Below, one piece after another: positions 1-37,082 of a DNA stretch of 37,082 nucleotides. A program made the position numbers and the translations under genes. The stretch is from Desulfuromonas sp. (GTDB lineage Bacteria; Desulfobacterota; Desulfuromonadia; Desulfuromonadales; BM501), in contig NZ_PKUB01000031.1 of NCBI RefSeq assembly GCF_002868845.1, forward strand, positions 26,020-63,101. The letters are read 5' to 3'. Every line of letters begins with the position of its first letter. Positions within the stretch are counted from its first letter, which is position 1. Under the pieces are notes generated by a model, which saw nothing but the letters and a program-made list of their open reading frames with translations, ran no database searches and was not told the origin of the DNA.

Positions 1-613
1 TCTCAACATCCTGAGGTGTGACCCCCCGCGCTGTAAGCAGTGCCGGGTCGAGCCAGATGCGCATCGAGTACTTTCGACCACCGAGGATCTGAGCTTCGGC
101 AACGCCGTCGATCATCTCCAGCTGGTCGGTCACATAGCGATCGACGTAATCGGTAATCTCTTCGGGGCTGTGCTTATCACTGGAGAAGGACAGATAGAGG
201 ATCGGTGAGGCGTCGGCCTCGACCTTGGCGATGACCGGCTCCTCGATATCATAGGGCAGCTCAGCGCGAACCCGTCCGACCCGGTCACGCACCTCGGCAG
301 CCGCGTCATCGGCATTGCGCTCCATCTTGAAGACGATGCTGATCTGACTCTGTTCCTGGCGGCTTTCCGATGTGATCGTTTTGATCCCCTCGATCCCCGA
401 AAGACTGTCTTCGATAATGGTGGTGACTTCGGTCTCAATAATATCGGGGCTGGCCCCTTGGTAAAGAGTGATGACCGACACCGTCGGTTCGTCGATATTG
501 GGATATTCGCGGACCGTCAGACGATCATAGGAAACCAGACCGATCAGCACGATCAGCAGGCTCATGACCGTCGCCAGGACGGGGCGCTTGATGCTTATTT
601 CCGATATTTGCAT
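1..613 (-). CDS. RND efflux pump inner-membrane subunit (N-terminal part, cut by window edge)
   Basis: This is the first ~204 residues of an AcrB/MexF/MdtC-type proton-driven multidrug transporter of the inner membrane. The start MQISEISIKRPVLATV is the classic RND opening: a short cytoplasmic helix with a KRP motif, then TM1 (about residues 10-30). It is followed by porter-domain sequence including YPNIDEPTVSV, YQGASPDIIETEV and DRVGRVRAELP, all typical of the family. Full-length members are about 1,000-1,050 residues, so roughly 80% lies outside the window. It follows the adaptor gene on the same strand after a 185-bp gap and should form a tripartite pump with it. No strong Shine-Dalgarno sequence precedes the ATG. 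Codon choice looks less GC-rich (ATA, ATT, AAT occur) than in the adaptor gene. Family assignment is secure; the substrate is unknown. Confidence 0.93.
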   Translation of the reverse strand, partial: MQISEISIKRPVLATVMSLLIVLIGLVSYDRLTVREYPNIDEPTVSVITLYQGASPDIIETEVTTIIEDSLSGIEGIKTITSESRQEQSQISIVFKMERNADDAAAEVRDRVGRVRAELPYDIEEPVIAKVEADASPILYLSFSSDKHSPEEITDYVDRYVTDQLEMIDGVAEAQILGGRKYSMRIWLDPALLTARGVTPQDVE

Positions 614-682
614 GGCACGTTGCTTTCATTTGTTGTTCTCGGAGAACCGAGAAACCTATTCATCTCACGCCCGTTCGCTCCG

Positions 683-772
683 CTCACTCAAGCCGCAAAG
701 GCGCAAAGAAGATCTCTTGGAATCAGGGGCTTGCATTTCTACCCCTTGGCGTCTTTGCGGCTTTGCGTGAGA
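683..772. repeat. Imperfect inverted repeat between adaptor and RND genes
   Basis: Two arms of about 28 bases, each containing AGCCGCAAAG or its complement plus a second CGCAAAG/CTTTGCG element, face each other across a ~34-base spacer (arms about 683-710 and 744-772). The arms contain CGCAAAG-type units like those I remember as dispersed repeats in many proteobacterial genomes. It would fold into a long hairpin in the adaptor-pump transcript and may lower or stabilise expression of the downstream gene. There is no T-tract, so it is not a standard terminator. Confidence 0.6.
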
Positions 773-798
773 GCGAATTCGGCTTTTGTTCAATGCTT

Positions 799-1944
799 TT
801 ATAGCTTGGCGAAGAGCGCCGGGTCGGCCGGGACCGGGTGGACCGGGCTTCCAGGGCCGATCTTCTGGTGCCCGCCGGTGACGACCACGTCCCCCGCCGC
901 GAGCCCCGAGGTCACTTCGACCCACCCCTTGCGGCGCATCCCCGTCTTCACCGGGGCCATCTGCGCCGTCCCGTCGTCCACCCTGTAGACGAACTGGGAG
1001 TTCGGCTGGGTGATCAGCGCCTGCTCGGGGACGAAGAGGACATCGGTCCTCTGCTCCACGGCAAGCGTCACCTTCACGAACTGTCCCGGGCGCAGCAGGC
1101 CGTCCCGGTTGTCGAGCTGCCCGCGCAGGACCAGGGAGCGGCTGTTCATTTCCACCTGGGGATCGATGGCGTAAAGCCGGCCAATGAAATCCCGGCCCGG
1201 GTAGGCGTCGGACGCCAGTTCAAGGCGCTGCCCGACCTTCACCTGGGCGGAAAACTTCTCGGGAACCCGGAATTCGACCTTGAGCCGGCCCGTATCCTCC
1301 AGGTTGACCAGGGGCTGGCCGGGCTGAACGTAGTCGCCGACGCTGACCCTGCGCAGCCCCGTGGTTCCGGCGAAGGGAGCGCGAATCGTCGCCTTGTCGA
1401 GCTGGGCCTTGGCCAGGCGCACGCTCGCCTCGTCGAGCTGCCAGAGGGCGTAGGTCTCGTCCCGCTCCCGCTCGGAAATCGCCTTGTCTTTCAGCAGGGC
1501 CTCCGCCCGCCGGTAGTTGGCCTCGTGCAGGGCCCGGTTGGCCTCGGCCCGGTCGAGCTCGGCCTCCAGCACCGATGCATCGAGGCGAATCAGGGATTTG
1601 CCCTCGGCGGCCCCCTCCCCTTCGGCGAAGTCGATTCCAGCGATCCGGCCGGCGATCTCCGCCGCGATCGTCACCGACTCGTTGGAGTGCAGGGTGCCGA
1701 CGGCGCCGATGTTCCGGTCGGCAGCGGCCAGGGAGACCTCCGTCACCTCCACCGGCATCGGCGGCCGGGTCGGCGCCTCCTCCTTAGCGCCTTCGGCAAA
1801 GGCCGGCGGCTGCAGCAGAAGATAGGCCCCCGCGCAGAGCAGGGTCAGGGCGCTCCAGATCGATACAGTCGCTGCGGTGCGCCGCGAGCGGCCCCCGGTT
1901 TTGGTTCCCGGCCCGTTCTGTCCGGATGTGGTCTCTTGTTTCAT
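799..1944 (-). CDS. RND efflux periplasmic adaptor (membrane fusion protein)
   Basis: An HlyD/AcrA-family adaptor of 381 residues that bridges the RND pump to an outer-membrane channel. An N-terminal membrane anchor or signal lies at about residues 25-49. The half-lipoyl segment (IAAEIAGRIAGIDFAEGEGAAEGKSLIRLD), an alpha-helical hairpin with many Ala/Glu/Arg, the second lipoyl half (KATIRAPFAGTTGLRRVSVGDYVQPGQPL) and the beta-barrel (LKVEFRVPEKFSAQVKVGQ) follow in the usual order. The ATG at 1944 is preferred because AACGAGGAG sits at good spacing, although the frame is open further upstream to 2091. It is followed by the RND gene and preceded by two probable TetR operators. The length fits the family, and no outer-membrane factor is visible here. 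Confidence 0.93.
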   Translation of the reverse strand: MKQETTSGQNGPGTKTGGRSRRTAATVSIWSALTLLCAGAYLLLQPPAFAEGAKEEAPTRPPMPVEVTEVSLAAADRNIGAVGTLHSNESVTIAAEIAGRIAGIDFAEGEGAAEGKSLIRLDASVLEAELDRAEANRALHEANYRRAEALLKDKAISERERDETYALWQLDEASVRLAKAQLDKATIRAPFAGTTGLRRVSVGDYVQPGQPLVNLEDTGRLKVEFRVPEKFSAQVKVGQRLELASDAYPGRDFIGRLYAIDPQVEMNSRSLVLRGQLDNRDGLLRPGQFVKVTLAVEQRTDVLFVPEQALITQPNSQFVYRVDDGTAQMAPVKTGMRRKGWVEVTSGLAAGDVVVTGGHQKIGPGSPVHPVPADPALFAKL

Positions 1945-1970
1945 GATGCTCCTCGTTGCAGGTTCTGGGA

Positions 1971-1989
1971 GGAATGAACAAGTCACTCC
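1971..1989. promoter_or_regulatory. Probable TetR operator, copy 1 (degenerate)
   Basis: GGAATGA-5-TCACTCC is a variant of the palindrome found at 2041 and 3083, with one mismatch in a half-site and a 5-base instead of 4-base centre. It lies 27 bases upstream of the adaptor start codon. It is inferred to be a weaker site for the TetR protein encoded at 2489-3061. Confidence 0.5.
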
Positions 1990-2040
1990 AGGTGGTATTT
2001 TGAATAAATGGACTTGCGTCCGATCTGCTCCAAACGGGAT

Positions 2041-2058
2041 GGAGTGAATGGTCACTCC
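2041..2058. promoter_or_regulatory. Probable TetR operator, copy 2, upstream of the efflux adaptor
   Basis: The 18-base sequence GGAGTGAATGGTCACTCC has perfect 7-base inverted half-sites (GGAGTGA / TCACTCC) with a 4-base centre. The same half-sites occur in the tetR promoter at 3083-3100. It sits about 100 bases upstream of the adaptor ATG, just past the terminator that ends the gdx transcript, as expected for a repressor site controlling the pump genes. Confidence 0.75.
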
Positions 2059-2070
2059 GTTCTCTGCGGT

Positions 2071-2099
2071 AAAAAAGAGCCGCCGGTTCACGGCGGCTC
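2071..2099 (-). terminator. Rho-independent terminator after gdx (minus strand)
   Basis: On the minus strand a 9-bp perfect stem (GAGCCGCCG / CGGCGGCTC) with a 5-base loop is followed by six T. It lies 20 bases after the gdx stop codon, so the tetR-gdx transcript should end here and the adaptor/pump genes need their own promoter. Confidence 0.88.
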
Positions 2100-2118
2100 G
2101 GCCCCGTCGGAGGCTCGG

Positions 2119-2439
2119 TCAATGGTTGGCGGTGAACTTGAGACCGGCCATCCCCGCCACAATGAGAAGGATGCAGACGATCCGTGCCGCCTCCCGGGGC
2201 TCGCCGAACAGGGCCATCCCGACCAGGGCGGTGCCGACCGCGCCGATGCCGGTCCAGACCGCGTAGGCCGTCCCCACCGGGAGAGTCTTCAGGGCGGCGC
2301 TCAACAGGCCGAAGCTGACCGCCATGGCGGCGAGAGTCAGCACCGAGGGTACGAGGCGGGTGAACCCCTCGGTGTATTTCAGGCCGACCGCCCAGCCGAC
2401 CTCGAAGAGCCCGGCGACGGTCAGGTAGAACCAGGCCAT
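2119..2439 (-). CDS. gdx: SMR-family exporter, SugE/Gdx type (guanidinium exporter)
   Basis: A 106-residue four-helix small multidrug resistance protein. It closely resembles E. coli SugE/Gdx: the opening [22 protein letters not shown] carries the essential membrane Glu in TM1 (E13), and [19 protein letters not shown] is the SugE-subtype signature in TM3. SugE/Gdx proteins act as dimers and exchange guanidinium for protons; some accept quaternary ammonium compounds. GAGAGG precedes the ATG. It sits 49 bases after the tetR stop on the same strand, so it is probably co-transcribed with tetR and stopped by the terminator at 2071. I see no guanidine riboswitch upstream. Subtype is confident; the physiological substrate is inferred. 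Confidence 0.92.
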
Positions 2440-2488
2440 GGGAAAAGCCTCTCGTCGTTTCGTGGTTTCTGGATGAAAAATTCTGCCC

Positions 2489-3061
2489 CTATCTTTTGAC
2501 CGCGTCCCAGGTCGCCTCCACGGAGGTGGCGATCATCTCGTCGTTCAAATCGACGAAGCCGTTCAGGTGGTCCCGGGTCAGGAAGAGGATCGGCCCGAAG
2601 GACAGGCTCATCAGGACTTCGCAGGGCAGGTCCTTGATCACCTGCTGCTCCTTGCCCTGCTCGAAGAAGGCAAACAGCGGCTTGTCGCACTCGACCTCCT
2701 CGGCCCGCTTCTTGGCGATGCCGTAGGGGGAGTTGTAGTACTGCTCCATGAACCTGATTTCGAAGGGGTTGGCGATGAACAGCCGGGTGAGGGCGGAAAA
2801 GATGGCGAGGTAGTTCTCCCGGACCGGCATCGCCGGGTCGTAGTTTTCAGCGAAGGTGCTGGCGAAGAGAGCGTGGTTTTCCTCGTGGATCTCCTCGATC
2901 AGCTCGTCCTTGTCCTTGAAATAGCGGTAGATGGTGCCGACGCCGACCCCCGCCCGCTGGGCGATCTGCGAGGTCGGGGTGCCGTGGAACCCCTGCTCGG
3001 CGATCAGTTCCATGGTCGACCGAAGGATGGCGCGGCGCTTGTCGGTCTTCTTTTCGTTCAT
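2489..3061 (-). CDS. TetR/AcrR-family repressor of the efflux block
   Basis: A 190-residue regulator. The N-terminal helix-turn-helix domain (about residues 5-55) reads [46 protein letters not shown], a textbook TetR DNA-binding domain. The C-terminal ligand/dimer domain contains [19 protein letters not shown]-like sequence found in efflux-linked AcrR relatives. The ATG at 3061 is chosen because GGGAG precedes it and the HTH begins soon after; the frame stays open to 3343, but the promoter at 3104-3132 lies inside that extension. An 18-base palindrome overlaps its predicted transcription start, so self-repression is likely. It probably also controls the adaptor/RND genes through the matching sites at 2041 and 1971. 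Confidence 0.94.
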
Positions 3062-3082
3062 GACGGCTCCCTCGAAAAAGGC

Positions 3083-3100
3083 GGAGTGAATGTTCACTCC
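3083..3100. promoter_or_regulatory. Probable TetR operator, copy 3, in the tetR promoter
   Basis: GGAGTGAATGTTCACTCC is an 18-base palindrome with 8-base perfect arms (GGAGTGAA / TTCACTCC). It begins just downstream of the -10 element of the tetR promoter, covers the predicted start point, and ends 22 bases before the start codon, an ideal place for autorepression. Confidence 0.8.
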
Positions 3101-3103
3101 TTC

Positions 3104-3132
3104 TTTTAGCGCCAACCGCACCGGCGTGTCAA
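3104..3132 (-). promoter_or_regulatory. Sigma-70 promoter of tetR
   Basis: On the minus strand TTGACA (3132-3127) is separated by 17 bases from CTAAAA (3109-3104). The -35 is perfect and the spacing optimal. The predicted start (~3097) falls inside the operator palindrome. The interval 3133-3400 up to the next gene holds no gene or clear signal that I can support. Confidence 0.75.
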
Positions 3133-3400
3133 GGGGAATTCTTTTCTCTCTCTGGTTAACTTCAAGGAGATGACGTTTTTCCAGCGCTCCGGTCGGTCCC
3201 GGGGACTCGCCCCCCACAACCCTTTCTCCCATCCCCACGAAAGCCTTTGAAAGGAAAGTCCCCGGACCAGTGGCCAGACAGGTCCTATGCGCTAGAATAG
3301 GAAACAGGAAACGCCCCCTTTCCATCGACATCCGTTCAAGCACTTGGTATGAATAGGCTCTTTCGTTTCCTCAACGATCCGCCGGGAAGGGTTCTCCGCC

Positions 3401-4936
3401 ATGTCCCCTGCTGAAAAAGAATCCAGGCCGATCCTGGTCGCCGGTGCCACCGGCTACATCGGCGGCCGCCTGGCACCCCGCCTTCTGGAGGCCGGCTACC
3501 GGGTGCGGGCCGTTGTCCGCACCCCCTCCAAGCTCGCCGGCCGGCCGTGGGCCGACCACCCCGCCCTGGAGATCGTCCGGGGGGACCTGCTCGACGGCGG
3601 TTCGATGACGTCGGCCGCCGAAGGCTGCTGGGCCGCCTTCTACCTGGTCCACTCCATGAACCCCAAGGTGGCCGATTTCGCCGAAACCGACCGCCGCGCC
3701 GCCCGCAACATGGCCGAGGCGGCCGAGGCCTGCGGCCTGGAGCGCATAGTCTACCTCAGCGGTCTCGGCGAGGAGAGCGACGAACTCAGCGAACACCTCC
3801 TCTCCCGCACCGAGGTGGCCCGCATCCTGGGCGATGGGGCGGTTCCGGTCACGGTGCTGCGCGCGGCCATGATCATCGGCTCGGGAAGCGCCTCCTTCGA
3901 GATCCTCCGCTACCTGGTGGACCGCCTGCCGGTCATGGTCACCCCCCGCTGGGTCGACACCCCCTGTCAGCCCATCGGCATCCGCAACGTCCTCGCCTAC
4001 CTCATCGGCTGCCTCGAGTGCCCGGAAACAGCCGGGGAGACCTTCGACATCGGCCAGCCGGAGGTGGTCACCTACCGGCAGCTGATGCGGATCTACGCCG
4101 AGGAGGCGGGGCTGCACCGGCGGCTGATCCTTCCCGTCCCGGTTCTGACCCCGCGCTTGAGCTCCTACTGGATCCACCTCGTCACCCCGGTTCCCTCCGC
4201 CCTGGCCCGGCCCCTGGCCGAAGGGCTTCGCAACGCGGTCGTGTGCCGCGACACCCGGATCCGCGAACTGGTCCCCCAGGAGCTGCTCGACTGCCGCCAG
4301 GCAATCCGGCTGGCCCTGGAGCGGATCCGCCAGCACCAGGTGGAAAGCTCCTGGCTTGACGCCGGGCTCATCCCCCCCGCCGAGTGGAGCATTCCCGACG
4401 ACCCGAGCTGGGCCGGCGGAACCCACTACGACGACTCGCGGCGGATCGTCTTCGACGCCGCCCCCGACGAACTGTGGCGGGCCCTGGTCCGCATCGGCGG
4501 CACCACCGGCTGGTACTACGCCAACTGGATGTGGGCCGTGCGGGGCCTCTTCGACAGGCTCATGGGAGGAGTCGGGCTGGGGCGCGGACGCCGTTGCCCC
4601 ATCGACCTGCGCCCCGGCGACGCCATCGATTTCTGGCGGGCCGCCCGGGTCGAGAAGCCCGGCCTGCTGCAGCTGGCGGCCGAGATGAAAGTCCCCGGCG
4701 AGGCGGTCCTCGAGTTTCGCCTACGGGAGATCTCACCCGGCCAGACCGAACTGCTGCAGATCGCCCGCTTCCTTCCCAGGGGCCTGCTCGGCCTGGTCTA
4801 CTGGTGGGCCGTCTACCCCTTTCACAACCTCATCTTCAACGGCATGCTGCGAGGCATCGGTCGGGCCATCGACCGCCCCGTCATCGCCGGGCCCGAGCCG
4901 ATCACCGATCCCGAAAAGACTCCCCACAGCCCCTGA
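3401..4936 (+). CDS. NAD(P)-binding Rossmann protein with C-terminal DUF2867 domain
   Basis: A 511-residue two-domain protein. The N-terminal half is an atypical short-chain dehydrogenase/NmrA-like Rossmann domain: ILVAGATGYIGGRL at about residues 11-24 is the nucleotide-binding glycine motif, and YLVHSM, RRAARNMAEAAEACG and RIVYLSGLG follow as in YbjT-like proteins. The C-terminal ~170 residues (from about 330; SRRIVFDAAPDELWRALVRIGG, GWYYANWMWAVRGLFDRLMGG, IDLRPGDAIDFWRA) match DUF2867, which is often fused to this Rossmann type. The end is hydrophobic (GLLGLVYWWAVYPFHNLIF) and may associate with the membrane. The reaction is unknown; a quinone- or lipid-related oxidoreductase is sometimes proposed. 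It stands alone between tetR (opposite strand) and a lipoprotein gene. Confidence 0.88.
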   Translation: MSPAEKESRPILVAGATGYIGGRLAPRLLEAGYRVRAVVRTPSKLAGRPWADHPALEIVRGDLLDGGSMTSAAEGCWAAFYLVHSMNPKVADFAETDRRAARNMAEAAEACGLERIVYLSGLGEESDELSEHLLSRTEVARILGDGAVPVTVLRAAMIIGSGSASFEILRYLVDRLPVMVTPRWVDTPCQPIGIRNVLAYLIGCLECPETAGETFDIGQPEVVTYRQLMRIYAEEAGLHRRLILPVPVLTPRLSSYWIHLVTPVPSALARPLAEGLRNAVVCRDTRIRELVPQELLDCRQAIRLALERIRQHQVESSWLDAGLIPPAEWSIPDDPSWAGGTHYDDSRRIVFDAAPDELWRALVRIGGTTGWYYANWMWAVRGLFDRLMGGVGLGRGRRCPIDLRPGDAIDFWRAARVEKPGLLQLAAEMKVPGEAVLEFRLREISPGQTELLQIARFLPRGLLGLVYWWAVYPFHNLIFNGMLRGIGRAIDRPVIAGPEPITDPEKTPHSP

Positions 4937-4957
4937 ATACGCCGATCGACTAGGAGC

Positions 4958-4986
4958 TTGGCTCCCCCCCGCACTTTTGCTATACT
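4958..4986 (+). promoter_or_regulatory. Sigma-70 promoter of the Ala-rich lipoprotein gene
   Basis: TTGGCT (4958-4963), 17-base spacer, TATACT (4981-4986). The predicted transcript starts near 4993, giving a ~64-base leader before the ATG at 5057. It lies after the stop of the preceding gene. Confidence 0.6.
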
Positions 4987-5056
4987 CCCCTCCATTAAAG
5001 CTTTTTCGTTCCCGCTAATCGGGCGTCGCCCAAACCGATATCCCAAGGAGGTTCCC

Positions 5057-5626
5057 ATGATGCTGCGTTGGATCACCGTTGCCTGCCTGGCTCTTTTCGC
5101 CCTGACCGCCTGCGGCCAGGAAGAGAAGGCCGGTATCACCAAAGACACCGTCGAAACCCTCAAGCAGGTAGCCGCAGCCGCCCAGAAGACCGCGAACCAG
5201 GCCCAGGAGGCCCTCGAACAGGCCCAAAAAGCCGCACCCGAGGCCGCCGCGGCGGTCGAGGTTGTCAAAAAAGCGGCGCCCAAGGCGACGGCCGCGGTCA
5301 AAAATGCGGTCCCCTCCAAATTCGCCCCCTACGTCCGCGACCTTCAGTCCTCCAACCCGAGCGCCAAAAGGGACGCCGCCAAGAGGATATACAAGCACTT
5401 CGGGAAGGAGCCGTACCTCCTTGCGGCGGTCAACGGAGAGCTGCTGAAAGGGTTCAACGATCATCCCGACAACAAGCATTACGTCGACGCCATGGCCTGG
5501 ATGGTCAAGGTCCTGTCCAATTCGGGAGACTCCAAGTACAGAACGACCCTCGAAAAGATCGCCGACGAGGCCTCCAGCAGAAAACTGCAAAAATACGCCA
5601 ACAAAGGTCTGACACACCTGCTCTGA
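5057..5626 (+). CDS. Ala-rich coiled-coil lipoprotein, function unknown
   Basis: A 189-residue protein with a lipoprotein signal: hydrophobic MMLRWITVACLALFALTACG ends in the lipobox LTAC (Cys19), so the mature protein should be lipid-anchored. Residues ~30-90 are rich in Ala, Gln, Lys and Glu (for example AAAAQKTANQAQEALEQAQK), likely a long helix or coiled coil. The C-terminal ~100 residues (SKFAPYVRDLQSSNPSAKRDAAKRIYKHFG, then helices with KYANKG) look like a small helical-repeat domain of HEAT type. AAGGAGG lies 6 bases before the ATG; an upstream in-frame ATG at 4958 lies in the promoter and is rejected. It is monocistronic, with its own promoter and a terminator. I do not recognise a named family. 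Confidence 0.85.
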   Translation: MMLRWITVACLALFALTACGQEEKAGITKDTVETLKQVAAAAQKTANQAQEALEQAQKAAPEAAAAVEVVKKAAPKATAAVKNAVPSKFAPYVRDLQSSNPSAKRDAAKRIYKHFGKEPYLLAAVNGELLKGFNDHPDNKHYVDAMAWMVKVLSNSGDSKYRTTLEKIADEASSRKLQKYANKGLTHLL

Positions 5627-5652
5627 TCCCGACTGTTCGACAGGATCAACGC

Positions 5653-5684
5653 GAAAAAGGCGGCCCTTGCGGGTCGCCTTTTTC
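5653..5684. terminator. Bidirectional terminator between lipoprotein and 63-aa genes
   Basis: A 10-bp stem (GAAAAAGGCG / CGCCTTTTTC) with further inner pairing (GCCC/GGGT around TTGC). The A-rich left arm and T-rich right arm let it work for the plus-strand lipoprotein transcript and for the minus-strand 63-aa gene converging from the right. Confidence 0.85.
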
Positions 5685-5705
5685 GTTTCCATTTGTTGAC
5701 CCCGC

Positions 5706-5897
5706 CTAGTCTTCCGGGCCGATCGGCTTAGGGCTGCAGAGGTTCTCGGCCCGGTTGACCCGTCCGCCGCAGTTGGTGCAGACGAACTTGGGATTTTCAA
5801 ACAGTTTGTCGATGTCGGCCTTGTGGGGCTTCGCCTTGAGTTCGCAGAGATGCAGTTCGTGCTCTTGCGGCGCCTGGCAATGGGTCTTTTCGGTCAT
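5706..5897 (-). CDS. Small Cys-rich protein, zinc-ribbon-like, function unknown
   Basis: A 63-residue soluble protein. It has five Cys (positions 7, 18, 40, 43, 53), including VCTNCGG, a knuckle typical of zinc ribbons, and a later NLC that could complete a metal site; several His lie in the N-terminal half (CQAPQEHELHLCELKAKPH). It has a strong Shine-Dalgarno (GGAGGGAGA) and a near-consensus promoter upstream (5925-5952), so it is very likely expressed. Small proteins of this layout occur in Desulfuromonadales as hypotheticals. A metal-binding or regulatory role is inference only. Confidence 0.78.
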   Translation of the reverse strand: MTEKTHCQAPQEHELHLCELKAKPHKADIDKLFENPKFVCTNCGGRVNRAENLCSPKPIGPED

Positions 5898-5924
5898 GGC
5901 TCTCCCTCCTCTGTTCTTATTAAA

Positions 5925-5952
5925 ATCATAGCCCGACTCTCCCCGATGTCAA
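5925..5952 (-). promoter_or_regulatory. Near-consensus sigma-70 promoter of the 63-aa gene
   Basis: On the minus strand TTGACA (5952-5947), a 16-base spacer, TATGAT (5930-5925). The predicted start is near 5918, giving a ~20-base leader containing the ribosome-binding site. Confidence 0.8.
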
Positions 5953-6082
5953 CGCCGAAGGAAGGTCTGGCCCCCACAGGAAGAGGGAAAATCGACCCGG
6001 CCGCACATCAGGATGCTTTCAGGCTCCCCTTGCGTTAAGGAACAACCGGCTTCGGGTCATCTCCCTTGGGGCGATAATTCCA

Positions 6083-6114
6083 AAAAAAATGGCAGAGCCG
6101 TTGCCGGCTCTGCC
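6083..6114 (-). terminator. Rho-independent terminator (minus strand) in a 480-bp geneless stretch
   Basis: A 10-bp perfect stem GGCAGAGCCG / CGGCTCTGCC with a 4-base loop lies at 6091-6114 and is followed on the minus strand by a run of T (6083-6090). It probably ends the transcript of the DUF3108 gene, but lies ~320 bases after its stop codon. The interval 6115-6436 has no convincing gene. It contains a 10-base direct repeat (GGGGCAAATC at 6367 and 6386) and a 39-codon minus-strand ORF with no supported start, and may be the 3' part of the transcript or a decayed element. Confidence 0.85.
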
Positions 6115-6436
6115 TAGAAGGAGAGAAAAAGAGCGGTTATTCGGAGGAAAAGTCACCTTTCCCATAGCCCAACTCCGATCCTCAGGAAAGAACCTTTGCA
6201 AAAACCGGCCCAACTTTAGACCTTGGCCCTCAAATCCCCCGTCATGCGGAACATCCCGAACACCTCGCCGCAAAAAACAGTGAACCTCTTGGCAAAAAAG
6301 CCGCGGTCAAAGTCGTTATTGAGCTTTTCAGCGCCCATTGACAAAACCATTTCTGATTCATTCACTGGGGCAAATCGCCCAACTTGGGGCAAATCCCCAA
6401 TGCGGCGAAACGGTTTCCTGCCCCACCGAAAGGCGC

Positions 6437-7291
6437 CTAACCCCGGTGAACCAGTTCGGCCCGAATGACTTCCAGATTCTCAAGGCTCTTCTGCAGTGCA
6501 TCGGGAAGAACCTTTTTGAGAAAACCGGGCATCCCGTTGTTGAACAGGCCCGGGATTCTTTTCTCGATCAGGACGGGCACCCTCCCCCCGTCCTCGGAAA
6601 GCCACATGGTCAGGCTTCCGCGGGCGTAGAAGAGTCCCTCGCTGTCGATCGCCATGTCCGAGCGGACCACGAGGGTATCGACGATTCCGGCGGCGGTCTT
6701 CACCTTCTCCCGGCGCAGAACCTTCACCCGCACCCGGTTGGGAGAATCCTTGTCGAGAAGGGTGAGGGCAAACTCCTGCCCGACCTCCAGGGGCCGATGG
6801 CGAAGATGATAAAGGCAGGAGACCGGGTCCCAGACCGGCCCCGCCAGGGGATATTCGCTTTGCTCCCCGGTCTCGGGATTCAGCAGGCGGACGAGGCCGG
6901 CCCGGCGGTCAACAAGCGCCTCGCGCCTGACCCTGTTCTTTCCCTCGTGCAGGGCCAACCCGTAGGCGACGGGGACGTACCGCGACCCGTCCCGCTCCAG
7001 TGTGCTCCTTTCCCTGTCCTCGACAACGTAAAAGGGCAGGGTCCAGGCGGCCGAGTCGACCCGGGAAACAATCTCCAGGCCCTTCTCGCTCGAAACCGAT
7101 TCGATACTTGAGCGGCCGACCCGGATTCCCGCCCAGGTGATGTCGAACTCCAAAGACTCGGGCGGCTCAGCTGCCTCTCCGCCCCCCGGGAAGAAGACCA
7201 CCAGCAACAGGAGCAGCAGGATCTTGCGCCGGATGCCGGCCGCCCTCTCCCCCGATCCGCCCCAGTTGTCCGGCGACTGTCCTGCACCCAT
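6437..7291 (-). CDS. DUF3108-domain exported protein
   Basis: A 284-residue protein with a signal sequence or anchor (KILLLLLLVVFFPGGGEAA, about residues 22-40) and a mature part that fits DUF3108: FDITWAGIRVGRSSIESV at the start, AWTLPFYVVEDRERSTLE in the middle, and SLTMWLSEDGGRVPVLIEKR near the end. DUF3108 proteins are beta-rich periplasmic proteins of uncertain role. The ATG at 7291 has GGAGGAGGG at good spacing; the open frame up to 7369 overlaps the promoter and is not used. It runs divergently from the HDOD gene at 7557. Confidence 0.85.
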   Translation of the reverse strand: MGAGQSPDNWGGSGERAAGIRRKILLLLLLVVFFPGGGEAAEPPESLEFDITWAGIRVGRSSIESVSSEKGLEIVSRVDSAAWTLPFYVVEDRERSTLERDGSRYVPVAYGLALHEGKNRVRREALVDRRAGLVRLLNPETGEQSEYPLAGPVWDPVSCLYHLRHRPLEVGQEFALTLLDKDSPNRVRVKVLRREKVKTAAGIVDTLVVRSDMAIDSEGLFYARGSLTMWLSEDGGRVPVLIEKRIPGLFNNGMPGFLKKVLPDALQKSLENLEVIRAELVHRG

Positions 7292-7368
7292 GAATCGTCC
7301 CTCCTCCGCCCGTGGCGGCATCTCTTTCAGAGCAGATCGGCCAAATTCTTCCAATGAACGTCCGGCCA

Positions 7369-7397
7369 TGGATAAAACGTTCCGCTCCGATTGTCAA
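7369..7397 (-). promoter_or_regulatory. Sigma-70 promoter of the DUF3108 gene
   Basis: Minus strand TTGACA (7397-7392), 17-base spacer, TATCCA (7374-7369). The -35 is perfect and the -10 moderate. The predicted leader is about 70 bases. Confidence 0.6.
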
Positions 7398-7556
7398 CGG
7401 TCAAAACGGCAGCCGGGCTCAACGGCGCCACAGAAGGAAAAGGACGCGGCGCGGAGCGCTTAAGCTTTGCCCCTCGCCGTCCGATATGAGGAATAGTCGG
7501 TTTGACAGCTGCCAGGGGAGCGTTCTTCCCCAAAACCGAAAATCGAGAGGACGGCG

Positions 7557-8672
7557 GTGAAAAAGGTATACGGCGATCTTGAGATCATGCCCCTGGGGGA
7601 GCTTCTGGGATGGCTGGGGGACAGGGCGAAATCGGGCTTTCTGCGCGTCGCGCAGGAAAAGGGAGGGAAGGTCAAGGCCTTTTCCCTGCAGCAGGGCCTG
7701 ATCGATGCCTTTTCCTCCCGCCGGACCGCGGAAGAGCTGGCCGAGGCCCTGCGGTGGCCCGAAGGGCGGTTCGAATTCCGCCCCGACCTGCCTGCCGGGG
7801 CCCCCGCCTCCCGGCGCCACCTCCCGTGCGCCGAAAGCCTGCAGGAGGCCGAACAGATCAACCGGGACGCCGAACTGCGCCAGCTGCAGCTCCAGGAGGA
7901 GGCGGTGCGCAAAATCAGCCGCCAGATTCTCAAGGGAGAGATCGAACTGCCCCCCATGCCCGCGGTCCTCTCCCGGCTCCACATGTGCCTGGGCGGGATC
8001 GGGGGGTCGGCCGGCGAGGCCATGAAAATCGTCATGGCCGACCAGATCCTGACCTCGAAGATCCTCAACGTCGTCAACTCCGCCTACTACAGCCTGGTCA
8101 GCCCGGTCACCTCGCTGCAGCACGCCATCGTCATCATGGGCTTCCGCTCCCTGCTGAGCGTGATCACCACCCACGGCCTCGGCCAGGCCTTTTCGAAGAA
8201 CCGGGCCCAGGTCCAGGAGGTCCTCCGGCACAGCTTCCGGTGCGCCTTCGTGGCCAAGCAGATCGCCGCGGCGGTCGGGTGGGACGAAGAGGAGGCCTTT
8301 GTCTGCGGCCTGCTCCACGACATCGGCAAGACCGCCCTGCTCAGCCTCCTCGACGACTCCGAACTTGACGAGCCAGCCCAGGCCTCGCTCCTCGAAGAGT
8401 TCCATGCCCAGGCCGGGGTTCTCCTCGCGGCCAAGTGGAACCTGCCGGAGCTGGTCATCGAAACGATCGAATGGCACCACGAGCCCGGACAGGCGGCCAG
8501 CGGCCGCAAGGCCGTGGAGATCGTCTTTCTGGCCGACGGCCTGGTGAACGACCCCGGCCGGCTCGAGTCCCTCCTGGCCGACTGCTCCGCCCTGGAGCTC
8601 TCCAGGGAGAAGGTGGACGCGATCCTGGAGGAACTCCTCCGCGCCGAAGGGGTGCTCGACCGGGTCGCCTAG
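7557..8672 (+). CDS. DUF4388 + HDOD domain signalling protein
   Basis: A 371-residue cytoplasmic protein starting at GTG (GAGAGG 6 bases upstream). Residues 1-~90 match the DUF4388/PATAN domain (LEIMPLGELLGWLGDRAKSGFLRV, FSLQQGLIDAFSS), found in response-regulator-like proteins of Myxococcales and Desulfuromonadales. Residues ~125-320 form an HDOD domain (IELPPMPAVLSRL, DQILTSKILNVVNSAYY, HAIVIMGFRSL, GLLHDIGK). HDOD domains usually lack catalytic metal residues, but here the HD pair (H254-D255) is retained. Proteins of this kind act in motility, stress or second-messenger signalling. It is followed by an ABC transporter operon with its own promoter. Confidence 0.88.
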   Translation: MKKVYGDLEIMPLGELLGWLGDRAKSGFLRVAQEKGGKVKAFSLQQGLIDAFSSRRTAEELAEALRWPEGRFEFRPDLPAGAPASRRHLPCAESLQEAEQINRDAELRQLQLQEEAVRKISRQILKGEIELPPMPAVLSRLHMCLGGIGGSAGEAMKIVMADQILTSKILNVVNSAYYSLVSPVTSLQHAIVIMGFRSLLSVITTHGLGQAFSKNRAQVQEVLRHSFRCAFVAKQIAAAVGWDEEEAFVCGLLHDIGKTALLSLLDDSELDEPAQASLLEEFHAQAGVLLAAKWNLPELVIETIEWHHEPGQAASGRKAVEIVFLADGLVNDPGRLESLLADCSALELSREKVDAILEELLRAEGVLDRVA

Positions 8673-8717
8673 GCCGCCCCCCGCCCTTGCGCGGCCCTTC
8701 GAGCATGCCCATCCCCC

Positions 8718-8746
8718 TTGAAACCCCGCCCTGCCCGGAGTATAGT
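8718..8746 (+). promoter_or_regulatory. Strong promoter placing the transcript start at the ABC ATPase start codon
   Basis: TTGAAA (8718-8723), 17-base spacer, TATAGT (8741-8746). With the usual 6-base gap the first transcribed base is about 8753, one base before the ATG at 8754, so the mRNA may be leaderless. No Shine-Dalgarno lies at normal distance (CGGAG at 8736 is 13 bases away and inside the promoter spacer). Confidence 0.7.
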
Positions 8747-8753
8747 GCCGGGC

Positions 8754-9685
<932 letters not shown>

Positions 9686-9689
<4 letters not shown>

Positions 9690-10465
9690 GCGCGCCCCCC
9701 TTCAGCCCCTGGCTCCCCTTCCTGACCCTGCTCGAGAAAGAGGTGCGCCGCTTTCTGCGGGTCGCCTCCCAGACCGTGCTCACCCCGATCATCACCGCCT
9801 CGCTCTACCTCTTCGTCTTCGGGGCGACCCTCGGCGAGCGGATCAGCGTCCTGCCCGGCTTCTCCTACGCCCAGTTCGTCATCCCGGGGCTGATCCTCAT
9901 GGGGGTGATCAACAACTCCTTCGCCAACACCTCGAGCTCCCTCTTCATGTCCCGCTACCTCGGCAACATCGTCGACCTGCTCGTCACCCCCGTCACCCCG
10001 CCCCAGATCATCCTCGCCTACACCCTGGCGGCGATGATCCGCGGCCTCTGCGTCGGTCTGTCGGTGTGGATCATCTCGACCCTCTTCGCCGACTTGCCCT
10101 GGGCCCACCCCCTTGCGGCGGTCGCCATGGCCTGCCTGGCCAGCGTCCTCTTCGCCCAGTTCGGCATGGTGGCGGCGATCTTCGCCAACAACTTCGACTC
10201 CCTCTCCATGTTCTCCAACTTCATCATCCTGCCCCTGATCTACCTCGGCGGGGTCTTCTACCCCATCTCCATCCTCCCCGCCCCCTGGGCGGCCCTCTCC
10301 CACCTCAACCCCCTCCTCTACCTCATCGACGGCTTCCGCCACGCCATCCTCGGCGTCGGCGACATCCCCCTGGCCACCGCCTTCGCCGTCACCGGCGCCA
10401 TGGCCCTGGCCCTCTTCGTCTGGGTCGCCGCCCTCATCGGCCGGGGCTACCGGCTGCGGACCTGA
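9686..10465 (+). CDS. ABC-2 type permease (YadH-like)
   Basis: A 259-residue integral membrane protein with about six transmembrane segments, forming the channel partner of the ATPase just upstream (ATGA overlap). PGLILMGVINNSFANTSSSLF, LLVTPVTPPQIILAYTLAA and LSHLNPLLYLIDGFRHAILG are recognisable ABC-2 membrane family motifs, the last matching the YadH C-terminal signature. With the ATPase it should form a dimeric exporter of two permeases and two ATPases. No terminator is obvious after it. Confidence 0.94.
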
Positions 10466-10545
10466 ACGCCCTACAAATCGATGCCCCTGTAAACCTTTTG
10501 CAACTAAAAGACTAGAAAAGTTACAGCCTTAAATATTATTTTATG

Positions 10546-10575
10546 TTGCTAATTTAATATTTCCCATTATATAGT
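10546..10575 (+). promoter_or_regulatory. Promoter and long leader of the DUF1566 gene
   Basis: In an AT-rich patch (about 10500-10575) TTGCTA (10546-10551) precedes TATATA/TATAGT (10568-10575) with 16-18 bases between. The resulting leader would be ~165 bases. In it GATCGG (10586) can pair with CCGATC (10659), and GCTG (10576) with CAGC (10669), closing a ~95-base structured segment. I do not recognise a known riboswitch class; it lacks the conserved core of c-di-GMP-I aptamers. The rest of 10466-10746 holds no gene. Confidence 0.5.
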
Positions 10576-10746
10576 GCTGCCGCATGATCGGTGATCCTTG
10601 GTTGTTGCCGGGTCGGGGTCGGTATTATGCCGCCAGCACCTGCAACGCCCGTATGCTGCCGATCCTGTCAGCAATAAAGATTTGTCCTCACTTCTTTTCT
10701 TCTACATCTGCACGCCTGCATGTTCATAGACACAGGAGGAATCACC

Positions 10747-11961
10747 ATGGGAAAGATCGCTAAGGTACTTGTCATCGTCCTGGCCGCCGTCCTCGCCGCC
10801 GGGCCCGCCCTGGCCGCCGATCCGGCCCCCCCGGCACCCGACTCGGCCGACAGCGCCATGCACACCGTGCAGGATCTCTACGACCGCCTCGACACCGGGG
10901 CCACTGCGGCCAAGCGCAGCGGCGCCTTCACCGAGCCGAGCGCGGCGCCCGGCGCCGGGGCCACGAGCCTCAACGACGTCATGGGCAAGATGCCCGCGGC
11001 CGACAACGTCAGCGGCGCCGCCCCCGGTGACGTACTCAATGGCAAGACCTTCTGGGGCCTGCGCACCGACGGCAGTTGGGGGGTTCAGACTGGCACCGTC
11101 AGCCAAGTCGACACTAGCAGCGGCGATGCCGTAGCGGCCGAGCTTCTCAGCGGCAAGAAGGCCTGGGTCGATGGGGCCGAGGTGACAGGCGCCATGCCGG
11201 ACAACGGCGCAGTGGCGATCACCCCCGGTGTGAGCGAGCAGGGGATCCCTGCAGGCTACCACGACGGCAGCGGGACCGTGGCTGGCGACGCCGACCTGGC
11301 CTCAGGCAACATCAAGGCCGGCGCGACCATCTTCGGCGTGGCCGGCGACTCCAACGTGGTCGACACCAGCAGCGGGGACGCCACAGCAAGCGACATCGCC
11401 AACGGCAAGAAGGCCTGGGTCGACGGCCTTGAAGTGACCGGCAGCGCCGCGCCCGCCCCGGCCTACCCGGGCATGGTGCCCCAGACTGGCCAGACCGCCA
11501 TCCACGTCTCCGGCGACGACGGTGCCCTCCAGACCGGCGTTGCCTGGACCCCAAGTACTCGTTTCACCGACAACAACGACGGCACCGTGACCGACAACCT
11601 GACCGGGCTGGTCTGGTTGAAAAACGCCAATTGTTATGGGACGAGAAATTTAAATGATTCCCTCGCGCTCGCCTCCGGCCTCGCCAACGGGACATGCGGG
11701 CTCAGCGACGGCTCAAGCGCCGGAGACTGGCGGGTGCCGAGCCTGCGCGAGCTGCACAGCCTGATCGACTACAGCCAATACGGCCCCGCCCTTCCTGCCG
11801 AGCACCCGTTTGACAGCGTGGTGTTATCTGACTACTGGACGTCCACGACCGTCGCGGACAACTTCACCCTCAACTGGTACGTGCAATTCAACATCGGCCT
11901 TGCGCTTGGCCACAACAAGGCCACGAGTATTTTCCTCTGGCCGGTGCGAGATGGGCAATAG
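10747..11961 (+). CDS. Exported DUF1566 (Lcl, C-type-lectin-like) repeat protein
   Basis: A 404-residue secreted protein. The signal peptide KVLVIVLAAVLAAGPALAA is cut at ALA-AD. The middle contains two related units beginning VDTSSGDA and ending GKKAWVDG.EVTG (from residues ~121 and ~205), separated by the NIKAGATIFGVAGD motif; such units recur in tail-fibre-like and surface proteins. The C-terminal ~135 residues are a DUF1566/Lcl domain: FTDNNDGTVTDNLTGLVWLKNANC, WRVPSLRELHSLIDYS, SDYWTSTT and the closing WPVRDGQ. This fold is often the variable target of diversity-generating retroelements, but no reverse transcriptase is present here. GGAGGA precedes the ATG. The next gene, also exported, follows by 98 bases and is probably co-transcribed. 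Confidence 0.85.
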   Translation: MGKIAKVLVIVLAAVLAAGPALAADPAPPAPDSADSAMHTVQDLYDRLDTGATAAKRSGAFTEPSAAPGAGATSLNDVMGKMPAADNVSGAAPGDVLNGKTFWGLRTDGSWGVQTGTVSQVDTSSGDAVAAELLSGKKAWVDGAEVTGAMPDNGAVAITPGVSEQGIPAGYHDGSGTVAGDADLASGNIKAGATIFGVAGDSNVVDTSSGDATASDIANGKKAWVDGLEVTGSAAPAPAYPGMVPQTGQTAIHVSGDDGALQTGVAWTPSTRFTDNNDGTVTDNLTGLVWLKNANCYGTRNLNDSLALASGLANGTCGLSDGSSAGDWRVPSLRELHSLIDYSQYGPALPAEHPFDSVVLSDYWTSTTVADNFTLNWYVQFNIGLALGHNKATSIFLWPVRDGQ

Positions 11962-12059
11962 GCGCTTCGGGAAGCTGGCTGTTTCAGAGGGTAGGGAGGG
12001 CGGCGTCTCCCCTGCCGAGTCTTGAGGCCCGGACGATGGACATATACGGGAGCGATTCA

Positions 12060-14003
12060 ATGAAATCAGGCAATGAAAATAACGGAATGCTTCGGGCCCT
12101 GTGGGCAGGGATGGTCGCCGTGGCGATTCTCTGCATCGCCGCCGGCGCCGCATGGGCCGCCCCCGCAACGGGCAACGTGAGCGCCACCGACCGCTACGCC
12201 TGGAGCGAGACGGCCGGCTGGACCGACTTCCGCCCCGAAAACGGCGGGGTGACGGTGCGCGACGCCTGGCTTTCTGGCTACGCCTGGAACGAGAGCGTCG
12301 GCTGGATCAAGCTCGGCGCCGACGGCGGCGGCCCCTACGCCAACGACTCGGCGACCGACTGGGGCGTCAACCGCTCCGGCACCGCGCTCTCCGGCTACGC
12401 CTGGAGCGAGGCGGCCGGCTGGATCCACTTCGCCCCCTCAGGGGGCGGGGTGACCGTCGATGCCGGCGGCGGCTTCGACGGCTGGGCCTGGAGCGACGGC
12501 ATCGGCTGGATCCACTTCGCGAGCCCCGAGGCGGCCCCGATCGCCTACGCGCTGGCCTACGAAAACGGGGCGCCGACCGTCGCCGACATCGCCGACCTGC
12601 AGATCGCCGAGGACGGCACCACCGGGGCGATCCCCTTCACCGTCGGCGACCTGGAAACCGCCGCAGGAACCCTGATCGTGACCGCCGCCTCCAACAACAC
12701 GGCCCTGGTGCCGAGCGGCAACATCGTCGTCGGCGGCGGTGGTGCCGACCGTACCCTGACCGTCATCCCGGCAGCGAACAAGCACGGCAACGCGACGGTC
12801 ACAGTGACCGTCTCCGACGGGACCCGGCAAGCGCAGCACGCCTTCGTCCTCACCGTCACCAGCGTCCCCGACACCTACACCGTGACCCCCTCGGCAGGCG
12901 ATCATGGCGCCCTCGACCCCGGCACGGCCCAGGGCGTCACCGAGAGCCAGGCCACCAGCTTCACCGTCACCCCCGATACCGGATACCACATCGATACCGT
13001 CACCGGCTGCGACGGAACCCTCTCCGGCAGCACCTACACCACCGGCGCGGTCACCGAGAACTGCACCGTCTCGGCAAGCTTCTCCATCGACACCTTCACC
13101 GTCACCCCGGCGGCGGCCGAGCACGGGTCCCTCGCCCCCGATACGGCGCAGACGATCGACTACAACGCCACGACAAGCTTCACCGTCACCCCCGAAACCG
13201 GCTACCACGTCGTCACGGTCACCGGATGCGGCGGCACCCTCGACGGCAGCACCTACACCACCGGCCCCGTCACCGAGAGCTGCACCGTCGAGGCCTTCTT
13301 CGCCCCCGACACCTTCACCGTCACCCCTGAGGCCGGCGCATACGGCCGCATCGTGCCGGGCGGCCCCCAGAGCGTGGACCACGGCCAGAGCGCCAGCTTC
13401 ACCGTCGCCCCCCACACCGACTACGCCATCGACAGCGTCACCGGCTGCGGCGGAACCCTCGCCGGCAGCACCTACACCACCGCCGCGATCACCGGCGACT
13501 GCACGGTGAGTGCCACATTCGCCTACGACACCCTCCGCCCGGTCGACAGCGGCACCGACGTCAACCTGACCCTGCCGAAGGTGAGCGTGACCTTCGACGA
13601 GGTCACCGGCGGCGGCGCCGTCACCGCGACCCCCGTCGAGACCCCGGCGGCCCCGGCCAACTTCCGGCTGCCCTCGGGCGCCTCCTACGAGATCGCCACC
13701 ACGGCGAGCTTCAGCGGGCCGGTCGAGGTCTGCATCGGCTACGACGAGTGGCAGTTGGCCGACCTCGAGCGGGAGCCGAAGCTGCGCCTGTTCCACCGCA
13801 CCGACGGGGGCTGGACTGACATCACCACCACCGTGGACACGGAGGCCAACATCGTCTGCGGCGAGACGACGAGCTTCTCGCCCTTCTCCATCGCCGAGCC
13901 CACCCCCCCGGCCGACCCGACCCGGGTCCCGGTCATGAACGGCTGGTGGCTGCTCGGCGCCCTCGGCGCAGGGCTCGGCCTGCTGCGCCGGCGCAAAGAG
14001 TAA
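12060..14003 (+). CDS. Large repeat-rich surface protein with C-terminal sorting tail
   Basis: A 647-residue exported protein. It has an N-terminal signal peptide (WAGMVAVAILCIAAGAAWAA). Four units of the YAWSE.AGWI.F type follow (about residues 46-160), then a beta-rich spacer with TVTVTVSDG. Next come three consecutive units of exactly 73 residues (about 271-489), each opening DT[YF]TVTP and containing TSFTVTP.TGYH and GSTYTT, which resemble divergent InlB-type bacterial repeats; each has a conserved Cys pair. A 'choice-of-anchor U'-like domain follows (LTLPKVSVTFDEVTGGGAV). The end VMNGWWLLGALGAGLGLL plus RRRKE is a motif-helix-Arg tail like PEP-CTERM/IPTL-CTERM sorting signals. The ATG at 12060 has GGGAG upstream; the ATG at 12036 is an alternative. 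It is likely cell-surface anchored. Confidence 0.85.
   Translation: MKSGNENNGMLRALWAGMVAVAILCIAAGAAWAAPATGNVSATDRYAWSETAGWTDFRPENGGVTVRDAWLSGYAWNESVGWIKLGADGGGPYANDSATDWGVNRSGTALSGYAWSEAAGWIHFAPSGGGVTVDAGGGFDGWAWSDGIGWIHFASPEAAPIAYALAYENGAPTVADIADLQIAEDGTTGAIPFTVGDLETAAGTLIVTAASNNTALVPSGNIVVGGGGADRTLTVIPAANKHGNATVTVTVSDGTRQAQHAFVLTVTSVPDTYTVTPSAGDHGALDPGTAQGVTESQATSFTVTPDTGYHIDTVTGCDGTLSGSTYTTGAVTENCTVSASFSIDTFTVTPAAAEHGSLAPDTAQTIDYNATTSFTVTPETGYHVVTVTGCGGTLDGSTYTTGPVTESCTVEAFFAPDTFTVTPEAGAYGRIVPGGPQSVDHGQSASFTVAPHTDYAIDSVTGCGGTLAGSTYTTAAITGDCTVSATFAYDTLRPVDSGTDVNLTLPKVSVTFDEVTGGGAVTATPVETPAAPANFRLPSGASYEIATTASFSGPVEVCIGYDEWQLADLEREPKLRLFHRTDGGWTDITTTVDTEANIVCGETTSFSPFSIAEPTPPADPTRVPVMNGWWLLGALGAGLGLLRRRKE
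12870..13526 (+). repeat. Three tandem 219-base (73-codon) repeats inside the surface protein
   Basis: Units run 12870-13088, 13089-13307 and 13308-13526, all exactly 219 bases, each beginning with the codons for Asp-Thr-(Tyr/Phe)-Thr-Val-Thr-Pro. They differ in sequence but not in length, so they are an old tandem duplication held at a fixed domain size. Confidence 0.8.
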
Positions 14004-14044
14004 AACCCTTTTCAGCCCCTCGCAGCACCGGGCACCGCAAATGC

Positions 14045-14080
14045 AAAGCCCCGCCCTCCGATTCCGGAGGGCGGGGCTTT
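14045..14080. terminator. Strong bidirectional terminator between convergent genes
   Basis: A perfect 16-bp stem (AAAGCCCCGCCCTCCG and its complement) with a 4-base loop ATTC and flanking A/T tracts. It lies between the surface-protein gene and the convergent GGDEF-EAL gene and can serve both. Confidence 0.92.
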
Positions 14081-14107
14081 TGTTCGTTTTGGGGAGGAGG
14101 CGAAGGC

Positions 14108-17100
14108 TCAGTATTCCAGGGGGCGGCCCAGCGCCCCGGCCAGGTCCTCCAGGGCCAACGGCCGGCTGAAGAGGAACCCCTGGCCGGTGTGGCAGGCGTG
14201 GGCACGCAGGAAGGCCAGCTGCTCCTCGGTCTCCACCCCCTCGGCCATGACCTCCAGCTTCATGTTGCGGGCAAGGCCGATGATCGAGGCGGCGATGGCC
14301 GCGTCGTTGGCGTCGGTGGTGATGTCGCGCACGAAGGTCCGGTCGATCTTCAAACGGTTGATGGGAAAGAGCTTCAGGTAGGCGAGGGAAGAGTAGCCGG
14401 TGCCGAAGTCGTCGATCGCCAGGTAGATCCCCCGGACCTTGATATCGGTCAGGATCAGAATGGCCTCCTGGAAATTCTCCATGATAACGCTCTCGGTGAT
14501 TTCCAGCTCCAGCCACTGCGGGTCCAGGCCGGTATCCTCGAGAACCCGGTCGATCATCTCGATGAACCCCGCCTGGCGGAACTGGCGCGCGGAGATGTTG
14601 ACCGCGACCCGGACCGGCGGATACCCCTGCTGCTGAATGGCCTTGACCTGCTCGCAGGCGGTGCGCAGCACCCACTCGCCGATGGGGACGATCAGCCCGG
14701 TCTCTTCGGCCAGGGGAATGAAATCCCCGGGGGGCACCAGCCCCTTCTTCGGGTGATGCCAGCGAAGAAGGGCCTCCAGGCCGATCAACTCTCCGCTGGA
14801 GAGATTGTACTGGGGCTGGTAGTGAAGGACCAGCTGTTCGTTCTCCAGGGCCTTGCGCAGGCTTCCTTCGAGAAAGAGCTGCTCGTGGGCGCGCTCGTTA
14901 ATGTCGGAGGTATAGAACTGGTAGGTGTTGCGCCCCTTGTCCTTGCCCCGGTACATGGCCGTATCGGCCTGTTTCATAAGGGTTTCGGCATCTTTTCCGT
15001 CCTCGGGATAGAGGCTGATCCCGACCGTTCCCGTTACGAAAAGCTCCAGTTCGTTGATCACGATCGGCTGCGCCATCATGTGCAGGATCTTCTGGGCCAG
15101 GGCGGCCACGTAGGTCGACTCCTTGACGTTTTCCAGAACGATGACGAATTCGTCCCCGCCGAGACGGGCGACGGTATCCGAGGCCCGGACCCAGTAGCGT
15201 ATCCGTTTGCCCACCTCGCACAGAACCCGGTCCCCCAGTTCGTGCCCCAGGGAGTCGTTGATGTTCTTGAAGCGGTCCAGGTCGAGAAAGAGGATCGCGA
15301 CCCCGGTGCCGTCGCGCTGCACCTTGGCCAGGGCATGCTGCAGGCGGTCGTGGAACAGGAGGCGGTTGGGCAACCCGGTCAGGGCGTCGTGATGGGCCAG
15401 GTGGTGGAGGCGCTTCTCCTTCTCGGTGAGGCTGGCCTCGAAAAGGAGGCGGTCGGTGATGTCCCGGGAGGCCTCGATGACCCCCTTGAGGCTTCCGTCC
15501 TCGTTCCAGAGGGGCGAAACGGAGAGTTCGAAAATGCGGGATTCGCCGGTGCCGAGGGTGTGCTGGTGGACGACCGTGGTCGGCTTGCCTGTTTCCCTGA
15601 CCTCCCGCAGGGGGCAGGGGTGATCCTCTCCGGAGCAAGGGGTGTCGCTGTGATGGGATGCCTCGTGGCAGGTCAGCCCGGTGGCGGCGCCGGCGTCCCC
15701 GGGCACGAGCTCTTCAGCCGCCCGGTTCATCAAGAGGATTTTGTAGTCGAGGGCGATGACCATGATCGGGTCCACGACGCCGTCGATGATCGTCTGCAAA
15801 AAGGCGTTTTCCCTCTCCACGGCCTGCTCGGCGACCTTCACCTCGGTGATGTCGACGGCGATCTCGAGCCGCACCAGACGCCCGTCGGGCCAGCGGATGG
15901 CCCGGTCGATGCACCGGTACCATCGTTCGTTGACGGTGTTCCGGAACTCCCAGACGCAGGGGCTGGAGGGTTCCCCGTCCTCCAGGATCAGGTCGTTGGT
16001 GCAGAAGGAGCAGGGACCGTCCTGGCCGACCTGCAGGGCCTCGTAGCACTTGCGCCCCTCCCACTCGCCGCAGATGTGGCTCTGGCCGTAATGGTTGAGG
16101 TAGAGCATCTCGTGGGTGGCCATGTCGGCGACGTAGACCACGGCATCCATGGCATCGAAAATGGTGCTGATCTGCTCAAACTGGGTGATCAGGGCGCGCT
16201 CGGCCCGTTTGCGCTCCTCGATTTCCCTGCGCAGGAGGCGGTTCTTGGAGGCGATCTCCCGGGTTCGGGCCTTGACCTGACGGCGGATGGCGTAGAGGGA
16301 AAAAAGGAGCAGGGCCAGGACCCCGAACAGGGCCGCCACGGCCGGCCCCGTCCAGGCGGGCCAAACCGGTCCCACGCCCTGGCTGAGCCAGCGGGACAGG
16401 GCCTGGTGATAAACCGAGGTACGATCGGCCTTCATCTGCCCCAGATGCTTGTCGATGGCCGCCGACAGGAGGCCGCCTTGGCCCTTGGGAAAGCCGAAGC
16501 GGATCTCGATGGGGCTGACGAGAACGGGGCTGGTTTCGACCCGGTAATCCTTTTCAAAGCGCTGGCCGAAGAAGCGGTTCACCAGGCCGGCGTCGGCCCG
16601 GCCGCTCGCGACGTCCTCAAAAACGCCCCGGTAGTCGTCCCGTTCGAGAAAATCGACGGAAATCTCGAATCGCTCGGCCAGGTGCCGCAGTCCGCTCTCC
16701 CCGACGAAAAAGACGCTCTCCTTCATCACCGCGACGGTTTTTCCGTCCAGGTCGAGAATGGACCGGATGTCGGCCGAGGGGTTCCTGTAAACCTGCCCCC
16801 AGTTGGACAGGACGGTTTCCCCGGAGAAGTCGAAGCGGCCGCGGCGCTCCTCGGTCAGGGCGATAGAGCTGATGACGTCGATCTCGCCGCGAGCGGCCCT
16901 CTGCAGGCACTCGTACCAGGTCCCGGGAACGTATTCGAGCTCCCATCCCTCCAGCCGGGCGATCTCCTCCATCAGTTCGGGGAAAATACCCCGGGCCCCG
17001 CCCGCCTCGTCGAAGGCGACCATGGGCAGGTTCTGGTACACCCCGACCCTGACTGCCTGAGCCGCATGGGCCGGCAGGGAGAACTGAACGAAGAACACAA

Positions 17101-17128
17101 TGAAGAGGAGGGGCAGCAGTCGCTTCAT
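14108..17128 (-). CDS. SBP3-PAS-PAS-GGDEF-EAL membrane c-di-GMP protein
   Basis: A 1,006-residue sensor. In order: signal peptide (1-~23), a periplasmic solute-binding family 3 domain (~25-265; VRVGVYQNLPMVAFDEAGGARGIFPELMEEIA), a transmembrane helix (~272-293; ALFGVLALLLFSLYAI), a coiled linker, a PAS domain with many Cys, a second Cys-rich PAS (CHEASHHSDTPC, HPCPL), GGDEF (motif GGDEF at 657-661, intact) and EAL (LEALLRW, Glu at ~785, intact; DDFGTGYSSL and EGVET also present). It could both make (GGDEF) and break (EAL) c-di-GMP. The ligand of the sensor is unknown, possibly an amino acid. The start has no strong Shine-Dalgarno, but the signal peptide begins right there. It lies near HD-GYP and CheD genes. 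Confidence 0.94.
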   Translation of the reverse strand: MKRLLPLLFIVFFVQFSLPAHAAQAVRVGVYQNLPMVAFDEAGGARGIFPELMEEIARLEGWELEYVPGTWYECLQRAARGEIDVISSIALTEERRGRFDFSGETVLSNWGQVYRNPSADIRSILDLDGKTVAVMKESVFFVGESGLRHLAERFEISVDFLERDDYRGVFEDVASGRADAGLVNRFFGQRFEKDYRVETSPVLVSPIEIRFGFPKGQGGLLSAAIDKHLGQMKADRTSVYHQALSRWLSQGVGPVWPAWTGPAVAALFGVLALLLFSLYAIRRQVKARTREIASKNRLLRREIEERKRAERALITQFEQISTIFDAMDAVVYVADMATHEMLYLNHYGQSHICGEWEGRKCYEALQVGQDGPCSFCTNDLILEDGEPSSPCVWEFRNTVNERWYRCIDRAIRWPDGRLVRLEIAVDITEVKVAEQAVERENAFLQTIIDGVVDPIMVIALDYKILLMNRAAEELVPGDAGAATGLTCHEASHHSDTPCSGEDHPCPLREVRETGKPTTVVHQHTLGTGESRIFELSVSPLWNEDGSLKGVIEASRDITDRLLFEASLTEKEKRLHHLAHHDALTGLPNRLLFHDRLQHALAKVQRDGTGVAILFLDLDRFKNINDSLGHELGDRVLCEVGKRIRYWVRASDTVARLGGDEFVIVLENVKESTYVAALAQKILHMMAQPIVINELELFVTGTVGISLYPEDGKDAETLMKQADTAMYRGKDKGRNTYQFYTSDINERAHEQLFLEGSLRKALENEQLVLHYQPQYNLSSGELIGLEALLRWHHPKKGLVPPGDFIPLAEETGLIVPIGEWVLRTACEQVKAIQQQGYPPVRVAVNISARQFRQAGFIEMIDRVLEDTGLDPQWLELEITESVIMENFQEAILILTDIKVRGIYLAIDDFGTGYSSLAYLKLFPINRLKIDRTFVRDITTDANDAAIAASIIGLARNMKLEVMAEGVETEEQLAFLRAHACHTGQGFLFSRPLALEDLAGALGRPLEY

Positions 17129-17370
17129 GACGTACGATCGATGTCGGCTTGGCCGGAGGCTGAGGCTAGGCGGCGAAATGCCCGGGCACCCCCATCAGGT
17201 GCAAGACTCGTTCCGTGCGAGAACCCTCTCCCGACGAACCGGATCGCCCCGCCCCCCCTCCGCGGGAGATCCTTCTGGCAGGAGGCACGAGGAGCGAAGA
17301 GAACGGGCGCCAGGCGCTACGAAGGCTCCTTTCGGGCCTGCCGGCCCCGATAGAAATATCGCCTCCTTCA

Positions 17371-17403
17371 GCCAAAGAACGGCCCCCACCTCGGTTCTTT
17401 GCC
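17371..17403. other. Hairpin in the 299-bp gap between the HD-GYP and GGDEF-EAL genes
   Basis: GCCAAAGAAC...GTTCTTTG.C forms an ~8-10 bp stem around a GC-rich loop shortly after the HD-GYP stop codon. It lacks a T-tract on the minus strand, so terminator function is uncertain. The rest of 17129-17427 holds no gene that I can support. Confidence 0.35.
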
Positions 17404-17427
17404 AGAGGATAGGATGTCCATCGACCG

Positions 17428-18438
17428 TCAGGATCTGAAGAGCCTGACGAAATGATCGAAAAACTCCCGATCCATGTCGACCAGGATCGTCTCCTTCATC
17501 AACTTCAGCGCCTCGTAGGTCGAGCGCCGCTGGTGGTAGGGGCGCTTGGAGGTGAGAGCCTCGTAGACGTCGGCCAGTCGGCAGATGCGCGCAAGGGGAT
17601 GGATGTCGCCGCCTTTGAGCCCATGGGGATAACCGCTGCCGTCGTCCTTTTCATGGTGCTGGAGGGCGATGATGCGGGCCTCGTCCGTCAGGAAGCCGCT
17701 TTCCTCGAGAATCTTCACCCCGTCGCCGGGATGGCGTTTGACCACCTCCCACTCGCCGGGGTCGAGGGGGCCCGGCTTGTTGAGAATCTCGAGGGGGATC
17801 CGGCACTTGCCCAGGTCGTGAAGGAAGAATCCGGGCCCGATTCGCTCCAGGTCGCGGTCGGCTTTCTTCCCGAAGATAATCCGGCTGAGGGCCGCCGCGA
17901 AAATACCGACGTTGGCCGAGTGGGTATAGGTGGAATGGTCGTAGGCGGTCAGCCGGACGAGGCAGCGGGTCGCCTTGTCGTCGGCGGTGATCAGATCGAG
18001 GGTCGGTGCGATGACCTCGTGGGCCTGGCTGACGAAGACCGCCCGGGGCTCCTCGAAAACCTGGCGCATGATATCCTGACAGGCGGCGTGAACGGTGGCC
18101 GCCTTGTTCTCAGGGCTGGTGGCGGGGTCGCGGACGACAGAACTAAGGATCTCCCGCACGTAGCGAAAATAGCGGGCGGCATCGGCCTGCCGGATGAAGA
18201 GGTGGGACACCCCATGGGCGAAAAGCTTCTGCCGGTCGGTGCGGCTGAAAGAGAGGCCCCTGCGGGCAAAGAGGACGTGCTGGCCGACGCCGAGCCTGCG
18301 GTACAGGTCGCAGGGAGCGTACCTCTCCGGGTGCAGGGACTTGAGGGCCACCGGAAGCCACCCCTTCTCTGTCGCCGACCGCTTGCCCCGCCGGGGCGCA
18401 GCGACCTTGTCGGCTCTGGTTTTCAGATTGCCCGCCAT
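17428..18438 (-). CDS. HD-GYP domain protein (probable c-di-GMP phosphodiesterase)
   Basis: A 336-residue protein. The N-terminal part (~20-90; LFARRGLSFSRTDRQKLFAHGVSHLFI) resembles the small regulatory domain preceding HD-GYP in Geobacter-type proteins. The C-terminal HD-GYP domain (~145-336) contains HDLGK (H207-D208), HHEKDDGSGYP (H261, H262, G269-Y270-P271) and the DVYEALTSKRPYH segment, so all signature residues are present. Such enzymes hydrolyse c-di-GMP to GMP/pGpG using a di- or tri-iron site. The frame is open to 18612; the ATG at 18438 has AAAGGG nearby and the sequence beyond it is not conserved-looking, but the start is not certain. It is divergent from cheD. Confidence 0.9.
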   Translation of the reverse strand: MAGNLKTRADKVAAPRRGKRSATEKGWLPVALKSLHPERYAPCDLYRRLGVGQHVLFARRGLSFSRTDRQKLFAHGVSHLFIRQADAARYFRYVREILSSVVRDPATSPENKAATVHAACQDIMRQVFEEPRAVFVSQAHEVIAPTLDLITADDKATRCLVRLTAYDHSTYTHSANVGIFAAALSRIIFGKKADRDLERIGPGFFLHDLGKCRIPLEILNKPGPLDPGEWEVVKRHPGDGVKILEESGFLTDEARIIALQHHEKDDGSGYPHGLKGGDIHPLARICRLADVYEALTSKRPYHQRRSTYEALKLMKETILVDMDREFFDHFVRLFRS

Positions 18439-18612
18439 GTAACCCTTTGCACCTCTTCGTTGACCGGTCCCCGTCCCTCCCAATAGCGCAGAAACGACAC
18501 CGCGCAGGGAGCTGGGTCTCTCTTCGGACGTCTTGCCCTTTTTGTTTACCCAAAGCTGCACCGGCCCGGCGTGCTTCGTTTGAAAAGACGGCACCAGCGG
18601 CCCATTTAACAA

Positions 18613-18640
18613 TTGAATTTTTCTGCCGCCATGCTACATT
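18613..18640 (+). promoter_or_regulatory. Promoter of cheD
   Basis: TTGAAT (18613-18618), 16-base spacer, TACATT (18635-18640), predicted start ~18647. This argues against the upstream in-frame starts at 18613 and 18631 and supports translation from 18670. Confidence 0.6.
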
Positions 18641-18669
18641 CCCCGGGCATCCAAAGGGAGAAGATCTTT

Positions 18670-19269
18670 ATGCGGGTCGAAGAACGGGGCCGTTTCAAAC
18701 GCATCATCATCGAACCGGGGGAGTACTACGTCTCCGACCAGGAGGTGGTCATCTCCACCCTGCTGGGGTCGTGCGTCTCCGCCTGCCTGTACGATCCGCA
18801 GAAAAAGATCGTGGGAATTAACCATTTCCTGCTCAGCAACCGCAGGTACGCCCGCAACATGCCGATCACCATTTCCGAGGCAGGGCGCTACGGCACCCAC
18901 GCCATGGAACTATTGATCAACGAAATGATCAAGCTCGGGGCCCGGCGCGAGAACCTGAAGGCCAAGGCCTTCGGCGGCGGCTCCCTGCTCCACGTCGCCC
19001 GCCAGGCGGACAATTTCTGCTGCGTCGGCGAGGTGAATGGCCGCTTTATCCACGAGTTCCTCGACAACGAAGGCATCCCCCTGGTCGCCGCCGACCTCGG
19101 CGGAAACAGCGGCCGGGTGATCCACTACTCCGCCAGCGATTTTTCGGTCTACGCCCGCAAGATCCACCGCGAACGGATCGGCGGCCTGGTGAAGCGGGAC
19201 CGTCAGTTCTGGGAATCGAAGATCAAGGAGCAGGAGACCACAACCGCCCAGCCCGACCTCTGGCTCTGA
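18670..19269 (+). CDS. cheD: Chemoreceptor glutamine deamidase CheD
   Basis: A 199-residue CheD. These enzymes deamidate specific Gln residues of methyl-accepting chemotaxis proteins and exchange with CheC. The catalytic Cys is C35 in LLGSCVSACLYD; GINHFLL carries the catalytic His, and AKAFGGGSLL and DLGGNSGRVIHY are family motifs. The ATG at 18670 is preferred because GGGAG lies upstream and the predicted transcript starts at ~18647. No other che gene is in the window, so it is an orphan here. The following 280 bases (19270-19549) contain no gene or clear terminator. Confidence 0.94.
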   Translation: MRVEERGRFKRIIIEPGEYYVSDQEVVISTLLGSCVSACLYDPQKKIVGINHFLLSNRRYARNMPITISEAGRYGTHAMELLINEMIKLGARRENLKAKAFGGGSLLHVARQADNFCCVGEVNGRFIHEFLDNEGIPLVAADLGGNSGRVIHYSASDFSVYARKIHRERIGGLVKRDRQFWESKIKEQETTTAQPDLWL

Positions 19270-19549
19270 CGCGCCAGCCTCTTCCCCGCTCGAAACCCGC
19301 CCCGAATAACCCTGCGGGCCCTCTTTCCCATTCAACAGCCGCAAGAAAACCCCTCCCTGCCTCTTCGCCGACTCCGAAGGGACGTGAAAAAGACGCGGAC
19401 AGGCGCAAAGGCAAACCCTCCGGCGGCAGGGGGCATTTTGGTAAGAAAGCGGTAAAAAAGGGCAGGGGAGCCCTGTCTCCCGCCGGGAGCGCCGGGAGAG
19501 GGCGACGGGAGTCTCTGGGGGGGATCGAAAAACGGGGAAAGACGCAGCC

Positions 19550-19723
19550 TCAGCAAACCGCCGGAACCGGCGCGTCCTCCTGTTCTATGCAGATGCCGCT
19601 GAAGGTGATGTTGGCGCGGTAGGGGCGAACCAGATCGATCCCCAGGCGGCAAAGGAGCTTTTCGACCTCCTGGGGGCGGCGACCGTAGACCTCTTCGAGA
19701 GATAAATTGACCCGCATCGTCAT
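19550..19723 (-). CDS. Small conserved-looking protein of 57 aa, function unknown
   Basis: A 57-residue soluble protein starting MTMRVNLSLEEVYGR. It is mixed alpha/beta in look, with RPYRANITFSGICIEQ as a beta-like stretch and three Cys (one the last residue). AAAGGAG lies a few bases upstream of the ATG at 19723, and a good sigma-70 promoter lies further up, so I treat it as real. I recognise no family. Confidence 0.68.
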   Translation of the reverse strand: MTMRVNLSLEEVYGRRPQEVEKLLCRLGIDLVRPYRANITFSGICIEQEDAPVPAVC

Positions 19724-19764
19724 TCCACTCCTTTCGATAGAAGGGTGCATGAGATTAGTTTTTA

Positions 19765-19792
19765 TTTATATCATGCCTATGTAGTAATTCAA
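19765..19792 (-). promoter_or_regulatory. Sigma-70 promoter of the 57-aa gene
   Basis: Minus strand TTGAAT (19792-19787), 16-base spacer, TATAAA (19770-19765), in a locally AT-rich patch. The predicted start is ~19758, 35 bases before the ATG. Confidence 0.7.
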
Positions 19793-19894
19793 CACCCCCT
19801 TTCTCAAGATTGAAACAAAACCGTCCTCAAAACCAGGGGTCATCCGCTCCAGAACGGGCCGAAAACCCTCACCGGCAGTGCCCCTTCGGCACAA

Positions 19895-19924
19895 AGCAAA
19901 GGGCCGGGCGTTGCAGCCCGGCCC
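19895..19924 (-). terminator. Terminator after the YcbK-like gene (minus strand)
   Basis: A 9-bp perfect GC stem (GGGCCGGGC / GCCCGGCCC, 19901-19924) with a 6-base loop is followed on the minus strand by TTTGCTTTG, a weak T-rich tail. Confidence 0.7.
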
Positions 19925-19962
19925 CCTGTGGGAACTCTCTCTCCTCGTCCGGCCGCCCCCTC

Positions 19963-20550
19963 TTACCAGGTGCGGACCCGCCCGGTGTCCACGTGGACAA
20001 ACTGGTACCGGGGATAGTAGCCGACCCCGCCTCCGTTCAGGCTCATCGCGGCCCGGCGCAGGGCGGCCAGGTTGCGGCCCGGCAGGCGAAGGTCGACGGC
20101 CTTGCCGTCCATGTGCAGACTGTACTTGGCCACGCCTCCCCCCCCCTGCCTGCGCAGCTGGTCATTGGTCACCGGGGAGCGGAACCCGGAAATGACGTGG
20201 AAGGGCTCGCTGGTCTCCATCTGACGGGACAGGGCGTAGAGCAGGTCGAAAAGCTGGGGGTCCATCGCCGTGGCTTCGTTGGCCCGGTGGTCGCGCAGGA
20301 GATGGCTGATACTGGTCAGGGCCTCCGGAAGGTAGCGCCCCTCGGCCCAGTAGACCGCACTGTTCAGGGTCTCGCCGGTGTGGGTGTTGTACAGGGAAAG
20401 GGTTTTCTCAACGACCACGGGCCCGGGGAACCGGGCCAGTGCGGGAAGGGGAAGCGCAAGCCCCGCGGCGGTCATCATGCCCAGCCGAAGGAACTTCCGG
20501 CGGCTGATACGCTCCGGGGTCGGGATTTTCCCGATTTCGGTAAAACTCAT
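19963..20550 (-). CDS. Tat-exported YcbK/DUF882 family peptidase M15-like protein
   Basis: A 195-residue protein. The N-terminus carries a twin-arginine motif SRRKFLRLG followed by a hydrophobic stretch (MMTAAGLALPLPALA), so it should be exported folded by Tat. The mature part matches DUF882/YcbK (E. coli MepK), a zinc-dependent murein endopeptidase family: VISGFRSPVTND, SLHMDGKAVDLRLPG (His and Asp metal ligands) and YYPRYQFVHVDTGRVRTW (terminal His-x-Asp). It probably cleaves peptidoglycan crosslinks. The start at ATG 20550 has AGGAG upstream; a GTG at 20562 is an alternative but sits too close to that AGGAG. Confidence 0.92.
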   Translation of the reverse strand: MSFTEIGKIPTPERISRRKFLRLGMMTAAGLALPLPALARFPGPVVVEKTLSLYNTHTGETLNSAVYWAEGRYLPEALTSISHLLRDHRANEATAMDPQLFDLLYALSRQMETSEPFHVISGFRSPVTNDQLRRQGGGGVAKYSLHMDGKAVDLRLPGRNLAALRRAAMSLNGGGVGYYPRYQFVHVDTGRVRTW

Positions 20551-20562
20551 AATCGTTCGCAC

Positions 20563-20875
20563 TCCTGGCGGGTGGGATTTTTTTTGCTTGCCGCCACCCT
20601 CTCATTAATGCAAAGCGCATGCCATGCCGGCACGATCCCTCGGGCCCTTTACAAGAGTTCTTTGATATCACAACGAATTTGGAAAGACAACCGGTTTGGG
20701 GGCGGCACGAAAAGGCCGGGGGAGGGCGTGTTGCATCACCGCTATTTAGCTAAAACCCTGACTCCTGTGCCCTCTTTTGCAACGAACGGGAAAGGGCGGC
20801 GCCCTTCCTCCGAGTGGATTCAGGGATTCGGCGGAACGATACCGCGGCGGCGAAAAGGGAAGGGGGGGGCGGGCG
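20563..20875. other. Geneless interval between the YcbK-like gene and doxX
   Basis: About 310 bases with no ORF that I can support. The side nearest the YcbK gene should hold its promoter, but I see no clear -35/-10 pair. The part near 20800-20870 has low-complexity G runs and no terminator-type hairpin. Confidence 0.4.
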
Positions 20876-21325
20876 CTACTCGAGCTTACTGGCCAGGGAC
20901 CGGTCGAGAGACAGGGCGCCTCCCCCCTTGATGACCAGGGCGACGGCGATGGCGACGGCCAGGAGGTGGTATTCGAACCCCTCTCCCTGTTGCCGGCCAA
21001 ACCAGTTCATGAAAAACCCGTGGGGCAGATGCACCATGAATATCGCCCCCAGCATGACGCAGCCAAGACCGAAAGCGGCCAGACGGGTGAGCAGGCCGGC
21101 GATCAGGCCGAGAGCCCCCAGGGACTCGGCGGCGATGACCAGCAGGGCCAGCACGAAGGGGATGCCCATGTTTTCGGTGAAATGATGCAGGGTCCCGGCC
21201 AGGCCGTGGCCGCCGAACCAGCCGAAGACCTTCTGCATCCCGTGGGGAAGGAATACCCCCCCCAGCATCACCCGAAGGACCAGGCTGGACATATCGTTGT
21301 CGGTAGAGAGAAACCTGCGCAGCAT
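20876..21325 (-). CDS. DoxX family membrane protein
   Basis: A 149-residue protein with four predicted transmembrane helices. LVLRVMLGGVFLPHGMQKVFGWFGG is the characteristic first helix of the DoxX family (with HG.QK), and LGALGLIAGLLTRLAAFGL and MLGAIFMVHLPHGFF follow the usual pattern. DoxX-like proteins are linked to thiosulfate:quinone oxidoreduction in archaea and to oxidative-stress or redox complexes in bacteria; the role here is not known. GAGGAG lies 7 bases before the ATG. Confidence 0.92.
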   Translation of the reverse strand: MLRRFLSTDNDMSSLVLRVMLGGVFLPHGMQKVFGWFGGHGLAGTLHHFTENMGIPFVLALLVIAAESLGALGLIAGLLTRLAAFGLGCVMLGAIFMVHLPHGFFMNWFGRQQGEGFEYHLLAVAIAVALVIKGGGALSLDRSLASKLE

Positions 21326-21370
21326 GATCGATCTCCTCTCGGTTGAAAAGCGACGCGATCCCTTTCCTTC

Positions 21371-21398
21371 ACGCTACCACCCCCCCCGCGCCTGTCAA
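21371..21398 (-). promoter_or_regulatory. Possible promoter of the doxX gene
   Basis: Minus strand TTGACA (21398-21393), 16-base spacer, TAGCGT (21376-21371): perfect -35, weak -10, predicted start ~21364. Confidence 0.45.
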
Positions 21399-21432
21399 CA
21401 GGGACCACGGCAACGAGAACGGGGATATCCGG

Positions 21433-21461
21433 TTGCAATCGAGCCCGGTTTCCGCTTTAAT
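21433..21461 (+). promoter_or_regulatory. Promoter of the antiporter gene
   Basis: TTGCAA (21433-21438), 17-base spacer, TTTAAT (21456-21461), about 80 bases upstream of the antiporter ATG. Confidence 0.5.
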
Positions 21462-21541
21462 GCTTCTAATCGATCCTTCTTCCGCCCCGTTCGGCCGAGG
21501 GGCCTCCACCCGAACTCGATTTCCGCCGGGGTGAGTCGCCG

Positions 21542-23266
21542 ATGCACGATGTCCCGATCCTGACAGCCCTCGCGATCATCCTCTTCGGAGCCCTGGCCGG
21601 CGGCCGCCTGGCCGTGGCCTGCCGCATTCCCCGGGTCACCGGCTACCTCCTGGTCGGCCTGTTCTGCGGTCCCTCTTTCACTGGTCTCGTGGGGCTGCCG
21701 CCCCTGCTGACGACCGAGGCCCTGCACGGCCTCAACCTCCTCTACGACCTCGCCCTCGCCCTCATCCTGCTCAACATCGGCGGGCTCTTCAAGCTCGAGC
21801 ACCTGCGCCGCTGGGGCAACCGCATCACCCTCTTCTCATTCAGCGAGATCGGCCTGACCTTCGCCCTGGTGTCCGGCTCGACCTTCCTGCTCAACCTGTT
21901 CCTGGTGCAAAAGACGGTCGGAGAGATGGACCTCTTTCAGACCTCCCTGGCCTTCGCCCTGTTCCTCGGGATCATCAGCATCGCCACCGCCCCCGCGGCC
22001 ACCCTCATGGTCATCCGGGAGTACGAGGCGGAGGGACCGGTGACGGGGACCGTCCTGACCCTGGTCGGATTCAACAACCTGGTGTCGGCCCTCGGCTTCG
22101 CGGTCATCGCCCACTTCCTGATCCGGCCGGAGGAGACCCTGGGCCTGCTCCTGCTGCACATGGCCGGGCCGATCGTGCTCGGCGCGGTCCTCGGCTTCGG
22201 CCTCTCCATCTGGGGGCAGCGCCTTGAACTGCCAAGCGAACACAAGATCCTGCTCATCGGCGGGGTGGCCTCCACCGTCGGCCTGTGCAGGGTCCTGCAC
22301 CTGGACCCCATGCTGGCCAGCATGGCCCTCGGCATCTCCCTGGCCAACGCCTCGCCCCGCTGGCACCTGCTGACCCAGTCCCTGCGCCAGGTTGACTACA
22401 TTCTGTACGTCGCCTTTTTCGTCCTCGCCGGGGCGCACCTGCACATCGAAACCCTGAGCCATATCGGCGTCCTCGGCGTCGCCTACGTGGTCGCCCGCAC
22501 CGCCGGCAAGTGGCTCGGGGCGCTGGCCGGCGCCCGCATGGGCAGGTTCGGGCAACGGGAGCGGGACTTCGTCGGAATCGCCCTGCTCGCCCAGGCGGGG
22601 ATGGCCATCGGCCTGGCGGGCACCCTGGCCCGGAGCTGGCCCGAGGGGGGCAAACTGCTCGAAACGGTCATTCTCGGATCGGTGGTGGTCTTCGAACTGA
22701 TCGGCCCCCTCGCCGTCCGCCACGGCCTGGTTCGGGCCGGTGAGGTACCGATCCTCTCCCTGCTCCAGAAAAGAACCCCCCAGGGCGCCATGGAGGGGCT
22801 TCACAGCGTCGTCCAGCACTTCCGCTCCTCCCTGGGGATCCCCGCCGGGCACCGGTTGCGGGATCCGGGAGACATCCTGGTCCGTCACCTCATGCGCCAG
22901 AACGTGGAGACCATCCGCAACGACACCCCCTTCAACGAGTTGTTGCACCTCATCTCCCACAGCCGTTACTACCGCTTCCCGGTGGTGGACAGATCCGAAA
23001 ACTTCGTCGGCATGATCGACTACACCGAGATCCGCAACCTGCTCTTCGAGCCGACCCTGGTCGCCCTTGTCGTGGCCGAAGACCTGGCAACCAGCGCCCT
23101 CGCCACGGTGGCCCCGGACATGCCCCTGCGCGAAGCCCTGCAGACAATGCAGAAACACCGCGACATCAGTTTCTTTCCCGTGGTCGACCCCGATGAACCG
23201 AAGAGGCTGCTCGGCATCCTCAGCCAGAACGACGCCCTCTCCGCCTTTCGCCGCCTGAATGCCTGA
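21542..23266 (+). CDS. CPA2-family cation:proton antiporter with two CBS domains
   Basis: A 574-residue protein. Residues ~1-395 are a CPA2 (KefB/Na-H exchanger type) membrane domain with 11-13 helices: GGRLAVACRIPRVTGYLLVGLFCGP is the usual opening, LNIGGLFKLEHLR and ISIATAPAATLMVIREYEAEGPVT fit the family's core, and AQAGMAIGLA is the late helix. Residues ~445-570 form two CBS modules (LVRHLMRQNVETIRNDTPFNELL and TSALATVAPDMPLREALQTM, each ending in a hydrophobic FPVVD stretch), which usually bind adenine nucleotides and regulate transport. It exchanges monovalent cations for protons; the ion is not determined. It is monocistronic and divergent from doxX. Confidence 0.92.
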   Translation: MHDVPILTALAIILFGALAGGRLAVACRIPRVTGYLLVGLFCGPSFTGLVGLPPLLTTEALHGLNLLYDLALALILLNIGGLFKLEHLRRWGNRITLFSFSEIGLTFALVSGSTFLLNLFLVQKTVGEMDLFQTSLAFALFLGIISIATAPAATLMVIREYEAEGPVTGTVLTLVGFNNLVSALGFAVIAHFLIRPEETLGLLLLHMAGPIVLGAVLGFGLSIWGQRLELPSEHKILLIGGVASTVGLCRVLHLDPMLASMALGISLANASPRWHLLTQSLRQVDYILYVAFFVLAGAHLHIETLSHIGVLGVAYVVARTAGKWLGALAGARMGRFGQRERDFVGIALLAQAGMAIGLAGTLARSWPEGGKLLETVILGSVVVFELIGPLAVRHGLVRAGEVPILSLLQKRTPQGAMEGLHSVVQHFRSSLGIPAGHRLRDPGDILVRHLMRQNVETIRNDTPFNELLHLISHSRYYRFPVVDRSENFVGMIDYTEIRNLLFEPTLVALVVAEDLATSALATVAPDMPLREALQTMQKHRDISFFPVVDPDEPKRLLGILSQNDALSAFRRLNA

Positions 23267-23394
23267 CCGGCTGTCCCTTCCCGCCGGCCGGAGCACCCCG
23301 ATCGATTCAAAGCAAAACCGGCCACTCGCCCCTTCGCTTCGCTCGCTCAAGTTCGAAAATCACAGGAAAAGACGGGGCCTCGCTTTTTTTGAAT

Positions 23395-23426
23395 CAAAAA
23401 AAGGGGCGGCCTCTCGGCCGCCCCTT
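23395..23426 (-). terminator. Terminator at the end of the tol-pal operon
   Basis: An 11-bp perfect stem AAGGGGCGGCC / GGCCGCCCCTT with loop TCTC (23401-23426), followed on the minus strand by a T run. It ends the cpoB transcript and could also catch the convergent antiporter transcript. Confidence 0.9.
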
Positions 23427-23457
23427 GGCGTTTCCACGAACGGCCAGACAACGCTGG

Positions 23458-24252
23458 TTATTTCCAGTCGGCCAGACGTTTCTTGGCCTTCTGCGCCTCG
23501 GGAGACTGGGGGTAGGTCTGAACCACCTTGTGCAGGATCACCCTGGCGTTTTTCACATCGCCCAGGGCGTGAAAGGCCAACCCCTGCTTGAGGAGGGCGG
23601 ATGCGGCCTTGGGGTGGGCCCCGTATTTCTGAATAACGTCCTGGAACTGCAGAATGGCGTTCTCGTACTTCTTCTCGCCGTAGTAGGCTTCGCCGACCCA
23701 GTACATGGCGTTCACCGCCAGCTCGTTTTCGGGATAGCTTTTCAGGAACTCATTCAGGAGCTCTCTGCCGCGGCCGTAGTTCCGCTTTTTCTGAATCTGC
23801 TCCAAGGCGCTTTCGTACAGGACCTCGGGGGTTTGCGGCGCGGAGGGGGGGGCGACCGGGACCTCCTTCTGGGACTGAAGCTTGACCAGCCGATCCTCCA
23901 GGGCGGTCACCTTCAGGTTCAGGTCGTTGCGCACCAGGGACAGTTCCTCGCGCAACCGGTTCCCCTCCATAACAAGATCCTCGAAACGGCCGCTCTGGGC
24001 CTGGGACTCCACCCTCAGGGAATCGAGTCCCGCCAGCAGGTCGGCCTGGCTGCGGGCCAGAACGTCCAGCCGGGAGCTCAGCTCCCCGGCCTGGTCCTCG
24101 CGCAGGGTCACAACGCCGCGCTCGGTCGTGGCCAGGCGCCGCTTCATCTCTTCCAGGTCCCGCTCCAGGATATCCGCGCGCTGCGCCGTAGCACAGCCGC
24201 TCAGGGATCCGGCCAGGGCCAGGATCAGCATACCCTTCATCCAGGTTTTCAC
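23458..24252 (-). CDS. cpoB: Tol-Pal system protein CpoB/YbgF
   Basis: A 264-residue envelope protein. The signal KGMLILALAGSLSGC ends in lipobox LSGC, so this version is probably a lipoprotein. Residues ~25-125 are coiled-coil (LERDLEEMKRRLATTE, SLVRNDLNLKVTALEDRL), the trimerising part. Residues ~140-264 are TPR-like (LYESALEQIQKKRNYGRGRELLNEFLKSYPENELAVNAMYWVGEAYY is the conserved YbgF repeat). CpoB coordinates outer-membrane constriction with PBP activity at division. It starts with GTG at 24252 (AAGGAAG upstream). It is the last gene of the tol cluster, after a partial terminator. Confidence 0.93.
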   Translation of the reverse strand: MKTWMKGMLILALAGSLSGCATAQRADILERDLEEMKRRLATTERGVVTLREDQAGELSSRLDVLARSQADLLAGLDSLRVESQAQSGRFEDLVMEGNRLREELSLVRNDLNLKVTALEDRLVKLQSQKEVPVAPPSAPQTPEVLYESALEQIQKKRNYGRGRELLNEFLKSYPENELAVNAMYWVGEAYYGEKKYENAILQFQDVIQKYGAHPKAASALLKQGLAFHALGDVKNARVILHKVVQTYPQSPEAQKAKKRLADWK

Positions 24253-24270
24253 GGCTGATCTTCCTTTTCA

Positions 24271-24303
24271 GAAAAACGAAAGGCCGCACCTGCTGGTGCG
24301 GCC
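24271..24303 (-). terminator. Terminator between pal and cpoB (minus strand)
   Basis: A 9-bp perfect stem GGCCGCACC / GGTGCGGCC with a 4-base loop, then TTTCGTTTTT on the minus strand. It lies between the pal stop (24322) and cpoB start (24252) and probably reduces cpoB expression relative to pal. Confidence 0.82.
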
Positions 24304-24321
24304 CCCGCCATCGATTCGCTG

Positions 24322-24864
24322 CTACTGAATTTCCTTGAACTCGGCCCGACGATTCGCGGCCCAGGCCTCGCTGCTGCGCCGCGGATCGAGAGGAACCTCT
24401 TCGCCGAAGGAAATGAAGGAGAGGCGGCTGGCCGCGACGCCCAGGGAATTCAGGTAGTTCTTTGCGGCCAGGGCGCGCCGCTCTCCCAGGGCGAGGTTGT
24501 ACTCGTCGGAGCCGCGCTCGTCGCAGTGCCCTTCGATGCGCACCTTCGAGCCGGGATTGGCTTTAAGGTAGTCGGCGTTAGCGGCCAGGGTCGCCCGGGC
24601 CTCGGCGGAGAGGGTGTACTGGTCGAAATCAAAATAGATCCGCTCAAGTCCGGCAACCTCGACCACGGTCGGGGGGGTCATATCCTCGACGGCCTGCTGG
24701 TCCAGTTCCCCGTCCCTGATGCCGCGCACATCCTCGGAAGGCATTTCCGTCACCACGGGGGCGTCTTCCATCGGCAGGGCTGCGGTGGGGGCGGGTTTCT
24801 TGGCACAACCGACCGCCAGCAGAGCGGTCAGGGCAACCATCAGCAAAAAGCGCAGAACTTTCAT
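24322..24864 (-). CDS. pal: Peptidoglycan-associated lipoprotein Pal
   Basis: A 180-residue outer-membrane lipoprotein (signal VLRFLLMVALTALLAVGC, lipobox AVGC). The OmpA-like peptidoglycan-binding domain covers ~75-180: IYFDFDQYTLSAEARATL, IEGHCDERGSDEYNLALGERRA (with the conserved Asp and Arg that bind diaminopimelate) and LSFISFGEE. It binds TolB and peptidoglycan and keeps the outer membrane attached. The ATG has GAGAGG upstream. A separate promoter lies between tolB and pal. Confidence 0.96.
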   Translation of the reverse strand: MKVLRFLLMVALTALLAVGCAKKPAPTAALPMEDAPVVTEMPSEDVRGIRDGELDQQAVEDMTPPTVVEVAGLERIYFDFDQYTLSAEARATLAANADYLKANPGSKVRIEGHCDERGSDEYNLALGERRALAAKNYLNSLGVAASRLSFISFGEEVPLDPRRSSEAWAANRRAEFKEIQ

Positions 24865-24926
24865 TGGTTTTCCTCTCCTTTCGAGAAAAGGGACTGCAAT
24901 TACAGGGAGTCATGAAAATGTGGCCA

Positions 24927-24954
24927 ATTATACAGGAAGCGTTTTAAAAAACAA
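24927..24954 (-). promoter_or_regulatory. Internal promoter of pal
   Basis: Minus strand TTGTTT (24954-24949), 16-base spacer, perfect TATAAT (24932-24927), start near 24920, 56 bases before the pal ATG. It would make pal partly independent of the upstream tol genes. Confidence 0.72.
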
Positions 24955-24959
24955 GCTCT

Positions 24960-26252
24960 TTACCAGGGCCCGGACCAGGCCGGGTGCTGGCTGTTTTCCC
25001 CTGTCGGAGAGATGCGCCGGGCCCCGCTGCCGTCGTCGCGCATGAGATAAATCGCCTTGTTGCCGCCGTCGTCCAGAGAGTAGGCCAGAAAGCGGCCGTC
25101 GGGACTCCAGCGGGGGTGCTCCTTGCTCCCGGGGCCGAAGGTGAGGCGCCGCTCGCCGCTGCCGTCGGGGCGGATGGTGTAGATTTCGAAGCGCCCCTGC
25201 TCCTGGCGGCTGAAAGCGATAAGATCGCCCTTGGGGCTCCATGCCGGGGTGGCGTTGTACTTGCCCGCGGCGGTCAGGCGCCGCACCTCCCCGCTGCGAA
25301 CCCCGAGGATGAAAACGTGCGGGTTGCCCCGCCGGTCGGAGACGAAAGCGATCTCCCGGCCGTCGGGGCTCCAGCTGGAATCCACGTCGATGGCCCAGTT
25401 GTCGGTGAGGCGCTTCTCCAGGGTGCCGTCTTTTTCCAGAAGATAGATCTACGGGTTGCCGTCCTTGGAAAGGGTCGTGGCAATCTCCCGGCCCCCGGGC
25501 CGGTAGCGGCCGGCGATGTTCAGGCCCTTGCGCCGGGACAGAAGGGCCTCCTTTCCGCTGTAGATCTCCTTGCGGAAGAGGTCGGGGTTACCCCGCCGGT
25601 AAGAGGTGAAGATCAGTTCCTTGCCCACCGGCGAGAAGTCGGGGTTGAGGACGATGGAACGGTGGTCTGTGAGGCGGACCGGGTTGTGGCCGTCCACCTC
25701 AGAAAGGTAGAGCTCCTTGTGCCCGGTGCGATCGGAGATATAGGCGATGCGGGTGGCGAAGGGTCCCGGCTCGCCGGTGAGGCTCTCGAGCACCTGGTCG
25801 GCGAAGGTGTGGGCCATGCGCCGCAGGTCCTTGAGCTGGCCCACGTAGCGCCGCCCGGTCAGGAGCCGGCGCCGGGCCACGTCGTAGAGGCGGGCCTCCA
25901 GCACGAGTTCTTCACCGCGCACCGAATAGGCCCCCTTGATCAGGGACTGGGCCCCCAACAGGCGCCACTGCCCGAAATCGACGTCGATGCTCACCAGCCC
26001 GAGGCGCCGGGCGTCGCCGAGAAAGGCGTCCGGGTCGAGCAGGCTGAAAAGGCCTGAGAACTCCAGGTCGTCGGCCAACACCGCGTTCACCTCTTCGGCA
26101 ACGGCGGGCAGGGCCTTGCCGTCAAGGGGAACGAAAGCGGTCAGGGCCAGGGGGATGACCTGCTGACCGGGGGCCTGGATCTCGATCTGGCCCAGGGCGG
26201 CGCCCGGCAGCCAGAACAGCAACAGGATCAGGGACAAAAGAAAGGTACGCAT
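24960..26252 (-). pseudogene. tolB: tolB with one in-frame TAG at codon 268 (25451-25449)
   Basis: TolB is a periplasmic beta-propeller that links the TolQRA motor to Pal. The frame from ATG 26252 to TAA 24960 codes for 430 positions, the normal length. It has a signal peptide (RTFLLSLILLLFWLPGAALG), the N-terminal domain (~25-165) and propeller blades with RIAYISDRTGHKELYL and SSWSPDGREIAFVSDRRGNP. Codon 268 is TAG within TLSKDGNP[*]IYLLEKDG. TolB homologues have Glu there (NPEIY), so GAG probably became TAG. Read conventionally this gives a 267-residue product (25449-26252) and an unstarted remainder ending at 24960. The frame is continuous and the remainder well conserved. Base-call error, recent nonsense mutation and suppression are all possible. 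The start overlaps the end of tolA closely (4-base gap). Confidence 0.9.
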
Positions 26253-26256
26253 GGCT

Positions 26257-27138
26257 CTACTCGAGTAGCTCCTTGAGGTTGAACACCACCTCCCGCTCCA
26301 GGCGCCGGCCCGGCGCCTTCGGGAGTTGCTTGAGCTGGAGAACCGCCCTTTTGACCGAATCGTCGAAACGGGCCTCGCCCGAATGCTCCAGGAAGCGGTA
26401 GTCGAGAAGCTTTCCCTGAGGGTCGAAGACGAGGGCCACGGTGGCCTCCAGGTCACGGCTGGGCACCTGGTACTTGGAGAGGAGCCAGGCCTGCTTCAGG
26501 TAGTCGTGGATCCAGGCGTCGTAGGAAGTCCCCGCCTCGGTTCCGCTCCCCTCGGGCATCCCCACCGGCGCGTCGGGAACCGCGGGGGCCTGGCGGGTGT
26601 CGGAGGCGGAGAGGGCCGCGAGCTTCTGCTTCAGCTCCTCGATCTCTTTCTTGGCCTGCATCTTCTTGATCGCCGCCAGGGTGTCCTCCTCGTAGCTCTG
26701 GGACGGCTTGGCGACCTCGGGCTTCGGTTTCGGCTTGGCCTTCGGCGCCGGTTTTGCCTTGGGAACGGGTTTCGGCTTCGGCTTGGCGACCTTCGGCTTG
26801 ACCGGCTCGGGCTTGGCCACCTTGACCGGCTCGGGTTTTTTCGGCGGCGGCTTGGGCGGCTCCGGCGGCTTGACCTCGGCCTTCGGGGGTTCGGGCGCCT
26901 TGCGGGGCTTCTCGGCCTTCGGCCGGGCGTCGGGGCGGCCGGCCTGGGGGTCGGCCACCGGCAGGTTGACGAGATCGACGTAGTAGGCCCTGGGGGGCTT
27001 GGCCAGGCGGGGCTCGAAGACCCCGGTAAAGACCGCGAGCACCGCGAGGTGGACCACCAGGGAAACGATCAGCATCCGCCCCAGTTTGGGCTCCGGGTGC
27101 GTTTCGGTGCCCCGTCGTATGAAGCGGTTCTTCGCCAA
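26257..27138 (-). CDS. tolA: TolA/TonB-family linker protein
   Basis: A 293-residue protein. A transmembrane anchor lies at ~21-41 (MLIVSLVVHLAVLAVFTGVF), then a long Pro/Lys/Ala-rich stretch (~60-150, with repeats such as PKPKPVPKAKPAPK), a coiled helix (AIKKMQAKKEIEELKQKLAAL), and a C-terminal TonB/TolA-like domain (~205-293; YLKQAWLLSKYQVPSRDLEATVALVFDPQG). It transmits energy from TolQR to TolB/Pal across the periplasm. The start is TTG at 27138, with GAGG 9 bases upstream and only 11 bases after the tolR stop; the first ATG would be inside the anchor region, so TTG is preferred. Low-complexity sequence is normal for this family. Confidence 0.92.
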   Translation of the reverse strand: MAKNRFIRRGTETHPEPKLGRMLIVSLVVHLAVLAVFTGVFEPRLAKPPRAYYVDLVNLPVADPQAGRPDARPKAEKPRKAPEPPKAEVKPPEPPKPPPKKPEPVKVAKPEPVKPKVAKPKPKPVPKAKPAPKAKPKPKPEVAKPSQSYEEDTLAAIKKMQAKKEIEELKQKLAALSASDTRQAPAVPDAPVGMPEGSGTEAGTSYDAWIHDYLKQAWLLSKYQVPSRDLEATVALVFDPQGKLLDYRFLEHSGEARFDDSVKRAVLQLKQLPKAPGRRLEREVVFNLKELLE

Positions 27139-27149
27139 CGGAAAACGCC

Positions 27150-28313
<1,164 letters not shown>

Positions 28314-28351
28314 AACCCTGCCTCCCGCGGTTGGAGTTTTAAGAAAAGAGA

Positions 28352-28381
28352 ATTATCGACCATGCCCGAAGACAAAGTCAA
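28352..28381 (-). promoter_or_regulatory. Promoter of the tol operon
   Basis: Minus strand TTGACT (28381-28376), 18-base spacer, GATAAT (28357-28352), predicted start ~28345, giving a ~32-base leader to the tolQ TTG. Confidence 0.7.
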
Positions 28382-28395
28382 TCCTATAACGGCGC

Positions 28396-28992
28396 TTAAC
28401 GGGGCCCCCGGGACAGGCGGGCGAGGGCCTGCCGGTAGAAGGCGGCCTGAGCCAGTTTCCCCGGGTTCGCCCCCGAGGCGCGGGCGTCGAGCTCCAGCAG
28501 GTCCAGGAGAAGGGAAAAACGGGGATCGGCGATGAAGCGCGCCTGCCTGCGGCTAGGTTCGGCGTCCGGCTCCAGCTGCCAGCAGAGGGCGAACATGTGG
28601 TGACGCACCAGCCACACCACGTCGTCTCGCGGCCCCTCCTCCATGCCGAGGCGCCGAAGGATCCGGACCGCCAGCTCCGCTCCGGCGAGGTCGTGGCCGA
28701 AGGCCCGCAGGCGCCCCCCGATCTCGCGGGTGGTCGAGGCCTTGCCGACGTCGTGGAGCAGAGCTCCCCAGGCCAGGCGCCTGTCGCATCCCGTCTCCAG
28801 CAGACGGACCGCCAGCAGGGTGTGGGTCAGGGCGTCACCCTCGGGGTGGTGATCGGGAGGCTGGGGAACGTTCCCGAGCAGGTAGAGCTCGGGAAGGATC
28901 TCCCGAAGCCGCGGATCCTTCCGGAAGCGCGCCTCCCGCTCGCCCGGCTCGGCAAGCCCCAGGGCCTGCTCCACGTACTCCAGCTCGGTCAC
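28396..28992 (-). CDS. HD-domain protein (phosphohydrolase-like)
   Basis: A 198-residue protein starting at GTG (AAGGAG upstream). The core reads DALTHTLLAVRLLE, WGALLHDVGKAST, FGHDLAGAELAVRILRRLG and VRHHM, the ordered His/His-Asp/Asp pattern of HD phosphohydrolases. The LLGNVPQPPDHHPEGDALTHTL segment is typical of the HD domain found after CCA-adding tRNA nucleotidyltransferases, but the transferase domain is absent. Its substrate is unknown. It sits just upstream of the tol promoter on the same strand, after the DUF2064 gene. Confidence 0.85.
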   Translation of the reverse strand: MTELEYVEQALGLAEPGEREARFRKDPRLREILPELYLLGNVPQPPDHHPEGDALTHTLLAVRLLETGCDRRLAWGALLHDVGKASTTREIGGRLRAFGHDLAGAELAVRILRRLGMEEGPRDDVVWLVRHHMFALCWQLEPDAEPSRRQARFIADPRFSLLLDLLELDARASGANPGKLAQAAFYRQALARLSRGPR

Positions 28993-29149
28993 GACAACTC
29001 CTTGAGAGGGGGCCCGAGTCGGGAACCGGCATCGTCCACGTCAGCGGCGAGGTTCCCGGCGAAGGTGAAGAACGGGGCCAGGGAGCAAGAATCGTGCGCG
29101 AAATGAAAGGAGAAGCTGTGCCGGTGCACACCATGAACGGCAAAGAACC

Positions 29150-29860
29150 CTAAAGGCGGTCGGCCAGGGAAGAGCGGGCCCAGCGGGCGGTGGCGCAGCC
29201 GGGAGAGCGTTCCAGCAGGCGTCGCAGCGAAACGAGATCGTCCACGTCCTCCCACGCGCCCACCTCCCGGTAGGTCGCCCCCAGCCTGCCGGCCCGCCGC
29301 CGGGTCGCCCGAAGCACCTCCGCCGTGCTCCAGGGAATCTCCCGGAAAAGGCCGGGATGATGGCGACTCTCCCCCACCAGCACGTAGCCTCCGTCACGGG
29401 ACGGAACGGTGACCAGGTCGGCCCCGGCCAGGGCTTCGAAGGCCTCCTCCACGAGGGCGGGAGGCAGGTCAGGGCTGTCGCTTCCGATCAGGGCCGCGGC
29501 CTCCCAGCCGTCGCCGAGCAGGCCTCCGAGGGCCCTCTCCATGCGCTCCCCCAGGTCCCCCGAACCCTGGGGAACGAGTGAAAGTCCGGGGAAGGCGGAG
29601 CGGAAAAAATCCTCGCTCCCTTCGAAGAAGACGACCGGGGTCCAGGCCGGGCCGGACATCGCGGCGACCGTCTCATCCAGGGACACCCGGTAGAGGCGCG
29701 CCGCCTCGCCGGGGGACAGGGCAGGGCAGAGCCGGGTTTTGACCCGACCCGCAAGGGGCTCCTTGGCGAAGATGCCCAGGACCGGCCCCGATGGGCTCGG
29801 TTTTTTTCCCAAGGATCGCCCCGCCAGGGCCTTATCCACAATTTCCACAGGGTTACCCAC
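29150..29860 (-). CDS. TIGR04282/DUF2064 glycosyltransferase-like protein
   Basis: A protein of up to 236 residues with the nucleotide-sugar-transferase-like fold of the DUF2064/TIGR04282 family: LGIFAKEPLAGRVKTRLCPALSPGEAARLY is the diagnostic N-terminal motif, AALIGSDSPDLPPALVEEAF contains the metal-binding DSP, and VPSRDGGYVLVG follows. Members are annotated as glycosyltransferases, some in arsenosugar clusters; the activity here is unknown. The start is unclear: GTG 29860 is only 2 bases from the AGGAGG sequence and GTG 29848 is 14 bases away, while the family motif begins about 25 residues in. Its 5' end is made of DnaA-box-like 9-mers. It closely follows the true end of folE2 (6-base gap). 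Confidence 0.85.
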   Translation of the reverse strand: MGNPVEIVDKALAGRSLGKKPSPSGPVLGIFAKEPLAGRVKTRLCPALSPGEAARLYRVSLDETVAAMSGPAWTPVVFFEGSEDFFRSAFPGLSLVPQGSGDLGERMERALGGLLGDGWEAAALIGSDSPDLPPALVEEAFEALAGADLVTVPSRDGGYVLVGESRHHPGLFREIPWSTAEVLRATRRRAGRLGATYREVGAWEDVDDLVSLRRLLERSPGCATARWARSSLADRL

Positions 29861-29861
29861 A
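29832..29861. promoter_or_regulatory. Three tandem DnaA-box-like 9-mers
   Basis: Read on the given strand: TTATCCACA (29832-29840, perfect DnaA box), ATTTCCACA (29841-29849) and TTACCCACA (29853-29861), the last two differing from TTATCCACA at one or two positions. They lie at the very start of the DUF2064 gene, just after folE2. DnaA binding there is inference; the coding sequence could produce part of the pattern by chance. Confidence 0.4.
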
Positions 29862-29866
29862 CCCTC

Positions 29867-30646
29867 CTAGCGCGATGCGCCCTCCACCATGGCGTAGGCC
29901 GAATGATTGTGGATCGACTCGAAGTTCTAGCACTCCACACGGAACCAGCTGATCTCCGCCACGGCCTGGAGCCGTTCGGTCACCGCCCGCACGATGTCCT
30001 CGACGAACATGGGGTTGTCATAGGCCTGCTCGGTGACCGCCTTCTCGTCCTCGCGCTTGAGCAGCGAGTAGACCGGGGCGCTGCCGCAGGCCTCGACCCA
30101 CTCGATCAGGTCCTCGAGCCAGATGTGCCCGTCGTAGCGGATCTGCACGTTGATGGCGCTGCGCTGGTTGTGGGCCCCGCGCCCGCTGATCTCCCTCGAG
30201 CAAGGGCACAGGGAGGTCACCGGCACGGTGACTCCGAGGACGAAATCGGCCTCTTCGCCGATGGCGCCGATCATCTGGCACTGGTACTCCATGAGCCCCT
30301 TGGCCCGGGAAACCGGCGCCTCCTTCTCGATGAAGTAGGGAAATTCCAGCTCCACGTGGGCCCTGGAGGCCTCCAGGCGCTCCTTCATCTCCAGCAGGAT
30401 GGTATCGAGGCTCTCGATGCTGATCTCCCCCCGGTAACGGTTGAGGATCTCGATGAAGCGGCTCATGTGGGTCCCCTTGAAGTGGTGGGGCAGGTCCACG
30501 TACATGTTGATGCGGGCCACGGTGTGCTGCCGGACCTTGCTCTTGTCCATGACCACGATGGGGTAGCGGATGTCCTTCACCCCGACCTTGTCGATGGGAA
30601 TGTTGCGGGTGTCACGCTCTTTCTGCATGTCGGGCATGGTGGGCAT
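29867..30646 (-). CDS. folE2: GTP cyclohydrolase FolE2 with in-frame TAG at codon 240 (29929-29927)
   Basis: FolE2 (GTP cyclohydrolase IB) makes dihydroneopterin triphosphate for folate and queuosine. The frame from ATG 30646 to TAG 29867 codes for 259 positions, the usual length. Family motifs include FKGTHMSRF, EFPYFIEKEAPVS, TSLCPCSREIS (metal-binding Cys), GAHNQRS, and KREDEKAVTEQAYDNPMFVEDIVR. Codon 240 is TAG within WFRVEC[*]NFESIHNHSAYA; the residue there is expected to be Glu, so GAG probably became TAG. Conventional reading stops at 29927 and loses the last 19 residues, including the IHNH His that is a zinc ligand in characterised FolE2, so the truncated form should be inactive. GAGG lies upstream of the ATG. 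The gene is next to queC, which fits a shared queuosine role. Confidence 0.92.
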
Positions 30647-30707
30647 GGGAAAACCTCTTGGGTATTCAGCACTCGGGAGACAGGAGGCCAGGAGAAAACC
30701 CGTGTCC

Positions 30708-31403
30708 CTATTCCGGCTTCGACCCGGATGCGTAAGCGACCGGATCCTTCTCGCCCGCCTCGGCGAAGCCCTTGAGGCGCAGCCGGCAGGAGTCGCAGGC
30801 CCCGCAGGCCAGCCCGTCGGCGGTGGGGTCGTAGCAGGAGTGGGTCAGGGCGTAGTCGACGCCGAGCTCTCGGCCGCGCCGGATGATCTCGGCCTTGGAC
30901 AGGTCGATGAGCGGGGTGTGGATGCGGTAGCGTCCGATGCCCTCGACGGCGGCCTTGGTGGCGAGGTTGGCCATCGTCTCGAAGGCGGCGATGTACTCGG
31001 GGCGACAGTCGGGATAGCCCGAGTAGTCGAGCGCATTGACGCCGATATAGATGTCGAAGGCGCCGAGCACCTCGGCCCAGCCGAGGGCGAAGGAAAGGAA
31101 GATGGTGTTGCGGGCGGGGACGTAGGTGACCGGGATGGTCTCGTCAATGGCGCGCCCCTTGGGAACCTCGAGGTCGGAGGTCAGGGCGCTGCCGCCGATG
31201 CGGCGCAGATCGACCTCCACGACCTGGTGTTCCACGGCGCCGACCCTGGGGGCGTACTGCGCGGCCTTCTCCAGCTCCACCGAATGGCGCTGGCCGTAGG
31301 CGAAACTCATGGGGTACGGATCGAAGCCTTCGGCCCGCGCGATGGCCATGCAGGTCGTCGAGTCGAGCCCGCCGCTGTAGAGAACAACAGCCTTTTTGCT
31401 CAT
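30708..31403 (-). CDS. queC: 7-cyano-7-deazaguanine synthase QueC
   Basis: A 231-residue ATP-dependent enzyme converting 7-carboxy-7-deazaguanine to preQ0. [10 protein letters not shown] (residues ~8-17) is the PP-loop; [18 protein letters not shown] and [20 protein letters not shown] are conserved; the zinc-binding Cys cluster is HSCYDP plus CGACDSC near the C-terminus. AGGAGG lies at ideal spacing from ATG 31403. It follows pyk and precedes folE2, all on the minus strand with short gaps, so they may be one operon. Function is secure. Confidence 0.97.
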
Positions 31404-31472
31404 CGGTTCACCTCCTGGTTCACCGGGAGCATAAGACAGTTCCCTCGACCCGTCAAGGCGCAATAAACCGGC

Positions 31473-32921
<1,449 letters not shown>

Positions 32922-32959
32922 GACAGCTCCCCATTTCGACCGCGAGGGGAATAAGTGAA

Positions 32960-32985
32960 AGGGACCCTCGCTTTTCCGGGGTCCC
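32960..32985 (-). terminator. Terminator after the diheme lipoprotein gene (minus strand)
   Basis: An 8-bp stem AGGGACCC / GGGTCCCT (32960-32967 with 32978-32985) and a 10-base loop, then TTCACTTATT on the minus strand. The T-tract is broken, so it may be leaky. Confidence 0.6.
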
Positions 32986-33005
32986 TCGGCGGCTGAAAAC
33001 TCTTG

Positions 33006-33329
33006 TTAGTGGTGGTATCTCCCCTTGTACTCGGTGTGGGCCTTGTCGGGCCCCTTGTGGCAGCGAAAGCAGCGCTGCTCGGTGATCTTTTTCTGCTCCA
33101 GGGGAGAGGGCTGGGGTGGAAGGACCGACTCGGGCTTCTGCCAGGGGTTCTTTCCGGTCTCGTCGTTGAGGGTCACCGGCCTGTAGGCCATCTGCCAGTT
33201 GGCGCTGATGACCTTGGTGTGACACTGGTCACAGCCTCCCGGCGGGGGGATGGCCTTCCAGGAACCGAACATGGAGCAGCCCCAGCCGAAAATAGCGATC
33301 AGGACGATGGGAACCAGGGTTTTCTTCAT
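33006..33329 (-). CDS. Diheme c-type cytochrome lipoprotein, function unknown
   Basis: A 107-residue exported protein. The signal KKTLVPIVLIAIFGWGC probably ends in a lipobox-like site (GWGC, not fully canonical). It has two c-type heme motifs, CDQCH and CFRCH, about 55 residues apart, so two covalent hemes are expected; His-rich tail YKGRYHH. Small cytochromes of this kind are common in Geobacter-type bacteria and often act in periplasmic or outer-membrane electron transfer. The start at ATG 33329 is chosen for the signal peptide; AAGGGA lies ~10 bases upstream. Confidence 0.85.
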   Translation of the reverse strand: MKKTLVPIVLIAIFGWGCSMFGSWKAIPPPGGCDQCHTKVISANWQMAYRPVTLNDETGKNPWQKPESVLPPQPSPLEQKKITEQRCFRCHKGPDKAHTEYKGRYHH

Positions 33330-33366
33330 GCAGGTCAATCCCTTCGGAGGCGAGGGGGTTTTTTCA

Positions 33367-33395
33367 ACTATAGCACAGAGGGCAGGGGGGGCCAA
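33367..33395 (-). promoter_or_regulatory. Promoter of the diheme lipoprotein gene
   Basis: Minus strand TTGGCC (33395-33390), 17-base spacer, TATAGT (33372-33367), predicted start ~33360, 31 bases before the ATG. Confidence 0.65.
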
Positions 33396-33469
33396 GGAGC
33401 AGGCAAAACGATTGCCCGGGCCCTCGGGAATGTGGTAAAAATAGATTTTTCAAGTAGATGGAGCTCTTA

Positions 33470-35884
33470 ATGTCGCTTTTGCCTCTTTCCAAAACCCTGC
33501 GCATCGCCCTCGCTGCCGGGGCCGCCCTCGCTCTGGCCGGCGTCGTGACCCTCATCGGGGTCTATCTCTACGTGGCCAGCACCCTGCCCCGGGTGGACAC
33601 CCTGGCCGACTACCGCCCCCCCATCGTCACCCGGGTGCTGAGCGGCGACGGCGCGGTGATCGCCGAGTTCTCCCGGGAGCGGCGCATCGTGGTCCCGGTC
33701 ACCCGCTTGCCGGAGCGGCTCATCCAGGCCTTCGTCGCCGCCGAGGACGCCCATTTCTTCGAACACCGGGGCATCGACCTGATCTCCATCCTGCGCGCCG
33801 CCCTCAAGAACCTGAAGGCCGGCGGCATCGTCCAGGGAGGCAGCACCATCACCCAGCAGGTGGCCAAGAGCCTCCTGCTGACCCCGGAGAAGAAGTTTTC
33901 CCGCAAATTCAAGGAGGCGATCCTCGCCCGGCGCATGGAGCGCAGCCTGTCCAAAGAGGAGATCCTCTTTCTTTACCTGAACCAGATCTACCTGGGGCAC
34001 GGCGCCTACGGGGTCCAGGCCGCGGCGGAGAACTACTTCGCCAAGAACGTCGAAGAGCTCTCCCTGGCCGAGTGCGCCATGCTCGCCGGCCTTCCCCAGG
34101 CCCCCAGCCGCTACTCCCCCTACCGCCACTACGAGCGGGCCAGGGACCGCCAGCGCTACGTCCTCGACCGCATGCTGGAAGAGGGCTACCTCGCCGCCGA
34201 GGAGGCGGAGGCCGCCCTCGCCGAGGAGCTGACCATCCACCCCCGGACCAACGCCCACATCGCCGGGGCGGCCTACTTCACCGAGCAGGTGCGGAGGCAC
34301 CTCGAGACGACCTACGGGGAGGAGCAGCTCTACACCGGGTGCCTCGAGGTCCACACCACCATGAACCTGGCCATGCAGCAGGCGGCCCAGGCCGCGGTGC
34401 GGGACAACCTCCACAACCACGACAAGCGCCAGGGATACCGCGGGCCGCAGCGGGTCCTGCCTCCGGAGGAGGTCGAACCCTTCCTGCTGAAACAGCAGGC
34501 CCGGCTCGAGAAGGCCCTCTCCCTGCCCGGCACCCTGATCGAGGGCGTCCTCTCCGGCGGCGACGCGGGGCACCTCGAGGTGCGGGTCGGCTCCCTGCGG
34601 GGCGAGATCCCCCTGTCCAAGAAGCACTGGGCCGGACCGATCACGGTCCTCCCGGCGGGAACGCCCCCTCGGGACCGGGCCGAAAGCGGCCGGACCGAAC
34701 TGCCGATCGGCTCCGTGCTGCTGGTCAAGCTCGAGGAGGAGCGGGAGGACGGCTCCCTCCTCCTCTCCCTGGAGCAGCGCCCCGAGGCTCAGGGGGCCAT
34801 GGTGGCCCTCGCCCCGGGCACCGGCGAGGTCAAGGCCATGGTCGGCGGCTACGATTTCGGCGAGAGCCAGTTCAACCGGGTCCTGCAGGCCCGCCGTCTT
34901 CCCGGCTCGGCGATCAAGCCGATCATCTACGCCGCCGCCCTCGACAAGGGGTACACCCCGGCCACCATCATCCTCGACACCCCCCTGATCTACAAGGAGA
35001 AGAAGGAGAGCGGGGAGGAGACCGAGTGGAAGCCGAAGAACTACGGCAAGAAGTTCTACGGCCCCACCCCCCTGCGCAAGGCCCTCGCCAAATCGTACAA
35101 CGTCATCACCATCAAGATCCTCGAAGACATCGGGGTCGGCTACGCGGCCAACTACGCCCGCAAGCTCGGCATCACCTCTCCCATCGCCCGGGACCTGACC
35201 CTGGCCCTCGGCTCCTCGGCCCTCACCCCCCTCGAGCTGGCCACCGCCTACGCCGTCTTCGCCAACGGCGGGGTCCGGGTCACCCCCAGCTATATCACCC
35301 GGGTCCTCGACCGCGACGGGCGGGTCCTCGAGTCGGTCGACCCCGGCGACTTCCCCGGAGGGCCCGAAGAGGGGCAGCGCCTAGTGCAGCTGCCTGCGGA
35401 GCGGGTCATCTCCCCGGAGACCGCCTACCTCGTCACCAATCTCATGGAAAGCGTCGTCCGCCACGGCACCGGCTGGCGGGCCAAGGCCCTCGGTCGTCCG
35501 GTGGCGGGCAAGACGGGAACCACCAACGACCTCAAGGACGCCTGGTTCGCCGGCTTCGTCCCCCAGCTGGCGACGGTCTCCTGGATCGGCTACGACCAGG
35601 AGCGCCCCCTGGGCAAAAAGGAGACCGGCTCGAAGGCCGCCGCACCGGCCTGGGTCGCCTTCATGAAAGAGGCGACCGAGGATCTGCCCCCGATCCATTT
35701 CCCCGTCCCCGACGCCATCGAGTTCCGCCCCGTCGATACGGAAACGGGCCTGCTGACCCCCGAGGACAACCTCGAAGCGAGTATCGAGGTCTTCGCCCCG
35801 GGGACCGCCCCGACCCGCTACGCCCTCGACGAGAAGCGGCCCCAGGCGGTCGATTTCTTCAAGCTCGACCTCGAAGAGAACTAG
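33470..35884 (+). CDS. mrcA: Penicillin-binding protein 1A (transglycosylase/transpeptidase)
   Basis: An 804-residue bifunctional peptidoglycan synthase. A membrane anchor lies at ~15-38; the family-51 transglycosylase domain holds EDAHFFEHRG (catalytic Glu ~92), GGSTITQQVAKSLLL and RRMERSLSKEEILFLYLNQIYLG. The transpeptidase domain holds SAIK (S480, K483), S.N (S542-Y-N544) and KTG (K681-T-G), all active-site motifs; an OB-like insert lies between. It builds and crosslinks glycan strands. The ATG at 33470 has GGAG at 6-base spacing; ATG 33458 is a weaker choice. It is monocistronic and divergent from the cytochrome gene. Confidence 0.96.
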   Translation: MSLLPLSKTLRIALAAGAALALAGVVTLIGVYLYVASTLPRVDTLADYRPPIVTRVLSGDGAVIAEFSRERRIVVPVTRLPERLIQAFVAAEDAHFFEHRGIDLISILRAALKNLKAGGIVQGGSTITQQVAKSLLLTPEKKFSRKFKEAILARRMERSLSKEEILFLYLNQIYLGHGAYGVQAAAENYFAKNVEELSLAECAMLAGLPQAPSRYSPYRHYERARDRQRYVLDRMLEEGYLAAEEAEAALAEELTIHPRTNAHIAGAAYFTEQVRRHLETTYGEEQLYTGCLEVHTTMNLAMQQAAQAAVRDNLHNHDKRQGYRGPQRVLPPEEVEPFLLKQQARLEKALSLPGTLIEGVLSGGDAGHLEVRVGSLRGEIPLSKKHWAGPITVLPAGTPPRDRAESGRTELPIGSVLLVKLEEEREDGSLLLSLEQRPEAQGAMVALAPGTGEVKAMVGGYDFGESQFNRVLQARRLPGSAIKPIIYAAALDKGYTPATIILDTPLIYKEKKESGEETEWKPKNYGKKFYGPTPLRKALAKSYNVITIKILEDIGVGYAANYARKLGITSPIARDLTLALGSSALTPLELATAYAVFANGGVRVTPSYITRVLDRDGRVLESVDPGDFPGGPEEGQRLVQLPAERVISPETAYLVTNLMESVVRHGTGWRAKALGRPVAGKTGTTNDLKDAWFAGFVPQLATVSWIGYDQERPLGKKETGSKAAAPAWVAFMKEATEDLPPIHFPVPDAIEFRPVDTETGLLTPEDNLEASIEVFAPGTAPTRYALDEKRPQAVDFFKLDLEEN

Positions 35885-35909
35885 GTTCCCCGAAGACATT
35901 GAAAATGAC

Positions 35910-35944
35910 GAAGGCCGCGCCCATCGGGCGTGGCCTTCTTTTTT
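35910..35944 (+). terminator. Strong terminator after the PBP1A gene
   Basis: A 13-bp stem (GAAGGCCGCGCCC with GGGCGTGGCCTTC, one G-T pair) with a 3-base loop ATC, followed by six T (35939-35944). Confidence 0.92.
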
Positions 35945-36009
35945 GGTTGAATGGGCCCCCGAGCTGTCAGGAGACCATCAAATCATCTGGAAGTGGGGTA
36001 GGGGACTAT

Positions 36010-36145
36010 AAAATAAATCTGCCCCTTTTCACTCTTTTGGAGGCCCTTTCTAGCTAATGTCTTTCGGAATTATGGCTGTTTGTCAAGTCTGCTACGGAAC
36101 TACTGCTCAGGAACTCCTAAGATTAAAATTGGTAATGTGTCCCCC
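36010..36145. repeat. Repeat-like motifs flanking the foreign segment
   Basis: In the AT-rich interval after the PBP1A terminator two similar A-rich-then-CCCC motifs occur: AAAATAAATCTGCCCC (36010-36025) and TTAAAATTGGTAATGTGTCCCC-like sequence (36123-36145, overlapping the end of the AAA ATPase frame). Motifs of this look are often seen beside REP-associated (IS200-like) transposases in related genomes, from memory. No transposase gene is present. The interval 35945-36122 has no gene that I can support. Confidence 0.4.
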
Positions 36146-36962
36146 GAAGCCCCCCCGTAATCGGGATTAGTTTTTTGAGGTCATCGATTTGGGTTTTTGC
36201 GGAAAGGGTATTTAGTACATTCTTGATGTCTGATTCACCATCGAACAACGAGGGGTAATCCTTCGTAGCGCTCTTATTGGCAATGTCGGCGGTTATTTTT
36301 TCTTCTACCTTTTTGAAGGCCTCGATTAAATCTGCAAAAAAATCAAGTCCGGTCGGCCTGAACTCGAATTGATTCTTATTGGTTAAATGGACATTAACGC
36401 ATTTGTTATCGAATATTGAAAATTGTCTGAATTCGTTTTGTTGTTTGTGGTCTGGGTATGTGAGGGAATACTGTTTAGAATCGGACGTAAAAATGATTTC
36501 TGCTGATACATTACTATGACCGCTTGCGACATGAATGTTCGGCAGAATATCTTCTGTTGAACGGCTATGAAAAGCCTTCTTCAATAGGCGAGTATAGCCT
36601 GTTTTGCCCGAACCATTTACGCCGTAAATAATTGTTACCTGAGGGCAAAAATCTATCTTTTGATTTTCTACAAGAGCGTTTACGCCTTTAAGGTTTTGCA
36701 GGCTTGTTAGCAGAAGGCCATTTTTAAAATCGTCACATGATGCGTTGTCGCAGCTTATTACAATAGCAGGCTTCTCTGTTGATTGTTTTAAGCCAGCATC
36801 TTCAAGAATGTAAGTGTAAGCTATGTCTATGTCGGTGTCAGATATCTTTGTACCAGATAGCAATTTTGAACCCAGATATTTAGCCCAATATGGCAGCGAT
36901 TCTGCGAAGAGTTCAATCTCTGAATTTAAGCTATCATTCTTGCCTTCATCTGTTTCAGTCAA
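36123..36962 (-). pseudogene. AAA family ATPase (AAA_13/RecF-like), C-terminally truncated
   Basis: A 279-residue N-terminal fragment of a large ATPase. GVNGSGKTGYTRLLKKAF is a Walker A with the extended 'GYxRLLK' form found in AAA_13-type proteins linked to restriction or other defence systems; FSIFDNKCVNVHLTNKNQFEFRPTGLDFF is the following conserved segment of that family. Relatives run to several hundred more residues with a coiled-coil, Walker B and D-loop; here the frame ends after LIPITGGL at a repeat-like sequence. A TTG start at 36962 has GGAGG at 6 bases; the frame continues open to the window edge upstream. The region is clearly AT-rich compared with all preceding genes, so it was probably acquired and then broken. 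Function is not assignable from the fragment. Confidence 0.7.
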
Positions 36963-37082
36963 GGATATCCTCCAACTATTGCATTGGCTAGTAGAGTAGA
37001 ACCTCAGTGCACAGTAAACCGTCTGGCGAATTCGGCCTTTCGGCTCGGCCCTGTCCATTAAGCACCTGGCGGTGCCCACGTA
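36963..37082. other. Upstream segment of the ATPase fragment, GC-richer again
   Basis: The last 120 bases contain a GC-rich stretch (about 37020-37082) beside the AT-rich ATPase gene. An open minus-strand frame continues from the ATPase to 37079, but nothing in it resembles a protein domain. It may be a junction of the acquired segment; the window ends before this can be judged. Confidence 0.35.

Follow-up and report, generated by a model that had tools for sequence, protein, structure and literature searches.

An in-frame TAG in folE2 and an excess of internal stop codons in a Desulfuromonas sp. genome assembly, probably caused by consensus errors

The folE2 gene in the window (the whole stretch of Desulfuromonas sp. 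DNA analysed here, 37,082 nucleotides) is interrupted by an in-frame TAG, one of 40 in-frame stops that cut genes in 1,214,460 bp of the same genome (32 TAG, 4 TAA and 4 TGA). If the stops are evenly spread, the whole genome would contain about 120 of them. The best explanation of the folE2 TAG and its companions is a systematic consensus error in the assembly, which we consider likely. In the living cell, codon 240 most likely encodes Glu and FolE2 is made at full length, and the stop should not be taken as a sign of a broken or recoded folate enzyme before the reads are checked. As originally posed, the folE2 finding is ordinary, but the genome-wide pattern and the deletion of mutM are worth flagging to users of the genome.

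The folE2 locus and its surroundings

The frame preceding the stop (29930-30646, minus strand) comprises 239 codons of a GTP cyclohydrolase type IB, with 83.5-88 % identity to the nearest relatives and 275.7 bits in the curated model NF010200 (cut-off 215). The internal TAG is codon 240 (29927-29929, minus strand). It is followed by 19 codons that still resemble those of the relatives (29870-29926, minus strand; NFESIHNHSAYAMVEGASR) and by a TAG at the usual end of the gene (29867-29869, minus strand). The minus-strand letters around the stop read ...GTG GAG TGC TAG AAC TTC GAG TCG ATC CAC AAT CAT TCG GCC TAC GCC.... The tail shows no sign of decay, and the match to PF02649 (337 bits, profile positions 1-260 of 260) spans the stop. 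The C-terminal ESIHNH/ESIHKH segment is thus present in the folE2 DNA, but it lies behind the TAG and outside the deposited frame.

In the relatives of the same order, the counterpart of codon 240 is GAG in 56 and GAA in 55 loci, i.e. Glu in all 111 (some genomes are counted twice), and the sequence beyond it runs into NFESIHNHSAYA or close variants. FolE2 was found in 57 of 58 genomes of the order, with a stop inside only in the row of the window itself, and the protein is otherwise undecayed, as it has no residue of its own at invariant columns. The first-pass annotation had described a TAG at codon 240 in place of an expected Glu, followed by 19 codons, the loss of the conserved ESIHNH tail and a TAG at 29867, and the sequence agrees with it in these points. 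The base that it proposed to check needs correction: the first base of the codon is 29929, and a look for a C at 29927 does not discriminate, because this is the third codon base and already C on the plus strand. Homologues ending naturally at codon 240, which it had allowed for, were absent from the 109 of 110 loci examined by pattern or eye; the 110th locus (L013) has the same identity values as L064 and is included among the 111 loci with Glu.

The relative L064 (in the numbering of the window protein) aligns without a shift with FolE2 of N. gonorrhoeae up to residue 242, which places the lost His at position 246. In that enzyme, His246 is a putative metal ligand. The label "zinc" given to this metal in the annotation is loose; PMC10882993 terms FolE type IB metal-promiscuous.

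The neighbouring queC (30708-31463, minus strand) is intact, as the annotation had stated, with 193.3 bits in TIGR00364 (cut-off 150.3). The search for a compensating folE that it proposed covered a genome rated 99.84 percent complete by the tool and recovered neither a second FolE2 nor a FolE of type IA, so that this FolE2 is its sole GTP cyclohydrolase detected. According to PMC10882993, Cupriavidus metallidurans seemed unable to do without at least one FolE. Some 4 kb away from folE2, a part of tolB (24963-26351, minus strand) is likewise cut by a TAG (25449-25451, minus strand) of this type, at a position where the aligned relatives have Glu (27/34) or Asp (7/34). Searching viral contigs for the same DNA gave 0 matches. 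Elsewhere in the window, two residues specific to this genome stand at otherwise invariant columns and each corresponds to one G:C>T:A change: G295C in PBP1A (34340-34342, plus strand; 28 relatives) and L85I in pyruvate kinase (32667-32669, minus strand; 25 relatives).

Internal stops in the rest of the genome

The first hint came from the background of large protein families, where a stop fell inside the conserved domain in one of 94 response-regulator matches and one of 42 ABC-transporter matches; judging from its signature, the interrupted ABC protein is probably ZnuC-like. Scanning a first sample of 463,101 bp by codon usage yielded 33 candidates; 14 were kept by eye and, together with the response regulator, make 15. 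A further 751,359 bp yielded 56 candidates, 24 of which were kept by eye, and Lon was added from the tblastn test. Gene ends before a start codon, antisense frames and non-coding stretches were excluded, as were the ambiguous case C56:72849 and the peroxiredoxin TGA at L172:6084, a possible selenocysteine. The TGA at C52:35157 (CMD family), which may also be selenocysteine, was kept, and two stops (C4:48413 and C4:49049) share one cytochrome-like frame, so the 40 stops may represent 39 genes. The TGA at L172:6084 (plus strand) takes the place of the expected catalytic Cys of a protein that is peroxiredoxin-like by eye (FTPV*TGEM) and may be selenocysteine or another TGC>TGA change. Selenocysteine is also possible at the in-frame TGA at L279:15157 (minus strand) in a carboxymuconolactone-decarboxylase-family protein with the motif CPD*LAKH.

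As a control, we used a related complete, single-contig genome (G012). The same coding scan of 400 kb of it gave 11 candidates and 0 judged to be interrupted genes, against 15 in 463 kb here. When G012 genes were searched by tblastn against the 1.21 Mb, 21 stops were flagged in 73,466 aligned columns, of which 13 remain after eight were discarded as antisense or beyond the gene end. The reverse search into G012 flagged four in 77,822 columns, all of them discarded for poor alignment, leaving 0. Frameshift candidates numbered two here and one in the control, so indels are not in excess. Taken together, these counts show a specific excess of nonsense substitutions in this genome. Single N's (17) and longer N runs (7) also occur in our 1.21-Mb sample, compared with none in 1.2 Mb of G012.

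Called genes of the first sample end in TGA (166), TAG (108) or TAA (63 of 337), which shows that the internal stops are not a draw from the ordinary terminators. Uniform G:C>T:A change applied to the codon usage predicts TAG, TAA and TGA at 49:35:17 percent, from which the observed 32:4:4 departs (p = 0.0003) through a surplus of TAG and a shortage of TAA. No case of Tyr (TAC>TAA) was recognised among the internal stops, and the base preceding the internal TAGs is not unusual in comparison with GAG codons.

The genes hit include single-copy aspS, cut by a TAA, and single-copy accD, cut by a TAG, neither of which has a second copy, and further lysC, lon, uvrA, uvrB, mfd, ilvD and tig. Family models span the stops in AspS, AccD, LysC, Lon, PilT, Tig, a 2-oxoacid oxidoreductase, CysQ, FolE2, Cmk, IlvD and a carboxyl transferase, among others; in UvrA, the parts before and after the stop both match models and share one frame, and the UvrB alignment continues through the stop of that gene. 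One internal TAG each is found in the nucleotide-excision-repair genes uvrA (L289), uvrB (L169) and mfd (L155), which are long, and this may be chance.

Glu is the most frequent of the residues replaced. At the 13 stops from the tblastn search, G012 has Glu six times, Gly, Ser and Asp twice each and Arg once. Relatives have Glu at the stops of UvrB (5/5), Cmk (3/5), ZnuC (3/3 orthologues of the LSGGE type; the remaining five of eight aligned loci belong to different ABC proteins and carry Met) and a pyridine nucleotide-disulphide oxidoreductase (3/4 orthologues, the fifth row being a non-orthologue). Gly stands at the stop of a hydrolase (4/4 orthologues, the fifth row again a non-orthologue) and Ser at that of a carboxylase (5/5), both compatible with G>T and C>A changes. 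IlvD, Mfd and the response regulator show mixed residues; two of the 15 query genes of the first sample had no relative in the compared set. At the AspS stop, the two solved structures shown both have Glu; at the AccD stop, the two shown have Gln, so a C>T change is possible in accD. Judged from the aligned residues, G>T and C>A together would explain most of the replacements, which a single reassigned codon would not. Among missense changes specific to this genome, 21 of 113 are G:C>T:A compared with 141 of 1029 in relatives, a difference that has the expected direction but is not significant (one-sided Fisher p = 0.10). Among the few residues of its own at invariant columns, G:C>T:A accounts for 4 of 6, with a paralogue dropped, a number too small to carry weight.

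Origin of the stops

The genome carries only a remnant of mutM (fpg), which encodes the 8-oxoguanine glycosylase, at about 123774-124039 of its contig 18. The first 13 codons (MPELPEVETTPRG) are followed by about 56 bases and a decayed zinc-finger end (L257:7774-7812 and 7869-8039); the deletion removes about 550 bp, and the last cysteines of the zinc finger are missing. As a deletion with decayed remains, this is not a base-calling error. Full-length mutM is present in four of the five compared relatives, the exception being G010, and mutY is intact here. Loss of mutM raises G:C>T:A mutation.

The main rival explanation follows from this loss: real G:C>T:A changes would accumulate in a lineage without mutM, folE2 would be one of many freshly inactivated genes, and the cell would survive on outside folate or residual activity. 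The deletion offers a biological source for the same base change, and the spectrum of the stops is largely of the G:C>T:A type. We nevertheless regard this as unlikely, as stops in single-copy aspS and accD should be lethal, essential genes are not spared and mutY is intact. G010 also lacks MutM, yet its listed orthologous segments are free of stops except for one match that runs past the ilvD segment. Should any of the stops be real, they would make this anaerobe without mutM a naturally occurring example of G:C>T:A decay. A nonsense mutation or isolated error specific to folE2 and unrelated to the other stops would require a single base change, but with 39 other stops in a third of the genome there is no need for a separate cause, and we consider this explanation very unlikely.

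The in-frame TAG (and TAA) could instead be decoded mostly as Glu in functional genes, since the frames are open and conserved past the stops, Glu makes up most of the replaced residues and TAG is in excess; read-through of in-frame stops in bacteria is argued for in PMC7918605. Against this, all 45 tRNAs found by the genome scan (E <= 0.001) have ordinary anticodons, none of them CTA or otherwise able to read a stop. The set is without Ala(TGC) and Ile(GAT), which are probably in an unassembled rRNA operon, where a suppressor would be possible. PylS matched with only 26.8 bits, far below its cut-off of 178; 13 of 14 control genomes also match at the same threshold, one of them above the cut-off. 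MttB had no match in the genome. The combination of PylS and a CUA tRNA was thus not found, and decoding by pyrrolysine or a suppressor tRNA was dropped as a candidate after the genome search. Reassignment of UAG/UAA to Glu was likewise ruled out, because Ser and Gly positions are also hit and TAG terminates 108 of the 337 called genes. The sequence past the folE2 stop has no notable RNA structure (z = 0.27) and no Rfam match, and a motif search of the 1.21-Mb sample did not find release factor 1. Altogether we judge read-through or recoding highly improbable. Least probable of all is a combined scenario, in which a mutM-less lineage has really lost more than 100 sense codons, mostly GAG, and tolerates this even in essential genes by UAG/UAA read-through through means unseen in the assembly.

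It is the stops in single-copy aspS and accD, which a living population should have purged, that argue for an error after sampling; because the stops fall in essential genes too, consensus error accounts best for them. Single-base errors of the G-to-T type on either strand, affecting about one in every thousand susceptible bases across the genome, would convert codons for Glu (GAG/GAA), Gly (GGA) and Ser (TCG) into stops. They may have arisen in the DNA sample, the library or the assembly, for example from oxidised guanine in low-input DNA. The excess of TAG over TAA stands against a uniform G:C>T:A error.

The reading proposed in the first-pass annotation is thus partly supported. It centred on the enzyme, folate and queuosine; given the 39 further stops that cut genes in 1.21 Mb, the folE2 stop tells nothing particular about any of these. 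The genome-wide pattern seems to favour the annotation's own counter-explanation, a base-calling error. If the stops are errors, extrapolation would give about 120 spurious pseudogenes and some 2,000 wrongly changed bases in this genome, which matters for claims on metabolism or gene loss drawn from it.

Several known systems resemble this pattern in part. Pyrrolysine decoding of UAG shares the in-frame TAG, but here no PylS exceeds the cut-off, MttB is absent and the positions are ordinary Glu positions. The bacterial read-through cases proposed in PMC7918605 have conserved frames broken by single stops, as here, where in contrast dozens occur in one genome, with a G:C>T:A cast and none in a control relative. 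A mutator of the mutM/mutY type has the same base change in common and mutM is deleted, but mutY is intact here and essential genes are hit unsparingly. The 8-oxoguanine G>T sequencing artefact gives the same excess of single-base G>T/C>A changes without an excess of indels. Artefacts from oxidised guanine are known as low-frequency read errors, whereas those supposed here would need to have entered the consensus itself, as might happen when template molecules are very scarce or coverage is low.
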